NCBI GenBank assembly: GCA_902790635.1
Contig: CADASN010000004.1
Coordinates: forward strand, 62,001-126,000
Direction: 5' to 3'
Length of the DNA: 64,000 nt
Origin: an uncultured Bacteroidia bacterium
GTDB taxonomy: Bacteria > Bacteroidota > Bacteroidia > Bacteroidales > UBA932
Under the pieces are notes generated by a model, which had not been told where the DNA came from, did not search any database, and saw only the letters and a program-made list of their open reading frames with translations. The translations under genes and the position numbers were made by a program. Shown piece by piece: positions 1 through 64,000 of this stretch (position 1 is its first letter; each line of letters begins with the position of its first letter).

Positions 1-1330
1 CCGTGAGTTCCTTGAGGATGTCGCGGGCGATGGTGTTCTCCCGCTTGTTCAGTTTCCCGGGCAGGGACTGCAGCCATGCGGACAACTCGCTGATCTCCAT
101 CGCGCTGACCTCGGCGATGTCCTTGCCGTCGATGCGGAAGCAGCGGGTATGCGGGCCCAGGCGGGTCCCGTGGCAGACGGGGCAGACGACCTTGTCCTCG
201 ATGTCCCCGACGACGCCCTCCCAGTTGACCATTTCGCTTTGCGCGCCGTCCCCGACGCGGTAGAATTCGTCGGAGCCGTAAATGAGCAGCGTGACCATGT
301 CGTCAGGCAGGGCAGCGATGGGCTCATAGAGGGAGAAATTATGCTTGCGCGCAATCGCGCGGATGAGTTCGAATTTGCGCCCGTCGCGCAGACGGCCCAG
401 CGGGGCGATGCCGCCGTCGGCGATCGACTTGCCGCTGTCCGGCACGATCGTGTCCAGGCTCACGTCCGGCACGGTGCCGAGGCCCTTGCAGTGCGGGCAG
501 TAGCCTTCCGGCGAATTGAAGGAGAACGTGTGCGGCGCCGGCTCCTGCAGGGAGATCCCGTTCTCCGGGTCCACCAGATGCTTCGAATAGTGGTGCAGCC
601 GGCCGCTCTCCATCTCGAGGACGGCGACCGAGCCCTTGCCGATCCCGAGCGCGGAGGCCACGGAGCTGCGCACGCGCGCCTCGTCCCCTTCGGCGGGCTT
701 GAGTTTGTCCACGACCAGCTCGATGAAATGCCCCTTGTAGCGGTCCACGGCCTCGACGTCGTTCAGCTCGCAGATCTCCCCGTCTATGCGGACCTGCAGG
801 TAGCCTTTCTTGCGGAGCGACTCGAACAGGTCCCGGTAGTGGCCCTTGCGGCCGCGGACGAGGGGCGCGAGCAGCAGGCATTTCTGCCCGCGGAACTCCT
901 GCAGGATCAGATCCACGATCTGCGCGTCGGTATAGCGCACCATCTCCTTGCCAGAGACGGGCGAATAGGCGGTGGAGGCACGGGCGTACAGGAGGCGAAG
1001 GAAGTCCGAGATCTCCGTGATCGTGCCGACGGTCGAGCGCGGATTGCTGCCCGTCGTCTTCTGCTCGATCGCGATGATCGGGCTCAGGCCGCTGATGCTC
1101 TCCACCTGGGGCTTCTCCAGGATGCCCATGAAATGCTTGGCGTACGGGGAGAGCGTGTTCATGTAGCGCCGCTGTCCTTCGGCATAGAGGGTATCGAAAG
1201 CCAGCGAAGACTTGCCGCTGCCGCTGATCCCGGTGATAACGATGAATTTACGGCGCGGAAGGTCCACGTCGATGTCCTGGAGATTGTGCGCCCGGGCGCC
1301 GCGTATTTCGATCTTGCCGTCTTTGGACAT
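1..1330 (-). CDS. uvrA: UvrABC excinuclease subunit A, N-terminal part (runs off the window)
   Basis: This is the first 443 codons of the damage-recognition ATPase of nucleotide excision repair; the rest lies beyond position 1. The reading frame starts at the ATG complementary to 1328-1330 ([18 protein letters not shown]). The Walker A loop GISGSGKSS follows at about residue 36. Further on are the UvrA cysteine clusters CPHCKGLG and [11 protein letters not shown], which belong to the zinc/UvrB-binding region. The Q-loop-like segment [12 protein letters not shown] is also present. The gene is transcribed divergently from the EamA transporter, and a -7 box lies 9 nt upstream of the start. Nothing in the visible part looks damaged. 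Confidence 0.95.
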
Positions 1331-1339
1331 AAAGGATGA

Positions 1340-1368
1340 CAAAGTTACGAAATTTATAAGTAACTTTG
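1340..1368. promoter_or_regulatory. Divergent pair of Bacteroidota -7 boxes forming an inverted repeat
   Basis: CAAAGTTA at 1340-1347 reads TAACTTTG on the minus strand (for uvrA), and TAACTTTG at 1361-1368 reads on the plus strand (for the EamA gene). The two boxes are exact inverted copies 13 nt apart, so the two promoters overlap back to back. Seen directly; promoter activity is inferred from the TAnnTTTG consensus. Confidence 0.7.
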
Positions 1369-1384
1369 TCCAAATCTTCTGAAT

Positions 1385-2233
1385 ATGTGGCTTTGGATGT
1401 CAGTCTGTTCCGCTCTGCTTCTCGGCATCTATGATGTCTCCAAGAAGAAGGCGTTGCGACGCAACGGGGTTTATTGGATCCTGCTGAGCGCCACCGCGTT
1501 CACGGCGGTGTTCCTCTGCCCGTTCCTTTCCCACGGTTCCCTGTCGGACCATCTCAGCCTGGTGCTCAAGGCCGTCCTGGTCTCCACCTCCTGGGTGTCC
1601 GGGCTGTTCGCCCTGCAGCACCTGCCCCTGACGACGGTCAGCACCATCAAGGCCTCCCGCCCGATGTTCGTGGTCATCTTCTCCATCATCCTGTTCGGCG
1701 AGCGGCTCAACCTCCTGCAATGGCTGGGTGTCGCCATCGTGATGACGGCCCTCTTCCTGAGCACCCGCTCCAAGCGGCACGACACCGACCAGAAGACCAC
1801 CGCCAAGGGCATGACCGCCATGATCATCTCCGTGCTGTCCGGCTCGGCCAGCGCCCTCTATGACAAGTTTATCCTCCAGCACCTGCAGCCGCTGTTCGTG
1901 CAGAGCTGGACCAATATCTACATCACCGTCCTGCTCGGCATCGTGATCCTGATCCAGTACCTGGCGGACCGGGAGCATTTCAAGCCTTTCGTCTGGGACT
2001 GGCGGATCCCGCTGATCGCCGTCTTGATCACAGCCTCCGACATGCTGTATTTCTACTCCGTCAAGGACCCGGACGCCCTGCTTTCGGTGATCTCGATGAT
2101 CCGGCGCAGTTCGGTGATCATCACCTTCCTTTTCGGCGCCCTGCTCTTCAAGGAGGGGCACGTCAAGGACAAGGCCCTGGACATGGTCCTGATGATGGCG
2201 GGCATCGCCCTGCTGCTGTTCGGGACCCAATAA
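1385..2233 (+). CDS. EamA/DMT-family membrane transporter
   Basis: A 282-residue polytopic protein with about ten hydrophobic helices arranged as two five-helix halves, the EamA (drug/metabolite transporter) architecture. Each half carries the family's glycine- and proline-rich helix ends, for example FVVIFSIILFGERLNLLQWLGV in the first half, given here only as an approximate location (residues 95-120). The substrate cannot be told from sequence; relatives export amino acids, metabolites or drugs. The start ATG follows a TAACTTTG box by 16 nt. The S41 protease gene begins 12 nt after the stop, so the two are probably co-transcribed with recO. Confidence 0.85.
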   Translation: MWLWMSVCSALLLGIYDVSKKKALRRNGVYWILLSATAFTAVFLCPFLSHGSLSDHLSLVLKAVLVSTSWVSGLFALQHLPLTTVSTIKASRPMFVVIFSIILFGERLNLLQWLGVAIVMTALFLSTRSKRHDTDQKTTAKGMTAMIISVLSGSASALYDKFILQHLQPLFVQSWTNIYITVLLGIVILIQYLADREHFKPFVWDWRIPLIAVLITASDMLYFYSVKDPDALLSVISMIRRSSVIITFLFGALLFKEGHVKDKALDMVLMMAGIALLLFGTQ

Positions 2234-2245
2234 ACCGATTCGATT

Positions 2246-3865
2246 ATGATGAAACGTACCGTTCTTCTCATAGCCCTGCTCGGCGCCACCCTCGCCGCGG
2301 GCGCCCAGTCTCCCCGCTTCAAACTCGGCAAGTGGACCGAGATCCAGACCGCCATCCTGCAGGAGCTCACCCGCTCCTACGTCGATTCGCTGCCGGTGGA
2401 CCGGATCGAACGGCGGGGCATCGACGCGATGCTCCAGAACCTCGACCCGTACACGGTCTATATCCCCGAGGAGGAGAATGAGAACCTGCAGATGATGATC
2501 CACAAGACCTACGGCGGCATCGGCGCGGTGATCTACAAGCCCGATCTCCAGGGCAACGTCATCATCAACGAGCCCTATGCCGACTCTCCGGCCCAGAAAT
2601 ACGGCCTGGTCTGCGGCGACGAGATCATGGCCATCAATGGCGAGTCCGTCATCGGGCTCAGCTCCCAGCAGTGCAGCGAGAAGATGCGCGGAGACCCCGG
2701 CACACAGGTGGTCTTCCGCGTCAAGAAGCTTCGCAGCGGGGCGGTGGAGGACATCACCGTCAAGCGCGAGCGCATCAAGATCGACGACATCGAGTATGCC
2801 GGGATGCTGGACGACAATGTCGGCTATATCTCCCAGAACGGCTTCTCCGATGGGGTCGGTGCGGATTTCCGCCAGAAAGTCACCGAACTCAAGAAGCAGG
2901 GCATGAAGACCCTCGTGATCGACCTGCGCGGCAACGGCGGCGGCCTGATGAACGAAGCGGCGGAGATCGTCTCCGTGCTCGTTCCCAAGGGCTCCGTAGT
3001 CGTATCCGCCCAGGGCCGTGAACCCGGTTCCACCTACACCCTCAAGACCACCCGCGACCCGGTGGACACCCGCATGCCGGTCATCGTGCTGGTAGACTCC
3101 GGCTCCGCCTCGGCCTCCGAGATTGTGGCCGGCGCCCTGCAGGACATGGACCGGGCGACCATCATGGGCGAACGCACCTACGGCAAGGGCCTGGTCCAGA
3201 GCATCCGCTCCCTGCCGTACGGCGGAGAACTCAAGGTCACGACGGCCAAATACTACACCCCTTCCGGGCGCTGCGTGCAGGCCATCGACTATGCCCAGCG
3301 GCGCGAGGACGGCAGCGTGGCATCCATTCCCGACTCGCTGACGCGCGAATTCAAGACCGCCCACGGTCGCATCGTGCGCGACGGCGGCGGCATCACGCCG
3401 GACGTGAAGCTGGACTTCCGCGAATACAGCCGCCTCACCTATTCTCTGGTCTCCTACGGGATCCTCGAACAGTACGCCCTGGAGTACGTGCGGAAGCATG
3501 AGAGCATCCCGCCGGTGGAGCAGTTCCGCTTCTCCGAGGCGGACTACGAGGATTTCATCGCCTACGCCAAGGGCCAGGAATTCGACTATCGCTCCTCGGC
3601 CAAGACCTATTTCGACCGGGCCAAGGAGGAGCTCAAGCGCGACGGACTGGACACGGCGATGCAAGCCGAACTCGACGCCCTCGAGAAGTCGCTCAACATG
3701 GACAAAGAGGAGTTCCTGCGCCTCAAGCGCGACGAGATCATCCCCCTCATCGAGGAAGAGATCGTCGTGCGGTATTACTTCCAGCAGGCCGGCGTGAAGG
3801 TGCGCATCCGCTATGACGACGCCCTCCGCCAGGCCCTCGCCAGCGAGCGGATCAAGCAATACTGA
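2246..3865 (+). CDS. S41 family C-terminal processing peptidase with PDZ domain
   Basis: A 539-residue secreted serine peptidase of the CtpA/tail-specific-protease type. The first 20 residues (MMKRTVLLIALLGATLAAGA) form a signal peptide ending before QSPRFK, so the protein acts in the periplasm. A PDZ domain covers about residues 85-175. The catalytic domain contains the serine in DSGSASASEIVAGAL (about residue 285) and the lysine in TYGKGLVQSIR (about residue 315), the Ser-Lys dyad of the family. A C-terminal helical extension of about 150 residues is common in Bacteroidota members. The stop codon overlaps the recO start by 1 nt (TGATG). Confidence 0.93.
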   Translation: MMKRTVLLIALLGATLAAGAQSPRFKLGKWTEIQTAILQELTRSYVDSLPVDRIERRGIDAMLQNLDPYTVYIPEEENENLQMMIHKTYGGIGAVIYKPDLQGNVIINEPYADSPAQKYGLVCGDEIMAINGESVIGLSSQQCSEKMRGDPGTQVVFRVKKLRSGAVEDITVKRERIKIDDIEYAGMLDDNVGYISQNGFSDGVGADFRQKVTELKKQGMKTLVIDLRGNGGGLMNEAAEIVSVLVPKGSVVVSAQGREPGSTYTLKTTRDPVDTRMPVIVLVDSGSASASEIVAGALQDMDRATIMGERTYGKGLVQSIRSLPYGGELKVTTAKYYTPSGRCVQAIDYAQRREDGSVASIPDSLTREFKTAHGRIVRDGGGITPDVKLDFREYSRLTYSLVSYGILEQYALEYVRKHESIPPVEQFRFSEADYEDFIAYAKGQEFDYRSSAKTYFDRAKEELKRDGLDTAMQAELDALEKSLNMDKEEFLRLKRDEIIPLIEEEIVVRYYFQQAGVKVRIRYDDALRQALASERIKQY

Positions 3866-4524
3866 TGATCCACCGCTCCCGGCTGATTGTCCTCAATACC
3901 ACCAAGATCGGGGAGCGATCCCTGGTCCTGCACGCCCTCAGTCCCGACTGGGGGCGCCGCAGTTTCATCACCTCCGTCCCCAAAGGCGGGCGGATGGCCC
4001 TGTTCCAGCCGCTGAACATCCTGGACGCCGAGGTCACGGAGAATCCAAAATCCGACCTCTGGCGGGTGCATGGCCTCTCGGCCGTCCACGCCCTGGCGGG
4101 TATCCGCACCAGCCCGGCCAAGAACGCGATGACGCTCTTCATGAGCGAAGTGCTCTGGCGCACCATCCGGGACGGAGCGCGGGAGGAAGGCCTCTTCGAA
4201 TGGTGCGAACGCGCCGTGCTGACCCTCGACGCATTGGAGGGCGACTATGCCAACTACCACCTGCGTTTCCTGCTCGAACTCGCTTCCGCCCTGGGATTCT
4301 CCCCGGCGCTGGCGGACCTCGCCCCCTTCGCCGAGACGCATCTGAACGAACTCCGCGCCCTGGTCCAATCGGACTTCGGCACCTGCATGCTCGTGCCCCT
4401 CAACGGCGAAGCACGCAGTGAGATCGCGGAGATCCTCCTCCGCTACCTCAGCTACCACACCGAGACCCGCATCGAAGCCCGTTCCCTGCGGGTGTTGCGG
4501 GAGTTGTGCAGTCAATTGATTTGA
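3865..4524 (+). CDS. recO: DNA repair protein RecO
   Basis: A 219-residue protein with the RecO N-terminal OB-fold (starts MIHRSRLIVLNTTKIGERS) followed by a helical C-terminal domain. RecO loads RecA at gaps together with RecF/RecR. As in other Bacteroidota RecO proteins, the four-cysteine zinc site of the long family members is absent. The start overlaps the stop of the S41 peptidase, and the stop codon lies inside the first of three TTGAACT repeats. The assignment rests on overall resemblance and length, because RecO has few invariant motifs. Confidence 0.85.
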   Translation: MIHRSRLIVLNTTKIGERSLVLHALSPDWGRRSFITSVPKGGRMALFQPLNILDAEVTENPKSDLWRVHGLSAVHALAGIRTSPAKNAMTLFMSEVLWRTIRDGAREEGLFEWCERAVLTLDALEGDYANYHLRFLLELASALGFSPALADLAPFAETHLNELRALVQSDFGTCMLVPLNGEARSEIAEILLRYLSYHTETRIEARSLRVLRELCSQLI

Positions 4525-4567
4525 ACTAAATTGAACTTGATTGAACTTTCACGGATAGATATCTTTG
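4521..4567 (+). promoter_or_regulatory. Three TTGAACT direct repeats with exact 10-bp period, followed by a -7 box
   Basis: TTGAACT occurs at 4521-4527, 4531-4537 and 4541-4547, exactly 10 bp apart, so all three lie on one face of the helix. TATCTTTG at 4560-4567 fits the Bacteroidota -7 consensus, and the third repeat sits where the -33 element would be. The small ORF at 4574 starts 6 nt after the box. Seen directly; an operator role is inference. Confidence 0.6.
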
Positions 4568-4573
4568 CCATCT

Positions 4574-4729
4574 ATGAAAGCAACTGGCACCTTCCGCACA
4601 CATTACAATTGTCCGGACATCGAGTATTATGATATTCTGGACATTGTTTTCTGGCGACTCGGAACGTTGCTGGATGCCGAAGGCCTGGAACTGTCTCCCG
4701 CGGAGTTCCTTCGGGAGCATAACGCCTAG
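4574..4729 (+). CDS. Small protein of unknown function (51 aa)
   Basis: The ORF starts MKATGTFRTHYNCPDIEYYD and ends SPAEFLREHNA, 51 residues. It is placed as a gene because a clear TATCTTTG promoter box lies 6 nt upstream and a strong terminator-like hairpin follows 43 nt after the stop, giving a self-contained transcription unit. The peptide is acidic and soluble-looking, with one cysteine and no signal peptide. I do not recognise the family. It lies just upstream of a VapBC-like pair, so it may be part of an accessory patch, but nothing shows a functional link. Confidence 0.5.
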   Translation: MKATGTFRTHYNCPDIEYYDILDIVFWRLGTLLDAEGLELSPAEFLREHNA

Positions 4730-4771
4730 CCCATCAGGATTATTTCACCTCGACGGCTATTTCACATTGCC

Positions 4772-4804
4772 CCTGCCAGGTCTTCAAACCTGGCAGGTTC
4801 TTTT
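4772..4804 (+). terminator. Rho-independent terminator
   Basis: CCTGCCAGGT (4772-4781) and ACCTGGCAGG (4788-4797) form a perfect 10-bp stem with a 6-nt loop, followed by TTCTTTT. It closes the 51-aa ORF unit and insulates the toxin-antitoxin pair. Confidence 0.8.
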
Positions 4805-4845
4805 CAGAAACTGCTATCATTTTTGTGTTTGTTTACAAAATGTTA

Positions 4846-4853
4846 TATATTTG
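4846..4853 (+). promoter_or_regulatory. -7 promoter box of the toxin-antitoxin operon
   Basis: TATATTTG matches TAnnTTTG. TTTG-rich sequence at 4821-4831 is a plausible -33 element. Confidence 0.65.
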
Positions 4854-4870
4854 CAGAAATGATAACACGT

Positions 4871-5140
4871 ATGGAGAACACTACGCGTATCCAGACCGGC
4901 ATCAGGCTCGATGCTTCCCTGTATGAGAAGTTGAAAAGAAACGCCAAAAAAGAGCGGCGTTCCCTGAACAATTACATAACCCGCATCCTTGAGAATGCTG
5001 TCGAAACGGACATTCCCAAACTTGATCCGTCCAGCTTCGAGATTGATGATGACCTGAAGCAACTGGGCGGTCTGATAGGATCGGTTTCCGATGAGCAAAT
5101 CCAGCAGGATCCCCGGTTGAAAAGCATCCTGGCCCTATGA
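4871..5140 (+). CDS. Ribbon-helix-helix antitoxin, VapB-like
   Basis: An 89-residue protein starting MENTTRIQTGIRLD. Residues 4-45 have the beta strand plus two helices of a ribbon-helix-helix DNA-binding fold (TRIQTGIRLDASLYEKLKRN, then RRSLNNYITRILENAV). The acidic C-terminal tail would wrap the toxin. The gene overlaps the PIN-toxin start by 4 nt (ATGA), the usual antitoxin-first order. An ATG at 4859 (MITRMENTT) is an alternative start, 5 nt after the -7 box. The operon is probably autorepressed by the RHH domain, by analogy with the family. Confidence 0.75.
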   Translation: MENTTRIQTGIRLDASLYEKLKRNAKKERRSLNNYITRILENAVETDIPKLDPSSFEIDDDLKQLGGLIGSVSDEQIQQDPRLKSILAL

Positions 5141-5565
5141 GAATCTTTCTTGACACGGATGTCTTGATAGACATCCTACAGGCAGAGCGGGAGAGCCACG
5201 ACTATTCGACCGCCATACTCCAGGCCGTCCGTGTCAGTCCGCTTACGGCAGGCATCTCCACCCAGTCTGTCGTGGATGCCTCATACGTTTTCACACAAGC
5301 GGCCAAAGCCCCGGCAAGTGCGTTTAAGAAAGCCATCGGCCTGCTCGGGTCGATTGTTGATATCCTTTCAATTGAACGGGAAGATATCGAAGCGGCAAAT
5401 TTCTGTGAAATAGATGATTACGAAGATGCCGTACAGATAGCCTGTGCCCTTCGCAACGGATGTGACGCCATCATCACGAATGACCATAAGTTCCGGAATT
5501 ACTCACAAATCACCTGCTACACCCCCAAAGAGTTTTTCGTGCACCTGTTTGGCACCACGCTTTGA
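5137..5565 (+). CDS. PIN-domain ribonuclease toxin, VapC-like
   Basis: A 142-residue PIN domain. Acidic residues of the metal site are visible: FLDTDVLIDIL near the N-terminus, DASYVF near residue 47, and DYEDAVQIACAL and ITNDHKFRN in the C-terminal half. VapC-type toxins cleave RNA, often initiator tRNA or rRNA, and are neutralised by the upstream antitoxin. All expected acidic positions are present, so the protein looks active. Codon use is less GC-rich than in the neighbouring core genes, and the pair sits between a terminator and a repeat array, which fits acquired DNA. Confidence 0.8.
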   Translation: MRIFLDTDVLIDILQAERESHDYSTAILQAVRVSPLTAGISTQSVVDASYVFTQAAKAPASAFKKAIGLLGSIVDILSIEREDIEAANFCEIDDYEDAVQIACALRNGCDAIITNDHKFRNYSQITCYTPKEFFVHLFGTTL

Positions 5566-5583
5566 TCATTGTCATCTGCACCC

Positions 5584-5617
5584 GAAGCACGCCAGGTAGT
5601 TCAAGCCTGGGTGCTTC
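5584..5617 (+). terminator. Hairpin downstream of the VapC-like gene
   Basis: GAAGCAC-GCCAGG (5584-5596) pairs with CCTGG-GTGCTTC (5606-5617) around a short loop. There is no long T run after it, so termination is likely but not certain. Confidence 0.55.
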
Positions 5618-5686
5618 AAACGGCTTTCCATTGAACAGGGCTGTCTGGTTCCGGCAAAGGCCCCCGGACGACCGCGCATCTCCGTT

Positions 5687-5875
5687 TGCCGGGGGCAAAA
5701 TAACGCGTCTCCGCCCCTGGCAGTGTCTATTTTCGCTTGCCGGGGGCAGCGAGGAGCGCTAGCGCCCCCGGCAGCAGCGTTATTGTCCCGCTAGGGGCAG
5801 AAGGGGGGGGGCTGGCGCCCCTGGCAACAGCATTTTCGGCCCACCAGGGGCAGAACCGGCTGTCAGTGCCCCTGG
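5687..5875. repeat. Array of four palindromic repeat units, period about 51-53 bp
   Basis: Four hairpins begin at 5687, 5738, 5791 and 5844. Each has a GGGGGC or GGGGCAG left arm and a GCCCCTGGCA or GCCCCCGGCA right arm (example: 5738-5747 with 5764-5773). The units share a tail resembling AACAGCATTTTCG. A degenerate unit may lie near 5652-5667. The rest of the gap 5618-5957 shows no gene. A related palindrome occurs at 60469-60508. Confidence 0.65.
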
Positions 5876-5957
5876 CAATAGCGTACTTACGAGAGACACC
5901 GGACGCCCGCTCCAGCCGGTCACAGCAGCAGGTGCGTGGGGCGGCGGGCGCTGCCTG

Positions 5958-6431
5958 CTACTTCACCAGGTTGATGGCGCCGAAGACGCCCAGGCTGGCG
6001 AGAAGCATGATGCCGGCGGCCAGCAGCAGGCCGAGGAAGACATAGAGCATGCTCTTCTTGAAATCCATGTCGAGGATGCTGGCGGCGAGGGTGCCCGTCC
6101 AGGCGCCCGTGCCCGGCAGCGGGATGCCGACGAACAGCAGCAGAGCGATGTAGAGACCCGCCCCGGCTTTCGCTTCCAGCTTGCGGCCTCCCTTTTCTCC
6201 CTTCTCCAGGCACCAGGTGAAGAATTTGCCGATGTACTTCTTGTCCTTGCCCCACTCCAGGATCTTGCGGGCGAAGAGGAAGATGAACGGGACGGGGACC
6301 ATGTTGCCGACCAGGGCGACGATCAAGGAGGGAACCAGCGGCAGGCCGAAGCCTACGGCATAGGGGATGGCGCCGCGGAGTTCGATCAGCGGGACCATCG
6401 AGATCAGGAAGACTATGAGGTACTTTTTCAT
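5958..6431 (-). CDS. Small multidrug export protein family (COG2426) membrane protein
   Basis: A 157-residue membrane protein with four to five hydrophobic segments. It has the family signature near the N-terminus (MVPLIELRGAIPYAVG, residues 12-27) and the loop FVGIPLPGTGAWTGTLAAS near residue 100; both are characteristic of the Sm_multidrug_ex family. Despite the family name, transport of drugs has little direct support. The start overlaps the stop of the upstream gene by 4 nt, so it is the last gene of a three-gene operon led by the PfkB kinase. Confidence 0.8.
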   Translation of the reverse strand: MKKYLIVFLISMVPLIELRGAIPYAVGFGLPLVPSLIVALVGNMVPVPFIFLFARKILEWGKDKKYIGKFFTWCLEKGEKGGRKLEAKAGAGLYIALLLFVGIPLPGTGAWTGTLAASILDMDFKKSMLYVFLGLLLAAGIMLLASLGVFGAINLVK

Positions 6432-6916
6432 CGGATCTTGTTGAGATAATCTTTGATGGCGGCAAAGGCCGCCGCCTGTCCGGCTTCCGAGCTCTCCGGA
6501 GTCGCCACGACCAGGTCAAACACATCGCCCGGCAGGGGGAAGCGGCCGACCTTGAAACGGGCCGTGCTGCACCGGGCTTCATATTCCGCCGCGAAATTCT
6601 CTGCAGAAGCGGCCAGCGAGATGAACAGGTCCTCCCGGCGGGGGTTCTCCTTGCTGCCGCGCACGCGGGCCTTGAGACAGCCCAGCAGGTTGAGGTCCCG
6701 CTTCTGCGGACAGATCACCTGCACCGGAATCCCGTGGTAGTCAAAGAACTGCCGGATCGCCCGGCTGATCCGGGCAGGATCCTCCCCTTCCACCGTCGTG
6801 TCCACGAACACCGTCGCGCTGCGCACTTCGCGCAGCGGAAGGAGCGTGGTCGGGACCGTACTCCGGTTCCGGCGCAGCACAAACCAGCGGCAGACGGTCA
6901 GGATGGGGTTCTTCAT
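6428..6916 (-). CDS. Conserved Bacteroidota protein of unknown function (DUF6913-like)
   Basis: A 162-residue soluble protein. The start at 6916 (MKNPILTVCRWFVLRR) is chosen because it overlaps the kinase stop by 4 nt (ATGA). Longer versions of the frame run into the kinase gene. The middle alternates predicted strands and helices (VRSATVFVDTT, VQVICPQKRDLNLLG), and the segment DLFISLAASAENFAAEYEA is helical. I think it resembles the DUF6913 family of Bacteroidota, from memory and with low certainty. No catalytic motif is recognisable. Confidence 0.65.
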   Translation of the reverse strand: MKNPILTVCRWFVLRRNRSTVPTTLLPLREVRSATVFVDTTVEGEDPARISRAIRQFFDYHGIPVQVICPQKRDLNLLGCLKARVRGSKENPRREDLFISLAASAENFAAEYEARCSTARFKVGRFPLPGDVFDLVVATPESSEAGQAAAFAAIKDYLNKIR

Positions 6917-7911
6917 GCTTCGTAAGCGGCGATCAATTCGCGGATTTCCTGCTTGGCGGCACGCCAGCGCGGGATATCGATCTTGGTACCGATCACTTCG
7001 ACCACTTTGGCCGCGATGATCGAGCCGATCTCGCCGCACATCTTGAGCGGAAGTCCCAGCGAATCCGCATAGAGGAAACCGGCAGCGTACGTATCCCCGG
7101 CGCCGGTAGCATCGACGGGATCCGCCGGCCAGGGCGCGATACAGTACACCTCGTCGCCGGACTTAACCCAACTGCCGTCCTTGCCCACCTTGACGATGGC
7201 GGTACGGCAGAGGGAGGCCAGCACATCCAGGGCCTCCCGCGGGTCCTTGCGGCCCGTGAAAGCCCGGGACTCGCTCTCGTTGGCGAACACGATGTCCACA
7301 TACTTCCCGACGATGTCGTGCAGGAAGGCCAGGTTCGACTCCACGACATTGTAGGAAGCCAGGTCCAGGGAGATGGTGCAGCCCGCGGCATGCGCCAGCT
7401 CGACTGCCCGGCGGACCAGGTCCTGATTCTGCACCAGATAGCCCTCGATGTGGAAATAATCAAAGCCCTCGAACCAGGCGGGGTCCAGATCGTCGGGGAC
7501 CAGGTCCAGCGCCGCCCCGAGATAGACGGCAAAGGTACGCTCGGCGTTGCCGCCGCTGACGAAGACCATTGAGCGGCCGCTCGAATGCTCACTGGTCAGC
7601 AGGTGGGTCTGTACGCCGTACTGCTCCTGGTCGCTCTTGAAGAGCAGGCCCAGCTCGTCGTTGCCGATCTTGCCGATGAAACTCGACGGCATCCCGAAGA
7701 TGGCGGTGCAGGAGATCGTGTTGGCGGCCGAACCGCCGGCGACATATTTCACGCCGAGCGGCTTCAGGGCCGTCCAAATGCTGTCGCCCGTCTCCGCATC
7801 GACATGCTGCATGCTGCCTTTCGGGAGGTGGAAGGTGTTGAGGAGCGTGTCATCCGGCAGGACAGCCAGGATGTCCGTAAGCGCATTGCCAATTCCAAGG
7901 ATAGATTTCAT
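6913..7911 (-). CDS. PfkB-family sugar/nucleoside kinase (adenosine kinase-like)
   Basis: A 332-residue ribokinase-fold kinase. The N-terminal PfkB signature lies around residues 55-80 (VAGGSAANTISCTAIFG). The C-terminal signature DATGAGDTYAAGFLYA (about residues 265-280) contains the catalytic aspartate and the anion-hole GAGD. The closest resemblance is to adenosine kinase-like members common in Bacteroidota, but the substrate is not proven. The start is 6 nt from a TATTTTTG box on the minus strand, suggesting a leaderless transcript. Confidence 0.85.
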   Translation of the reverse strand: MKSILGIGNALTDILAVLPDDTLLNTFHLPKGSMQHVDAETGDSIWTALKPLGVKYVAGGSAANTISCTAIFGMPSSFIGKIGNDELGLLFKSDQEQYGVQTHLLTSEHSSGRSMVFVSGGNAERTFAVYLGAALDLVPDDLDPAWFEGFDYFHIEGYLVQNQDLVRRAVELAHAAGCTISLDLASYNVVESNLAFLHDIVGKYVDIVFANESESRAFTGRKDPREALDVLASLCRTAIVKVGKDGSWVKSGDEVYCIAPWPADPVDATGAGDTYAAGFLYADSLGLPLKMCGEIGSIIAAKVVEVIGTKIDIPRWRAAKQEIRELIAAYEA

Positions 7912-7917
7912 ATCTTA

Positions 7918-7947
7918 CAAAAATAACATAAAATAATCGTAAATTTG
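7918..7947. promoter_or_regulatory. Divergent -7 boxes for the PfkB kinase and the flippase-like gene
   Basis: CAAAAATA at 7918-7925 reads TATTTTTG on the minus strand and lies 6 nt before the kinase ATG. TAAATTTG at 7940-7947 on the plus strand lies 6 nt before the ATG at 7954. Both match TAnnTTTG. Confidence 0.65.
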
Positions 7948-7953
7948 CAGCCC

Positions 7954-8937
7954 ATGAACAAGAAAGCTTCAAATATCATCAAATACACCCTCACGACCCT
8001 GCTGGCTGTCGTGCTCGTCTGGTTTGCCTTCCGCGGCGTGGATTGGAAAGCCTTCTGGGCCGGCCTGCAGCAGACCCGGTGGCTCTGGGTCGTCCTCTAT
8101 TTCATCGTCGCCCTGCTGGCGCTCGTCTTTCGAGAAGAGCGCTGGTACGCGCTGATGAAGCCGCTCGATCCGGAGATCCGGCGCCTGCATGTGTGGGACT
8201 CGATCAACGTCGGCAACATCATCAACATCGTGCTCCCGGGCGCGGGCGAATTCGCCCGCTGCGGCTATGTCTCCTCCAAGCGGATGAGTTTCGACAAGGC
8301 TTTCGGCACCATCGCCTGCGAGCGCCTGTGCGACGTGATCGCCGTGGCAGTGCTGCTCGTCCTGGCCCTGAGCCTCAAGTGGGCCAGCTTCGGGCCGTTT
8401 TTCGCCGAGAACATCTGGCAGCCGATGGCCGCCCGGCTGGGCGGTCCGCTCGTCTGGCTGCTGGTCGCCGCCGCCGTGCTGCTGATCGCCGCTTTCTTCT
8501 GGGCCGTGTTCCGCTTTCGCGGACGCGTCCGCTTTTTCGAGCGCATCGCCGGTACGCTGAAAGGGCTCGCGACGGGCTTCGCAAGCGTCGCCCGGCTGGA
8601 GAACAAATGGGGCTTCGTGCTTTCCACCGTCGGCATCTGGACGATGTACGTACTGATGCTCTGGTGTACCATCAAGGCCATCCCGGACCTGGGCGCCCTG
8701 GGGATGGTGGACGCGCTCTTCCTGTCCGCCGTCGGCAACATCGCTTCCGTAATCCCCGTGCCGGGCGGGATCGGCGCCTACCACTACCTCGTGGCCCTCT
8801 CCATCCAGAGCCTCTACGGCGCGTCCTGGGAGACCGGCATCCTGGCAGCCACCCTCGGACACGAAGCGCACGCCATCCTGATCATCATCGTCGGCATCAT
8901 CTCCTACGCGCACCTCAACTTGCGGAAGAAGAAATAA
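7954..8937 (+). CDS. Lysylphosphatidylglycerol synthase TM-region (UPF0104) family membrane protein
   Basis: A 327-residue integral membrane protein with about eight helices, matching the LPG_synthase_TM domain, the flippase-like half of MprF-type proteins, without a synthase domain. Family hallmarks are the segment around NIVLPGAGEFARCGYVS (about residues 90-107), where relatives have a PGRxGE/R motif, and SVIPVPGGIGAYHYL near residue 266. Relatives are thought to move lipids or lipid-linked molecules; the substrate here is unknown. The start at 7954 is preferred because the promoter box ends 6 nt before it. Confidence 0.8.
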   Translation: MNKKASNIIKYTLTTLLAVVLVWFAFRGVDWKAFWAGLQQTRWLWVVLYFIVALLALVFREERWYALMKPLDPEIRRLHVWDSINVGNIINIVLPGAGEFARCGYVSSKRMSFDKAFGTIACERLCDVIAVAVLLVLALSLKWASFGPFFAENIWQPMAARLGGPLVWLLVAAAVLLIAAFFWAVFRFRGRVRFFERIAGTLKGLATGFASVARLENKWGFVLSTVGIWTMYVLMLWCTIKAIPDLGALGMVDALFLSAVGNIASVIPVPGGIGAYHYLVALSIQSLYGASWETGILAATLGHEAHAILIIIVGIISYAHLNLRKKK

Positions 8938-8941
8938 TCAC

Positions 8942-8949
8942 TATCTTTG
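8942..8949 (+). promoter_or_regulatory. -7 promoter box of asnA
   Basis: TATCTTTG, 25 nt upstream of the ATG at 8975, and immediately after the stop of the preceding gene. Confidence 0.65.
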
Positions 8950-8974
8950 CAGCAGTTAGTTAGTGTTACCTGAT

Positions 8975-10012
8975 ATGCAACTGATCCTCCCCGATCACTA
9001 CGTGGATCTGCTCGGCGGTGCCGAGAACACGGAAAAGGCCATCAAGGCCGTCAAGGACATGTTCCAGAACAACCTGTCAGCCCAGCTGGCCCTGCTGCGC
9101 GTGACCGCCCCGATGGTCGTGCTCTCCGGGACCGGCCTCAACGACGAACTCAACGGCGTCGAGCGCCCCGTGCATTTCCCGATCCGCGACATGGCTGAAC
9201 AGCAAGCCGAAGTGGTCCACTCCCTGGCCAAGTGGAAGCGCGTCAAGCTCGCACAGATGGGCATCCGGCCCGGTCGGGGCATCTACACGGACATGAACGC
9301 CCTGCGTCCCGACGAGGACCTGGACAACCTCCACTCCATCTACGTTGACCAGTGGGACTGGGAGAAGGTTATCCGCCGGGAGGACCGCCACCTGGGCTTC
9401 CTCAAGCAGATTGTCCGCCGCATCTACGAAGCGATCAAGGTCACGGAAAACAAACTCTTCGTCGAATTCCCGCAGATCACCCCGGAGCTCCCGGAGGAGA
9501 TCCATTTCGTGCATGCCGAGGAGCTGGTCCAGCTCTACCCCGGGCTGACGCCCAAAGAGCGGGAGCATGAGGTGGTGCGCCGCTGGGGTGCCGTGTTCAT
9601 CATCGGCATCGGCGGGGTCCTGTCCGACGGTGCGCCGCACGACGGCCGTGCCGCCGACTACGACGACTGGAGCAGCCCCAATGAAGAAGGATTCAAGGGC
9701 CTCAACGGTGACATCCTGGTCTGGAACCACATCCTCCAGCGCCCCTTCGAGTTGTCCAGCATGGGCATCCGCGTGGATGAAGCGGCGCTGCGCCGCCAGC
9801 TGGAGATCAAGGGCGAGAGCTGGAAAGAGAGCCTCCCCTTCCACAAGAGCCTGCTCGCCGGCGAACTCCCCTGCACCATCGGCGGGGGCATCGGCCAGTC
9901 CCGCCTCTGCATGTATCTGCTGCGCAAGGCCCATATCGGCGAGATCCAGAGCAGCATCTGGCCCGAAGAAATGGTCCGCCAGTGCCGCGAAGCAGGGATC
10001 AATCTGGTATAA
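8975..10012 (+). CDS. asnA: Aspartate--ammonia ligase (asparagine synthetase A)
   Basis: A 345-residue enzyme that makes asparagine from aspartate, ammonia and ATP; it is related to class II aminoacyl-tRNA synthetases. Family landmarks are the N-terminal VSAPxxV-like segment VTAPMVVLSGTGLNDELNGVE (listed only as residues 48-69), the HSLAKWKR region near residue 85, DQWDWEKVI near 125, and the C-terminal GGGIGQSRLCMYLL of the ATP site near residue 308. The ATG at 8975 is chosen over an in-frame GTG at 8963 because it gives the family N-terminus. A bidirectional hairpin terminator follows the stop. Confidence 0.95.
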   Translation: MQLILPDHYVDLLGGAENTEKAIKAVKDMFQNNLSAQLALLRVTAPMVVLSGTGLNDELNGVERPVHFPIRDMAEQQAEVVHSLAKWKRVKLAQMGIRPGRGIYTDMNALRPDEDLDNLHSIYVDQWDWEKVIRREDRHLGFLKQIVRRIYEAIKVTENKLFVEFPQITPELPEEIHFVHAEELVQLYPGLTPKEREHEVVRRWGAVFIIGIGGVLSDGAPHDGRAADYDDWSSPNEEGFKGLNGDILVWNHILQRPFELSSMGIRVDEAALRRQLEIKGESWKESLPFHKSLLAGELPCTIGGGIGQSRLCMYLLRKAHIGEIQSSIWPEEMVRQCREAGINLV

Positions 10013-10015
10013 GAC

Positions 10016-10047
10016 AAAAGAAGGCTCGCTACCGCGAGCCTTCTTTT
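10016..10047. terminator. Bidirectional terminator between asnA and tRNA-Arg
   Basis: A perfect 14-bp stem (10016-10029 with 10034-10047) closes on the loop TACC, with A- and T-rich ends in both directions. It can end asnA and the convergent tRNA transcript. Confidence 0.85.
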
Positions 10048-10048
10048 G

Positions 10049-10122
10049 TGATTCCGCCGAGACTCGAACTCGGGACCCACAGCTTAGAAGGCTGTTGCTC
10101 TATCCAACTGAGCTACGGAACC
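10049..10122 (-). tRNA. tRNA-Arg (anticodon TCT)
   Basis: The minus strand folds into a cloverleaf. The acceptor is GGTTCCG with CGGAATC plus discriminator A. The anticodon stem ACAGC/GCTGT holds the loop CTTCTAA (anticodon TCT), and the T arm is CCGAG-TTCGAGT-CTCGG. The 3' CCA is not encoded. It decodes AGA/AGG, rare codons in this GC-rich genome. Confidence 0.95.
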
Positions 10123-10207
10123 AGCAAACCTGCACTCCGCCCCCGGAAAGCCGGAAGCGGAGTGCAAAGATAATGATTATTTGCTAAAATCCGCAAAAAA
10201 CCGCTGA

Positions 10208-12064
10208 CTACAGCCGGATGGCCACGCCGCCCAGGACCGTGATGCCGGGCTCGGGGAAGCCGAGCATGGTCTCATACTTGCGGTTCAGCAGGTTCTCGCC
10301 ACGCACGAAGACGGACAGCCAGTCCGTCGCCTGGAAGGCGAGCCGGGCCTTGAGGTCGACATAGCTGCTCTTCACGGCATTCTCGCCGGTGGACAGGTAC
10401 AGGTCCTTGATGCCCATCAGGCCCAGGTTGGCGGAGAAGCGTCCCGGGGTCCAGGTGCCGGAGAAATAGGCCTTGTGGACCGGGGCTCCGGTGTAGATGG
10501 TGTCCATGTGGAGATAACTGTAGTTGGCGTTGAACTTCAGGGTCGGCGTGGCCTGGAAATCGGCGCTGAACTCCACACCCTTGTTGGCGAACGCCCCGAC
10601 GTTGCGGTTGGCACGCTTGCCGTCCACGACCGTGACCTCGATGATGTTGGAACCCTTCGTGTAGAAGAGGCTCAACTCCGCGTTGAGCCGGCCGTCCAGC
10701 GCGTGCTGGCTGAGGGTGAAATCATAGCTCCAGGCACGCTCCGGCTTGAGCTCGGCGTTGGCGACGGCATACATGTAGAGCTCACGCAGGTTGGGGGTGC
10801 GGAAGCCCTTGGATGCGGAGAACTTGAGGCTGGCGCCCGGCCAGGCGAGGACACTCACGCCGGCCTGCGGGATCCATTCCACGCCGTAGAGGCTGTGGTG
10901 CTCCATGCGGATGCCGGCGTCGAAGGTGAAGGGGCCGAGCAGCTGCTGGGCGAGCAGGTAAACCGCCTCTTCGTGCAGCTTCTTGTGGTCGGCATAGATC
11001 TCGGTGGTCGGGTTGCGGAAGGCATTGCCTCCGTAGAGCTTGAGATCGACGCCGCCGGTCAGGGTGCCTCCCTCCCAGGGACGTACTGCCTGGAAGATAT
11101 TGAAACCGCCCTGATAGTCAGTGCTGTGGAAGAGATAGGGCTGCGGCTTGCCGCCTGCGGCATAGCCGTCGTTGATGTCATGCTTACCCCAGTTGTAGTA
11201 GAGGTTGATGCCGCCGTCGGTCCGGTCGTAGTGGTTCTCCAGGGAGATCCAGGACATCATGCGCAGGATGTCGGCCGTCCCCTCGAACATCGGTTTGTCC
11301 ACGGTGCCGGGGTTCTGGGAGTAGGCTTTGACCAGGTTGACATCGCCGCTCAGGCGCCAGGCCGCTGACAAGTCGTAGGAAGCCTTGAGCATTGCGCTCG
11401 TAGAGCGATAGGCGGAATTCTCGCGGTGGCCGGCCGTCCGGTCGTGGGCGACGTTGGCAGTCAGCGAGAAGCGTCCGTTGGAGTACTGCTCGGTGGCGGA
11501 GGCGCGCCAGGTCCCGTAGGAGCCGCCCATCAACTTGACGGACACGCGATTGCCCAGGAAATTGGGCTGGCGCGTGATGATGTTGATCGCGCCGCCCATC
11601 GCGTTGGAACCATAGAGCACCGAAGCGGCGCCGCGGGTGACTTCCACCCGTTCCGCCAGGTCGGCAAGATACTCATCGGCCACGGCGTGGCCGTAAATGG
11701 ACTGGTACTGCGGATGTCCGTCGATCAGGATCAGCGTGCGGCCGCTGGCGGCACTGAAACCGCGCAGGGAGATGGCGCCGGCTGCGCCCGACGACACGCC
11801 GTAGCCGGTCACGCCGCGAGAAGTCACGAACAAGCCGGGGACCTGCTCCATCAGCGAGGGCATCAGGGCGCTCTCGTCGCTGCGCTCAATGACAGCGCGG
11901 TTTATTACGGAAATGGGCGCAGGCAGGCGGTCGCGCTCCATGGCGACGCGGGTGCCGGTCACGACGGCGCTGCGCAGGGTATCGACGATGTCCTGCTCCG
12001 GCTGGATAGCCTGGGCGAGGAGGGCGGCCGGGAGGGCCGCAAGGGTCAAGAGGATACGTTTCAT
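10208..12064 (-). CDS. TonB-dependent outer-membrane receptor
   Basis: A 618-residue receptor. MKRILLTLAALPAALLAQ is the signal peptide, followed by a plug domain (about residues 35-150, with VVTGTRV, LRGFSAASGRTLILIDG and VEVTRGAASVLYGSNAMGGAINI) and a beta-barrel ending in the aromatic-type terminus GGVAIRL. There is no N-terminal carboxypeptidase-like domain and no SusD neighbour, so it resembles the BtuB/CirA size class for small chelates such as siderophores or cobamides rather than glycans. A divergent AraC regulator lies 108 bp away with direct repeats between, suggesting ligand-dependent control. The longer open frame to 12472 runs through the araC-type gene and is not used. Confidence 0.9.
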   Translation of the reverse strand: MKRILLTLAALPAALLAQAIQPEQDIVDTLRSAVVTGTRVAMERDRLPAPISVINRAVIERSDESALMPSLMEQVPGLFVTSRGVTGYGVSSGAAGAISLRGFSAASGRTLILIDGHPQYQSIYGHAVADEYLADLAERVEVTRGAASVLYGSNAMGGAINIITRQPNFLGNRVSVKLMGGSYGTWRASATEQYSNGRFSLTANVAHDRTAGHRENSAYRSTSAMLKASYDLSAAWRLSGDVNLVKAYSQNPGTVDKPMFEGTADILRMMSWISLENHYDRTDGGINLYYNWGKHDINDGYAAGGKPQPYLFHSTDYQGGFNIFQAVRPWEGGTLTGGVDLKLYGGNAFRNPTTEIYADHKKLHEEAVYLLAQQLLGPFTFDAGIRMEHHSLYGVEWIPQAGVSVLAWPGASLKFSASKGFRTPNLRELYMYAVANAELKPERAWSYDFTLSQHALDGRLNAELSLFYTKGSNIIEVTVVDGKRANRNVGAFANKGVEFSADFQATPTLKFNANYSYLHMDTIYTGAPVHKAYFSGTWTPGRFSANLGLMGIKDLYLSTGENAVKSSYVDLKARLAFQATDWLSVFVRGENLLNRKYETMLGFPEPGITVLGGVAIRL

Positions 12065-12111
12065 CGGTTGATTGATTTCGACGGCAAAGTTGCAACAATC
12101 CTCCCGGAAGC

Positions 12112-12152
12112 ATTTGACTGAAAAGTCCAGATTATTTGACTGAAAAGTCCAG
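12112..12152. promoter_or_regulatory. Two 19-bp direct repeats with 22-bp period (probable AraC-type operator)
   Basis: The sequence ATTTGACTGAAAAGTCCAG occurs perfectly at 12112-12130 and again at 12134-12152, two helical turns apart, inside the TonB receptor/AraC divergent spacer. AraC proteins commonly bind such direct repeats. The second copy lies 8 bp upstream of the regulator's -7 box, so occupancy could repress the regulator while activating the receptor. The repeat is seen; the function is inferred. Confidence 0.7.
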
Positions 12153-12160
12153 AAGTTTCC

Positions 12161-12168
12161 TATCTTTG
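12161..12168 (+). promoter_or_regulatory. -7 promoter box of the AraC-type gene
   Basis: TATCTTTG ends only 4 nt before the ATG at 12173, so the mRNA would be leaderless or nearly so. Confidence 0.7.
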
Positions 12169-12172
12169 CGGC

Positions 12173-12997
12173 ATGGAAGGATTCAGCCGCATCAATTACT
12201 CCGGCGTGGTCTTCTCCCGGGTGGACCGGGAGGACGTCCGCGGGCCGCAGCGTCTCAAGGAACACACCCTGCTGTATATCCGCTCCGGGCGGGCGGAAGT
12301 CGTCTGTGACGACCAGCGCACGCCGCTGTCGGCGGGCGACTGCGTATTCCTCCGCAAGGACCACCGGCTGGTGCTGGAAGCGTGGGCGCCGGAGGGCGGT
12401 ACGCCTTTCCAATCCGTCGCCCTGTTCTTCTGCCGGCATTTCCTGCATGCCTACTACCGCGGCCTCTCCCACAAGGAACTGCCGCTGGACGCACAGCGCA
12501 GCCGGGAGCCCGTCCTCAAGATGCCGGCTGGACCGGAGCTGGAGAGCCTGTTCCTGTCGCTGACCCCCTACCTGGATTCGTCAGATGCCCTGCCCGAAGA
12601 GATCGCCTGGATGAAGCGGCAGGAAGGGTTGCGCTGCGTGCTTGCGGCCGACCGCGACTTCTATGCTTCGCTGTTTGACTTCGCCCAGCCCTGGAAGATC
12701 GACCTGCTGGGATTCATGGAGGAGAACTATCTCTACGACCTCTCCGTCCCGGAACTCGCACGCTACACGGGCCGCAGCCTGTCCGCGTTCAAGCGCGATT
12801 TCAAGAAAGTGAGCGCACTGACGCCCGAGAAATGGGTGCTCCGCCGCCGGCTGGAAGAGGCGCACCGGCTCCTCGCCGCAGGCGACTGCCGCGTGGCGGA
12901 TGCGATGCTGGAGTCGGGTTTCAAGGACCCGGCCTTCTTCAGCCGCGCATATAAGCGCGAATTCGGCTATTCCCCGCGGGAGACGCCAGCGGACTAG
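12173..12997 (+). CDS. AraC-family transcriptional regulator
   Basis: A 274-residue regulator. Residues 1-100 look like a cupin-type ligand domain (LLYIRSGRAEVVCDDQRTPL, AGDCVFLRKDHRLVLE). The C-terminal 100 residues contain two helix-turn-helix motifs (LSVPELARYTGRSLSAFKRDF and RVADAMLESGFKDPAFFSRA) followed by the family ending YKREFGYSPRE. It probably controls the divergent TonB receptor and itself through the 19-bp repeats. Its stop overlaps that of the convergent yitT-type gene in the tetramer CTAG. Confidence 0.9.
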   Translation: MEGFSRINYSGVVFSRVDREDVRGPQRLKEHTLLYIRSGRAEVVCDDQRTPLSAGDCVFLRKDHRLVLEAWAPEGGTPFQSVALFFCRHFLHAYYRGLSHKELPLDAQRSREPVLKMPAGPELESLFLSLTPYLDSSDALPEEIAWMKRQEGLRCVLAADRDFYASLFDFAQPWKIDLLGFMEENYLYDLSVPELARYTGRSLSAFKRDFKKVSALTPEKWVLRRRLEEAHRLLAAGDCRVADAMLESGFKDPAFFSRAYKREFGYSPRETPAD

Positions 12998-13917
12998 CGG
13001 CGGTGCCGCTTGTGTTCGGACCAGAGACCGTAAACCTCGCTGACGTTGCCGGCGGTGATAAAGGCGGGGATATTCTTCTCCCGGATGAAATTCATCAAAT
13101 CCGCGAACTCGTCCTTGGTCAGCAGGGCCTGCACCTCGACGCGCTTCTCGCCTTTGTAGCCGCCCGTCACCTCGTAGAGGGAGCAGCCGCGTACGATCTT
13201 GTTGACGATGTAGTCCCGGATGGTCTCATGGTCATCCGAGATGATACATACGCGTTTGCGCCGGCTTAAGCTCGCCATGAAGTAGTCCACGATCAGGCCG
13301 TTGATCCAGGTGCCGATGAGGCCGATGATCACGAGGCGGAACGGGTTCACGAAGAACGCCGTGCAGCAGATGATCACGCCCGCGATCGTCACCGACAGGC
13401 CGATATCGAAATGGAGGTATTTGTTGACGATTTTCGCCAGGATGTCCAGGCCGCCCGTGGAGGCATTGATCCGGAACATGATGGCCTGGGAAATGCTCAG
13501 GATCAGCACGAAGCAGATCAGGTCGAACCAGAGATCGCCCATGACGGAGGTGGCACCGGGCTCAAGCAGGTTCTCATACGGGCAGATCTTCTCCCACACA
13601 TCCATCATCGGACCGAGGATCAAGGCCGTATAGCAGGTCTTGACGCCGAATTCCTTGCCAATCAGGAAATACGCCAAGACCAGCAGGATGGCGTTGATGA
13701 CGAGCACGACGGTGGACACCTTGATGGCGATGCCGGCATTCTCGAACAGGGCACTGATGACGATGGAAAGACCGGAGATGCTGCCGACGACGATCTTGCT
13801 GGGTACGAGGAAATAGTACACGGCCGCTGCGGCGATGAACATGCCGACGGTCATAATCAGGAGCTCCTTCCAGAACTTCCACGTCCCGAGGGGAGCCAAA
13901 AGGCTTTGAAGTTTCAT
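12994..13917 (-). CDS. YitT family membrane protein (DUF161 + DUF2179)
   Basis: A 307-residue protein. Five to six membrane helices occupy residues 15-210, including the family segment ISGLSIVISAL and NASTGGLDILAKIVNKY. A C-terminal cytosolic DUF2179 domain (about residues 222-300; KRVCIISDDHETIRDYIV, ending NIPAFITAGNVSEVYG) follows. The molecular function of the family is not established. It starts 7 nt after the nfnB stop, so it is probably the third gene of the nfnA-nfnB operon. Confidence 0.85.
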   Translation of the reverse strand: MKLQSLLAPLGTWKFWKELLIMTVGMFIAAAAVYYFLVPSKIVVGSISGLSIVISALFENAGIAIKVSTVVLVINAILLVLAYFLIGKEFGVKTCYTALILGPMMDVWEKICPYENLLEPGATSVMGDLWFDLICFVLILSISQAIMFRINASTGGLDILAKIVNKYLHFDIGLSVTIAGVIICCTAFFVNPFRLVIIGLIGTWINGLIVDYFMASLSRRKRVCIISDDHETIRDYIVNKIVRGCSLYEVTGGYKGEKRVEVQALLTKDEFADLMNFIREKNIPAFITAGNVSEVYGLWSEHKRHRR

Positions 13918-13924
13918 TATGTGG

Positions 13925-15310
13925 TTATTTCTGCTTCAGGTAGGCATCGATCGCCTTGGCAGCCGTACGGCCAGCCCCCATCGCGAGAATGACTGTCGCG
14001 GCGCCCGTGACGGCGTCACCGCCTGCGAAAACACCCGGGCGCGTGGTCGCGCCGGCCTCGTCTGCCACCAGGCAGCCGCGGCGGGTCGTCTCCAGCCCCT
14101 TCGTGGTCTTGGAGATGAGCGGATTGGGCGAAGTGCCGAGAGCCATGATCACGGTCTCCGTGGGGATCTCGAACTCGGAGCCGGCAATGGGGACAGGACT
14201 GCGGCGGCCGCTCTCATCGGGCTCGCCCAGCTCCATCCGGATGCATTTCAGGGCCTTGACCCAGCCCTTCTCGTCGCCGATCACTTCCACCGGATTGGTC
14301 AGCAGGTCGAAGATGATGCCTTCTTCCTTCGCGTGGTGCACCTCCTCGCGGCGGGCCGGCAGTTCGGCCTCCGTGCGGCGGTAGACGATGTGTACTTCCG
14401 CGCCGAGGCGCAGGGCCGTGCGGGCTGCATCCATGGCGACGTTGCCGCCGCCTACGACGCAGACCTTCTTGCCGGCGTGGATCGGGGTCAGGTAGTCCTC
14501 GCGCCAGGCCTTCATCAGGTTGTTGCGGGTCAGGAACTCGTTGGCGGAGAAGACGCCGCAGAGGTTCTCGCCGGGGATGTTCATGAATTTGGGCAGGCCG
14601 GCGCCGGTGCCGATGAAGACAGCCTCGAAGCCTTCCTGGTCCATCAGGGAGTCAATGGTGATGGTGCGGCCGACGATGACGTTGGTCTCGATCTTGACGC
14701 CGAGTTCGCGGACGGCGTCAATCTCGTGGCGCAGGACTTTCTCCTTCGGGAGACGGAACTCAGGAATGCCGTACTCCAGCACGCCGCCGGCTTTGTGCAG
14801 CGCCTCGAAGATCGTCACGTCGTAGCCCCATTTCGCGAGGTCGCTCGCGCACGCCAGACCTGCAGGACCGGAACCGATGACCGCGACTTTCTTTCCTTTC
14901 TTTTCTGCCTTTTCAGCAGCCGGTTTCTCCAGCTCACGACTGTAGTCGGCGACAAAGCGCTCGAGCTTGCCGATGGCGACCGGCTCGCCCTTGACGCCGA
15001 GCACGCAACTGCCCTCGCACTGCGTCTCCTGCGGGCAGACGCGTCCGCAGACGGCAGGCAGGGAGGAGTCCTCCGCAATCACGGCGGCGGCACCGGCGAT
15101 GTTGCCGGCCACGACCTCCGCGATGAAACGCGGGATCTGCAGGCCGACCGGGCAGGCCGAGATGCAGCGGGGATTGCGGCAGTTCAGACAACGGGAGGCT
15201 TCGAGCATCGCCTCCTCCTTGTTGTAGCCATAGCACACTTCTTCGAAATTGGTCGCGCGGACCTTGGGGTCCTGCTCACGGACCGGCACACGGGGAATAC
15301 GGTTTGCCAT
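13925..15310 (-). CDS. NADPH-binding flavoprotein subunit, NfnB/GltD-type (glutamate synthase small-subunit family)
   Basis: A 461-residue Fe-S flavoprotein. The N-terminal Fer4_20 domain has two cysteine sets (CLNCRNPRCISACPVG near residue 40 and CGRVCPQETQCEGSCVLG near residue 88). FAD binding is shown by VAVIGSGPAGLACASDLA (about 145), NAD(P)H binding by VCVVGGGNVAMDAARTA (about 285), and GVFAGGDAVTGAATVILAMGAGR lies near the C-terminus. The immediately upstream partner is an NfnA-like gene with no spacer, which identifies this as the large subunit of NADH-dependent ferredoxin:NADP oxidoreductase or a related sulfide dehydrogenase, rather than a glutamate synthase subunit. No gltB is nearby. 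Confidence 0.88.
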   Translation of the reverse strand: MANRIPRVPVREQDPKVRATNFEEVCYGYNKEEAMLEASRCLNCRNPRCISACPVGLQIPRFIAEVVAGNIAGAAAVIAEDSSLPAVCGRVCPQETQCEGSCVLGVKGEPVAIGKLERFVADYSRELEKPAAEKAEKKGKKVAVIGSGPAGLACASDLAKWGYDVTIFEALHKAGGVLEYGIPEFRLPKEKVLRHEIDAVRELGVKIETNVIVGRTITIDSLMDQEGFEAVFIGTGAGLPKFMNIPGENLCGVFSANEFLTRNNLMKAWREDYLTPIHAGKKVCVVGGGNVAMDAARTALRLGAEVHIVYRRTEAELPARREEVHHAKEEGIIFDLLTNPVEVIGDEKGWVKALKCIRMELGEPDESGRRSPVPIAGSEFEIPTETVIMALGTSPNPLISKTTKGLETTRRGCLVADEAGATTRPGVFAGGDAVTGAATVILAMGAGRTAAKAIDAYLKQK

Positions 15311-16171
15311 CTATTTGCCCCTCCCTATTTTACAAACATGTTTCTCATTTGCCTCGGCCTCTTCGGCCTTGTACTGGCCCTGGCGGCGCATCGCCTCGTC
15401 GAAATCGACCAGGTAGCCGTCGAACTCGGGTCCCTCGACACACGCGAAGCGCGTCTTGCCGCCCACGCTCACGCGGCAGGCACCGCACATCCCGGTACCG
15501 TCCACCATCAGCGTATTGAGGCTCACCGTGATGGGCAGGCCCAGCTTCTTGGCGGTCAGCGTCGTGAACTTCATCATGATCATCGGACCGATCGCCACGG
15601 CCTGCGTATAGCTGCGGCCGTCCGCGACCAACTTCTCCAGCAGGGCTGTCACCATGCCGTGGAAGCCCTCGGAACCGTCGTCCGTGCAGATGAAGAGGTT
15701 GTCGCACACGGCGGCCATCTCCTCCTTGTAGATCAGCAGGTCCTTCGTCTTGGCGCCGATGATCACATCGACCGCCACGCCGCGCTCGTGCAGCCACTTC
15801 GCCTGCGGATACACGGGCGCCGTGCCCACGCCGCCGGCAATGAAAATATAACGCATCCTCCCGAGCTGCTCCGGATCCATCTCCACGAATTCGGACGGAA
15901 GGCCGAGCGGGCCGACTACGTCGGCAAATGCCTCACCGGGTTCGAAGGCAATGATGTCCGCACTCGAAGCGCCGATCTGCTGCGTGACGATGGTCACGGT
16001 CCCGCGCTTCGCGTCGAAGTCACTGATGGTTAACGGGATTCTCTCTCCTTTCTCGTCCGCGCGGACGATCAGGAACTGCCCGGGCAGCGCCGCAGCAGCA
16101 AGCCTCGGGGCTTCTACTTCCATCCGACAGATCGTCGGAGTCAGCATCTCTTTTTTCAGGATTTTGTACAT
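15311..16171 (-). CDS. FAD/NAD-binding, [2Fe-2S] subunit, NfnA/SudB-type
   Basis: A 286-residue protein of the dihydroorotate dehydrogenase electron-transfer family. It has an FAD-binding barrel with GERIPLTISDFD (about residues 42-53), an NAD-binding half with YIFIAGGVGTAPVYPQAKWL (about 107-126), and a C-terminal [2Fe-2S] site in MVDGTGMCGACRVSV followed by FACVEGPEFDG. With the next gene it would form the electron-bifurcating NfnAB complex that couples NADH, NADPH and ferredoxin; a SudAB-type sulfide dehydrogenase is the alternative. The start lies 6 nt after a -7 box. The stop codon abuts the nfnB ATG directly. Confidence 0.88.
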   Translation of the reverse strand: MYKILKKEMLTPTICRMEVEAPRLAAAALPGQFLIVRADEKGERIPLTISDFDAKRGTVTIVTQQIGASSADIIAFEPGEAFADVVGPLGLPSEFVEMDPEQLGRMRYIFIAGGVGTAPVYPQAKWLHERGVAVDVIIGAKTKDLLIYKEEMAAVCDNLFICTDDGSEGFHGMVTALLEKLVADGRSYTQAVAIGPMIMMKFTTLTAKKLGLPITVSLNTLMVDGTGMCGACRVSVGGKTRFACVEGPEFDGYLVDFDEAMRRQGQYKAEEAEANEKHVCKIGRGK

Positions 16172-16177
16172 AGCTTA

Positions 16178-16185
16178 CAAATTTA
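16178..16185 (-). promoter_or_regulatory. -7 promoter box of the nfnAB-yitT operon
   Basis: The minus strand reads TAAATTTG, 6 nt before the ATG at 16171. The spacer 16186-16337 shows no other feature. Confidence 0.65.
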
Positions 16186-16337
16186 TACAAAAAACTGATA
16201 CGCTAATACAATTTTTGGACAAAGCTACGCCACACGCTGCGCCGGATGCGCGTAAGCCTGTGGACGTTTGCCCGGGCCGTCGGGAGCCGTGCACCGGATG
16301 CGTTGGGGCGTGTGGCGAAAAACAGAGAAGCCGAAGA

Positions 16338-16391
16338 ACAAGCGAAAAGGGGCCGCAAGCTTTTTTGCTTGCAGGCCCCTTTTCGCTTGTT
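16338..16391. terminator. Long hairpin terminator after the small beta-barrel gene
   Basis: The arms 16338-16360 and 16367-16391 pair almost perfectly (AACAAGCGAAAAGGGGCC with GGCCCCTTTTCGCTTGTT, then GCAAGC with GCTTGC) around TTTTTT. It ends the minus-strand rnf/beta-barrel transcript. Confidence 0.8.
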
Positions 16392-16403
16392 CCGGCAATC
16401 GGG

Positions 16404-16841
16404 CTAGAAACGGTAGCGGAGGCCGAGGGCAAACCCGGACCAGCCGAAGCCGCCATACTGGAAATAGTAGGTCGGACGCCAGTCGAGGGAAATGTTCATC
16501 GGGATGGACGGAATCTCGAATTCCACGCCGATCTGTCCGGCGATACCGGCATTGAAGCCGCTCTGCTCAGCATAGTTGTAGAAACCAAGCTGCACACCGG
16601 GGCCAGCATAGAAGTTGCAGATGCCGGCGGAGCCGAGGATGAAGTCATAAATACCGGTCACATAGAAACCGTGAGCGCCGCCCAGGAAACCGAGATCAGC
16701 CTCCAGGAAGCCGACGCCACCGCCATGCTGATAGGAAAGTTCCCCGCCGTAACCGGCACGGATACCGAGAGCCCGCGGCTGGGCGGAAGCGACAGCGGCG
16801 AAAGCGAGCACGCTGACAAGGATAACGATAAACTTCTTCAT
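16404..16841 (-). CDS. Small outer-membrane beta-barrel protein
   Basis: A 145-residue protein with signal peptide MKKFIVILVSVLAFAAVASA followed by alternating hydrophobic/aromatic strands and a C-terminal phenylalanine (FALGLRYRF), as expected for an eight-stranded barrel. No enzymatic motif is seen. It begins 17 nt after the rnfA stop and is followed by a strong terminator, so it may be transcribed with the Rnf operon or from its own weak promoter. Its function is unknown. Confidence 0.8.
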   Translation of the reverse strand: MKKFIVILVSVLAFAAVASAQPRALGIRAGYGGELSYQHGGGVGFLEADLGFLGGAHGFYVTGIYDFILGSAGICNFYAGPGVQLGFYNYAEQSGFNAGIAGQIGVEFEIPSIPMNISLDWRPTYYFQYGGFGWSGFALGLRYRF

Positions 16842-16858
16842 TTTTTGAATATTTAGGG

Positions 16859-17461
16859 TTAAACGATACCGGAGAACCCGAGGAACGCCATCGCCATGAT
16901 ACCCACGGTGATGAACGCGATCGGGAGGCCCTTGAACGCCTTGGGCACGTCGCAGCCCGCCAGATGCTCACGCAGCCCGGCGAACAGGCACATCGCAAGG
17001 CCGTAGCCGAGCGCCGTGGCGATCGCATAGACCGTCGCCTGGCCGAGATTGAGCATGTGCGGCGCATTGCCGCCCAGGGCGAAATCCTTGGTCACCACGG
17101 TGATGGCCACGCCGAGCACGGCGCAGTTGGTGGTGATCAGGGGAAGGAAAATGCCGAGCGCCTGGTAGAGCGAAGGGCTGATCTTCTTCAAGACGATTTC
17201 CACCATCTGCACGAGGGCGGCAATCACCAGGATGAAGGAGATGGTCTGCAGGAACTCCAGGCCGAAAGGCACCAGGAGATACTGGTTCAGCAGGTAGGTC
17301 ACGACGGTGGCCAGCGTGATCACGAAGCAGACGGCACCGGACATGCCCGTCGCGGTGGAAAGCTTGTTCGACACGCCCAGGAAAGGGCAGATGCCGAGGA
17401 ACTGGGCCAGCAGGATATTATTGACGAAGATCGCCGAGACGATGATGAGGAAATATTCCAT
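16859..17461 (-). CDS. rnfA: Electron transport complex subunit RnfA
   Basis: A 200-residue membrane subunit with six helices. The N-terminal half shows the conserved NNILLAQFLGICPFLGVS segment (about residues 14-31), whose cysteine binds iron in the RnfA/RnfE interface, and the second half carries TNCAVLGVAI. Together with RnfE it forms the membrane core of the ferredoxin:NAD ion pump. It is the last rnf gene of the operon. Confidence 0.95.
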   Translation of the reverse strand: MEYFLIIVSAIFVNNILLAQFLGICPFLGVSNKLSTATGMSGAVCFVITLATVVTYLLNQYLLVPFGLEFLQTISFILVIAALVQMVEIVLKKISPSLYQALGIFLPLITTNCAVLGVAITVVTKDFALGGNAPHMLNLGQATVYAIATALGYGLAMCLFAGLREHLAGCDVPKAFKGLPIAFITVGIMAMAFLGFSGIV

Positions 17462-17469
17462 AGCGCGTC

Positions 17470-18054
17470 CTACTTTTTAGCGAGATACTTGTTGAAAAGA
17501 ACCATCAGGTAGCCCATGACCAGGAAGGCGCCGGGCGCCATCACGAAAGCCAGGATGCCGTCGCCCGGGATGAACTTCCAGCCGAAGACGGAGCCACTGC
17601 CGAGGATCTCCCGGACGATGCCGATGACCGTCAGGGAAATGGTGAAGCCCAGGCCCACCCCGATGCCGTCGAGGGCGGATTCGCCGACCTTGTGCTTGTT
17701 GGCGAAGCCTTCGGCACGTCCGAGGACGATGCAGTTGACGACAATCAACGGGATGAACAGGCCCAGCGTCTCATAAGCGGCAGGCGTGAAGGCCTGCATG
17801 AGGAGCTGGAGTACGGTCACGAAGGTGGCGATCACGGTGATATACACCGGGATGCGGACCTTGTCGGGCACCATCGGTGCGATCAGCGAGATCACGATGT
17901 TGCTGAGGATCAGCACGAACATCGTCGCCAGGCCCATCTCCAGGCCGTTCAGGGCGGACGTCGTGGTCGCGAGGGTCGGACACATGCCGAGCACCAGCAC
18001 GAAGGTCGGGTTGTTCTTGACGAACCCGTCGGTAACAAAATGCCATTTACTCAT
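17470..18054 (-). CDS. rnfE: Electron transport complex subunit RnfE
   Basis: A 194-residue paralogue of RnfA with six membrane helices. Conserved segments are NNPTFVLVLGMCPTLATTTS (about residues 14-33) and VNCIVLGRAEGFANKH (about 110-125). The start overlaps the rnfG end by 8 nt, and rnfA starts 8 nt after its stop. Confidence 0.95.
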   Translation of the reverse strand: MSKWHFVTDGFVKNNPTFVLVLGMCPTLATTTSALNGLEMGLATMFVLILSNIVISLIAPMVPDKVRIPVYITVIATFVTVLQLLMQAFTPAAYETLGLFIPLIVVNCIVLGRAEGFANKHKVGESALDGIGVGLGFTISLTVIGIVREILGSGSVFGWKFIPGDGILAFVMAPGAFLVMGYLMVLFNKYLAKK

Positions 18055-18613
18055 CGTCGTCTCCTCCTTCCTTTAGTTTCTGATAGACGGCCACGGCATT
18101 GGCGACCGCCTTGGCATAGGCCCGGGACGTGATCGTGGAGGCCGTGATGGCATCCAGGTCACCGCCGTCCTTCTTGACCAGAAGGGACTTCTCGTCGGGA
18201 TCGAATCCCCGGAACTGTGCCATGAAGTGCTCATCCGTCGTGCACTTGGCGCCGAGACCCGGCGTCTCGCTGTGCGAGAGCACCGTGGTGTTGTGGATCT
18301 CGCCGTCGTCGTTGATGCCCACCATCAGGGTCAGCGCACCGCCGAATCCGGAGGTGGTGGAGATGATGGCATAGCCGGCGTCGTCCGCCTTGTAGTAGGT
18401 ATAGTCCACGCCGTCGACCTGGATGTTCCCCTGCTCCGGCGTGCCCTCGAAAGCGGGCAGCACGGCGGCAATGGACGCGGTGGTCTTGGCCTGGGCGGCC
18501 TCGGCGATGGGGTTGGCGGTCACGACGTACGCGGCGCCGACCACGGCCGAGCAGATGAGGCACACGGCCGACAGGCAGAGTGCCATGTTCTTGAGTGTAG
18601 AAGCTGCTGCCAT
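18047..18613 (-). CDS. rnfG: Electron transport complex subunit RnfG (FMN-bearing)
   Basis: A 188-residue protein with one N-terminal membrane anchor (residues 8-32) and a periplasmic FMN_bind domain. FMN is attached to a threonine in the motif DAITASTITSRAY near residue 155; the usual (S/T)GAT is here TAST, but the attaching threonine is kept. ETPGLGAKCTTDEHFMAQF is the upstream family signature. It passes electrons in the Rnf chain. Confidence 0.93.
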   Translation of the reverse strand: MAAASTLKNMALCLSAVCLICSAVVGAAYVVTANPIAEAAQAKTTASIAAVLPAFEGTPEQGNIQVDGVDYTYYKADDAGYAIISTTSGFGGALTLMVGINDDGEIHNTTVLSHSETPGLGAKCTTDEHFMAQFRGFDPDEKSLLVKKDGGDLDAITASTITSRAYAKAVANAVAVYQKLKEGGDDDE

Positions 18614-18616
18614 ACG

Positions 18617-19603
18617 CTATGCCCTCCCGTATTTTTTCTGGTGGAACCACATGTTGAGAAGCGGCACGGTGCAGTTCATCAGCAGGATGGCGAACGACAT
18701 GCCCTCCGGATAAGCGCCGAAGTAGCGGATCATCATCACGATGAGGCCGATGCCGATACCGTAGATGACGCCGCCGAGCGTGCTCATCGGGGAGGTCACG
18801 TAGTCCGTAGCCATGAACAGGGCACCCAGGAGCGCACCGCCGGTCATCAGGTTGAAGCCCGCACCGGTGTAGAGCTCAGGATTGATCCCGTGGAAAATGG
18901 CGGCGATGAGAGCCATCGTGCCGAGGATGCTGACCGGGATCCAGGGCTTCACGACCCGGCGGATCAGCAGATAGGCGAAGCCGATCAGCAGCGCGCCGGC
19001 GGACAGCTCACCGGAAGAGGCACCGATGTCCCAGATCAGGGAAGCCATCGTGTAGTGGTTGGACTCCATGAACTGGCTGATGGTGCCGCCGGACTTGAGG
19101 GTCTCCTGCAGTACGCTCAGCGGCGTGGCACCGGAAACGGCGTCCGTGATCTGGATGAAGCCCCGCGTGGGCGTCCAGTTCGTCATCTGGGCCGGGAAGG
19201 AGATCAGCAGGAACACGCGGCCCGTGATGGCCGGGTTGAAGACATTCTGGCCGATGCCGCCGAACGGCAGCTTGGCCACGCAGATGGCGATGACCGCACC
19301 GATGAACACGATCCACAGGGGGATCGCGGAAGGCAGGTTCATGGCCAGGAGCAAGCCGGTGACGACGGCCGACAGGTCACCGATGGTGGAAGGCTTCTTC
19401 AGCATCCACCGCGTGACCGCCCACTCCAGCAGGACGCAGGAAGCCACGCTGACGGCCAGGACGAGCAGTTCGGCCCAGCCATAGGCGAGGATGGAGACCA
19501 GGATCGCCGGGCACAGCGCGATGATGACATCCCGCATGATCGAGGTCGTGGAGATGTTCGCGTGGATGTGCGGAGAAGGAGATACGATATACTTCTTGTC
19601 CAT
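18617..19603 (-). CDS. rnfD: Electron transport complex subunit RnfD
   Basis: A 328-residue membrane flavoprotein with about nine helices. The covalent-FMN motif DAVSGATPLSVLQ is at about residue 160, and the conserved GGIGQNVFNPAITGRVFLL lies just before it. It follows rnfC with a 6-nt gap. Confidence 0.95.
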   Translation of the reverse strand: MDKKYIVSPSPHIHANISTTSIMRDVIIALCPAILVSILAYGWAELLVLAVSVASCVLLEWAVTRWMLKKPSTIGDLSAVVTGLLLAMNLPSAIPLWIVFIGAVIAICVAKLPFGGIGQNVFNPAITGRVFLLISFPAQMTNWTPTRGFIQITDAVSGATPLSVLQETLKSGGTISQFMESNHYTMASLIWDIGASSGELSAGALLIGFAYLLIRRVVKPWIPVSILGTMALIAAIFHGINPELYTGAGFNLMTGGALLGALFMATDYVTSPMSTLGGVIYGIGIGLIVMMIRYFGAYPEGMSFAILLMNCTVPLLNMWFHQKKYGRA

Positions 19604-19609
19604 AGTCGG

Positions 19610-20989
19610 TTACTTTTTGGCGGCCTCGGCGGCAGCCTTGGCGGCTGCGGCGCGGGCACGGATGACACCCATCACCTGGCCCTTCGCCTGGCGGATGTGG
19701 TCCAGCAGGGGGATGTGGGCCGGGCAGCTGTACAGGCAGCAGCCGCATTCGATACAATCCTGGGCCGCATTCTTCTCGAGCGCTTCCAGGTCGGCGGATT
19801 TGTAGAGACGGTTGAGCAGGAACGGCTCCAGCCCCATCGGGCAGGCGTCCGCGCATTTGCCGCAGCGGATGCAGTTCGTCTCGGGGTGACGGCGGGTCGA
19901 AGCCTCGCTGAGATAGAGTACGGAGGAAGAGCCCTTGACCGTCGTGGCGTCCAGGTTGCTCATCGCCTTGCCCATCATCGGGCCGCCGCTGACGATCTTC
20001 GCCGCGGAGGCGGGAATGCCGCCGGCATACTCCGCAATGTAGGAGAACGGGACGCCGATGCGGAACAGGTAGTTGTGCTGGCGCTCGGCCGGCAGGTCGT
20101 CGCCCGTGACCGTAAGGATATTGGTGATGAGCGGCTTGTTCTTCTGGACGGCCTCATAGACGGAGAACGCGGTGGTCGCGTTCTGGACCACGGCTCCCAC
20201 GTCGATCGGCAGGCCGCCGGACTTGACCTGGCGCTTCATCACGGCATCGATGAGCTGCTTCTCACCACCCTGCGGGTACCGCTTCTTGAGCACCTGCACC
20301 GTGATGCCCGGATAACCGAGTTCCGCGATGGCAGCCTGCATCGTAGCGATTGCCGCCGGCTTGTTCTCCTCGATGCCGACCACGCATTTGCAGCCGCCCA
20401 GGACTTTCTGCATGATGGCAGCGCCGACGATGATCTCCTTCGGCCGCTCCAGCATGATGCGATAGTCGCTGGTCAGGTAGGGCTCACACTCGGAGCCATT
20501 GATGATCAGGCACTCGGCGACCTTGCCGGGCGGCGGATTGAGCTTGACATGGGTCGGGAAAGTCGCACCGCCCAGGCCCACCACGCCGCAAGCCTTGATC
20601 CGGTCGAGGATCATGGCCTTGTCGTCGGGAATGGCGGTCACCAGGTCCTGGGACAAGTCCACGGAAGGATCCCATTCGTCGCCTTCGACGGCGATCTCGA
20701 CATGCATCACGGGGTTGCCGGCGAGGTCCTTGCGGGGAGCGATGGACTTGACGGTCCCGGATGCCGGGGAATGGATGAAGGCGGAAATGAATCCGCCCGG
20801 CTCGCCGAGCACCTGGCCGACCTTCACCCGGTCGCCGACGGCGACCACGGGTTTGGCCGGGGCACCCAGGTGCTGGGCCATCGACACGTAAACGGTCGGT
20901 GGCAGCGGCAGCACTTCGATGGGGCGCTCGCTTGCAAATTTGCTGTCATGGGGGTGGACACCACCCATGGAGAATGTCAGTTTACCCAT
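19610..20989 (-). CDS. rnfC: Electron transport complex subunit RnfC
   Basis: A 459-residue peripheral subunit. The start at 20989 (MGKLTFSMGGVHPHDSKF) gives the standard RnfC N-terminus and overlaps rnfB by 8 nt. It has an N-terminal barrel-sandwich domain, a Rossmann-like flavin/NADH region (GLGGATFPTHVKLNPPPGK near residue 130), and two [4Fe-4S] motifs, CIRCGKCADACPMGLEPFL and CIECGCCLYSCPAHIPLL (about residues 370 and 410). It oxidises NADH or reduces NAD with RnfB. The tail is rich in alanine and lysine. Confidence 0.93.
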   Translation of the reverse strand: MGKLTFSMGGVHPHDSKFASERPIEVLPLPPTVYVSMAQHLGAPAKPVVAVGDRVKVGQVLGEPGGFISAFIHSPASGTVKSIAPRKDLAGNPVMHVEIAVEGDEWDPSVDLSQDLVTAIPDDKAMILDRIKACGVVGLGGATFPTHVKLNPPPGKVAECLIINGSECEPYLTSDYRIMLERPKEIIVGAAIMQKVLGGCKCVVGIEENKPAAIATMQAAIAELGYPGITVQVLKKRYPQGGEKQLIDAVMKRQVKSGGLPIDVGAVVQNATTAFSVYEAVQKNKPLITNILTVTGDDLPAERQHNYLFRIGVPFSYIAEYAGGIPASAAKIVSGGPMMGKAMSNLDATTVKGSSSVLYLSEASTRRHPETNCIRCGKCADACPMGLEPFLLNRLYKSADLEALEKNAAQDCIECGCCLYSCPAHIPLLDHIRQAKGQVMGVIRARAAAAKAAAEAAKK

Positions 20990-21905
20990 TTGCGACCTCC
21001 TTTTTTTCAGCCTCGGCCTTGGCAGCCTCGGCAGCCTTCGCCTTGCGGTCGGCAATGCGCTTCTTGACGGCATCCTTATCCAGCTCCTTCGGGAAATTCA
21101 CCCCGTGGATGGCGCCGGTCGGGCAGACCGCCTCGCACTCGCGGCAAAGCTTGCACTTCGTGAAATCGATATAGGCCACATTGTCCGTCACCGTGATGGC
21201 GCCGTGCTGGCAGGTCTTGGCGCAGAGGCCGCAGCCGATGCAAGCCGCCGCACAGGCCTTCTTGGCCACGGGGCCCTTGTCCTTGTTGACACAGGACACG
21301 AACTCGCGCATCCCGCGCGGACCCTTGGCCCGCAACTCGATGATGTGCCTGGGGCAGGCCTTCACACAGGCGCCGCAAGCCGTACATTTCTCCTCATCGA
21401 CCACGGGAAGCCCCGTTTCGGGGTCCATCGACAAGGCACCGAACTGGCAGGCAGCGACGCAATCGCCGCAGCCCAGACAGCCGTAGGAGCAGCCGGTGTC
21501 GCCACTGTAGAGAGCGGCCTTGACCCGGCAGGACTGCGCACCGTCGTACTCGTTGGTCCGGGGACGGTTGGCGCACGTCCCGTTGCAGCGCACGACGGCG
21601 AGCTGCGGAGCCTTCTTCGCCACGGTAAACCCGAGGATCGAAGCGACTTTCTGCATCACCTCATCGCCGCCGACGGGACAGTACTGGTTGTCCAGCGTGG
21701 TAGCTTTGACTGCCGCATCGGCGAAGGCCCGGCATCCGGCGAAACCGCAGCCGCCGCAATTGGCGCCGGGCATCACCTTCTCCACCTCGTCAATCCGCGG
21801 ATCCTCCTCGACCCTGAACTTCCGCGCTACCCAGAACAGGATGAGCGCGAGCACAAGGCCCAGGACGGTCAGGATGGCGACAGTCCAGATAATTGTTTGT
21901 GTCAT
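20982..21905 (-). CDS. rnfB: Electron transport complex subunit RnfB (polyferredoxin)
   Basis: A 307-residue protein with an N-terminal membrane helix (residues 3-26), the RnfB [4Fe-4S] domain ANCGGCGFAGCRAFADA (about residues 48-64), and several ferredoxin motifs including CLGCGDCVAACQFG, CTACGACVKACPRH, CIGCGLCAKTCQHG and CKLCRECEAVCPTG. It accepts electrons from ferredoxin for the Rnf complex. The C-terminal tail is a charged lysine/alanine helix. It overlaps the rseC stop by 1 nt. Confidence 0.95.
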   Translation of the reverse strand: MTQTIIWTVAILTVLGLVLALILFWVARKFRVEEDPRIDEVEKVMPGANCGGCGFAGCRAFADAAVKATTLDNQYCPVGGDEVMQKVASILGFTVAKKAPQLAVVRCNGTCANRPRTNEYDGAQSCRVKAALYSGDTGCSYGCLGCGDCVAACQFGALSMDPETGLPVVDEEKCTACGACVKACPRHIIELRAKGPRGMREFVSCVNKDKGPVAKKACAAACIGCGLCAKTCQHGAITVTDNVAYIDFTKCKLCRECEAVCPTGAIHGVNFPKELDKDAVKKRIADRKAKAAEAAKAEAEKKEVANG

Positions 21906-22324
21906 TATGTTTTAATGTTAAATGTATATGCGTTTTTCAGCTTGTCGCGCAACAGCCAGATCACCCCGTAGTACAGGGCGACCACGCCGATGGCAACCAG
22001 TCCGGCCAGCAGTTCGGTTCCGCCCGCCGACAGCGTGCCCAGCAGGGCGGCAACCATCAGCACCAGCGGCACGACATAGGCCAGCCACACGGCCTTGTGC
22101 CCCATCGAGGCACGCAGGACCACATCCACTTCGTCTCCGACCTTCCAGTTGTCCCAACCCCGGGTCGGGAGTTCGACCTCCTTGAGCTTGCTGTCACCCA
22201 GGCTGCACAGGCCCCGGGCATGGCACGCGGCGCATGCCGACTCGGACACGATTTGCACGGTCGTGACTTCCGGCGTAATCGAAATGATACGGCCGCGGTG
22301 GGTGATCTCGCTACTGGAACTCAT
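21905..22324 (-). CDS. rseC: RseC/MucC-family SoxR-reducing-system protein
   Basis: A 139-residue protein. The N-terminal half has four cysteines (SACAACHARGLCSLG) in the RseC pattern, and two membrane helices lie at about residues 75-120. In Bacteroidota the gene commonly heads the rnf operon. It may supply redox or assembly functions to Rnf, but the precise role is not established. Its start lies inside the end of dnaB (14-nt overlap). Confidence 0.85.
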   Translation of the reverse strand: MSSSSEITHRGRIISITPEVTTVQIVSESACAACHARGLCSLGDSKLKEVELPTRGWDNWKVGDEVDVVLRASMGHKAVWLAYVVPLVLMVAALLGTLSAGGTELLAGLVAIGVVALYYGVIWLLRDKLKNAYTFNIKT

Positions 22325-23783
22325 TGTTTATCATTGAATTCATGGCCGAGTCTATCTCCATCGAGCCTGCCCGCATATCCAGGGCATCATCCAGTTCGAC
22401 GAATCGGATCTGCTCGCTCTTGAAGAGCATATCGATCTCGCAGGTCTGGCCGTTGCGGTGCTTGGCGATGATGATCTGCGTCTTTTCCTTGTCCTCGGGA
22501 TTCTCGCTCAGTCCCACGAAATCCGGCCGGTGGATGAACAGCACCATGTCGGCGTCCTGCTCGATGGAGCCGGACTCGCGCAGGTCGGACAGCTGGGGCT
22601 TGCCGCCGCTGCCCTGACGCTGGACAGCCTGGCGGGACAGCTGCGAGAGGGCGATGATCGGCACGTCCAGTTCCTTGGCCGTCGCCTTGAGCGTACGGGA
22701 AATGGCAGCCACTTCCTGCTCGCGCAGGCCCTTGAGCTCGCTCGGTCCCTGCATCAGCTGGAGATAGTCCACGAAGATGAGGCGGACCCCCTTGTTCTTG
22801 ACCAGGTTCTTGGCCTTGGTACGGAACTCCATCAGGGGCAGGCCGGGCGTGTCGTCGATGTAGAGCGGCGCCTTGGAGAGGGCCTTCAGCTTGTATTCGA
22901 GCTGCTCCCATTCGTAGTCCTCGAGCCGTGCCCCGCCCTTGATCTTGTCCGCCGGCAAGCCGGACTCGGAGGTGATCAGGCGCTTGACAAGCTGGATGGC
23001 GGACATCTCCAGGGAGAAGAAGGCCACGGCCATGTGATGGTCCACCGCGGCATTGCGCGCCAGGTTGAGCGAGAACGCGGTCTTACCCACCGACGGACGC
23101 GCCGCCAGGATGATGAGGTCGGACTTCTGCCAGCCCATCGTGATGCGGTCGATGCTCAGGAAGCCGGAAGGCACGCCGTTCAGGCCGGTGCTGTTCTGCA
23201 TCTCCTGGATGTCCGACATCGCGATGTTGATCAGGCTGCCGATGTCCTGCACTTCCCGCCGGACATTGCTCTGGATGGCATCATAGACCTTGCTCTGCGC
23301 CTTGTCGATCAGGTCGTCCACCTTGATCGAATCGTCGAACGAATCCCGCAGGATATCGTAGGAGGCGGAGATGAGGTCGCGCTGGATCGTCTTCTGCTTG
23401 AGGATCTTGATATAATACTCCATGTGGGCAGCCGACCCGACCTTCTCGGACAGGTTGGCCAGCACGACCGTGCCGCCCACGGCCTCCAGGTTGCCCTGGG
23501 CCTTGAGTTCGGAGCTGACCGTGATGATATCGACAGAGGTGTGGTCCGTCACCAGGCGGGACATCGCCTCGAAGATCATCCGGTGCTTGGGATCATAGAA
23601 ACAGGAGGGGGTCAGCTCCTCCATCGCGAGGTCCACGCAGGCCGGCTCCAGCAACATGGCGCCCAGGACGGCCTCCTCGACATCGGTAGCCTGGGGCGGC
23701 TTGTTGCCGATCTCCAGTCCGAGGGTCTCGAGGTTGACCGCCTGGTCTTTCTTGCGGGAGCCAGTTGACCTCTGCGCCGGCAT
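22311..23783 (-). CDS. dnaB: Replicative DNA helicase DnaB
   Basis: A 490-residue hexameric helicase. The N-terminal domain (PPQATDVEEAVLGAMLLEP) is followed by the RecA-like domain with Walker A ARPSVGKTAFSLN (about residue 220), Walker B RLIFVDYLQLM (about 325), and the conserved LSQLSR and SDLRESGSIEQDADMVLF. It unwinds DNA at the replication fork. There is no intein. The gene sits upstream of rseC-rnf with overlap, so transcription of replication and redox genes is coupled. Its own start follows the zinc-ribbon gene by 4 nt. Confidence 0.96.
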   Translation of the reverse strand: MPAQRSTGSRKKDQAVNLETLGLEIGNKPPQATDVEEAVLGAMLLEPACVDLAMEELTPSCFYDPKHRMIFEAMSRLVTDHTSVDIITVSSELKAQGNLEAVGGTVVLANLSEKVGSAAHMEYYIKILKQKTIQRDLISASYDILRDSFDDSIKVDDLIDKAQSKVYDAIQSNVRREVQDIGSLINIAMSDIQEMQNSTGLNGVPSGFLSIDRITMGWQKSDLIILAARPSVGKTAFSLNLARNAAVDHHMAVAFFSLEMSAIQLVKRLITSESGLPADKIKGGARLEDYEWEQLEYKLKALSKAPLYIDDTPGLPLMEFRTKAKNLVKNKGVRLIFVDYLQLMQGPSELKGLREQEVAAISRTLKATAKELDVPIIALSQLSRQAVQRQGSGGKPQLSDLRESGSIEQDADMVLFIHRPDFVGLSENPEDKEKTQIIIAKHRNGQTCEIDMLFKSEQIRFVELDDALDMRAGSMEIDSAMNSMINNEFQ

Positions 23784-23787
23784 CCTG

Positions 23788-24648
23788 CTAGATGTCAGGG
23801 TTGACGATGATGCGGCCGCAGTGCTCGCAGATGACGAGTTTCTTGCCCGACTCGATATCGATCATCCGCTGCGGGGTGATCGTGTGGAAGCAACCGCCGC
23901 AGGCGGCGTCCAGTTTGTCCCGCTCGCCGTCCTTCTCGGAGTCGGCGTCCTTGTAGCGGTAGCGGAGGGTGACCACGGCAAGGTGGTTGTGGGCATTGCC
24001 GCGGATGCGCTCATAAGCGCTCAGCGTACGCTCGTCGATCTTGGCGGCGCAGGCGTCCCGCTTGGCCTGGAGGGCCTTTTCCTCCTTGGCGGTGGACTCC
24101 ACGATCGTGGCCAGCTCTTCCTGCTTGGCCTTCAGGTCCTCCTCACGGATGAGGATGCGGTCGCCGAGGCGTTCGCGCTCCATCTTGCGGTCCTCGATCG
24201 CCTCGCGGGCCTCGCGGATGTTCTTCTCCGCAATCGCGCGCAGCAGGCCCTGGTTCTCCAGCTCCTTGTTGATGGAGTCGAACTCGCGGCTGTTGGAGAT
24301 GTTCTCCAGCTGGCTGCGGTATTTCTCGATCTCGGCATCCAGCTCGACAATCTGCTTGTTGCAGGCGTCGATGGTCTGGTTGTAGCCTTCGATCAGCTGC
24401 CCGATCCGGTCGGATTTGGCACGGAGGCCGCTGAGTTCCTCCTCGAGGAAAGACACCTCGGCGGGAAGTTCACCGCGCAGATGGACCAGCTCGTCGATGG
24501 CGACATCGGCGGCCTGGAGTTCGTAAAGGACTTTGAGTTTCTCCTGGGTGCTCTGTTCGGACTCAGCGAAATTCTTCTGCAGGGAGACGAAGGTTTCGCG
24601 CTCATCGACGGGAGCAGCCACTTTCGTAGTTTTCTTGGTAGTAGCCAT
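23788..24648 (-). CDS. Coiled-coil protein with C4-type zinc ribbon
   Basis: A 286-residue protein. Residues 35-210 form a long charged coiled coil with repeated Glu/Lys/Arg heptads. The C-terminus is a zinc ribbon with CGGCFH and CEHCGRIIVNPDI cysteine pairs. This is the zf-RING_7/CT398-like family, found next to dnaB in several Bacteroidota; its function is unknown, with nucleic-acid or protein scaffolding suggested. A TAACTTTG box lies about 50 nt upstream. Confidence 0.85.
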   Translation of the reverse strand: MATTKKTTKVAAPVDERETFVSLQKNFAESEQSTQEKLKVLYELQAADVAIDELVHLRGELPAEVSFLEEELSGLRAKSDRIGQLIEGYNQTIDACNKQIVELDAEIEKYRSQLENISNSREFDSINKELENQGLLRAIAEKNIREAREAIEDRKMERERLGDRILIREEDLKAKQEELATIVESTAKEEKALQAKRDACAAKIDERTLSAYERIRGNAHNHLAVVTLRYRYKDADSEKDGERDKLDAACGGCFHTITPQRMIDIESGKKLVICEHCGRIIVNPDI

Positions 24649-24697
24649 ATATTAATGATTCTCAATTTATTCAGCGTTCCGCATGGGATACAAAGTA

Positions 24698-24705
24698 CAA
24701 AGTTA
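24698..24705 (-). promoter_or_regulatory. -7 promoter box for the zinc-ribbon/dnaB/rnf operon
   Basis: The minus strand reads TAACTTTG, overlapping the MerR-type gene's stop codon. The transcript would have a leader of about 45 nt. Confidence 0.55.
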
Positions 24706-25023
24706 GGAAATATTTTTCTTAATCTCCATAAGTTGGGCCCGGATTTCCTTGAGGGATTCGATGGCCTTGACGTTCCGGTCCACGGGCCTGCGGTCGGCGG
24801 CCAACTGCAGGGCAGCGCCTTCCAGCGTCAGCCCCCGGTCCTTGACCAGGTGGTGGATCTGCTTGAATGTCTGTACGTCAGCCGCCGTGAACTGCCGGTT
24901 GCCCTTGGCGTTGCGCTGCGGCTTGATGAATTTCGGGAAAGAGTTGGACCAGAAACGGACCAGGGATACCGATTCCCCCAGGATCCCGGCCACTTCGCCG
25001 ATCGAGTAAAACAGTTTCTCCAT
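24703..25023 (-). CDS. MerR-family transcriptional regulator (short)
   Basis: A 106-residue protein with the winged-helix MerR domain at residues 5-72 (YSIGEVAGILGESVSLVRFW, then GNRQFTAADVQTFKQI). There is no C-terminal metal- or drug-binding domain, only a short helix ending LMEIKKNIS. Such short MerR proteins are common in Bacteroidota next to M23 peptidases; the ligand, if any, is unknown. It follows the M23 peptidase gene by 5 nt in the same operon. Confidence 0.85.
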   Translation of the reverse strand: MEKLFYSIGEVAGILGESVSLVRFWSNSFPKFIKPQRNAKGNRQFTAADVQTFKQIHHLVKDRGLTLEGAALQLAADRRPVDRNVKAIESLKEIRAQLMEIKKNIS

Positions 25024-25028
25024 ATTAT

Positions 25029-25985
25029 TTAATCCATTGATTGCATCGTGTTTACGGACATATACAGCATGTTCGCATACTCCGCCGGCGTGACGGAGGC
25101 GAAGAAGCTGTTGACCGGGTCCATCAGGACCCCGTCCTTGCGCACTTCATAGTGCAGGTGCGGGGCGAAGGCCTGTCCGGACATGCCGACGGTCCCGATC
25201 TTCTGGCCGGTCCGCACCTGCTGCCCGACATGGACGGACATGCTCTCCAGGTGGGCATAGACCGTCTCGTATTCGCCGGCGTGCTTGATATGCACCGTAT
25301 TGCCCGTCGTCTTCGAGGAGGAGGCCTGGGTCACGATCCCGTCGGCGGTGGCATGCACCTCGGTCCCGCGGGCGACAATCAGGTCCAGTCCCTCATGGAA
25401 GACATAGGCCTTGTAGAACGGGTTGATCTTGCGTCCGACGGACGCACCGATCTGCGGGTAGGTGATGTCCCCGACGGGCATGATCATCGGCGGCAGGACC
25501 CGGTCCGGGTCGGACAGCGTCTGGAAGACCCGGCGGAATGCGGCCTCAACGGCCCGGCTCCGGTCCAGCAGGCTGTCGGCCTTGTTCTTCGTATAATCAA
25601 CCAGCTGCGTGTCGGGGATGGAATCGGCCATCGACAGGGAGCCCAGGTCCGCCATCGGGTCGAGGCCCGGCGCGCCGGAATGGAACACCAGCCCGTAGAT
25701 CTCGTCGTCCTTGTGCTGCAGGTTCGCGATCGCGTCGCCCAGCAGCTGCTCCCGCTCCTCCAGTCCCGGGTAGAGGCGCTCGTACATCCGGATCTCCCGG
25801 CGGAGCCGCCGCTCCGTATCGGTCCGGAAGACCAGGGAGAAAGCAAGGTAGGTCAGCACGGCCAGCGTGAAGGTCAGCAGCATGTACAGCAGGACCATCA
25901 GCAGGGTCTTGCCGACCTTGCGGGGAACTTCGCCGAAGTGGATGCTCTCCGAATCGAATATGAACAGTTTCTTCCGTCTAGCCAT
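25029..25985 (-). CDS. M23 family metallopeptidase, membrane-anchored (second of pair)
   Basis: A 318-residue protein. An N-terminal cytosolic stretch and one membrane helix (about residues 25-50) anchor a periplasmic helical stalk and a C-terminal LytM/M23 domain. The first zinc histidine is in FHEGLDLIVARGTEVHATADG (about residue 192) with the aspartate in GLDL, and the second motif is HLHYEVRKDGVLMDP (about residue 278). It likely trims peptidoglycan cross-links or serves as a scaffold for division or envelope spanning. It overlaps the first M23 gene by 8 nt. Confidence 0.9.
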   Translation of the reverse strand: MARRKKLFIFDSESIHFGEVPRKVGKTLLMVLLYMLLTFTLAVLTYLAFSLVFRTDTERRLRREIRMYERLYPGLEEREQLLGDAIANLQHKDDEIYGLVFHSGAPGLDPMADLGSLSMADSIPDTQLVDYTKNKADSLLDRSRAVEAAFRRVFQTLSDPDRVLPPMIMPVGDITYPQIGASVGRKINPFYKAYVFHEGLDLIVARGTEVHATADGIVTQASSSKTTGNTVHIKHAGEYETVYAHLESMSVHVGQQVRTGQKIGTVGMSGQAFAPHLHYEVRKDGVLMDPVNSFFASVTPAEYANMLYMSVNTMQSMD

Positions 25986-27000
25986 TTCCCCTGTTCCTCC
26001 TGCGGAGCAGCTCCGTGGTGCTGGACCGCTTGCCGACCGGCGAGTCTTCCCGGCGCGTATCGATCATCGCGCGGTACTCGTCGAGCGGCATGTTGAAATC
26101 AAAATAATTCATCGGGTTCACCCGGTCGCCCCGGTAAACCACCTCGTAGTGGAGGTGCGGGCCGGTGGACTTGCCGGTGGAGCCCACGTTGCCGATCTGG
26201 TCCCCGCGCTTGACGCGGATCCCTTCGGCCACGGTAATCACGCTCAGGTGCGCGTAGCGGGTCTGGTAGCCGAACCCGTGGTCGATGACGATCTGGTTGC
26301 CGTAACCGTTGGACTTGAACTCGGCCATGACGACCAGGCCGTCGCCGGTGGCGAAGACCGGTGTCCCCGTAGGGGCGGCCAGGTCCTGTCCGCCGTGCCG
26401 TTCGCCGCCTCCGAAGACGGGGTCCGTACGGTAGCCGAAGCCGCTGGAGAGGTGGACCTTCTTGTGGTCCGGCAGCACCGGCGGCACGCTCGGCACGCAG
26501 GAGAGCATATCGCCTGCCTCACGGGAGAGCTGTCCCACTTCGTCCAGGGCCTTTCCCTGGATATAGGCGCGCTTGGTGAGGTTGTCCAGCCGGCGTACGG
26601 TCCAGCTCAGGAAGGAATTCGTCCCCAGCCGGTCGAGCTCGGCGTAACGGTTGATACCGCCCAGGCCGGAATTCTTGACTTCGTCCGGGATCTCCCCGAG
26701 GCCGTAGATGGACCGGTACACCTCGTCGTCCCGCTGCTCGATCCCCGTCAGGGTCCGCTCGTAGAGATCCAGCCGGCTCCCCAGCACTTCAATCCGGGCC
26801 TCCCAGGCCGCCGCGCGCCGCTTGAGCACCGCCGTCCGCGGGAGATCCCAGTGAAATACGGAAATGTAGAGCCAGAAATACAGGAACACAGAGCCGACGG
26901 CGACCAGTGTGGCCACCGCTATCCGGATGTGTCTGAGGTACTTGGGTTCTACCTTCTCCTCATACAACAGGGTCTCTGGATTGAGGACGTATTTTGGCAT
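25978..27000 (-). CDS. M23 family metallopeptidase, membrane-anchored (first of pair)
   Basis: A 340-residue paralogue of the next gene. The start at 27000 (MPKYVLNPETLLYEE) is chosen because the TATATTTG box ends 7 nt upstream. The membrane helix is at about residues 27-50, the stalk covers 60-190, and the M23 domain contains RHGGQDLAAPTGTPVFATGDG (about residue 218) and HLHYEVVYRGDRVNPMNYF (about residue 293). The paired arrangement with a MerR gene is conserved in Bacteroidota. Substrate specificity cannot be read from the sequence. Confidence 0.9.
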   Translation of the reverse strand: MPKYVLNPETLLYEEKVEPKYLRHIRIAVATLVAVGSVFLYFWLYISVFHWDLPRTAVLKRRAAAWEARIEVLGSRLDLYERTLTGIEQRDDEVYRSIYGLGEIPDEVKNSGLGGINRYAELDRLGTNSFLSWTVRRLDNLTKRAYIQGKALDEVGQLSREAGDMLSCVPSVPPVLPDHKKVHLSSGFGYRTDPVFGGGERHGGQDLAAPTGTPVFATGDGLVVMAEFKSNGYGNQIVIDHGFGYQTRYAHLSVITVAEGIRVKRGDQIGNVGSTGKSTGPHLHYEVVYRGDRVNPMNYFDFNMPLDEYRAMIDTRREDSPVGKRSSTTELLRRRNRGNG

Positions 27001-27007
27001 AGGGATG

Positions 27008-27015
27008 CAAATATA
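27008..27015 (-). promoter_or_regulatory. -7 promoter box of the M23-M23-merR operon
   Basis: The minus strand reads TATATTTG, 7 nt before the ATG at 27000. Confidence 0.65.
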
Positions 27016-27092
27016 CTCATTTTTTGACAATTACACGTGTTTATCTCAAGCACATTCGCGCCCGCGCGTTTCTTTATTTGTGAATAATTTGC

Positions 27093-27100
27093 TACTTTTG
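27093..27100 (+). promoter_or_regulatory. -7 promoter box of alaS
   Basis: TACTTTTG matches TAnnTTTG and lies 25 nt upstream of the alaS ATG. A two-codon ORF ATG-ACA-TGA at 27121-27129 overlaps the alaS start and may be incidental. Confidence 0.6.
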
Positions 27101-27125
27101 TGGTTCGTTTATAATATGCAATGAC

Positions 27126-29759
27126 ATGACCTCCAAGGAAATCAGACAAAAATTCCTCGAATTCTTCGCATCGAAGGGCCACACCATCGTGCCGTCCGCG
27201 CCGATGGTCGTCAAGAACGACCCGACCCTGATGTTCACCAACGCCGGCATGAACCAGTTCAAAGACATCTTCCTGGGCAATGCCAAGGCCCCCTACCTGC
27301 GGGCTACCGACTCCCAGAAATGCCTCCGTGTCAGCGGCAAGCACAACGACCTCGAAGAGGTGGGGCACGACACCTACCACCACACGATGTTCGAGATGCT
27401 GGGCAACTGGAGCTTCGGCGACTATTTCAAGTCCGAAGCGATCGACTGGGCCTGGGAGCTGCTGACCGGCGTGTACGGAATCGACAAGAACCTCCTCTAC
27501 GCCACCGTGTTCGAGGGCTCCGCCGACGACGGCACCGAACTCGACACCGAGGCGCAGCAGGCCTGGCGCAAATACCTGCCCGAGGACCATATCCTCCTCG
27601 GCAACAAGCATGACAACTTCTGGGAGATGGGCGAGACCGGCCCCTGCGGTCCCTGCTCCGAGATCCACATCGACATCCGCACCCCGGAAGAGAAGGCCGC
27701 TACCGGCCTGCCGGGCCGCGAGCTGGTCAACAAGTCCGACCCGCACGTCATCGAGATCTGGAACCTCGTCTTCATGCAGTTCCAGCGCATGGCCGACGGC
27801 CACCTCGAGCCGCTTCCCGCCCGCAACATCGACACCGGCATGGGCTTCGAACGCCTCTGCGCCGTACTCCAGGGCAAGAACAGCAACTACGACTCCGACG
27901 TCTTCACCGGGATGCTCACCCGCATCGGCGAACTCTCCGGCCACCGCTACGGCGAGGCAGACAAGACCGACGTCGCGATGCGCGTGATCGCGGACCACAT
28001 CCGCGCCATCAGCTTCAGCATCGCGGACGGCCAGCTGCCTTCGAACGTCAAGGCCGGCTATGTCATCCGCCGCATCCTGCGCCGCGCCGTCCGCTACGGC
28101 TACACCTTCCTCGGCTTCACCGAGCCGTTCCTCTGCCGCCTGGTGCAGCAGCTCGTGGACGACATGGGAGAAGCCTACCCGGAGATCGCCAAGCAGCAGA
28201 CCTTCATCGAGAGCGTCATCCGCGAAGAGGAGATGGCCTTCCTGCGTACCCTGGACCGCGGTATCCGCCTGATGGACGAGTGCATGGAACGCAGCCGCGA
28301 CAGCAAGGTCATCGCCGGCTCAGACGCCTTCAAGCTCTACGACACCTACGGCTTCCCGATCGACCTGACGGAGCTGATCGCCGCCGAGAACGGCTACACC
28401 GTGGACCAGGAAGGCTTCCGGACCGAGCTCGAGCAGCAGAAGAACCGCGCCCGCAACGCCACGGCCAACTCGTTCGGCGACTGGACCGCCTACCACGAAG
28501 GCGAGGACGTGGAGTTCGTCGGCTTCGACACCACCGAGGTCGAGGGAGCACGCCTCCTCCGGCAGCGCACCGTCGTGCAGAAGAACAAGGAGATGCTCCA
28601 GCTCGTCTTCGACCGCACCCCGTTCTACGGGGAAATGGGCGGCGAGGTCGGCGACACCGGCACCATCACCTCCGCGGACGGCGAGCAGATCCGCATCCTC
28701 AACACGGTCAAGGAGAACAACCTGACCCTGCACATCGCCGAGCGGCTGCCGCAAGACTGCAGCGGCACCTTCCGCCTCAGCGTGGATGCAGCGCGCCGCC
28801 AGCGCATCGCGAACAACCACAGCTGCACGCACCTGCTGCACCGCGCCCTGCGCGAGATCCTCGGCACCCATGTCGAGCAGAAGGGGTCCTTCGTGGGCGA
28901 CAAGAGCTTCCGCTTCGATTTCTCGCATTTCGAGAAGCTCTCCGACGAGCAGCTCGCGCAAGTGGAGAAGCGCGTCAACGAGCTGATCCGCAGCAACTTC
29001 CCTCTCGATGAGAACCGCTGCGCCACGATGGAGGAAGCCCGCGGGATGGGCGCGATGGCGCTCTTCGGCGAGAAGTACGGCAACCGCGTCCGCGTAATCC
29101 GCTTCGGCCCCAGCGTCGAGCTCTGCGGCGGCTGCCACACGTCCGCCACGGGCAACATCGGCCTGTTCAAGATCACGTCCGAGTCTGCCATCGCCGCCGG
29201 CATCCGCCGCATCGAGGCGGTCACCGGCGAGCAGGCCGAAGACCTCGTACTGGCACTCCAGGGCCTCGTCAGGACGGCCCGGGCCTTCTTCAACAACGTC
29301 CCAGACCTCACCGGCGCCATCCAGAAGATGATCGAGGACAATGCCGCCTTCAAAAAGCAAGCGGAAGAATTCGCCCGCCAGAAGGCCGTCGATTTCGCCC
29401 GCATCCTCACGGAGCGGGCGGAGGTGATCAACGGCACCCGGATCATCATTGCAGGCATGCCCGGGCAGGACATCGATCCCGCCCTGCTCCGCAACGCGGC
29501 GCTTGCCCTGCAGAAAGAATTGAAGGAGACGGCCCTCGTGGCCGCCTACCAGCACGACGGCAAGCCGCAGCTGGCCCTGATGTACTCCGACGACCTCGTG
29601 GCCGCCGGCCGCAACGCCGGCAAGGACATCCGCGATGCCGCCAAATTCATCCAGGGCGGCGGCGGCGGACAGCCCGGTCTGGCCACGGCCGGCGGCAAGA
29701 ACGCCGACGGGCTCAGGCAGGCGCTTGACACCCTCGTCGAGACGGCAACCCGCTCATAA
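27126..29759 (+). CDS. alaS: Alanyl-tRNA synthetase
   Basis: An 877-residue class II synthetase of normal length. The N-terminal catalytic core begins [19 protein letters not shown] and includes [15 protein letters not shown] and NLVFMQF. The editing domain has the zinc/catalytic [10 protein letters not shown]-type motif ([13 protein letters not shown], about residue 562) and [15 protein letters not shown] (about 664). The C-terminal oligomerisation domain ends [20 protein letters not shown]. All signature motifs are intact. The fused lptF/G-fmt gene starts 15 nt after its stop. Confidence 0.97.
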
Positions 29760-29774
29760 AACCGGCATCCCGGG

Positions 29775-32183
29775 ATGAAAAAGCTCGACCGCTTCATATT
29801 GAAAGCCTTCATCGGACCGTTCATCGCGATCCTGTTCGTCGTGGTTTTCATCCTGATGATGCAGACCCTCTGGCTCTACATCGACGAGCTGGTAGGCAAG
29901 GGACTCGGACTGCGCACCATCCTGGAATTCCTGTTCTGGGGGGTGTGCAGCCTGGCGCTCCCCCTGGCGCTGCCGCTCGCGACCCTGCTCGCGGCCACGA
30001 TGACCATCGGCCAGCTGGCCGAGAACACCGAGCTGATGGCGATCAAGGCCTCCGGCATCTCGTTCGGCCGCATCATCGTCCCGATTGCCTTCGCTTCCGC
30101 GCTGATTGCCGTCGGCACCTACATCGTCTGTTCGAACGTGGTGCCCTACGCCTTCAACCAGATCTACACCCTGCGCGACGACATCGCCAAGACCAAGGAC
30201 GAGATCAAGATCCCGCCCGGGACCTTCTACGACGGCATCGAAGGCTACATCCTCCGGGTGGACGACCAGAACAAGGACAGCAAGATGCTCTACGGCGTGC
30301 AGGTCTATGACCACACCGCCCACAAGGGCAACATCTCCGTCACCATCGCAGACTCCGCCATCCTCAAGATGGCCAAGAGCAAGGAATACCTGACTTTCTC
30401 CCTCTACAACGGCTCCACCTACCGCGAGGACAACACCCTGCGCTACAACGACACGAGCCTCGTGCTGCAGCACATCGACTTCGCCCGGCAGGAGCTTCTG
30501 ATCCCGCTCAAGAACTACAGTTTCGAGAAGTCGGATTCCGCCCGCTTCGACGACCAGATCAAGACCAAGCAGGCAGCCGAGCTCAGGCACCTGAGCGACT
30601 CGCTGCGCCACGAGTTGGACTCCCTGCACCGGATCCACTACGAACAGATCCGGCGCTCCTCCTCCTTCCAGCTCGGAAGGCAGCTGGATACGGCTTCGCG
30701 CAACGCCGACCGGCAGTTCTTCTCCGATCCCGACTTCCTCCGCTGGAAAGACCGCCAGAAAGAAGCGGAAGCCTGGAACAAGGCGGCCGACAATGCGATG
30801 AAACTCACCGGCGAGGTCAACAACATGCGCTTCGAATCCTACGACCGGAGCTACAGCCTGCGGCAGTCCGATCTCTCGTATCTTGAGAAATTCGCCCAGG
30901 GACTCGCCTGCTTCCTGCTCTTCTTCATCGGCGCCCCGATGGGCGCGCTGGTCAAGAGCAAGCGCGGCGGGCTCGGCGTGGGACTCATCATTTCCGTGCT
31001 GTTCTTCGTCCTCTATTATGTCGTCAACATCTCCGGGACCAAGCTGGCACGCGACGGCGCGGTAGAGACTCCCGTCGGGGTCTTCATCTCCGCCGCCGTG
31101 ATCGCGCCGCTCGGCGCATTCTTCACCTGGAAAGCACTCAAAGACTCCGAACTCTTCAACATGGACCAATTCAAGATCTGGCGGCGACGGTTCTTCAGCA
31201 AGATCCAGCGGATCTTCCGCCCGACGCGCATCGTTTACATGGGTACGCCCGAATTCGCGGTCAAACCCCTGGACACCCTCGTCCAGGCCGGGTACAAGGT
31301 CGTGGGGGTCGTCACTGTGGCCGACAAGCCCAGCGGGCGTGGCCTCAAAGTCAACGAGAGCGCCGTCAAGCAATACGCGGTCGCCCACGGCATCCCCGTC
31401 TTGCAGCCGGTCAAGCTCAAGGATCCGGAGTTCCTGGAGGCCCTGAAGGCCTGGAAGGCCGATCTCTTCGTCGTGGTGGCGTTCCGCATGCTCCCCGAAG
31501 AAGTCTGGTCCATGCCCCGGCTCGGCACCTTCAACCTCCATGCGGCCCTGCTCCCGCAGTACCGCGGCGCCGCCCCGATCAACTGGGCCGTCATCAACGG
31601 CGAGAAGATGTCCGGCGTGACCACCTTCATGATCGACAAGGACATCGACACCGGCGGCATCATCCTGCGCCAGGAGTGCCGCATCCGGCCGGACGAGACG
31701 GCAGGCGAACTGCACGACGAACTGATGCAGATCGGCTCCGACCTGGTCCTGCAGACCGTCGAGGGCCTGATCCAGCACAATGTCGAACTGCGCGTCCAGC
31801 GCTCCTTCATCCAGGGTTCCGAGGAGCTCAAGCCCGCCCCGAAGCTCACCAAGGAGCTCTGTCACATCGACTGGACGCAGCCCACGGACAAGGTTTACAA
31901 CCTCATCCGCGGCCTCAGCCCGTATCCAACCGCCTATACGGAGCTCTGTCATCCTGAGCGAAGCGAAGGATCTGCGACCCTGAAGATTTTCCGGACGGAA
32001 AAGCGGGATGACCTGCACGCCGAGCCCGGCACCGTCCTCTCCGACGGCAAGACCTACCTGGCCATCGCCACCGCCGACGGCGCCCTCGAGATCACCGATC
32101 TCCAGCTCGCCGGCAAGAAGCGCATGGGCGCCGCGGACTTCCTCAAGGGTTTCCGCGACCCGGAATCCTGGCGCGCGGCGTGA
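29775..32183 (+). CDS. Fusion of LptF/LptG-family permease and methionyl-tRNA formyltransferase
   Basis: A single 802-codon frame. Residues 1 to about 475 are a LptF/LptG (YjgP/YjgQ) permease: three N-terminal helices starting MKKLDRFILKAFIGPF, a periplasmic beta-jellyroll, a charged loop, and three C-terminal helices ending near residue 450. From residue 485 the sequence is Fmt: RIVYMGTPEFAVKPLD, then NLHAALLPQYRGAAPINWAV with the catalytic Asn and His, and DKDIDTGG with the catalytic Asp. The position of a normal Fmt start is ACG (31224-31226, Thr484), and no stop or new ribosome site separates the parts. LptF/G moves LPS to the Lpt bridge; Fmt formylates initiator tRNA. A repeat-derived peptide, CHPERSEGS, interrupts the Fmt C-terminal domain near residue 725. 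Whether the product is cleaved is unknown. Confidence 0.85.
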   Translation: MKKLDRFILKAFIGPFIAILFVVVFILMMQTLWLYIDELVGKGLGLRTILEFLFWGVCSLALPLALPLATLLAATMTIGQLAENTELMAIKASGISFGRIIVPIAFASALIAVGTYIVCSNVVPYAFNQIYTLRDDIAKTKDEIKIPPGTFYDGIEGYILRVDDQNKDSKMLYGVQVYDHTAHKGNISVTIADSAILKMAKSKEYLTFSLYNGSTYREDNTLRYNDTSLVLQHIDFARQELLIPLKNYSFEKSDSARFDDQIKTKQAAELRHLSDSLRHELDSLHRIHYEQIRRSSSFQLGRQLDTASRNADRQFFSDPDFLRWKDRQKEAEAWNKAADNAMKLTGEVNNMRFESYDRSYSLRQSDLSYLEKFAQGLACFLLFFIGAPMGALVKSKRGGLGVGLIISVLFFVLYYVVNISGTKLARDGAVETPVGVFISAAVIAPLGAFFTWKALKDSELFNMDQFKIWRRRFFSKIQRIFRPTRIVYMGTPEFAVKPLDTLVQAGYKVVGVVTVADKPSGRGLKVNESAVKQYAVAHGIPVLQPVKLKDPEFLEALKAWKADLFVVVAFRMLPEEVWSMPRLGTFNLHAALLPQYRGAAPINWAVINGEKMSGVTTFMIDKDIDTGGIILRQECRIRPDETAGELHDELMQIGSDLVLQTVEGLIQHNVELRVQRSFIQGSEELKPAPKLTKELCHIDWTQPTDKVYNLIRGLSPYPTAYTELCHPERSEGSATLKIFRTEKRDDLHAEPGTVLSDGKTYLAIATADGALEITDLQLAGKKRMGAADFLKGFRDPESWRAA
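31948..31979 (+). repeat. Interspersed GTCATCCTGAGCGAAGCGAAGGATCT-type repeat inside the fmt part
   Basis: The 26-bp core at 31948-31973 is a sequence I know as widespread in bacterial genomes, usually intergenic and translated as HPERSEGS when inside genes. Here it is read in frame in the Fmt C-terminal domain. A GGATGAC at 32006-32012 is the inverse of the first 7 bp and could mark the other end of a 65-bp unit, but this is uncertain. Confidence 0.65.
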
Positions 32184-32221
32184 CGGAGCGCAGACAGGGG
32201 TAGTTTTTTTGCGAAAAATGA

Positions 32222-32229
32222 TATATTTG
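32222..32229 (+). promoter_or_regulatory. -7 promoter box of the Fe-S/aldo-keto reductase operon
   Basis: TATATTTG, 26 nt upstream of the ATG at 32256. Confidence 0.65.
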
Positions 32230-32255
32230 CATAGCACACCGTTTTTATCCATCGT

Positions 32256-33755
32256 ATGTTAAAGAAAATCCGCATCGCCCTGGCAGCAATCTTCTTCGTG
32301 GGGATCACCCTGCTCTTCGTGGGCATCGGGCATAACTGGTGGGGCTGGATGGCCAAACTCCAATTCCTGCCTTCGGCCCTGGCCCTGAATCTCGTCGTGG
32401 TCGCCGTCATCCTGCTGGCCAATTTCATCTTCGGCCGCCTTTACTGCTCCGTCATCTGCCCGATGGGCGTCTTCCAGGACGTGGTCATCTGGCTCCGCCG
32501 CACCTGCGGGAAGTGGCTGCAGAATGCCCAGACCCGCAAACTCAAGAAGCTCAAGGAGAACGGCTCCACGGAAAAGCCGAAAGTGAACCAATATCTCAAG
32601 CGCTTCAATTACGTGCCGGAGCACAAATGGGTACGCTACGGCGTACTGCTGCTCGCTATCGTCTCGATCGTCGTCAGCGGCCAGATGCTGATCGCCCTCA
32701 TTGCCCCGTACAGCGCCTACGGGCGCATCGTCCGCAGCATCGTGGGCGTGGCCTCCGGCTCCGTCGTCCCGGCGCTGCTGATCACCGGCCTGGTGACCCT
32801 CGTGCTCATCTTCTGCTGCGCATGGCTCTGGGGCCGCGAGTACTGCAACACCATCTGCCCCGTCGGCACAACCCTCAGCCTGGTGAGCCGCTTCGCCCTG
32901 TTCCGCCCGACCATTGACACCTCGAAGTGCATCAACTGCGGACGTTGCGGCAAAGGCTGCAAGGCTTCCTGCATCGATACCCAGAACCACCGGATCGACT
33001 ACGCCCGCTGCGTGGTCTGCTTCGACTGCTTGGACAATTGCTCTGAAGGAGCGATCCAGTACCGCTTCGTGGGGCTGAAAGGGAAGGACGCGTCGCCGGC
33101 CAAGCCGGCAAATGACGACAAGCAGGCCGGGGCTGACAGCGGCAGGCGGGCGTTCCTCGCCACGACGGCACTGGTCGGCACGGCCCTGGCTGCCAAGGCG
33201 CAGGACCACATGCAGGGCGGTCTCGCCCCTGTCATCGACAAGCAGAATCCGGAGCGCGGCACACGCCTCGTGCCGTTCGGTGCCGGGAGCGTCAAGTCTT
33301 TCTACGACCATTGCACCGCCTGCCAGCTATGCGTGAGCGCCTGCCCCAACGGAGTGCTGCGCCCCTCGACGGATTTTGAACATTTCCTCCAGCCCGTGAT
33401 GGGCTATGAGCACGGCTACTGCCGTCCGGAGTGCAACGCCTGCAGCCAGGTTTGCCCGGCCGGCGCCATCCGGCCCGTGGCTCCCGGGCAGAAACAGACG
33501 ATCCAGATCGGTCTGGCGCATGTCAATCTCGAACTCTGCTTTGCCGCCAAGGGCGAAGCAAGCTGCGGCAACTGCGCCTACCACTGCCCGTCCGGTGCCA
33601 TCCGCATGGTCGAGCAGGAGGGCATGCAGTACAAAGTCCCGACCGTCGCCGAGGCCCAGTGCATCGGCTGCGGTGCCTGCGAGAACCTGTGCCCGTCCCG
33701 CCCGATCAGCGCCATCACCGTTCGCGGCATCGCCGTTCACCACACCAACGCATAA
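32256..33755 (+). CDS. NapH/NosR-type membrane polyferredoxin with internal twin-arginine segment
   Basis: A 499-residue protein with about five membrane helices in the first 210 residues. Two membrane-associated cysteine motifs are present (LYCSVICPMGVFQD and EYCNTICPVGTTLS), as in NapH/CcoG/NosR. Next come ferredoxin motifs CINCGRCGKGCKASC and CVVCFDCLDNCSEG. A mid-protein twin-arginine hydrophobic stretch (GRRAFLATTALVGTALAA, about residue 296) follows, and then further Fe-S motifs CTACQLCVSACPNG, CNACSQVCPAG, CGNCAYHCPSG and CIGCGACENLCPSRP. It looks like a NapH-plus-NapG fusion that carries electrons across the membrane. The aldo/keto reductase gene starts 5 nt after its stop. Confidence 0.85.
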   Translation: MLKKIRIALAAIFFVGITLLFVGIGHNWWGWMAKLQFLPSALALNLVVVAVILLANFIFGRLYCSVICPMGVFQDVVIWLRRTCGKWLQNAQTRKLKKLKENGSTEKPKVNQYLKRFNYVPEHKWVRYGVLLLAIVSIVVSGQMLIALIAPYSAYGRIVRSIVGVASGSVVPALLITGLVTLVLIFCCAWLWGREYCNTICPVGTTLSLVSRFALFRPTIDTSKCINCGRCGKGCKASCIDTQNHRIDYARCVVCFDCLDNCSEGAIQYRFVGLKGKDASPAKPANDDKQAGADSGRRAFLATTALVGTALAAKAQDHMQGGLAPVIDKQNPERGTRLVPFGAGSVKSFYDHCTACQLCVSACPNGVLRPSTDFEHFLQPVMGYEHGYCRPECNACSQVCPAGAIRPVAPGQKQTIQIGLAHVNLELCFAAKGEASCGNCAYHCPSGAIRMVEQEGMQYKVPTVAEAQCIGCGACENLCPSRPISAITVRGIAVHHTNA

Positions 33756-33760
33756 GCCCT

Positions 33761-35098
33761 ATGGACAGAAGAGAATTTATAAAATCTGCAGGTCTGGGCG
33801 TCGCTGCGCTCGGTGTTGCCGCCTGCGCACCCAAAGCCGCCGAACAGATCGCCGGCTCCACCTTCCAAGGCAACAAGGAACTCAAAGGCGAGATGCTCCG
33901 GAACTACCCGGGCATCGGCACCCTCGGCTACGGCTGCATGCGCTGGCCCATGGTCAAGGGCGAAGACGGCAAGAACCACATCAACCAGGAGGAGGTCAAC
34001 CGCATGGTGGACTTCGCCCTGGCGCATGGGGTCAATTATTTCGACACCTCTCCCGTCTATCTGGGCGGCGACAGCGAGCGTGCCACCGCGGAAGCTCTCA
34101 ACCGCCATCCGCGCGAGAGCTGGAAGATCGCGACCAAGTTGTCCATTTTCAACCCGACTCCGCTGGAGGATTGTATCAAAATGTACAAGCGTTCGTTCGA
34201 AATCTTCAAGACGGACTACATCGACTATTATCTCCTTCACGCCATCAGTTCAGGCGAAGACTTCAAATCCCGCTTCGAGGACTCCGGTGTCGTCGACTAT
34301 CTGGTCAAAGAGCGCGAAGCCGGCCGGATCAAGCATTTCGGTTTCTCCTTCCACGGTCACCAGGAAGGCTTCGACCAGATGATGGCCCTGCACGACAAGT
34401 ACCACTGGGACTTTGTGCAGATCCAGATGAACTACATTGACTGGGAGCACCCCTCCGGACGCAACACCCGCGCCGACTATCTCTACGCCGAGCTGGACAA
34501 GCGGGAGATCCCCATCGTCATCATGGAGCCGCTGCGCGGCGGCGCCCTGGCCAACATCCCGGCCGACCTGGCCGACCGGCTCAAGGCCCGCGAGCCCCAG
34601 CGCTCCATCGCCTCCTGGGCCTTCCGCTACGTGGGCAGTTTCCCGCGCGTGATGTGCGCCCTCAGCGGTATGACCTACATGGAGCACCTGCAGGACAACC
34701 TGGAGAGTTTCCTGGACTTCCAGCCGCTGAACGACGAGGAGAAGCAGCTTCTCTGGGATATCGCCGACCGGATGGAGAACTATCCGCTCGTGCCCTGCAC
34801 GGGCTGCCAGTACTGCATGCCCTGCCCCTACGGTATCAACATCCCGGGCATCTTCAAGTTCTACAACGACAACGTCACCGCCGGCACTTACGTGGAGAGC
34901 AAGGAGCAGGAGGGCTATGCCAAGGCACGCCGCAAGTATCTGCTGGCGTACAACGAAGCCATCCCGACCGTCCGTCAGGCCGACCACTGCATCGCCTGCC
35001 GCAAATGTGAGAAGGATTGTCCGCAGAACATCCGCATCCCCGACCAGTTGCGGCGCATCGACCGCTACATCGAGAGTCTCAAGCAGGAAACGCTCTAG
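33761..35098 (+). CDS. Secreted aldo/keto reductase with C-terminal [4Fe-4S] domain
   Basis: A 445-residue protein. The N-terminus MDRREFIKSAGLGVAALGVAACA is a twin-arginine signal with a lipobox cysteine, so it is probably exported folded and lipid-anchored. The AKR barrel spans about residues 45-320 (YFDTSPVY with the catalytic Tyr region, IKHFGFSFHGH). The C-terminus has two ferredoxin-like motifs, CTGCQYCMPCPYGINIP and CIACRKCEKDCPQNIRIP. This is the Fe-S AKR family (COG1453). It pairs with the upstream polyferredoxin, which probably delivers or accepts its electrons. The substrate is unknown. The stop overlaps the convergent trmB stop in CTAG. Confidence 0.88.
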   Translation: MDRREFIKSAGLGVAALGVAACAPKAAEQIAGSTFQGNKELKGEMLRNYPGIGTLGYGCMRWPMVKGEDGKNHINQEEVNRMVDFALAHGVNYFDTSPVYLGGDSERATAEALNRHPRESWKIATKLSIFNPTPLEDCIKMYKRSFEIFKTDYIDYYLLHAISSGEDFKSRFEDSGVVDYLVKEREAGRIKHFGFSFHGHQEGFDQMMALHDKYHWDFVQIQMNYIDWEHPSGRNTRADYLYAELDKREIPIVIMEPLRGGALANIPADLADRLKAREPQRSIASWAFRYVGSFPRVMCALSGMTYMEHLQDNLESFLDFQPLNDEEKQLLWDIADRMENYPLVPCTGCQYCMPCPYGINIPGIFKFYNDNVTAGTYVESKEQEGYAKARRKYLLAYNEAIPTVRQADHCIACRKCEKDCPQNIRIPDQLRRIDRYIESLKQETL

Positions 35099-35332
35099 TC
35101 GGATTCTGCTCCGGCATGAAGCTTCTGGCGGCGGGTCTCGGCGGAATCGTGGCCGAAGAGCAGCCGCGGGCCCTCGGCGGCCCGCCAGGCCTTGCTGTCA
35201 AAATCCTCCGGATCCCGGGGACTTACGTACGGCCCTTCATGGTCGATCACGAACGACAGGTACGTGATCGGATAGCCCTGCTCCAGGAACAACTGCTCAT
35301 AGAACGTCTGCACCTCCCGTACTTCATTCGGG

Positions 35333-35543
35333 ATGTCCGATTGCGTTGGGCTGGACGACAGCTCGCCCCTGCAAACGTCTCGCTGCGCTCGACCCCACCG
35401 CTGCGCTTGCTGTACCCCACAAATCTGAGATTTGCGGGGGCCCCACACCTCGCTTGCGGTCCCCCCTCTTACTTACGATGCCGAGGGTGGCACGGTTTGC
35501 TGGGGCGACTGCCGCTCCAGCCTTGTCACCGCAATCGGACATG
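35333..35543. repeat. Insert in the trmB C-terminal joint bounded by long inverted repeats
   Basis: ATGTCCGATTGCG (35333-35345) is the exact inverse of CGCAATCGGACAT (35531-35543). The match continues imperfectly through GGCTGGA, TCGCCCC and GCAAAC, giving arms of about 45-49 nt (35333-35377 and 35495-35543) that flank repeat copy 1. The outermost 8 nt of the left arm appear to be original trmB sequence. Confidence 0.7.
35356..35472 (-). repeat. Interspersed repeat, copy 1 (inside trmB)
   Basis: This copy is identical over 100 bp (35373-35472) to copy 2 at a constant offset of 628, with diverged but recognisable matching down to 35356. It contains a 25-bp near-palindrome at 35415-35439 (CCCCACAAATCT / AGATTTGCGGGG) and three GC-rich modules resembling AAGCGCAGCGG, GAGCGCAGCGAG and AAGCGAGGTG on the minus strand. 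Confidence 0.85.
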
Positions 35544-35983
35544 CCATAAAGATCAGATGTACAGGCAAGGATCTGCAAGTTATTGCAGCGGCAGACAGCG
35601 AGGGCGTATTCGTGCAGGAAGCGGGAGTCGGTCTTAAGGTGGACGATGCCGCCTGGCCGCAGGAAGCTGCGGTAGCGCTCCAGGAAAAGCGGCGAGCACA
35701 GGCGGGAATTCTCGCTGCGGTACTGCGGATCCGAGAAAGTCAACCAGACCTCGGACACCTCGCCGGGAGCAAAAAACGCCGTGATGAACTCCACCCGCGT
35801 CCGCAGGAACGCCACGTTCGGCAGGCGGTGCTCCGTCGCATACTTCGCTCCCTTCCACAACCGCGCCCCCTTGATATCCACGCCGATATAATTCTGATCC
35901 GGATTCCGCTCCGCCAGCGCGATCGTGTACTCCCCCTTGCCGCATCCCAACTCCAAGATTAACTTCTTTTCCTGCTTGCAGTT

Positions 35984-36100
35984 CGGCAGCTCCCCCCTGA
36001 AAACGTCTCGCTGCGCTCGACCCCACCGCTGCGCTTGCTGTACCCCACAAATCTGAGATTTGCGGGGGCCCCACACCTCGCTTGCGGTCCCCCCTCTTAC
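35984..36100 (-). repeat. Interspersed repeat, copy 2 (inside trmB)
   Basis: The same element as at 35356-35472, in the same orientation; its palindrome is at 36043-36067. The outer flanks TTCTTTTCC / GGAAAAGAA (minus strand, near 36104-36112 and 35963-35971) are inverse to each other, so this copy also sits at the tip of a stem formed by gene sequence. Confidence 0.85.
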
Positions 36101-36234
36101 GATCGGAAAAGAAATCGTTCCAGCGGCCTTTGACGGCGTGATCGCGGAGGTGAAAATAACCGTCGGCGAGGAGTTCCTGCGCAGAGGGCTGCAGGAGACA
36201 GGAGAACGTCTCGTTCTCCGCGAACTTGCGTAAC

Positions 36235-36663
36235 TTATCGTGTCCCATCCTGTTTCTTATACACTACACCAATCCCCAGGAGATCCTCCCCCACGTCCAC
36301 CGGCCGCACACTCAGCTGCCAGTCCCCGGCTTCCGCAGGCACCATCCCGCTCCGGTAGCGCTCCCGGGTCCCACGGGTATCCACAGAGCGCATATAGACC
36401 GTCTCCGAGAAGCCGTTGCCGGACGGGGCCAGCCACTGCACGTTTAACTGGACGTTGCTGATCGGCGTCTTTCCGACCCGGCTGTAAAACCAGAAATCAT
36501 ACCGCGCCGTCGTATCCGTAAGCGGTAGGGAAAAGACATAGACCCCGTCGCGGGCATCCTTCCGGAAGATAAAGGTCTCCATCCCGTCCGGCTCCGAACA
36601 GGCAGGCAGCAGGCATCCCAGGACGCATGCCACTAGCAAGGCTCCCAGAATCCGGAATTTCAT
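36235..36663 (-). CDS. gldH: GldH-like lipoprotein
   Basis: A 142-residue lipoprotein with signal MKFRILGALLVACVLGCLLPAC, lipobox LPAC. The mature part is a single beta-rich domain (YDFWFYSRVGKTPISNVQLNVQWLAP) typical of GldH. GldH belongs to the gliding/type IX secretion gene set in gliding Bacteroidota but is widely kept in non-gliding Bacteroidales beside ricT and holB, as here; the role in those is unclear. It overlaps the trmB start by 14 nt, and its ATG follows the ricT stop with no spacer. Confidence 0.85.
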   Translation of the reverse strand: MKFRILGALLVACVLGCLLPACSEPDGMETFIFRKDARDGVYVFSLPLTDTTARYDFWFYSRVGKTPISNVQLNVQWLAPSGNGFSETVYMRSVDTRGTRERYRSGMVPAEAGDWQLSVRPVDVGEDLLGIGVVYKKQDGTR

Positions 36664-37962
36664 CTACTCGGCGGGATTCTTCGGCTTCGGGCCCTGGCCG
36701 CGTCCGCCGCCGGGCCGGTGAGCGCGTCCGCGCTTGCCACCGTTGCCGCCGGATCCGGCATTGCCACCGTTCCCGCCATTGCCGCCATTGCCGCTATTAC
36801 CGCCGTTGCCGCCGCCACTGGCCTCCCGGCTCTTCGCGCGATTCTTCCCGCCCCGGGACTTTTTGCGCTTCGGCGCATCGAAACGGCTGATGCTGTCGTC
36901 CCCGACCGCCGTCACGAACTCGGGCACATACGGCTCCGGCTCCGTGCGCAGCGACTCGGGGCGCTCGCCCCGGCGGTTCATCTCGATGATGTCCCACACC
37001 TCGGCGGCATCCAGCGGGAAGAGTTCCGCATCGGAGGTCTTGTCATAGGAGAAATACATCACCTCGCGGAGGATGTCCGTCTTGCGCAGCCAGGCCTGGC
37101 CGTCCTCGAACTCCAGCGGCTCCGTGACCCTGGGAATCCGCGACTGGGCGTCCAGGTAGGTGGCGACCTCGTAGTTGAGGCAGCATTTGAGCTTGCCGCA
37201 CTGGCCCGCCAGTTTCTGCGGGTTCAGCGACAGGTCCTGGCAGCGGGCAGCCGCCGTGGAAATGCTCTGGAAAGAGGAAATATAATTGGCGCAGCACAAC
37301 TCGCGGCCGCAGATGCCCAGGCCTCCGATGAGGCCGGCCTCCTGCCGCGCGCCGATCTGCTTCATCTCGATGCGGATGCGGAACTCTTCGGCAAACACCT
37401 TGATCAGCTGGCGGAAGTCCACGCGGCCGTCCGCGATGTAGTAGAAGATGGCCTTGCTGCCGTCGCCCTGGAACTCCACGTCGCCAATCTTCATCTCCAG
37501 GCCCATCTCCGCAGCGATGCGGCGGGCCTTGATCATCGTGTCCTGCTCCCGGGCAATGGCTTCCTGCCATTTCTCGATATCGCTCTGGCGGGCCTTGCGG
37601 TAGATCTTCCGGAGCTGGGTAGTCTCCGGATCGATCCCGCGGGCTTGCATCTGGCGCCCCACGATCGGCCCCTCGAGGGTCACGATGCCGAGGTCCTGCC
37701 CCGTCACGGCTTCCACCATCACCAGGTCGCCCTGGCGGATGCTCTGCGCAGAGTCATTGACATAAAAGCCCTTGCGGGTATTCTTGAACCGCACTTCGTA
37801 GAGATTGCGGTAGGTGCCGTCAGCGGCATATTTGAGCCAATTGAAGTCTCCCAGCTTGCAGCAGCCGGCACGATAGGTACAGCGGGTCTCGCCCGACTCT
37901 TCCTCGTGCGTCACCACGCAGCCGCGGGAGCAATCATATTGGATGGTTTCGTTCGTTGTCAT
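36664..37962 (-). CDS. PSP1-domain regulator RicT-like with Gly/Asn-repeat tail
   Basis: A 432-residue protein. The start at 37962 (MTTNETIQYDCSRGC) overlaps the holB stop by 4 nt. The PSP1 core contains the cysteine set GLGICGRELCCANYISSF and GQCGKLKCCLNYE, the likely Fe-S ligands in RicT/YaaT. The protein ends in a tail of GGN repeats (about residues 385-415) and a basic GKRGRAHRPGGGRGQG stretch, encoded by near-tandem trinucleotides at 36733-36820. In Bacillus the homologue works with RicA/RicF on RNase Y, but those partners are not in this window, so the role here is open. Confidence 0.85.
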   Translation of the reverse strand: MTTNETIQYDCSRGCVVTHEEESGETRCTYRAGCCKLGDFNWLKYAADGTYRNLYEVRFKNTRKGFYVNDSAQSIRQGDLVMVEAVTGQDLGIVTLEGPIVGRQMQARGIDPETTQLRKIYRKARQSDIEKWQEAIAREQDTMIKARRIAAEMGLEMKIGDVEFQGDGSKAIFYYIADGRVDFRQLIKVFAEEFRIRIEMKQIGARQEAGLIGGLGICGRELCCANYISSFQSISTAAARCQDLSLNPQKLAGQCGKLKCCLNYEVATYLDAQSRIPRVTEPLEFEDGQAWLRKTDILREVMYFSYDKTSDAELFPLDAAEVWDIIEMNRRGERPESLRTEPEPYVPEFVTAVGDDSISRFDAPKRKKSRGGKNRAKSREASGGGNGGNSGNGGNGGNGGNAGSGGNGGKRGRAHRPGGGRGQGPKPKNPAE

Positions 37963-38942
37963 ATCAATAAAAACAAGCGGTCGGTCATGTCGGCGAAGAG
38001 GATCTTCAGGTTGACATTGCGTCCGATCAGGGTCACGGCCCGGTCCAGCACCTCCAGGGCCTGGCGCGGGAAGGTTTTGCGGCATTTGCCGGCCCAGCGC
38101 TCCACCTCCGGGGCGCAGGTCCCGAGGCCCTGCACGCCCTGCTGGCAGAGGAACATCTGCCGCAGCCGGTCTGCTGCAAAGATACAAAAAGCTTTGGCAC
38201 ATTCACGCGATGGCAGGGAAGCGATCCGCTCGGACACCTCCAGCGCCCCCAGCAGGTCCTTTCCCAGCAGTGCCGTCATCAGCTCGTCCAGCAGGCCCGC
38301 TTCCGCAAAACCCGCTTCCGCAGCCTGCCCCGCGGGCTGGATGCGGATCCGCTGGCAACGGGACGAGATCGTCACCAGCACTTTCTCCACCTGGTGCGAG
38401 ATCAGCAGGAACTGCGTCTGCTGCGGCGGCTCCTCGATCATCTTGAGCAGGCGGTTGGCCGCCTCGGCGTTCATCCGCTCCGGCAGATAGATCACCACCG
38501 CCCGGTATCCACCTTCCAGCGCACTCAGGGACAGTTTCTCCAACAGGCGGCGGGACTCCGCGACCGCGATCATCGGGATCTTGCCTTCGAGGCCCAGCGC
38601 CTCCAGCAGTTCCGCTTCGCTGAAAGACGGGTGCTCCGCCACCAGCCGCCGCAGCGGCTCCATATATTGCTCCGACAGGACGCCGGATGCCGTCGGAAAG
38701 ACGAAATGCACATCCGGATGGATGAGCTTCGCGATCTTGCCGCAGGAAGGGCACTGTCCGCAGGAATCTCCGTCACTGCGATGCTTGCAGTAGAGGTATT
38801 GCAGGAAAGCCAGCACCAGGGGGAACGCCCCGCCGCCGTCATCCTCATGGAAAAGGATGGCATGCGGTACACGCCCGGCATCGACCATGCCGATGAGCGC
38901 CTGCTTGACTTCCTGGTTGCCCTGCACCTGCGCGAACGTCAT
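37959..38942 (-). CDS. holB: DNA polymerase III subunit delta-prime-like
   Basis: A 327-residue clamp-loader subunit. The start at 38942 (MTFAQVQGNQEVKQAL) gives the standard N-terminus and an ATGA overlap with the polyprenyl synthase stop. The zinc module is CKHRSDGDSCGQCPSCGKI (about residue 50). AEAANRLLKMIEEPPQQTQFLLIS is the conserved sensor region, with SSRCQRIRI following. As usual for delta-prime, a functional P-loop is lacking. It loads the sliding clamp. Confidence 0.88.
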   Translation of the reverse strand: MTFAQVQGNQEVKQALIGMVDAGRVPHAILFHEDDGGGAFPLVLAFLQYLYCKHRSDGDSCGQCPSCGKIAKLIHPDVHFVFPTASGVLSEQYMEPLRRLVAEHPSFSEAELLEALGLEGKIPMIAVAESRRLLEKLSLSALEGGYRAVVIYLPERMNAEAANRLLKMIEEPPQQTQFLLISHQVEKVLVTISSRCQRIRIQPAGQAAEAGFAEAGLLDELMTALLGKDLLGALEVSERIASLPSRECAKAFCIFAADRLRQMFLCQQGVQGLGTCAPEVERWAGKCRKTFPRQALEVLDRAVTLIGRNVNLKILFADMTDRLFLLI

Positions 38943-39907
38943 ACTTCCCTCCACAGATTGTAACGGGCGATCTCCGTCAGGGATTCCTTCGCCGGACCGT
39001 CCGGGAAGGCTGCCAGCGCTTCCTCCGCCCGGGCGACCCAGACTTCCAGCCGCCGGATGGCGTAATCGATGCCCCGGCGCTCCTGCACGAACTGGCGGAT
39101 CCCGTCGCAATACTCCGGGTGGGACGGGACCTCCCGGACCATCCGCCGGATCTCCGCTTCACGCGGAGAGTCCGCCAGGGCTCCCAGCAGCGGCAAGGTG
39201 ATCTTCTGCTCACGCAGGTCCACCCCGACCGGCTTCCCGAGAGCATCCGTGCCGGCATAGTCCAGGATGTCGTCCTTGATCTGGAACGCGATGCCGAAAG
39301 CATCGGCGAAAGCATGTGCTGCCGCGGACTGCCCGGAAGAAGCTCCCACGGAGAGCGCCCCCGTCTCGGCCGCGGCGCAGAAAAGCGCTGCGGTCTTGCA
39401 ATGGATAATGCGCAGGTAATCCGCCACGGTCGTATCGCCGGAGGAAGCCTTCTCCATCTGGAGCATCTCGCCCTCGGCCAGTTCCGTCAAAGTCCTGGAA
39501 TACAGGTGGATCGCCTCGCAACAATGCTCCGTTTGGACCACCAGGTCCACGGCGCGGGCCAGCCAGTAGTCACCCACCAGCACGGCTCCGGAGGGGCCCA
39601 GCAGGGCGGCGACAGTCGGACGCCCGCGCCGTTCCGTCCCTTTATCGGCCACATCGTCGTGCATCAGCGTGGCGTTATGGAACAACTCGGACGCGGCCGC
39701 GTAATGATGACTGTCCTCCGTCGGGGAAGCGATCGACTTGGCAACCAGCAGGGAGATCATCGGCCGGAGCAGCTTCCCGGTATTCGCCAGGATCCGGTCG
39801 TTAGTGTCCTGCAGCAGCGTGACATCCGAATGCAGGTGCGACCGGATCAGGGCCAAGGTCCGGTCCCAATCCGCTCCGAGATATGCCAGTATGTCCTGCC
39901 TGTTCAC
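38939..39907 (-). CDS. Polyprenyl (all-trans) diphosphate synthase
   Basis: A 322-residue prenyltransferase. GKLLRPMISLLVAK (about residue 44) binds IPP. The first Asp-rich motif is HDDVAD (about residue 83) and the second is FQIKDDILDYAG (about residue 212). It chain-extends FPP or GPP with IPP, making the side chain of quinones or a lipid carrier; product length cannot be read directly. It overlaps both neighbours by 4 nt in the trxA-to-trmB operon. Confidence 0.9.
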   Translation of the reverse strand: MNRQDILAYLGADWDRTLALIRSHLHSDVTLLQDTNDRILANTGKLLRPMISLLVAKSIASPTEDSHHYAAASELFHNATLMHDDVADKGTERRGRPTVAALLGPSGAVLVGDYWLARAVDLVVQTEHCCEAIHLYSRTLTELAEGEMLQMEKASSGDTTVADYLRIIHCKTAALFCAAAETGALSVGASSGQSAAAHAFADAFGIAFQIKDDILDYAGTDALGKPVGVDLREQKITLPLLGALADSPREAEIRRMVREVPSHPEYCDGIRQFVQERRGIDYAIRRLEVWVARAEEALAAFPDGPAKESLTEIARYNLWREV

Positions 39908-40434
39908 AAAAGACTGACTAATTCTTCGACCGTCTCCGGGAAATAAACCATAGCCCGGGAAGCCTCATCCATCATCCCCCGCTCCACGTAGAGATCCAAC
40001 TGCGCCTTGAACGGATCGTAGAAACCGTTCATGTTGAAGATGACGACACGCCCGGCATATTTGCCGAGTTTGGCCAGGCAATAGGTCTCAGCCACTTCAT
40101 CCAGGGTGCCGATCCCGCCCGGAAGGGCGATGGCCAGGCTGGTCCCCTCCCGCATCACATCTTTCCGCTCCGACATGCGGTCCGTCCAGATGCACTCCGT
40201 CAGGCGGGGGTGCTCAAATCCCTTCATGAAGCGGGGGACCACGCCGATCACCCGCACACCATGCTGCAACGCTTCATCGCAGACGTGACCCATCGTGCCG
40301 CGCCACGAACCTCCCGAGACGATATCATATCCTGCCAAACAGGCTGCGCGGACGATTCGCCGCGCAGCCTCGTTGTAGACAGGATCGATGCCGGAACTGG
40401 AGGAGCAATAGATTACTGCCCGCTTGTCCGACAT
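39904..40434 (-). CDS. LOG family protein (TIGR00730-type nucleotide phosphoribohydrolase)
   Basis: A 176-residue Rossmann-fold protein with the LOG motifs SGGSWRGTMG (about residue 40) and PGGIGTLDEVAE (about residue 105). Characterised members hydrolyse cytokinin or purine nucleoside 5'-monophosphates to base and ribose 5-phosphate. The old annotation lysine decarboxylase is not supported. It starts 6 nt after the beta-barrel gene. Confidence 0.88.
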   Translation of the reverse strand: MSDKRAVIYCSSSSGIDPVYNEAARRIVRAACLAGYDIVSGGSWRGTMGHVCDEALQHGVRVIGVVPRFMKGFEHPRLTECIWTDRMSERKDVMREGTSLAIALPGGIGTLDEVAETYCLAKLGKYAGRVVIFNMNGFYDPFKAQLDLYVERGMMDEASRAMVYFPETVEELVSLL

Positions 40435-40440
40435 AAGATA

Positions 40441-41067
40441 CTAGAAGAGAAGGACGACGGAAGCCATGATACCGGAGGCCTTCTGGGTGCGGACGGCGTC
40501 ATAAGCCGTAGCAATGTTGGCATTGCTGGCGTTGCCGAGGTTCCAGAAGTAACGGACGGCCACCTGGACGTGCTCGATCAGTTCGACACCGGCGCCGAGG
40601 CCGACACCATACTCGAGCTTGTTCTTCACTTCGCTCCACTTCACATCGATCTTGGTACCGCCGGTAGTCTGGGCCGTGTTGGTGATCTGGTAGCCGACAA
40701 ACGGCTCCAGGATACCGTACGCACGGACGATGCCCAGGTCGAGGCCGGCCTGCAGCTGGACAGGAACCTCGATGGAACCGGTCTTGTACTCAAAGTCACC
40801 GGCAGTGACGGCGCCTTCCGTAGCCTTGTTGATGATGTTCCCCACCTTGGAGCCCTTCACATTGTAGATGATGGCCGGCTGGATTTTGATCAGGCCGAGA
40901 TCCATCTTGTAAGCGACACCCACGTGATAGGAAGTGGCGTTCTTGACATCGGCATAAGCCTCTTTGAGATCAGCCTTGGAAGAGGTGATACCAGCCATGA
41001 CACCCAGCTGGGCGTGCGCGCTCACTGCAACGAGCAGGGAAGCGACGATGACGATTAATTTTTTCAT
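40441..41067 (-). CDS. Outer-membrane beta-barrel protein (porin family)
   Basis: A 208-residue protein with signal peptide MKKLIVIVASLLVAVSAHA followed by strands alternating with loops and the barrel-type ending ASGIMASVVLLF. It resembles the PorT/OMP_b-brl_2 families of Bacteroidota. It starts 23 nt after the trxA stop, and the LOG gene follows after 6 nt. The function is unknown. Confidence 0.8.
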   Translation of the reverse strand: MKKLIVIVASLLVAVSAHAQLGVMAGITSSKADLKEAYADVKNATSYHVGVAYKMDLGLIKIQPAIIYNVKGSKVGNIINKATEGAVTAGDFEYKTGSIEVPVQLQAGLDLGIVRAYGILEPFVGYQITNTAQTTGGTKIDVKWSEVKNKLEYGVGLGAGVELIEHVQVAVRYFWNLGNASNANIATAYDAVRTQKASGIMASVVLLF

Positions 41068-41090
41068 TTCGTGTTTTTTGGTTAAAAGGT

Positions 41091-41405
41091 TTACATCAGG
41101 TTCTCGAGCCGGGTGACGATCTCCTGCTTGGAGACCACGCCGACTGTGCGGTCCGCCAGCTCACCGCCCTTGAAGTAGAGCAGGGTCGGGATGTTGCGGA
41201 TCCCGTATTTGACCGCAATCTCCTCGCAGTCATCTACGTTGCATTTGGCGACGACGGCCTTTCCGTCCAATTCGGCGGCCACTTCGTCCACGGTCGGGCT
41301 CAGGACGCGGCAGGGACCGCACCAGGTAGCCCAGAAGTCGATCAGAACAGGCACCGGCGATGCCAGGACCTCTCCGATATTGTTGTCGTTAATGACGATT
41401 TCCAT
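41091..41405 (-). CDS. trxA: Thioredoxin
   Basis: A 104-residue thioredoxin. The active site is FWATWCGPCR (Cys near residues 30 and 33), with the cis-proline in RNIPTLLYFKGG. No signal peptide is present, so it is cytosolic. The ATG at 41405 is preceded by an A-rich leader of about 45 nt after a TATCTTTG box. It heads the operon that runs to trmB. Confidence 0.95.
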   Translation of the reverse strand: MEIVINDNNIGEVLASPVPVLIDFWATWCGPCRVLSPTVDEVAAELDGKAVVAKCNVDDCEEIAVKYGIRNIPTLLYFKGGELADRTVGVVSKQEIVTRLENLM

Positions 41406-41429
41406 AAAAAAAAGATGTGTTATTAATCC

Positions 41430-41458
41430 GCACATTATGTGCAGCAACTGCAAAGATA
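41430..41458 (-). promoter_or_regulatory. -7 box and leader palindrome of trxA
   Basis: CAAAGATA at 41451-41458 reads TATCTTTG on the minus strand. GCACATTATGTGC at 41430-41442, just after the predicted transcription start, is a 13-nt palindrome that could be an operator. Confidence 0.55.
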
Positions 41459-41463
41459 GTAAA

Positions 41464-41757
41464 TTAATAGAAAGTTTCAACCCCCCACACGAAAGCGCGG
41501 AGTCCCAGGTCCGGCGCCTCCTTGTCTTTCGCCTTGAGCGCGGCGAGCAGCGGCTCCACCTTTTCATCCTTCATCATGACGAGCAGGGCATGGTTCATCT
41601 CAGGCCAGGCATGGCTGCCCAGGCGCGGGATGCCGTTGAAGTCTCCCTTGCCTTCGACATCCTCCCAGCGGGTGAATCCCCGCTGGCCGTGGGCGGCAAG
41701 CAACTCCACGATCTCTTCGTTGTAGGCCTGGTTGTAGGCTATGAACATCGCTTTCAT
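41464..41757 (-). CDS. PII-like transporter-associated protein (PG0541 type)
   Basis: A 97-residue protein with the PII-like ferredoxin fold pattern (MKAMFIAYNQAYNEEIVELL, then NHALLVMMKDEKVEPLLAAL) and the C-terminal LRAFVWGVETFY. It resembles the PG0541 protein of Porphyromonas, which also sits beside an RND pump. It overlaps the RND permease stop by 4 nt, so it is the last gene of the efflux operon and may sense a small ligand for the pump. That role is inferred from context only. Confidence 0.75.
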   Translation of the reverse strand: MKAMFIAYNQAYNEEIVELLAAHGQRGFTRWEDVEGKGDFNGIPRLGSHAWPEMNHALLVMMKDEKVEPLLAALKAKDKEAPDLGLRAFVWGVETFY

Positions 41758-44700
41758 TTCCGGTTCCTCCTTTTTTCCATCCGGGTAGTCAGTGAGCAAT
41801 AGAGCGTCGGGATCAGCACGAGGGTGATGAGTGTGGAGATGGTCAGACCCCAGACCACCGTGACACCCAGCGAGCGCCACAGTTCGGAGCCTTCGCCCGT
41901 TCCGAGGGCCATCGGGAGCATACCCAGGACCGTGGTGAGCGTCGTCATCAGGATCGGGCGCAGACGGCTCTTGGCCGCCGTGGTGGAAGCGTCCCGGATG
42001 TTCATCCCGCGCTCGCGGCACAGGATCGTGTAGTCGATGAGCACGATACCGTTCTTCACCACGATACCGATCAGGATGATGATGCCGATGATGGACATCA
42101 CGCCGAGGGCCGAACCCGTCACACGCAGGCCGAGCAGCACGCCCACCAGGGCGAACGGCACGGAGAACATGATCACGAACGGGCCCATCAGGGACTCGAA
42201 CTGCGAAGCCATCACCATATAGACAAGCAGGATCATCAGCAGGATCAGGGTCAGCATCTGGCCGAACATCTCCTGCTGGTCTTCGTAGTCACCCGCGATG
42301 ACGGTGGAGATCTCGGAAGGCATGTCCATGCCGTCGATCGCCCGGCCCGCCGCATCCACGGCATCGCTCAGGGCGGCGCCCTTCGCCACGATACCGCTCA
42401 CCGTGATCAGGCGGGAGCGGTCCTTGCGTTCGATCGTCGGAGGCACCAGGCCCTCGACCACCGTGCCGAGTTCCTTCATCTTCACGCTGGCGCCGGTCGG
42501 CGTCGTGACGGTGATGTTCTCCATATCCTCCACACTGGTGCGGAACTCCGGCGCATAGCGCACCCGGATGTTGTATTCCTCGCCGTCCTCGCGGTAGAGC
42601 GAGGCGACGGTGCCGCTCATGGCAGCGCTGAAAGCCGCCGCGGCCGTCGTTGAATTCAGGCCGTGCAGGGCCAGCTTGGTCCGGTCGAAGTCCATCTGGA
42701 GCTCGGGCGTATATTCTTCCCGGCTGACAGTCACCTGCGTGAAAGACGGATCCTGCATCAGCCGGGCCTGGAGCTCCTGCGCCACGCGGTCCGTCTGCGC
42801 AAAATCATAACCATACACCTCCACGTCCACGGTAGATGCGCCGCCCATGCCCATGCCTTCCGAGACCATCGCCCGGCGGATCTCCGGATAGCGGGCGCAG
42901 ATGCCGCGCAGCACGTCCGAGATCTCGGCTGAACTGCGCTTGCGCGTGCTCGACGTGCCGATGTTGATATTCATCGAGAGGATGTGCGTGCCGTTGCTCT
43001 GCATGCTCGCGAAGGTATTGTCCGTGTCGGCCTGGCCGAAGGTGGCGTTGAGCACCTGGATCTCCGGGACCGCCTCGCGCATGTCCGCGTAGATGCGCTC
43101 GTAAAAGTCGCGCGTAACCTCCTGCGCCGTGCCCATCGGGAGGTTGATCGTCACGGTAAGCCGCTCGGAATCGCCCCGCGGGAAATATTCGGTCTTGAGC
43201 CCCGGCACCAGCAGGACCAGGGCCAGTACGAAAATCCCGGCAAAGGACAGGATGACCACCTTGCGGCGCTTGGTCGCCCAGTGGATCACGTGGGCGTAGC
43301 CGCGGGAGACCTTGTCGATGGCCTTGTTGATCGGGATGAAAATGGCATTGTACAGCTTGCCGTGGCTGACATCGCGCCTGAGCCAGCGCGAGCAGAGCAT
43401 CGGCACGAAAGTCAGGGCCGCTGTCGTGGACACGATCATGATGATGGAGACGATCCAGCCCAGCTGGCGGAACATGATGCCGGCCATGCCGTTGATCATC
43501 GTCAGCGGCAGGAAGACGCAGAGCATCGTCAGGGTGGAAGCGATGACGGAGATGCCCACCTCGCCCGTCCCGTGCACGGCCGCCTCCTTGGGCTTCTCGC
43601 CGCGCGCGATGTGCGTGGAGATGTTCTCCAGCACCACGATGGCGTCGTCCACCACCATGCCGATCGCGATGGCGAGCGCGGACATCGAGATGATGTTCAG
43701 CGTGTTGCCGGTCGCGTAGAGATACATCAGCGAGGCCAGCAGGGCCAGCGGGATGGACAGGACGATGATAAAGGTGGATTTCCAGTTGCCCAGGAAGACG
43801 AAGACCACGAGCATCACCACGAGGAAGGTGATGAGGATGGTCTCGATCAGGGTGTGGATCGTATTGATGATCTCCCGGGAGCCGTCCACGATGGTCGTGA
43901 TCTTGACGTCGGCGGGAAGGTTCTTTTCGATCTGGGCCATCTGCTTCTTGATACCGCGGATGACGTTGACCGTATTGGCGCCGCTCTGCTTCTGGATCAC
44001 GATCCGGGCAGCGCGGCTGCCATTGGTATAGGACTCCTGTTCGCGCTCCTGCTGGCCGTCCGTCACCGTGGCGACGTCGCGCAGATAGACCACCCGGCCG
44101 TTCGCCGCGCCGACCACGATGTCCAGCAGTTCGGACGGGTCTGCGAACTCCTTGTGCACGCGCAGGGTGTAGGTCTCGGAGCCGATGTCGATATTTCCCG
44201 AAGGGAGGTTGCGGTTCTCCGAACCGATCACGGCGGCAATCGCGCTGATGCTCAGGCCGTAGGCTTGCAGTTTGCTGGGATCGCAGTAAACCTGGATCTC
44301 GCGGCTCGGGGCGCCGCTCACGGACACCGTGCCCACCCCGGAGACGCGCGCCAGCGGCGTCGCGACCTTGTCATCCAGGATCTTGTCCAGACCCGGAAGG
44401 CTTTCCTCCGCCGTGGCGGAGAGCAGCATGATCGGCATGTCGGAGGCGCTGAACTTGAAGATGACCGGCATCGACACGCCGTCGGGAAGCATCGAATTGA
44501 CCATGTCCAGCTTGTCGCGGACACTGTTGGTCGCAGCCTCGATATCCACACCGTAGTTGAAGGTCAGGGTCAGCAGGGAGATGTTCTCCTTGGACTGGGA
44601 ATTCAGTTCCTTGAGGTCCTCGACGCCGTTGAGGGCATTCTCCAGGACCTTGGTGAGGTTGGTCTCAATATCCTGCGCATTCGCTCCCTGATAGGACGAC

Positions 44701-44843
44701 ATCACCATGATCGTGTTGGAGTCGAACTCCGGGAACTGGGCGATGGACGTCCGGCTCAGGGAGAACAGACCCAGGATGGCCAGGGCGATGAAGATCAGCG
44801 AGGTCGTGACGGGATGCTCGACCGCGGAACGGTAGATACTCAT
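41754..44843 (-). CDS. RND-family multidrug efflux permease (AcrB/HAE1 type)
   Basis: A 1029-residue inner-membrane pump of full length with twelve helices and two large periplasmic loops. It starts MSIYRSAVEHPVTTSLIF. Helix 4 carries AIAIGMVVDDAIVVLENI with the paired aspartates of the proton relay (about residues 395-412), and FVFLGNWKSTFIIVLSIP lies just before. GIVVKNGIVLIDY is in the C-terminal half. Substrates are unknown. Overlaps of 4 nt with both neighbouring genes mark a tight operon. Confidence 0.95.
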   Translation of the reverse strand: MSIYRSAVEHPVTTSLIFIALAILGLFSLSRTSIAQFPEFDSNTIMVMSSYQGANAQDIETNLTKVLENALNGVEDLKELNSQSKENISLLTLTFNYGVDIEAATNSVRDKLDMVNSMLPDGVSMPVIFKFSASDMPIMLLSATAEESLPGLDKILDDKVATPLARVSGVGTVSVSGAPSREIQVYCDPSKLQAYGLSISAIAAVIGSENRNLPSGNIDIGSETYTLRVHKEFADPSELLDIVVGAANGRVVYLRDVATVTDGQQEREQESYTNGSRAARIVIQKQSGANTVNVIRGIKKQMAQIEKNLPADVKITTIVDGSREIINTIHTLIETILITFLVVMLVVFVFLGNWKSTFIIVLSIPLALLASLMYLYATGNTLNIISMSALAIAIGMVVDDAIVVLENISTHIARGEKPKEAAVHGTGEVGISVIASTLTMLCVFLPLTMINGMAGIMFRQLGWIVSIIMIVSTTAALTFVPMLCSRWLRRDVSHGKLYNAIFIPINKAIDKVSRGYAHVIHWATKRRKVVILSFAGIFVLALVLLVPGLKTEYFPRGDSERLTVTINLPMGTAQEVTRDFYERIYADMREAVPEIQVLNATFGQADTDNTFASMQSNGTHILSMNINIGTSSTRKRSSAEISDVLRGICARYPEIRRAMVSEGMGMGGASTVDVEVYGYDFAQTDRVAQELQARLMQDPSFTQVTVSREEYTPELQMDFDRTKLALHGLNSTTAAAAFSAAMSGTVASLYREDGEEYNIRVRYAPEFRTSVEDMENITVTTPTGASVKMKELGTVVEGLVPPTIERKDRSRLITVSGIVAKGAALSDAVDAAGRAIDGMDMPSEISTVIAGDYEDQQEMFGQMLTLILLMILLVYMVMASQFESLMGPFVIMFSVPFALVGVLLGLRVTGSALGVMSIIGIIILIGIVVKNGIVLIDYTILCRERGMNIRDASTTAAKSRLRPILMTTLTTVLGMLPMALGTGEGSELWRSLGVTVVWGLTISTLITLVLIPTLYCSLTTRMEKRRNRK

Positions 44844-45865
44844 TGCTTGACCTCCACTTTATCGCCGGACTTGAGGTTGGTGTGGCCGCCGGTCAGCACC
44901 AGCGTGCCTTCTTCCAACCCGGAGAGGATCTCGTAGTTCATGCCGAAATGGCGGCCCGGGGTCACGGTCCGGATCGAAACGGTCTGGTCCGGTTCCAGCA
45001 CATACACGATGCGCTGCCCGGAACCCTGCTGCTTCAGCACGGCGGCATCCGGCACGACGATGCTGTCGCTGGCGCCGAAGTCCACCGTCACCCGGGCGTA
45101 CATCCCGGGGCGCAGTTCGCGCTTGGCGTTGGCCACGCGGACTTCCGCATTGAACGTGTGCGTGGCCGCATCCATGGTCGGGTACAGCCGGACGATGGAG
45201 CCCGTGAAGGTCTTGCCCGGCAGGGCATCGACGGTCAGGGACACCTTGTCCCCCCGCTTGACCCGGGTATAATCTGTCTCGGAGATGGCGACGAGCAGCT
45301 TCACCGGAGTGATCTGCTGCACGGTATAAACCGGCTGTCCCATCGTGTACAGGTCGCCGCGGTCGTAGTTACGGGCCGACACCACGCCGCCTACCGGCGC
45401 GCGCAGGATGGTATTCTCCAGCAGGTTCTGGTAGCTGCTCTTCGACACGTTGAAGGCGAGTTCAAGCGCCTCGTAGTCCGACTGCGACACACCGCCTTCA
45501 GCCTGCAGCTGCTTCACGCGGGCGAGCTCGGTCTCGTCGTTCTTGAGCTTGAGGCCAGCCTGGTCGAGCTGGACACGGTCCATCTCGGCCAGGATCTGGC
45601 CGGCGGACACGAAGTCTCCCACTTCGACATTCAGTTTCTGGATGCGCCCTGTGCTCTGCGGGGCGATATTGTTGACCACGTTGGCCTGCACCGTGGAGGA
45701 ATAGACGGCATCCTGCGGCACCATTTGCCGGACGGCCGGCGTCACGGAGACGACCGGGGTGACCGCTTCCATCGCGAGGGGTGCGGGCTGTTCATTGTTC
45801 TGCTGGCCGCAAGCGGCGCATACCAGTGCGCAGAGAGCCAGTCCGAGGCGGAATTGCTTATTCAT
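44840..45865 (-). CDS. RND efflux periplasmic adaptor (membrane fusion protein, lipoprotein)
   Basis: A 341-residue adaptor. The signal MNKQFRLGLALCALVCAACG has the lipobox CAAC. It is followed by a lipoyl/barrel-sandwich (IQKLNVEVGDFVSAGQILAEMD), a short helical hairpin, the second lipoyl half (NTILRAPVGGVVSARNYDRGD) and a beta-barrel (GMYARVTVDFG). It bridges the permease and the TolC-like channel. It overlaps the TolC gene by 8 nt. Confidence 0.93.
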   Translation of the reverse strand: MNKQFRLGLALCALVCAACGQQNNEQPAPLAMEAVTPVVSVTPAVRQMVPQDAVYSSTVQANVVNNIAPQSTGRIQKLNVEVGDFVSAGQILAEMDRVQLDQAGLKLKNDETELARVKQLQAEGGVSQSDYEALELAFNVSKSSYQNLLENTILRAPVGGVVSARNYDRGDLYTMGQPVYTVQQITPVKLLVAISETDYTRVKRGDKVSLTVDALPGKTFTGSIVRLYPTMDAATHTFNAEVRVANAKRELRPGMYARVTVDFGASDSIVVPDAAVLKQQGSGQRIVYVLEPDQTVSIRTVTPGRHFGMNYEILSGLEEGTLVLTGGHTNLKSGDKVEVKQ

Positions 45866-47357
45866 GGATGTATGTTTTATTCAGTTGGACATTGCCCCCG
45901 GCGTCGATGAAATCAGCACCGAGCGTACTCTCCAGGTTGGCCTTGGCCACCACGAAGTTGAAGACGGCCTGCGAGACACCGAGCCGGGCCTGGGTCAGGG
46001 CCAGCTGCGCATCGTTGAGGTCGGTCAGCGTGCTGCGGCCCACATCATAGGACTTGGATGCGATGTCGTAGGCCTTCTGGGCCGTCCCGGCGGCGCTTTC
46101 CGCAGAGGCATAACTCTTCATCGCCGTCTCCATCTGGTTGAGGTACTGGCGGATGGCGATCTTCAGCTGGCGCTCCGTATTGGCCCGCTGGAGATCCAGC
46201 TCACCGGCCTGGACCCGCGCCTGGCGCACGGCGTTCAGCCGCTGTCCGCCGGCGAAGATCGGGATGGACAGGTTGAGTCCCACGAAAGAATAGGGAGACC
46301 AGCGGTATTCGCTGAACTTGAAGTCGTTGGCCATGGCGTTGAGGCTGTAATTGAAAGACAGCGAAAGCGTCGGCAGGGCCGCGTACTGCTGGACCTTGAT
46401 GGTATTGGCCAGCTGCTCCGCCTGGAGGGCGAGCTGGCGCAGCGAGGAGTTGTTTTCCAGCGACAGCTCCCCGCTTTCGTGCAGGTCGTAGAGCATGTGC
46501 TGGGCATAATCGCTGAGCGAACCGGCCACGTCGAAGTTCTCTTCCAGATCCACGCCCATCACGGCCTTGAGCTGCCACAGCGACAGGATCATGGAACTTT
46601 CCGCATCATAGACATTGGGGATGGCGTTGGCCAGGGTCGTCTTGGCGCGGGTCAGGTCCAGTTCGGACGCCTTCTGGGCGTTGTAGCGCCGCTGGATCTG
46701 GTTGCAGTTCTCCAGGGCGTTCTCGTAAGCGGATTTGTACACCTCGAAGGCCTCGCGCGCCAGCAGGCAGGCGAAGAAAGCCTGCTTGACCTGGTTGACC
46801 GTCTCGAGGCGGGAACTGCGTGCTTTCTCCACCGCCAGCTCCACGTCCTGGTCGGAGATGCGCAGGGTCTTCCAGAGCTGCGCGTTGACCAGCGGCATGC
46901 TGGCGTTGATGCCGGCGGACCAGGTGTTCCAACGACCGACGGAGAAGCCTTCGTTGGAAGAGGAAGACTCTTCTTCCGAAGGTACCGCCGGCGTCGGGAA
47001 CGGGACGTCCGGGTGCTGCGCGTACAGGGGCAGCAGATAGGTGGCCATCGTCTCGGCCATCATGCTGGACATATCGAAACCGCCGCCGTCCATGTACATC
47101 ACCTGCTTCTTGATGGTACGCTGGTAGGATGCGGAGCCGTTGATCTGCGGGAAAAGGGCGGAATACGTGCCCTTGCGGGCATAACCCGTCCGTTCGACTT
47201 CCCTGTCCGCCACCTTGACGGAAACGTTCTCACTCAACGCGATACGCAGCGCATCCTCCAGGGTGAGCAGCGTCGGGGCAGCCGTCGTATCAACGGCCTG
47301 CGCAAGGGCAAGAAAGGGAAGGAAAACTGAAACTACTAACGATATTGTTTTTCTCAT
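45858..47357 (-). CDS. TolC-family outer-membrane efflux channel
   Basis: A 499-residue channel. The start at 47357 (MRKTISLVVSVFLPFLALAQ) gives a signal peptide, and the -7 box lies 15 nt upstream. Two OEP repeats are visible: TLEDALRIALSENVSVKVAD at the N-terminus and alanine/glutamine-rich coiled-coil helices around residues 150-250 and 390-470. FSVGRWNTWSAGINASMPL and SPYSFVGLNLSIPIFAGG are the barrel segments. It completes the tripartite pump with the next two genes. Confidence 0.92.
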   Translation of the reverse strand: MRKTISLVVSVFLPFLALAQAVDTTAAPTLLTLEDALRIALSENVSVKVADREVERTGYARKGTYSALFPQINGSASYQRTIKKQVMYMDGGGFDMSSMMAETMATYLLPLYAQHPDVPFPTPAVPSEEESSSSNEGFSVGRWNTWSAGINASMPLVNAQLWKTLRISDQDVELAVEKARSSRLETVNQVKQAFFACLLAREAFEVYKSAYENALENCNQIQRRYNAQKASELDLTRAKTTLANAIPNVYDAESSMILSLWQLKAVMGVDLEENFDVAGSLSDYAQHMLYDLHESGELSLENNSSLRQLALQAEQLANTIKVQQYAALPTLSLSFNYSLNAMANDFKFSEYRWSPYSFVGLNLSIPIFAGGQRLNAVRQARVQAGELDLQRANTERQLKIAIRQYLNQMETAMKSYASAESAAGTAQKAYDIASKSYDVGRSTLTDLNDAQLALTQARLGVSQAVFNFVVAKANLESTLGADFIDAGGNVQLNKTYIHE

Positions 47358-47372
47358 AATAATAAACGCGCG

Positions 47373-47431
47373 CAAAGATATGCAAATTTTACACCATTCA
47401 GGCAGTCTGTCAGCATTATTTAGTATATTTG
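47373..47431. promoter_or_regulatory. Divergent -7 boxes: RND operon (minus) and lgt (plus)
   Basis: CAAAGATA at 47373-47380 reads TATCTTTG on the minus strand, 15 nt before the TolC-gene ATG. TATATTTG at 47424-47431 lies 20 nt before the lgt ATG. Confidence 0.65.
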
Positions 47432-47451
47432 TCAGATTTAAAAAATGAATT

Positions 47452-48330
47452 ATGCTGACCCTGCTCTCCATCCACTGGCACGTCAATCCCATACTCTTCC
47501 ACATCGGTTCCCTGGAGATCCGCTGGTACGGCCTGCTGTTCGTGTCCGGCTTCGTCATCGGCTGGTATCTTTTCCGCTGGTTTTTCATCCGCGAGAAGCT
47601 TGATACCAAGCTGATGGACCCGCTGCTCTACACCCTGCTGATCGCTACCATCGTGGGTGCCCGCCTCGGACACTGCATCTTCTACCAGCCAGACTATTAT
47701 TTCGGCTCCTGGCAGGGATTCTGGGAGATTTTCATGCCCTGGAAGGGCGGCCTGGCCAGCCACGGCGGCGCCATCGCGCTGCTGCTTGCCATGTGGTGGT
47801 TTGCCCGCCATTACGGCAGGAAAAACGATTTCGACTACCTTTGGCTGATGGACCGGCTGTGCATCACGGTCGCCTTCGCCGGCTGCATGATCCGCCTCGG
47901 CAACCTCTTCAATTCAGAGATTTACGGCGATGTCACGACGCTCCCCTGGGGCTTCATCTTCGACCTGCGCGGCGAGACGGAGCCCAAGCACCCGACCCAG
48001 CTCTACGAGGCATTCTCCTACCTGATCCTCGGCCTGGTGATGGTCTGGATCTACAAGAACAAGCTGGACAAGGTCCACCGGGGTTTCTTCTTCGGGCTCT
48101 TCCTGGTCGGCTGCTTCGGTGCCCGCTTCCTCATCGAGTTCATCAAGGAGCCGCAGGTCGAGTTCGAGCAGACGATGCTCCTGGACATGGGCCAGCTCCT
48201 CTCCATCCCCTTCATCCTCGCCGGCATCGGCCTGCTCATCTACGCCGCCAAGGCGAAAAAACCGGCCGCGGTCGTCCACCCGCAGCCGGTCAAGAAAGCC
48301 GATACGCACTACGCCCGCCCGCTGAAATAG
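47452..48330 (+). CDS. lgt: Prolipoprotein diacylglyceryl transferase
   Basis: A 292-residue membrane enzyme with about seven helices. Conserved elements are IRWYGLLFVSGFVIGWYL near the N-terminus, the HGGAIALLLAM segment (about residue 104), and the Lgt signature RLGNLFNSEIYG (about residues 145-156). RFLIEFIKEPQ lies in the C-terminal part. It attaches diacylglycerol to lipobox cysteines, the first step in maturing the many lipoproteins in this window. Confidence 0.95.
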   Translation: MLTLLSIHWHVNPILFHIGSLEIRWYGLLFVSGFVIGWYLFRWFFIREKLDTKLMDPLLYTLLIATIVGARLGHCIFYQPDYYFGSWQGFWEIFMPWKGGLASHGGAIALLLAMWWFARHYGRKNDFDYLWLMDRLCITVAFAGCMIRLGNLFNSEIYGDVTTLPWGFIFDLRGETEPKHPTQLYEAFSYLILGLVMVWIYKNKLDKVHRGFFFGLFLVGCFGARFLIEFIKEPQVEFEQTMLLDMGQLLSIPFILAGIGLLIYAAKAKKPAAVVHPQPVKKADTHYARPLK

Positions 48331-48396
48331 TTTCCCTGCCTTCCGGTTTTATCCGCAACTGCACCAGCCCCGTATCAGGGACCGGCGCAGCAACCA

Positions 48397-49596
48397 TCAT
48401 GATTTCCGGCTGCGGAATTCCGCGGTGGCGGTGAAGAAGGCGTCGCCGCTGGAGTTGAGGGCCGTTTCCACGGAGTCCTGCACGACGCTGATGATGAAGC
48501 CCACGCCCACGGCCTGCATCGCAATATCATTTCCGATGCCCAGGAAGGAGCAGGCCATCGGGATGAGGAGCAGCGAGCCGCCCGCCACCCCGGAGGCCCC
48601 GCAGGCGCCCAGCGTGGCGATGACGCTCAGCAGCAGCGCCGCCACGAAGCTGACTTCCACCCCGACCGTATGCGCCACCGCGAGGGTCATCACGGTGATG
48701 GTGACCGCCGCGCCGTTCATGTTGATGGTGGCGCCCAGCGGGATGCTCACGGAGTAGAAATCCTCATCCACGCCCAGCTTTTTGCAGAGGGCCATGTTCA
48801 CGGGGATGTTGGCTGCAGACGAGCGGGTGAAAAAAGCATTGAGGCCGCTCTCTTTCAGGCAGGTCCAAAGCAGCGGATAAGGGTTCTTATGACAAGCAAG
48901 GAACGACCACAGAGGGTTCAGGATCAACGCATTGAAAAGCATGCATCCAACCAGCAGCAGGATCAGTTTCCCGTAAGTCGTAAAGATCTCCAGGCCGCTG
49001 GAAGAAACGGCGGAGAACACCAGGCCCAGGATGCCGAACGGGGCGAACTGAATGACCCATTTGACCATCAGGGAAACCACGTCCGCCAGGTCCGATACCA
49101 CCCGGATTGTCTCCTTGGAGGCGAGGAGCTTCAGCCCCAGGCCCAGCAGGATGGCCCAGAACAGGATACCGATGTAATTGGCTTGCGCAATGGACTGCAG
49201 GGGGTTGGCCACCATGTTCGTGAGCAGGTTCTTGAACACGTCCGTCAGGGCGCTGGGAGCACTGCCTTCGGCAACATCCTGCAGCTGGAGCGTGACGGGG
49301 AACAGGGTGCTGCCGACCACCGCCACCAGCGCAGCGCACAGAGTACTCACCAGGTACAAGGTGATCACCGTCCGGAAACGCGACCCCAGGCCACCGCCCG
49401 CCCTGGCGATGGAGGCGGCCACGAGGATGGCCACCAGCACCGGGGCAATGGCCCGGAGGGCGCTCACGAAGATGGTCCCGAGGATGCCGATCCACGACCA
49501 TCCCGGCAGGGTCAGCCCCAGGACGGCACCGATGACAAGTCCGACCAGGATGCGAAGCACCAGGCTCGTCCGGGCCCACTTCTGGAAGATATTCAT
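48397..49596 (-). CDS. sstT: Sodium:serine/threonine symporter, SstT-like (DAACS family)
   Basis: A 399-residue dicarboxylate/amino-acid:cation symporter. The hairpin-loop motif FTRSSAANIPVNMALC (about residue 275) and GATINMNGAAVTITVMTLAVAH (about residues 298-320), with the NMNG sodium site, are clear, and the length fits SstT. It imports serine and threonine with sodium. A weak TATCTTAG-like box lies about 23 nt upstream of the start. The 66-bp gap to lgt holds no clear terminator. Confidence 0.85.
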   Translation of the reverse strand: MNIFQKWARTSLVLRILVGLVIGAVLGLTLPGWSWIGILGTIFVSALRAIAPVLVAILVAASIARAGGGLGSRFRTVITLYLVSTLCAALVAVVGSTLFPVTLQLQDVAEGSAPSALTDVFKNLLTNMVANPLQSIAQANYIGILFWAILLGLGLKLLASKETIRVVSDLADVVSLMVKWVIQFAPFGILGLVFSAVSSSGLEIFTTYGKLILLLVGCMLFNALILNPLWSFLACHKNPYPLLWTCLKESGLNAFFTRSSAANIPVNMALCKKLGVDEDFYSVSIPLGATINMNGAAVTITVMTLAVAHTVGVEVSFVAALLLSVIATLGACGASGVAGGSLLLIPMACSFLGIGNDIAMQAVGVGFIISVVQDSVETALNSSGDAFFTATAEFRSRKS

Positions 49597-49657
49597 ACGC
49601 TCTCTGGATTATCGTACCGCTAAGATACAAAAATCCGGGGAATCGTTCTATCGGTCT

Positions 49658-49846
49658 CTACGGATGTTTCACCGGGCGGACGGGCATACCGTAACGCCTC
49701 GCATCGTGCGGCATGGAATTGAGCGTCAATGGGTTGCTTCCGTTCACGGCAGCTTCATAGGTGGAGAACTTTTTGTCTTCTTTAAAACAATAGGCTTCGA
49801 AACTGACCGGATAGGAATTGGGGAAGGCATAGAGTGTGGAAGACAA
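49658..49846 (-). pseudogene. C-terminal fragment of a surface/fimbrillin-type protein
   Basis: About 62 codons ending YGMPVRPVKHP. The pattern (SSTLYAF ... NGSNPLTLNSM ... YGMPVRPV) resembles the C-terminal end of the major-paralogous (FISUMP-like) domain common in Bacteroidota surface proteins. A stop codon lies just upstream in frame, and it is in a different frame from the lipoprotein gene before it. It may be the remnant of a tandem paralogue of that gene. Confidence 0.45.
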
Positions 49847-49896
49847 AAGGCTTTCTACCTAAAAACCAGATGAATACACTGGATGAGTCTGTTTGT

Positions 49897-51171
49897 CTAA
49901 GGAGTAGTCGTGTCTAGGAGTCGAAGCGGCCAAGTGAAATACTTCGGGTTAGTCGCCCAAGACGGGGCAGTATTGGTATTGAACTCAAGATCCCACACCA
50001 AACTAGTATTTCCCGTATATTCCGAACAGGAAAGAATCCCTCCAGAGGTGCCGTACTGACCAGGAATAAACAGGAAGGTACCGGTATACCCTGCAAACAC
50101 ATAACCCCACTGCCCATGAATTGACACAGGATTTTTTTGCGTTTTTTCAATCATATTATTAAGTTGATCATACGTCGGAGTTCCTGTGATGGACGTGGCC
50201 GCACTAAAAGAATAGCGTTTATTCTCGTCCGCTCCCTCAGGAACTGTCTCTCCGTAGTTGCAAGTAAACCATGTTCCCAAGTCCTGGTCAGTTTTGCTCC
50301 TCAGGTTGACACTTTCCGTTTCACCCACCTTCTGCCAGGAACCGCTTCCGTTAGCAGGTAGTTTCACGGCATCGTGAGATTGTAATCTTAGACCAAATTG
50401 GCTGACGAAATAATCCTCTCGGCTCTGGTCGGATACTTTTGTTTTTGCAAAATAATAGTTTCCATAATATGTCGTGTAATACGTACTTAAAATCAAACCA
50501 CTAAACAAATAACCACCGTGGTAGGCGTAACCAGGCAAATCATCACTATATTCTTTGTCGGTCGTTTCTTTAATGGTGCCATTGCTGGAAATGTAGGCGA
50601 TGCCAGTTGGGATTACCGCATCGCAACCAAGCGTGTATGCCTCGTCGACTGCTTCTGAATCCTCAATATAGAACTGCACATAATCAGCAGGAATCTTCAT
50701 GTCGAACGCTCCGGATACGGTATTGCCGCAGACCGTATAGTTGAGTGTGGCCGTCAAATAATAGGTGTACTGGACCTTGCTGAAAACGAAACGTCCTTCG
50801 CTGACGGAGACGGTGAGGTCGTTGCCAAAAGGCAGAAAGACCGCCCGCATGCTCCCGGAAGCCCCATTAGCGAGGCCAAGGGCGCCAGGAGTGGGTGTGT
50901 CGCCATCGTACTCGGTGCTTTTCCAGGATGTGCCGTCAAAAGTCATTTTTAAGTGCCTGGGAGCGGCAACGTTATCGAAAAACACGAAAATAGCATCACC
51001 GGATTCCCAGCCGGTTTTCACAGCCTTGGTCCCTTCGTCCGGATGATTGGCTGCAAGATTGAAAGAAATGGGGGTCGCTACAACACTTTCTGTCTCAGGT
51101 GCCAGACTATCCTTTCCGCAGGAAAGCAAGGCAGCACACATCGCAAGAAGAATAACCGGATTCTTTTTCAT
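49897..51171 (-). CDS. Fimbrillin-like lipoprotein with C-terminal FISUMP-like region
   Basis: A 424-residue surface lipoprotein. The signal MKKNPVILLAMCAALLSCGK has the lipobox LLSC. The N-terminal half has the fimbrillin-type pattern (W-E-S-G-D-A-I-F-V-F-F near residue 57, FDGTSW near 80). The C-terminal half is rich in Tyr/Gly/Ser (ILSTYYTTYYGNYYF) and ends PLRLLDTTTP, like major-paralogous domains. Base composition is lower in GC than in the neighbours, suggesting exchange. A 47-codon ORF lies just upstream in the same orientation. Confidence 0.7.
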   Translation of the reverse strand: MKKNPVILLAMCAALLSCGKDSLAPETESVVATPISFNLAANHPDEGTKAVKTGWESGDAIFVFFDNVAAPRHLKMTFDGTSWKSTEYDGDTPTPGALGLANGASGSMRAVFLPFGNDLTVSVSEGRFVFSKVQYTYYLTATLNYTVCGNTVSGAFDMKIPADYVQFYIEDSEAVDEAYTLGCDAVIPTGIAYISSNGTIKETTDKEYSDDLPGYAYHGGYLFSGLILSTYYTTYYGNYYFAKTKVSDQSREDYFVSQFGLRLQSHDAVKLPANGSGSWQKVGETESVNLRSKTDQDLGTWFTCNYGETVPEGADENKRYSFSAATSITGTPTYDQLNNMIEKTQKNPVSIHGQWGYVFAGYTGTFLFIPGQYGTSGGILSCSEYTGNTSLVWDLEFNTNTAPSWATNPKYFTWPLRLLDTTTP

Positions 51172-51186
51172 AACACGTTCCTCCTG

Positions 51187-51330
51187 TTACCAGCTTTTTT
51201 CAGAATTCATTCCTTCGAAATCCGGAGACCCTGTGGTCTCTGTAGGGCTTGCACAGAGCATGCTTTCCTGTGCGATTAAGAACACCTCCACCAGAGGGGC
51301 CTCATAGCGTTCTTTTCGTTTTGTCTCCAT
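51187..51330 (-). CDS. Small conserved-type leader protein upstream of the fimbrillin-like gene (47 aa)
   Basis: This ORF reads METKRKERYEAPLVEVFLIA (first 20 residues), continues with QESMLCASPTETTG, and ends EGMNSEKSW. The pattern YE-P-VEVF followed by an LCASP-like cysteine motif and a terminal tryptophan recurs, in my recollection, in short proteins placed just before surface lipoproteins in Bacteroidales. The stop lies 15 nt before the lipoprotein start, and GGAGG at about 51180-51184 serves as a spacer ribosome site. The function is unknown. The rest of the gap to 51370 is AT-rich with no other feature. Confidence 0.65.
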   Translation of the reverse strand: METKRKERYEAPLVEVFLIAQESMLCASPTETTGSPDFEGMNSEKSW

Positions 51331-51370
51331 ATGCTTTATAATTATGATAATCTTTTGTTAACCGTGTAAA

Positions 51371-51468
51371 ATTATGGATTCTCTTCCAGCGGTGAAACAG
51401 GCGAAAGGGGCATTTTGACGAAGTGCCCCCTGCGGATGACGAAAGTGCGTTTCTACATGACGAAAGGG
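51371..51468 (+). repeat. Element with three TGACGAA(A)G repeats at 21-bp period, upstream of the histidine kinase
   Basis: TGACGAAGTG at 51416, TGACGAAAGTG at 51437 and TGACGAAAGGG at 51458 are exactly 21 bp apart. The preceding 45 bp (GGTGAAAC, GGCGAAAGGGGCATT) and the repeats match a region on the minus strand at 60321-60423. The last repeat lies 26 bp before the -7 box of the kinase gene. Confidence 0.7.
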
Positions 51469-51493
51469 GAAGGCAGGTATGCGGTAAAAATCG

Positions 51494-51501
51494 TAAATTT
51501 G
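51494..51501 (+). promoter_or_regulatory. -7 promoter box of the histidine kinase gene
   Basis: TAAATTTG, 6 nt before the ATG at 51508. It supports this start over an upstream ATG at 51415 that would translate through the repeats. Confidence 0.65.
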
Positions 51502-51507
51502 CACTTG

Positions 51508-54114
51508 ATGGGAAAAAGGATACGATATGGTCTGATCCTACTCTGCCTCGCGACCCTTTGCGGGCAGGCGGGCGCTGCGGTCATGGAGAGCAACCTGAGC
51601 TACCGGCGCTTCACGACACTCGACGCACTGCCGCAGATGCAGACGGAAACGGTCTGGCAGGACTCCCGCGGCTATATCTATATCGGCACGCTCTCGGGTT
51701 TCGTCCGCTATGACGGCCTTTCGATGAAAACCTTCCTGGGCGGTCAGCGGGAGAATATCGTCATGTTCCGGGAAGCGGAAGGGAAGGTGCGCGCGATGGG
51801 ATTCGTCCGGCAGTGGCGCGTCAAAGGCGACGAAGCGGAGATGTCCCAGATCGACCCGACCGGGCAGCTGCTGCTCAACAACCTCAACGCTGCCGACCTG
51901 CCTGCGGATTATGTCCTGCTGGAAGACCGGCAGGAGCAGAACCGTGTGCTCTGCCGGCTCGGCGACGACGGTCCGGCAAAGGTGCTGGAGTCGCCGGTGC
52001 TGGACGACATGACCCCTGACCGTAAATTGTATCTCGACTCGACGGGCGTCTATATCCCCACCCCCCGCGGGCTCTACGCTGCGCAGGGCGGCAAGGTCCG
52101 CGAACTCAGCGACAAACCCGACGTTTTCTCTTTAATCCGCACCGGTGGCGGACTCTTAGCCATCGCGGCCGACGGCATCTACCGACTCGCCGCGGACAGC
52201 CTGGTGCTCGTCTGCGCACACCGCTTCGAAGCCCCTGATTACGGCATCTCGGTTCGGGAGAACCAACAGGGGGAGCTCCTCCTCGCCGATTCGCACACGA
52301 TCTGGCGCTACGACGGTACCGCCGGCGAACCCCTGCACCAACTCGCGACGGGCTTCAACCTCATCCGCGGAATCTTCATTGACAAATGGAACCGCCTGTG
52401 GGCAGCCACCTACCAGGGCGCGTACTGCTTCTTCCACTGCAACTTCACCAACCACCGCCTGACGGACCGCAACGACATCGCCCGGGCGATCGCCTTCTGC
52501 AACGGACAGCAGGTCCTGGGCACGCTCAACGGCAAGGTCATTGCCGACGGGCAGCTCATCAGCGAACTGGACGGCAACTTCTATGCGCCCGGTGCCGTCA
52601 CCCTCGGCGACCGGGTCTACCTGGCGGGAAATGGTGACGTGGCCTCCGTCCAGGGCAACACGCTGCGATGGTTGGGACTGCCCGACGACCGCTACCGCTT
52701 CGTGGCCGGCACCGAGGACCACCTCATCATCGGCACGCTCCGCAGCGTGCTGGAATACGATCCGGTCAGCGGCCGGCTCGACACGCTCTCCACCGGGATC
52801 GCGCATCCGTGGTGCGCCGCCCCCGGCTCGCAGGGACGCCTTTGGGTGAGCGGCAACCCCGGCCTGTTCTGCCTGACGCAGGAAGAAAACGGCGGCATAT
52901 CCGCCGAAAAGCTGATCAGCACCCCGACCACCCCGGTCATCACAGCCATGGCGGCCGACGACCGGGGCCGGGTCTGCTATGCGCTCGGCGACGCCCTCTA
53001 TTTCATTTGCGACGAACAAATCAGCCCGATTACTGAACTAAACGCCGTTCTGGCAGGCCATGAGATCCGCTCCCTGCACATCTCGCCGCGGGGTTATCTG
53101 GTCGTCGCAGCCATCGATGGCCTGCTGGTCGCCAGCCTGGATGCGGCCGGCCGCACGCCGGACTTCCACTGGTTCGACGCGCGCAACGGCTTCACCACCA
53201 TCGAGCCGCTGATGGGCGCGATGGCCGAGAGCGAAGACGGGACGGTCTGGCTGGCGGGGCTGGAGGACATGATCTCATTCCGCCCTGCAGATCTTTTGTC
53301 CGACAACCGGCAGTCCACCGTGGTAGAGAAGCCGCTTCCGTGGTGGCAGCGCTGGTGGGCGATCCTGATCGCAGTCGCCCTGCTCTCAGCAGTCGTCTGG
53401 GAACTGACCCGTTGGTCGGTGCAGCGGCAGACGCGCAAAAAGATGGCCCGCCTGGAGCGGGAGAAAGCCCAGAAAGAGCTGCAACTGCGCGCCGTCCGGC
53501 TGAAGGCCATCCCCCATTTCCACTCGAACGTGCTCTCCAGCATCGAGTACTTCGTCATGAACAAATCCTCTGACGACGCTTCCTACTATCTCAAGCTCTA
53601 CTCGGACTTCACCAACCAAACGCTGACTGACATCGACCGCCCGGCCCGTCCGGTCTCGGGCGAAGTGGACTATGTGCGCCGCTATCTGGAATTGGAGCAG
53701 CTACGCTACGGAGAGCGCTTGCAGTACCGGATCAACGTGGCCCCGGACGTGGACCAGAACGTACTGTTGCCCACCATGCTGCTCCACACCTACTGCCAGA
53801 ACGCCGTCAAGCACGGCATCGCCTCCAAGGCCGGCGTAGGGACGGTGGAAGTCACTGTCAGCCGTCAGCAGCGGGACGGAGCGGACGGCGTACTCGTGTC
53901 GGTACGGGATGACGGGGTGGGACGCGCGGAGGCGGCCCGCTCCGGCAAGCGCTCGACCGGGCAGGGGCTGACCATACTCCGGCAGCAGATCGATTTGTAC
54001 AACCAGGCCAACGCCCATCCCATCGTGCAGCAAGTGACGGACCTGACCGACGGTCAGGGTCGCCCCGCCGGCACGTGTTTCGAGACCTGGGTGCCGGCGG
54101 ACTATCAATATTGA
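51508..54114 (+). CDS. LytS-type sensor histidine kinase with beta-propeller sensor domain
   Basis: An 868-residue membrane kinase. Signal peptide MGKRIRYGLILLCLATLCGQ; a periplasmic two-component-regulator propeller domain of about 590 residues with recurring D-S-R-G-Y-I-Y-I-G and W-N-R-L-W-A-A blades; a membrane helix WWAILIAVALLSAVVWEL (about 613-630); a coiled linker; then a His_kinase domain with the phospho-accepting histidine in IPHFHSNVLSSIEYF (about 670) and an ATPase with QNAVKHGIASK (about 770) and GQGLTILRQQI. The usual PHFLFN is changed to PHFHSN. The partner LytTR gene starts 6 nt downstream. The ligand is unknown. Confidence 0.88.
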   Translation: MGKRIRYGLILLCLATLCGQAGAAVMESNLSYRRFTTLDALPQMQTETVWQDSRGYIYIGTLSGFVRYDGLSMKTFLGGQRENIVMFREAEGKVRAMGFVRQWRVKGDEAEMSQIDPTGQLLLNNLNAADLPADYVLLEDRQEQNRVLCRLGDDGPAKVLESPVLDDMTPDRKLYLDSTGVYIPTPRGLYAAQGGKVRELSDKPDVFSLIRTGGGLLAIAADGIYRLAADSLVLVCAHRFEAPDYGISVRENQQGELLLADSHTIWRYDGTAGEPLHQLATGFNLIRGIFIDKWNRLWAATYQGAYCFFHCNFTNHRLTDRNDIARAIAFCNGQQVLGTLNGKVIADGQLISELDGNFYAPGAVTLGDRVYLAGNGDVASVQGNTLRWLGLPDDRYRFVAGTEDHLIIGTLRSVLEYDPVSGRLDTLSTGIAHPWCAAPGSQGRLWVSGNPGLFCLTQEENGGISAEKLISTPTTPVITAMAADDRGRVCYALGDALYFICDEQISPITELNAVLAGHEIRSLHISPRGYLVVAAIDGLLVASLDAAGRTPDFHWFDARNGFTTIEPLMGAMAESEDGTVWLAGLEDMISFRPADLLSDNRQSTVVEKPLPWWQRWWAILIAVALLSAVVWELTRWSVQRQTRKKMARLEREKAQKELQLRAVRLKAIPHFHSNVLSSIEYFVMNKSSDDASYYLKLYSDFTNQTLTDIDRPARPVSGEVDYVRRYLELEQLRYGERLQYRINVAPDVDQNVLLPTMLLHTYCQNAVKHGIASKAGVGTVEVTVSRQQRDGADGVLVSVRDDGVGRAEAARSGKRSTGQGLTILRQQIDLYNQANAHPIVQQVTDLTDGQGRPAGTCFETWVPADYQY

Positions 54115-54120
54115 CACGAC

Positions 54121-54852
54121 ATGAACCGACTCAAGACCATCATCGTAGAGGACGAACGCCTGCCCCGCCTGTCCTTGCTGGCGAAACTGGAGGATCATCA
54201 GGAGGAACTGGAGATCGTCGATGCCTGCGAGGACTATGACTCTGCCCTGGAGAGCATCCTCCAGCACCGTCCCGACCTGCTCTTCCTCGATATCCAGCTG
54301 CATGGACGCGATTCCATCCAACTGCTCGAAGCGCTCCGGCAGACGATCTCCCTGCCCTATGTGATTTTCACGACGGCCTATTCGGACCGGGAGTATCTGA
54401 TGAGCGCCATCAAGCTCTCCGCGGTCGATTATCTGCTCAAGCCTGTCGGCAAAGCCGAACTCGCGCTCGCCATCGCGAAAGTCCGGGAACGGGCAAAAGC
54501 ATCAGCTGCCACCCTTCCCGGAGGGCAGCAGCTGAAATTGAGTTTCAAGTCGGTGAACTGTAAACTATTCTTCCCGGCAGAGGACATCGCCTGGTTCAAG
54601 GCCGAAGGGAACTACGCCACCCTTGTCACTTTTCACGGCGAACACCTGGTGCTGGAGAACCTCCTTTCGCTGGAGCAGCGGCTGCCGGGTGACCGTTTTC
54701 TCCGGGTGGACCGCAGTACGATTGTCAACATCGGCCATGTCTGCCGGGTCGATCCGCAGCAGCATAGCTGCACATTGCGCTCGAGCGACGGCCGCACCCT
54801 GGAGCTGAAACTGTCGGGAAGCGGGACGGAAGCCCTGCTCGCAGCCGTCTAG
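54121..54852 (+). CDS. LytTR-family response regulator
   Basis: A 243-residue regulator. The receiver domain has the acidic pair VEDE (residues 9-12), phospho-acceptor Asp in LLFLDIQLHG (about residue 59), TTAYSDREY, and the Lys of YLLKPVG (about 109). The LytTR DNA-binding domain at about residues 140-243 has DIAWFKAEGNYATLVT and FLRVDRSTIVNIGHV. It works with the upstream kinase. Its targets may include the kinase promoter itself. The stop overlaps the convergent gene's stop in CTAG. Confidence 0.92.
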   Translation: MNRLKTIIVEDERLPRLSLLAKLEDHQEELEIVDACEDYDSALESILQHRPDLLFLDIQLHGRDSIQLLEALRQTISLPYVIFTTAYSDREYLMSAIKLSAVDYLLKPVGKAELALAIAKVRERAKASAATLPGGQQLKLSFKSVNCKLFFPAEDIAWFKAEGNYATLVTFHGEHLVLENLLSLEQRLPGDRFLRVDRSTIVNIGHVCRVDPQQHSCTLRSSDGRTLELKLSGSGTEALLAAV

Positions 54853-56324
54853 TCCACGTAGACGTACCACTGCTCCTCGCTGAAGGGCTGGAGCTGGTCG
54901 CCCTGCTGGCGCAGGCCGAAGAGATTCTTGCTCTCGGGAGCCCCGTGGTTGAACCAGAGGATGACGTTGTCGTGCAGGTCGAACGCGACGCAGAGAAGGT
55001 CAGGAATACCGTAGGTACCGTCGTCGTCAACGTTCCAGGTACTTCCCTCGCCATACGACGGATCGAGTTCGGTCGTCTTCACGTACGTGGCCTTGAGCTT
55101 GCCGCCCTGCGTCCAGGCGATGACAATCATCGCCTCGCCGTCCTTGGGCTCGAGTTCGAAGATACCCACGCGGCCATCCTCTTCGCGCAGATGGCCGATG
55201 TAACGGGACTGGAAGACCTTGCGGCCATAACGGGTCTCGACCGCCTTGACGAGCGAAGCGCTCATCTGCTGCTCTTTCTCGCCCCCTTTCCAACGGCTGA
55301 ACGGCGGGAAGCGGTGGAATGCCGCGAAGCGGCCCCCCATGACCAAGCCGATCACCTCGAATGCCTCATAACCGCGGAACATATCCTTCTTCACGGCGCT
55401 CGGTACGCGCATCTCGTAGTACACGCCCTGCATCTGGTCGGCAAGCATGGGGTTGTAGCCCCAGCGGGCCGACTCGTCCTTCAGACGGTCCTTGATGAAA
55501 GTCAGGGGTGCGTAATTGTGCTTGAAGAACATCCACAAGGGAGTATTCTGATCCCAATCATACACCTCTTCCTGACGTACGAACAACATGAAGTCGTTGC
55601 TGGGATAGATATAGCCGGGCAGGCTGTAACCGCTTTCCCAATAATAATGCATGCCGCTCCGGTAGAACGCGGACGGGCCAACATACTGCGTGCCGTGGTC
55701 CCAGACCACATCCGTCACGGCTTTGTTGCCCCAGAATGCCTTCTCGGCGATACCTGCCACCCGCAGGTCCTTGCCTTGCACGCTGACGGTTTCCGGCACC
55801 TGGATCGTCCCGGCATAGCGGCCGCCCGCACAAAGCTCCAGCTCTGTCGCTTCGGAGACATACCTGTACATGAATCCCTTGGTATCAGGGACATAAGCGC
55901 CAAGCCGCTCATACTCGCCCATCAGGGTCATCCCCTTCTCGAAAGGGGACCCGCCGGCGCCGAAATTCTCGGTGATCACCAATTTGTCGGCAGAGACGAG
56001 ATTGGCTTCAAAGGTGTAGTCCAACACGTCGGACCGCAGGCTGCGACGGAATCTGCTGCCCTCCGCGGGAATCCACTCCCCGTTCTCCGTACCGAACTGG
56101 GCCGTCACACCGTCGGCGCGGTCGAGCTTGATCTCGAACCACACGTTGCCGCTGCCGTCAAAGATCACGGAAATCTGCCCGCTGCGGGCCTGTTCCCCCT
56201 CTTCGGGGTCCGCCACCTTGCGGAACACCCCGCCGGCAGCCTCTACGTTCGGCTGCGCCTGCAGGGCGAAGACACCGGCCGCGAAGAGCGACAGCGCCAG
56301 GGTCATCATTCTAAAAATCTTCAT
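54849..56324 (-). CDS. Secreted protein with partial BspA-type leucine-rich repeat, unknown function
   Basis: A protein of about 491 residues with signal peptide MKIFRMMTLALSLFAAGVFALQAQ (start at 56324; 56333 is an alternative). Around residues 170-200, the sequence TIQVPETVSVQGKDLRVAGI then AEKAFWGNKAVTDVVW matches a BspA-like LRR_5 unit. The rest is aromatic-rich and has no recognised domain. It overlaps the preceding lipoprotein gene by 14 nt and lies opposite the LytS/LytTR genes, so it may be an envelope target of that system; this is context only. Confidence 0.65.
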   Translation of the reverse strand: MKIFRMMTLALSLFAAGVFALQAQPNVEAAGGVFRKVADPEEGEQARSGQISVIFDGSGNVWFEIKLDRADGVTAQFGTENGEWIPAEGSRFRRSLRSDVLDYTFEANLVSADKLVITENFGAGGSPFEKGMTLMGEYERLGAYVPDTKGFMYRYVSEATELELCAGGRYAGTIQVPETVSVQGKDLRVAGIAEKAFWGNKAVTDVVWDHGTQYVGPSAFYRSGMHYYWESGYSLPGYIYPSNDFMLFVRQEEVYDWDQNTPLWMFFKHNYAPLTFIKDRLKDESARWGYNPMLADQMQGVYYEMRVPSAVKKDMFRGYEAFEVIGLVMGGRFAAFHRFPPFSRWKGGEKEQQMSASLVKAVETRYGRKVFQSRYIGHLREEDGRVGIFELEPKDGEAMIVIAWTQGGKLKATYVKTTELDPSYGEGSTWNVDDDGTYGIPDLLCVAFDLHDNVILWFNHGAPESKNLFGLRQQGDQLQPFSEEQWYVYVD

Positions 56325-57666
56325 ATCCTGCATCTGCTTCTGAATCCATTATCCTAGCATCCCGGAACTCCGTCCCGGAAGGGAACACGTCAGACCCGGA
56401 GAGGTCGACCACATAGGACAAACCCTTCTCGCGGGCCGTGAAAGTACCTGTGCGGACCGTTTCGTCCGTCACGTCGTTGCCGTCTTCGAAACGGCTGTAG
56501 GTAGTCTGGCGGAACGCGAACTTGAAGACATCGTCTTCGGACTCCAGTTCCTGGAAATAACCATTGCACATCTCGGCCCTGTCGGGCGAGAAGGAGCGGA
56601 ACGCGAACTGCCAGTCCGGCGTGAGGATTACCTCGAATTCCCCGTCTTCCCGGGGAGCGCGGTACACGCCGTAATTGGCAAAATACGGGATCTCCGTACG
56701 GCCTCCGCGGGCATCCAGGGCAAAGACGGACTGGTATTCGTAGAAGGTCTCACCGGACTCCGGGTCCACCCATTCGCCGGCAGGACCGCTCTCGAAGCCC
56801 GTGGCATCCTTGATGCCCGGAAGGGCGTCGCTGAGGTCGGGTCCGCCGTACTGGCTGGCGAAGAGAACGCTGCTCATCTTGACATCGCCATTGTCCATCA
56901 CGACACAGACAACGGGGTTGTAGTCCTGTCCGATGTCGCCCAGGAACACACCTTTGCACAAGCCGTTGATGCCGCCGAAGGTCTTGTCCCCGTCGGCCAG
57001 CACGATGGATTCCTCGGGATAGCCGAGTTGCGTGAGCGGTTCGGTCGAACTCGTGAGGATGGGCTGGCCAGCCTCCAGACGCACGCTGATGCCCAGGTCC
57101 CCGCCGTCGAAGATCTCTCCATAGTCGAAGGAGGTGAAGCCTTTCATCGGCTCCGGCATGGGCAAGGAGATATCGTGGACGCTCCCGTCGCCGGGGACGA
57201 CCAGGGAGCCGCTGGTGTCGATCGCGGGCGTGTAGAGCGCCGCATGGCCCTCGTTGTCCACGATACTGATCAGGCTGTTCTCTTCATACCAATTGTTGAG
57301 GAGCAGCACCGGCTTGCCTTCTTCGCTGCGGTAATACACTTCCCGGTTCTCGTCGGTGACATACTCGCCGTCCTCGTTGACGGCGAGGGAAGCCATCGGA
57401 TCCCGCGGGATGACCAGATAGATCTGACGGCCTACGCCACAGTCCACCTTGGCAGCCTCCACGATCTGCGGATACTTCTTGGTCAACTGCAGATAGGAAG
57501 GAGCGTTCTCAAATGCGCTGAACGAGTCATAGTAGCCCAGGAACCCCACGGCCACCATTTCGCCTTCCTGCCAATCGATATCGACCGGACCGGCGGGCTG
57601 GCCCGAACAAGCGACAAGGGCTGGCAGCAACAAGGCTGCCAGCCCAAGATAGAATCGTTTGCCCAT
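56311..57666 (-). CDS. Lipoprotein of unknown function
   Basis: A 451-residue lipoprotein. The start at 57666 (MGKRFYLGLAALLLPALVAC) places the lipobox LVAC correctly and lies 1 nt after the TMEM43-type gene's stop; an in-frame ATG at 57678 is less likely. The mature chain is acidic and rich in Asp/Glu/Gly, without a motif I recognise (segments such as GEMVAVGFLGYYDSFSAFEN and PDWQFAFRSFSPDRAEM). Together with the LRR-type protein and the TMEM43 homologue it forms a three-gene envelope cluster downstream of pgk. Confidence 0.7.
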   Translation of the reverse strand: MGKRFYLGLAALLLPALVACSGQPAGPVDIDWQEGEMVAVGFLGYYDSFSAFENAPSYLQLTKKYPQIVEAAKVDCGVGRQIYLVIPRDPMASLAVNEDGEYVTDENREVYYRSEEGKPVLLLNNWYEENSLISIVDNEGHAALYTPAIDTSGSLVVPGDGSVHDISLPMPEPMKGFTSFDYGEIFDGGDLGISVRLEAGQPILTSSTEPLTQLGYPEESIVLADGDKTFGGINGLCKGVFLGDIGQDYNPVVCVVMDNGDVKMSSVLFASQYGGPDLSDALPGIKDATGFESGPAGEWVDPESGETFYEYQSVFALDARGGRTEIPYFANYGVYRAPREDGEFEVILTPDWQFAFRSFSPDRAEMCNGYFQELESEDDVFKFAFRQTTYSRFEDGNDVTDETVRTGTFTAREKGLSYVVDLSGSDVFPSGTEFRDARIMDSEADAGYEDF

Positions 57667-57667
57667 A

Positions 57668-58894
57668 TTATTCGGCATCGGTCTTCGGAGCCTCGGGAGC
57701 TGCAGGAGTCACGGTCACCTCGGGGGCTGCGGGAGCCGCAGGGGCAGCAGGGGCCTCGGGAGCCGGCTCGGGTGCTTTCTTGCTCTTCGTGATGAGGAAC
57801 GCCACCAGCAGGCAGATGACCACGGCCAGTACGATGGCCAGTACCGGCCTCCAGACCACCCAGGCTACCAGGATCACGAGCAACGCCCAGATGAAACCGA
57901 CGACAGCGGTCACCAGGTTGATACCCAGTTCGCCGACCTTGGCCAACGGCGGGAGGACCTTGAGGATCGTGACGAGGATGCTGAACATCGCACGGAGAGC
58001 AGCGATGATGAGGATGATGCCGAGGATACGGATGAGCCAGAGCATGAACTTGTTGGCTGCCTTCTGGGCCTCATACATCTCCTCCATCGAACGGTTGCCC
58101 ATCGACAGGACGCAGAGGGATTTGCCGTTCTTGTGGGTATAGGGCTCGAACGTATTGCCTTTGACCTTGGCCAGGATAGAGGCGGTGCCGCCGTCGGCCT
58201 GCATGAAGGTCACGCGGACATCACCGACCGCCGGGGAGTTCGGGGTGCCGTAGTAGAGCACATTGCCCTGGGCGAAGACCTCGTAGCCGTCACCGAGGGA
58301 CTGCGGCAGGTTCACGGGCGTCTCCGCGGGGATAGAGCGGACCAGGTTGTCCGGCAGGACATAGCCGCCGTAGCTGACATTCTTGGCAGCGAACGAGGCA
58401 TCCTCGATCGTAGTGCGCACGGTGTTGGCACCCTGATAGTCAGGATCATGGAAGTTATTGGAATTGACCGGGCTGCCCACCCATTCCTTCGAATAGGTGT
58501 AGGTCGTGACGGTCTCCTGGCCACCGCCGATCTTGTCCTTCGACTCGGAAGTGGAATGCTCCACCCACTGATAATACTCGACCTCACGCGTCAGGCGGAT
58601 GGCATTGACCTGGATCCCGTAAGTAGGATCGGTCAGGATCTCGTCGGTCTTGGCATCGGCCACGGCATGGATCAGCTTGCCGTTGAGGGAAGCATCCACC
58701 GTGGAGATGTCGGCGACGTCCACGCACTCCTTCTCGGAGTCCTTGAGCATCTTGGAGGTTTTCACAGCACGTCCCTCGTTCCACCACAGGAGGGCGGTAG
58801 CGGCGACGAAGAGCACCAGGCCGGTCACAATCCCGCGTGCGGAATTGCCGAGACGCTGGCCATAGCTTGTCTTGGTAACTTCTTGATAGGCCAT
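57668..58894 (-). CDS. TMEM43-family membrane protein
   Basis: A 408-residue protein with an N-terminal membrane helix (about residues 22-40, IVTGLVLFVAATALLWWNEG). A large extracytoplasmic domain contains the family segment YYQWVEH and TYTYSKEWVGSPVNSNNFHDP. Three to four C-terminal helices occupy about residues 280-370. It matches the TMEM43 (LUMA) family, known from animals and scattered in bacteria, with unknown bacterial function. The cytosolic tail is a Pro/Ala-rich repeat (APEAPAAPAAPAAPEV). It lies 49 nt after the pgk stop. Confidence 0.85.
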   Translation of the reverse strand: MAYQEVTKTSYGQRLGNSARGIVTGLVLFVAATALLWWNEGRAVKTSKMLKDSEKECVDVADISTVDASLNGKLIHAVADAKTDEILTDPTYGIQVNAIRLTREVEYYQWVEHSTSESKDKIGGGQETVTTYTYSKEWVGSPVNSNNFHDPDYQGANTVRTTIEDASFAAKNVSYGGYVLPDNLVRSIPAETPVNLPQSLGDGYEVFAQGNVLYYGTPNSPAVGDVRVTFMQADGGTASILAKVKGNTFEPYTHKNGKSLCVLSMGNRSMEEMYEAQKAANKFMLWLIRILGIILIIAALRAMFSILVTILKVLPPLAKVGELGINLVTAVVGFIWALLVILVAWVVWRPVLAIVLAVVICLLVAFLITKSKKAPEPAPEAPAAPAAPAAPEVTVTPAAPEAPKTDAE

Positions 58895-58943
58895 AATACT
58901 TTAGATTTAAGAATTAGTGAATTGCACGTTATGTTCGTCCGGA

Positions 58944-60197
58944 TCAGCCGCGGATGGCCGCGATACCCGGCAGGTCTTTGCCTTCGAGGGCCTCGAGCAT
59001 GGCACCGCCGCCGGTGGAGACATAGCTCACCTTGTCGGCATAGCCCATCTGGGTCACGGCTGCGACGGAGTCGCCACCGCCCACGAGCGTGTAGGCTCCC
59101 TTCGCCGTGGCTTCGGCGAGGTCTTCGGCGATCTGGAGCGTACCCTTGGCGAAGTTCGGCATCTCGAACACGCCGACGGGACCGTTCCACAGGATGGTCT
59201 TGGAGTTGAGGATCGCATCCTTCCAGGCCGCGAGGGTCGCCGGTCCGACATCCATGCCCTCCCAACCGTCGGGAATCTCGGTGGAAGGAACGACCTTGCT
59301 GTTGGCTTCGTTGCTGAATTCATCCGCAATGACGGTCTCCTTGGGGAGATAGATGGCCACGCCTTTCTCCTTCGCCTTGGCGAGGATCTCGAGTGCCTGC
59401 GGCATCAGGTCATCCTCATGCAGGGAGTTGCCGATGGTGCCGCCCTGGGCCTTGATGAAGGTGTAGCTCATGCCGCCGCCGATGATCAGGTTGTCCACCC
59501 GCTCGAGCATGTTCTCGAGCACGGCAAGCTTCGATGAGACCTTGGCGCCGCCGATGATGGCGGTGAAGGGACGGCGGGCGTTCTTGAGGACATTGTCGAT
59601 GGCCTTGATCTCACCTTCCATCAGGTAGCCGAACATCTTGTCGTTGGGGAAGTAGTCGGCGATGAGGGCGGTGGAGCCATGGGCGCGGTGAGCCGTACCG
59701 AAAGCATCGTTGATGTAGCAGTCAGCATAGGAGGCGAGGGTCTTCACGAAGTCCTTCTGGCTCTCCTTGACGGCCTTCTTGGCCGCTTTCTTCTCCTCTT
59801 CGGAAGCATCCTCGGCGAGTCCGCGGGGTTTGCCTTCCTCCTCGGCATAGAAGCGGAGGTTCTCGAGAAGCAGGGCTTCGCCCGGCTTGAGGGCGGCGAC
59901 TTCCGCCTGGGCCTTCTGGCAGTCAGGGGCGAACTTGACGGGGGCGCCGAGGCATTCGGCCACATGGTCCACGATGTGCTTCAGGGAATACTTGTCCGTC
60001 ACGCCCTTGGGACGTCCGAGGTGGGACATGATGATGAGGGAACCACCCCCGGCGAGGACCTTCTTGAGGGTCGGCATCGCCCGGCGGATGCGGGTGTCGT
60101 CAGTAATCTCGAAATTCTCGTTGAGGGGAACGTTGAAATCTACGCGCACGATCGCCTTCTTGCCGGCGAAATCGTAGGAATCGATGTTTTGCTGCAT
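58944..60197 (-). CDS. pgk: Phosphoglycerate kinase
   Basis: A 417-residue glycolytic enzyme that transfers phosphate from 1,3-bisphosphoglycerate to ADP. The start [20 protein letters not shown] at 60197 gives the usual N-terminus; [12 protein letters not shown] (residues 13-24) is the PGK signature. [26 protein letters not shown] and the C-terminal [13 protein letters not shown] are all present. A TATATTTG box lies 43 nt upstream. An approximately 100-bp element shared with the histidine-kinase promoter lies further upstream. Confidence 0.96.
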
Positions 60198-60240
60198 ATC
60201 GCTATAAGGTGTTAAATTGAATCCGCTTGTTTCCAGAATA

Positions 60241-60248
60241 CAAATATA
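60241..60248 (-). promoter_or_regulatory. -7 promoter box of pgk
   Basis: The minus strand reads TATATTTG, giving a leader of about 40 nt before the ATG at 60197. Confidence 0.65.
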
Positions 60249-60320
60249 TAAAATAATTTGATTACTTGTTCGCACTAGTCTGAACGGGGGGCTTTCTCTC
60301 CCCGACAACCCCTTTCCTTC

Positions 60321-60423
60321 TTTTCAGTCATCCCGCCAGAAAGGCACTTCGTCATCCCCGGACCCCACTTCGTCATAATGCCCCTTCCGCCGGTTTCACC
60401 GATCTGGGAGAGCCCATAATAAG
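60321..60423 (-). repeat. Second copy of the TGACGAA-repeat element, upstream of pgk
   Basis: On the minus strand, TGACGAAGTG occurs at 60375-60366 and again at 60354-60345 (21 bp apart), followed by a diverged third copy, TGACTGAAAAG, near 60330. The preceding block with GGTGAAAC, GGCGGAAGGGGCATT and TATTATGG aligns with 51371-51415. It has the same orientation relative to pgk as the other copy has to the kinase gene. Confidence 0.7.
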
Positions 60424-60468
60424 TTCCTTGTTACCAATCAACTACTGCCAGGAGCTAATATCGGGCTG

Positions 60469-60530
60469 TTTTGCCCCTGGCGACACGTTTCCGCCGCCGG
60501 GGGCAAAATCAATTACCCCTGCCCCTGGCA
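60469..60530. repeat. Palindromic repeat related to the array at 5687-5875
   Basis: TTTTGCCCC (60469-60477) pairs with GGGGCAAAA (60500-60508), with a GGCG/CGCC extension inside. A second GCCCCTGGCA follows at 60521-60530. The GCCCCTGGCA and GCCGGGGGC arms are those of the array beside the VapBC-like genes. Confidence 0.6.
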
Positions 60531-60531
60531 A

Positions 60532-60648
60532 AAACAAATCAACATCTTCTCCGAGTTTAGAGTGGTACAGCAGAAGCGGAGTACCTCCGAATAGCAGGTA
60601 AGCGGCGTAAGATGATAAGGTCCTTACCCACCGAGTTCCAAGGCGTAG
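60532..60648 (-). pseudogene. Possible remnant of an AbiEii-type nucleotidyltransferase
   Basis: The minus strand encodes RTLSSYAAYLLFGGTPLLLY followed by HSKLGEDVDLF. This resembles the GGTAL ... S-D-D-LF nucleotidyltransferase core of AbiEii/AbiGii toxins. The frame then runs straight into the palindromic repeat (LPGAG), and no further domain is found. It is probably a truncated relic; the match is short. Confidence 0.35.
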
Positions 60649-60905
60649 AAGATCAAACGATTGACCATCAACCAACAGCAAAAACACGGGTACTATTTTC
60701 GAATACCCGTGTTTTCATTTATTATTGAAAATCAGCGAATTTGTATGCCACGCCATACAACGGAGTTGAGGGGAAGGGGTGGCGTAGTGATTCAAACTAC
60801 TAACTATCAATCAATAACAAAAACACGGGTACTATTTTCGAGTACCCGTGTTTTCATTTATCGTTAGTGATCACCGGATTCGCATACCACGGCACAAAGT
60901 AATAT
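60642..60905 (+). repeat. Tandem duplication of about 138 bp, each unit with a perfect hairpin
   Basis: Unit 1 (about 60642-60775) and unit 2 (about 60780-60905) align from GGCGTAG through the hairpin to a shared tail (ATACCACGGCA-like). The hairpins are AAAACACGGGTA/TACCCGTGTTTT at 60681-60715 and AAAACACGGGTACT/AGTACCCGTGTTTT at 60820-60854. No coding frame is conserved between units. They look like duplicated terminators or small RNA genes. The remainder of the gap to 60989 holds a GAGCGCAGCGA-type repeat near 60918. Confidence 0.6.
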
Positions 60906-60989
60906 TATGAGGAAAGATTTGGAGCGCAGCGACCGAGGAGGTGCGGGGGATTCTTCCCCGGATCATAAAGCCCGGTACGGCCCGGTCAA

Positions 60990-61229
60990 TCAAGGCACCG
61001 GATCATAACCCGATCCGCCCCAGGGGTGGCAGCGAAGGATGCGCTTCAGGCTGAGCCAGAAGCCTTTGAACGGTCCGTATTTGCGGAAGGCCTCGAGGGC
61101 GTACTGCGAACAGGTGGGCGTAAAGCGGCAGCTCGGCGGTTTGAGCGGCGAGATGCAGAGCTGATAGAACTTGATCAGCAGGATGAAGGGCGCGGAGAGC
61201 ACCCGTTTGCAGACCTCGACGAAACTCAT
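60990..61229 (-). CDS. yidD: Membrane protein insertion efficiency factor YidD
   Basis: A 79-residue protein with the YidD signature [23 protein letters not shown] (positions 22-44) and the ending [13 protein letters not shown]. It assists YidC-dependent membrane insertion. The start at 61229 (MSFVEVCKR) overlaps the rnpA stop by 4 nt, the usual rnpA-yidD pairing. Confidence 0.95.
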
Positions 61230-61663
61230 AGGGACGGAGATTTGCTTTCCGGGAGACCGGCCGCATCCGCGTCGCCGGTGATGCCTGCAGGTGCTGAGGA
61301 AAGCTTCTGCGTGATGCGGTGCAGAATCTCGGCAACTTCGGCGCGCAGGATGGCGAAGTCCGCGATCTCCGGGTGAGAATACGCGAGCATCAGGTCTACC
61401 CCGGTGGCCGCAAGCAGCTCCTTCTGCAGGCGGTAGGCTTCGCGCAGACGCCGCTTGAGGAGATTGCGCCGGACGGCGCGCTTGAAAAACTTCTTGGGCA
61501 CGGACACCATCAGACGGTTGCGTCCGCTGTCCCGGCCGGATGCCCAGCAATAGCGCAGATGCGCCGTAGCGCCCCATTTCCCATCGGAAATGAGTGCGGC
61601 GACCGTCGTCTTCCCGCACAGCCTTTCCTCCTTGGGGAGGGTATGGCCTTGCGGAGCGGTCAT
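61226..61663 (-). CDS. rnpA: Ribonuclease P protein component
   Basis: A 145-residue basic protein. The RnpA signature [16 protein letters not shown] (about residues 63-78) follows [13 protein letters not shown]. With the RNase P RNA, which is not in this window, it trims 5' ends of tRNA precursors. The C-terminal 25 residues are an unconserved Ala/Gly/Ser tail. rpmH is not adjacent; instead hemD precedes it, an arrangement seen in Bacteroidota. Its ATG directly abuts the hemD stop. Confidence 0.92.
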
Positions 61664-62395
61664 TTAGCAGGACTGGATATAGAGTTCGACCGCTTTGCTG
61701 ATGGAAGTGGCCTCGGGAGTCGGGGCCTGGAGGGCGATCTGGAAACCGGCCTCCTCGAGCGAACGGACCACCGCCTTGCCGAAAGAGATGAACTTGAGGC
61801 TTTCCTGCTTGAAATCAGGGAAGTTCTCGCGCAGGGACGCGACGTCTGCCGGGTTGCACAGGACGGCGACGTCGAAGGAAGCGATATCCACGCTGCGGAG
61901 ATCCTGGGAGACGGGCTTGACCAGCACGCCGACGGTGTAATCCAGCTTGGCGGCCGCGAAGAGCGTCGTGATCTGGGTGGTGTCGGAGCCCTCCGTGGTG
62001 GTGATCAGGAACTTCTCGCCCTTGTGCTTGGCGGTGACCAGGGCGATGATGGAAGCAGGGGTGCCGGTGCCATAGAAAATCTTGCGCTTCCGGTACACGA
62101 TGTGCTTCTGCAGATACATCGCCACAGCCTCCGTGGAGCAGAAGTATTTCATGGTCTCGGGGACCTTGAAACGCATCTCCTCACAGAGCTTGAAATATGC
62201 GTCGATGGCATGACGGGAAGAGAAAACGATCGCAGTATAGTCGGGGAGATTGATGTGCTCCGCACGGAATTCCTTGGCAGAAAGCGGTTCGATGAGGAAG
62301 AAAGGGTGGAATGCGAGCTCAGCCCCGAACTTCTTCTGCAACTGCTCGTAAGGCGTCAGATTGGACGGAACATGCTGGGATATCAGGATCTTCAT
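61664..62395 (-). CDS. hemD: Uroporphyrinogen-III synthase family protein
   Basis: A 243-residue protein with the two-domain HemD pattern: [20 protein letters not shown] (about residues 50-69) and the distal [14 protein letters not shown] near residue 215. It would cyclise hydroxymethylbilane to uroporphyrinogen III. Other heme genes are absent from the window, and Bacteroidota members of this family are divergent, so activity is likely but not proven. It follows the DUF4271 gene by 15 nt. Confidence 0.8.
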
Positions 62396-62410
62396 CTTGC
62401 TGCAAATTGA

Positions 62411-63118
62411 TCATAAAAACTTAACAACTGCTACCATCAGGGCAGCCGGTATCATTTCGAGCCCGCAAAGATACAAAAATGTTGGAAATCCCATACCAAA
62501 TGTACTCAAAAATTGTCCGGAGCGGAAGAGCGCAAACAGGTAAAAGACGGCCATTTCCACCCACAGGACCGTCCGGATGACGGCGTCCGGAAGATGCAGC
62601 AAACTGAGGATCCCGACACTGACGAGCATGAGCCCCGTCAGCAGGATAAAATAGTTATACAGATTGTGCCGGAGCGTCGCGTACGCCTCGGTATTCAGCC
62701 GTCTCGGCCGCCAGATCAGGTAGAAAAGGGCACGGACCAGCAGGAAGGCCACCAGCAGGCCCAGTGTGGCCGGCGCACTCCACTGCGCCGGGATCTGTGC
62801 CCAGAAGCCGGGACGCATCAGCGCATAACGGTCGGCCATCAGGCAGAAAGGAAGCGCGCAGGCAAGGGCCACCAGGTTGCGTGTGCGCGCCATGCCGAGG
62901 CTGTGCTCGAGCGCGGCGGCGCCGCGGGAGCGGTCGAAACTGTACAGCAGATGCGGGGCCAGCCGGAACAAGTCGGGCAGGCCCGCCAGCAGAAGCAGGA
63001 CGGCCACGACGGTCAGGATCCGGTTGGTCAGCAGGTCACCCCATGCGGGAAATGCCTCCAGCCCCGGTATCGGACTGGCGGACATGTCCAGCGTGCCGCT
63101 CTTGAAGACCTCTTCCAT
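62411..63118 (-). CDS. DUF4271 membrane protein
   Basis: A 235-residue protein with about six membrane helices and no soluble domain. A conserved middle region RRLNTEAYATLRHNLYNYFIL lies around residue 140. The family is almost restricted to Bacteroidota and is typically next to hemD, as here. The function is unknown. It starts 7 nt after the SUI1-type gene. Confidence 0.8.
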   Translation of the reverse strand: MEEVFKSGTLDMSASPIPGLEAFPAWGDLLTNRILTVVAVLLLLAGLPDLFRLAPHLLYSFDRSRGAAALEHSLGMARTRNLVALACALPFCLMADRYALMRPGFWAQIPAQWSAPATLGLLVAFLLVRALFYLIWRPRRLNTEAYATLRHNLYNYFILLTGLMLVSVGILSLLHLPDAVIRTVLWVEMAVFYLFALFRSGQFLSTFGMGFPTFLYLCGLEMIPAALMVAVVKFL

Positions 63119-63125
63119 CCAACGA

Positions 63126-63473
63126 CTAGTTGCCCCGTTTGGCCTGGTAACCCATCCCTGTCAGCAGGGTGACGAGTTTGTCGCGCAGGTCGCCCTGGAT
63201 GGTGATCTCCCCGTCCTTTGCGGTCCCGCCTACCCCGCAGCGGGTCTTGAGGGTCTTGGCGAGTGCGGCGAGGTCGTCGGCGCGTCCGACGAAGCCTTCC
63301 ACGAGCGTAACCTGCTTTCCGGCGCGCTGGCGCCGGTCGATGCGGACGATGAGGCGCTGCTTCTCCGGCGGCAGGGTGTCCGCCTCGGGAGCCGCCTGCG
63401 CGGTCTGATATTGGTAGTCGGGGTTCGTGGAATAAACGACACCCAAACGGCTTTTCCAGTCTTGTTGTGCCAT
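63126..63473 (-). CDS. SUI1/eIF1-family translation factor (YciH-like)
   Basis: A 115-residue protein. The SUI1 domain occupies residues 40-113 with RIDRRQRAGKQVTLVEGF, TLKTRCGVGGTAKDGEITIQG and the ending GYQAKRGN. YciH-type proteins bind the 30S subunit and influence start-site fidelity. A minus-strand TATCTTTG box lies 17 nt upstream. It may be of interest with the many leaderless-looking genes nearby, but no link is shown. Confidence 0.9.
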   Translation of the reverse strand: MAQQDWKSRLGVVYSTNPDYQYQTAQAAPEADTLPPEKQRLIVRIDRRQRAGKQVTLVEGFVGRADDLAALAKTLKTRCGVGGTAKDGEITIQGDLRDKLVTLLTGMGYQAKRGN

Positions 63474-63490
63474 CGGTGGGATAATTTTTG

Positions 63491-63520
63491 CAAAGATAAG
63501 GATTTTTAATTGTACCTTTG
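63491..63520. promoter_or_regulatory. Divergent -7 boxes for the SUI1-type and DUF2723 genes
   Basis: CAAAGATA at 63491-63498 reads TATCTTTG on the minus strand. TACCTTTG at 63513-63520 on the plus strand ends 6 nt before the ATG at 63527. Confidence 0.65.
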
Positions 63521-63526
63521 TGGGTT

Positions 63527-64000
63527 ATGGACAGTAAGAAATTTACCCTGTGGAACAGAATCTGCGCAGCCCTGGCCTTCGTGGTCTCGACTGTCACCTA
63601 TCTGTTGACCATCGAACCTTCCGCCTCCTTCTGGGATTGCGGCGAATTCATAGCATCTTCCTACAAACTCGAAGTCGGCCACCCGCCGGGAAACCCGGTC
63701 TTCCAGCTGTTCGCCCGCTTCTTCACGATGTTCGGGGACAACATGCATGCGGCCATCCTCGTCAACGCGATGAGTGCCCTGTGCTCCGGCCTGACGATCC
63801 TGTTCCTGTACCTGACGGTCGTCTGGCTGGCGAAGCGCCTGGTCCGCCCCGATGCGGCGGGCGGCTATAGCACGGCGAAAGCCGTCGCCATCTTCGGCTC
63901 CGGACTTGTCGGGGCGCTGGTGTATGCCTTCTCGGACACCTTCTGGTTCTCCGCCGTCGAGGGCGAAGTCTATGCCATGTCCTCCCTGTTCACGGCCGCG
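63527..64000 (+). CDS. DUF2723 protein (O-mannosyltransferase-like), N-terminal part
   Basis: The first 158 codons of a large polytopic protein that runs off the window. The N-terminal helix leads into the family motif PSASFWDCGEFIASSYKLEV and GHPPGNPVFQLFARFF, with the WDxGE acidic residue of GT-C-type glycosyltransferases. FWFSAVEGEVYAMSSLF at the end of the window is also conserved. Members of the family in Bacteroidota are linked to protein O-glycosylation; the donor is unknown. Confidence 0.92.
   Translation, partial: MDSKKFTLWNRICAALAFVVSTVTYLLTIEPSASFWDCGEFIASSYKLEVGHPPGNPVFQLFARFFTMFGDNMHAAILVNAMSALCSGLTILFLYLTVVWLAKRLVRPDAAGGYSTAKAVAIFGSGLVGALVYAFSDTFWFSAVEGEVYAMSSLFTAA

Follow-up and report, generated by a model that had tools for sequence, protein, structure and literature searches.

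The trmB gene in the DNA studied here, from an uncultured Bacteroidia bacterium, is interrupted twice by copies of a hairpin element that is about 100–200 nt long and has a pseudoknot core. We conclude that these inserts very likely represent a mobile element, palindromic and probably non-autonomous, which is kept inside genes where it lies in frame and would be translated as an extra loop of the host protein. This reading is carried by the element family, by its fold as seen in covariation, by its in-frame use in relatives, by the lack of decay in the interrupted gene and by the positions of the lesions that break its frame; from these sequence comparisons we infer that the element is mobile, that the loop is translated and what may have caused the lesions.

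Within the window (i.e., the whole stretch of 64,000 nt that was analyzed), trmB lies on the minus strand from 36248 down to 35095, and its start, catalytic domain and C-terminus occupy three different frames separated by two interruptions. The N-terminal coding segment (MGHDKLRKF...KGRWNDFFSD; 36104..36248, 3' limit approximate), the catalytic segment (KKLILELGCGKGEYT...CTSDLYG; 35543..35968) and the C-terminal segment (DIPNEVREVQTFYEQLF...AGAESD; 35095..35344, 5' limit approximate) are all intact on this strand. Insert 1, at trmB site 1 (35974..36103, minus strand, boundaries approximate), is a 3n+1 copy that matches the covariance model of the element weakly (35992-36072; 25.4 bits) and by itself folds no better than shuffles (z = 0.02). 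Insert 2, at site 2 (35345..35546, minus strand, boundaries approximate), is a full element, also 3n+1, with long private outer arms, a strong hairpin fold (z = -6.16) and a clear model match (35364-35510; 61.6 bits, E 2.6e-13); the 5' part of its pseudoknot core, GCCACCCTCGGCATCGTAAG, is at 35472..35491 (minus strand), with a GCC/GGC stem and a CCCTC loop that pairs with GAGGG downstream. The longest block common to the two inserts is exactly 100 nt, is identical between them (36001..36100 in insert 1 and 35373..35472 in insert 2, both minus strand) and extends at 97% identity over 117 nt. The two trmB copies are the only model matches within the window.

Insert-free relatives (L166 and L170) have 165 nt from the start to motif I and 45 nt from DLY to TFYE, compared with 295 and 241 nt in the window, which makes the window gene longer by 130 nt at the first position and by 196 nt at the second; each difference is 1 mod 3. 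An earlier note on this DNA had described three intact TrmB segments, each in its own frame, with a stretch of 1 mod 3 at either joint, and the comparison with insert-free relatives confirms this description. Its length of about 130 nt for the first insert stands; the second, given there as 202 nt, measures 196 nt, since 202 follows from one possible placement of the joint. The shared block and the match of both copies to one element family bear out its view of two insertions of a single repeated element, and the identity of the block suggests copying between the two copies, in line with the gene conversion it had proposed.

The coding parts of trmB were likewise claimed to be free of decay, and we found the same. 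Across three conserved blocks, dN/dS between the window and nine relatives was 0.036-0.088, similar to the 0.050-0.078 obtained for eight pairs among the relatives themselves (a tenth relative, G089, was left out because one block failed to match). At sites that are invariant in the others, the window trmB has 0 residue changes, compared with 0-7 in the relatives. The dN/dS values rule out an old pseudogene, and, together with the absence of private residue changes, they imply that the frame break is either recent or not real.

Each of the two trmB copies is broken by a single lesion, and both lesions lie directly against the 100-nt block, at its 5' edge: the site 1 copy has lost the 5' arm and also the first half of the core, and the site 2 copy carries a 4-nt tandem duplication, the 13-nt sequence of which occurs nowhere else among the loci compared. 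Most probably a single event affected the two copies together. It may have been a conversion that went wrong in the cell or the misassembly of a short repeat, which we weigh about equally; in either case, the event would have hit both copies where the 100-nt block begins. If the break is real, faulty conversion or slippage would have inactivated trmB recently and left a pseudogene too young to show decay, a reading to which we give just under an even chance. The breakpoint common to both lesions agrees with it, and shortened palindromic leftovers at trmB and RNase R sites of relatives suggest that copies do undergo deletions; however, 117 of 118 good-quality genomes of the genus have TrmB, so that loss of this gene is rare, and the window trmB has no private residue changes. 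If the break is instead an assembly artefact, a short-read assembler would have collapsed the shared block and rejoined it wrongly, which we regard as a serious possibility at somewhat less than even weight. Such an error would put both lesions precisely where the identical block starts on its 5' side and leave the coding parts undecayed, as observed, and the window genome is an assembly of 39 contigs with 83% completeness in which, as in the other genomes, no other genic copy that could be placed is out of frame. On the other hand, a 4-nt tandem duplication is an ordinary mutation too, and the flanks of both inserts are trmB on either side, so that a gross misjoin is absent.

The repeat is not peculiar to this gene, and the search for it elsewhere that the earlier note had called for found it spread through the genus and inside many ordinary genes. 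A DNA search of the window genome and 60 relatives recovered the element in 10 genomes of the 61, and these 10 belong to a single genus; a search for a short pattern of the core, allowing <=3 mismatches, matched 21 of the 61 (one of them by a three-mismatch match in another genus), with 0 matches for the reversed control. For wider surveys, a covariance model was built from an alignment (A1) of 23 selected cores, 20 of which came from a set of 30 cores and 3 of which were trimmed by hand, all picked for looking clean. Within the window's genus, this model matched 311 of 400 genomes at E <= 1e-3; wider samples gave matches in 4 of 295 genomes across the order at E <= 1e-4 (window genome included) and 1 of 247 across the phylum, namely the window genome, which has 15 matches. 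As the genus survey scored just the best 10 candidates per genome, in what are largely draft bins, its copy numbers are lower bounds; with 150 candidates scored, one genome (G331, to which locus L188 belongs) yielded 16 matches. The 80 related trmB loci come mostly from ruminant and horse guts, and six are from Candidatus Cryptobacteroides, where 2 of the 6 genomes have a weak match versus the 16 in G331. Elsewhere in the order, three further genera carry element copies, and two of these genera belong to other families (G576 with L089, L093 and L097; G524 with L090 and L094; G606 with L091 and L095), and the L093 copy is in a frame that is open through the element.

Known RNA families and transposases offered no ready identity. 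None of the covariance models of Rfam 15 matched the element in eight loci searched up to E 1, the two matches obtained (E 0.79 and 1) both being outside it. No Y1 transposase was matched in the window genome (83% complete, as noted), and just 1 of 18 Y1 transposase loci in seven other genomes had an element within about 1.5 kb; we thus found no link that would support mobilization of the RAYT or IS200 type. A longer autonomous element was rejected as well, since 120 of 159 cores have a findable 3' arm and in 118 of these it is within 100 nt; L152 and L144 have theirs at 245 and 626 nt, and 39 of the 159 have no 3' arm by the strict test.

Four parts make up the core. One is the outer stem; another is an H-type pseudoknot of the form NGCC-loop-GGCN', in which the CCCUC of the loop pairs with GAGGG; the third, a middle hairpin, is visible in the sequences and was kept outside the pair counts; and the last is a small hairpin closed by a loop of three bases. 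In alignment A1, 85.2% of cells were paired versus 74.9% in shuffles, with none of the 500 shuffles reaching the true value, and 18 pairs showed two-sided changes versus 12.0 in shuffles and 5-12 when partners were slid. All 13 pairs of the outer stem show changes on both sides; a slide by one column still left 12 two-sided pairs, with a covariation score of 0.209 versus 0.280 for the true pairing. The pseudoknot stem is invariant within A1. Across all loci it carries compensatory changes and exists in four compensated versions, found by a pattern that itself demanded pairing: CCCUC/GAGGG (143), CCCGU/ACGGG (10), CCCAU/AUGGG (1) and CCCGC/GCGGG (1). Copies with the CCCGU/ACGGG loop form a subfamily (L002, L005, L082, L102, L104, L129, L169, L172 and L320), with members in open frames inside genes (L005, L104, L169, L172, L320) and others that are intergenic (L002, L102). 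In two copies of another genome (L018 and L024 of G012), the middle hairpin is enlarged and contains extra sequence. Conserved terminal inverted repeats and a target site duplication made by a known transposase would mark a MITE; on this point, the copies show outer arms that are private to each site: among 125 copies, arm complementarity averaged 20.4 within a copy versus 6.9 across different copies, and beyond the inner 24 nt pairing exceeded the 99th percentile of the control in 16 of the 125. A single strand of the element would be predicted to fold into a long outer stem enclosing the H-type pseudoknot, the middle hairpin and the small capped hairpin.

How the element is used within genes was assessed at two sites of trmB and one of RNase R, anchored by protein motifs. 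Relatives' trmB genes with and without inserts, for which the earlier note had proposed to search, were both found, and where inserts are present they occupy the same two sites, in frame. The trmB set consisted of 110 loci that were best matches and hence non-random (10 duplicates removed, 99 distinct apart from the window). At site 1, all 97 distinct relatives that could be measured were in frame and open (4 core-bearing), and so were all 69 at site 2 (16 core-bearing); for 30 further loci, site 2 went unmeasured, in most cases owing to variation in DLY, and 29 of these read in frame to the next motif (4 core-bearing), with one running off its contig. Every core-bearing trmB copy found outside the window thus keeps frame (24 of 24), whereas the two in the window break it. 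Among relatives, the element occurs in either orientation at one and the same trmB site, and both sites are filled in L161 and L164 and, with other repeats, in L162, L169 and L172. At trmB site 1 of L188 (a red deer bin), another palindromic insert was seen, with similar DNA by eye near L028; a pattern search for this insert matched L188 alone and not L028. L247 has at site 2 an in-frame insertion that is apparently nested within an element copy. For RNase R, 36 best-match and thus non-random loci were collected, which came down to 29 distinct loci once 4 duplicates and 3 loci without an anchor were set aside; all 29 were in frame and open, including 10 core-bearing ones, the window genome's among them. 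One regex match (L319) was removed as false because its spacing equals that of an empty site. Altogether, 34 of 34 motif-anchored core-bearing copies outside the window trmB were 3n and open. These tests supersede an early tally of frames open across the element (41 of 76), as spurious long open reading frames abound in this GC-rich DNA.

Many other genes carry the element. The window genome has it in 20 places: 12 in open frames of 11 non-trmB genes (a count that is partly circular because an open frame was itself the genic criterion), 5 that are intergenic (L002, two in L102, L103 and L286), 2 in trmB and 1 fragment (L321). The host genes encode QueH, an FAD-dependent protein (two copies), an HI0933-like protein, RNase R, and proteins with DsbD_TM, helix-hairpin-helix, RibF, TPR/DUF5107 and THUMP-like domains, along with L106 (no Pfam match) and L320 (an open reading frame of 665 codons). 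With the insert left in, RNase R, ATP synthase gamma, TilS, MtaB and the carbamoyl-phosphate synthase small subunit score above the curated NCBIfam cut-off, as do two RibF domains with Pfam; some host names in other genomes (RlmB, RlmI, YfmH) score below it. Genes for tRNA and rRNA modification recur as hosts (TrmB, QueH, MtaB, TilS, RlmB-like, RlmI-like). A separate repeated insert, AIPLEG[VA]QGV, occurs as DNA or peptide in L108, L122, L172 and L321, at least three times inside open frames.

A codon model of moderate reliability (358 of 459 confident test pieces right, 101 wrong) was then applied to 138 copies outside the trmB-fetched loci and called 56 as genic, 66 as uncertain, 11 as between opposite-strand genes and 5 as at a contig or locus edge. 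The genic calls comprised 48 in phase (41 open) and 8 out of phase, and were 24 sense and 32 antisense relative to the gene. On inspection, four of the out-of-phase calls were intergenic (L002, L026, L034, L042) and four lay in reading frames open through the element (L062, L112, L124, L125). Among the 22 in-phase sense copies, open or not, the two stop-free frames were used by 18 and 4, and the frame with a conserved TAA by none. Since frame is almost always kept, the element is probably translated as an extra loop.

Two other explanations of the family fare poorly against these data. A regulatory hairpin, terminator- or REP-like, whose presence in genes is only incidental would account for the intergenic copies listed above, but we consider it very unlikely given that most places in the window genome are within open frames and that identical in-gene sites recur across species. 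Equally improbable in our judgment is that the inserts are intervening sequences excised at the mRNA level or bypassed by the ribosome, so that the window trmB yields normal TrmB, as the earlier note had allowed: the conserved fold with its covarying pseudoknot, the undecayed coding parts and the equal net frame shift that both inserts would need all suit this idea, but length and stops would be irrelevant to an element that is removed, and yet the 24 trmB and 10 RNase R copies are without exception 3n and open, the conserved-TAA frame is avoided, and the occurrence of both orientations leaves no constant sense-strand RNA signal. On the strength of the motif-anchored copies, we reject an intron, bypass or recoding for the family. 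Mobile bypassing elements and the hop in phage T4 gene 60 are hairpin-rich inserts in reading frames that ribosomes skip, whereas the element described here keeps frame and openness.

We therefore return to an element that is retained as coding sequence, which would survive inside genes when in frame and add a loop to the host protein; two loops of TrmB are occupied repeatedly, one ahead of motif I and the other following DLY. An AlphaFold model, from an alignment of 38 TrmB sequences headed by a protein with both sites filled, had a mean pLDDT of 74.7, with a largely confident core (blocks above 90) and values under 50 across most of residues 57-98 and 245-286, which are the inserts. Foldseek against the PDB returned BsTrmB structures as the best matches (top 7nzj). 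The translated element is thus predicted to form an extra loop that is probably disordered.

Several sites hint at how copies come and go. At the RNase R site, one species is filled with perfect 24-bp arms (L302), another has a palindrome that is 99 nt shorter (L305) and two are empty (L301, L303), in species of no close kinship, whose flanks are 83-85% identical. Judged by eye, the 3' arm of the filled site resembles the empty sequence, and its 5' arm is apparently an inverted copy of that host DNA. At trmB site 2 of L171, a 34-nt palindrome without the core was seen by eye in the coding sequence, and is probably a scar. These few cases suggest that host DNA may be copied inverted at insertion and that loss may leave in-frame scars. 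Going further, we tentatively entertain, as a possibility that we do not expect to hold, a new class of mobile hairpin in which the pseudoknot core would act at the RNA or single-strand level, the outer stem would be made anew at each insertion as an inverted copy of flanking host DNA, and the private palindromic loop thereby added to a host protein may later shrink to an in-frame scar.

Comparable repeats are described, in the parts of the cited reports that were available, for other organisms. Rickettsia palindromic elements (RPE), the kind that the present element most resembles, are about 150 bp long, fall into ten families and are often in frame in unrelated genes (PMC10969869, PMC2996958); compared by description only, they resemble the present element as dispersed palindromic repeats with in-frame insertion in unrelated genes, but belong to another phylum, and the element here has a pseudoknot core and private outer arms and uses both orientations and several reading frames. 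Stand-alone in-frame coding palindromes are also reported from housekeeping genes of Wolbachia and Methanocaldococcus jannaschii (PMC2996958), a likeness again of description, in unrelated hosts. GTAG- and CGTC-tagged REPs are small palindromes of 20-40 bp, some of them within ORFs, and the CGTC type also occurs in Bacteroidetes without an associated transposase (PMC3733652); the element here is 100-200 nt long, with a pseudoknot and no RAYT link found. Long inverted repeats inside protein-coding genes of Nematomorpha mitochondria (PMC6649704) are perfect repeats in animal organelles, with no mention of a repeated core in the part that was available. Within the portion of the literature covered by our search, we found no report of such elements in Cryptobacteroides or other Bacteroidales, so that the occurrence in these Bacteroidales, the pseudoknot with compensatory changes and the site-private outer arms, one of them apparently host DNA copied in inverted form, appear to be new as far as this search extends.

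For draft genomes, the window trmB is a caution that frame breaks at such repeats may be assembly errors. More broadly, the coding palindromes known from the sources available to us are those of Rickettsia, Wolbachia and one archaeon, and here an element of comparable habit is present in hundreds of related gut Bacteroidales genomes, in genes for core enzymes. Filled, empty and probably scarred sites coexist among these genomes, which opens the origin of the element, its insertion and the lengthening of proteins to comparative and proteomic tests.
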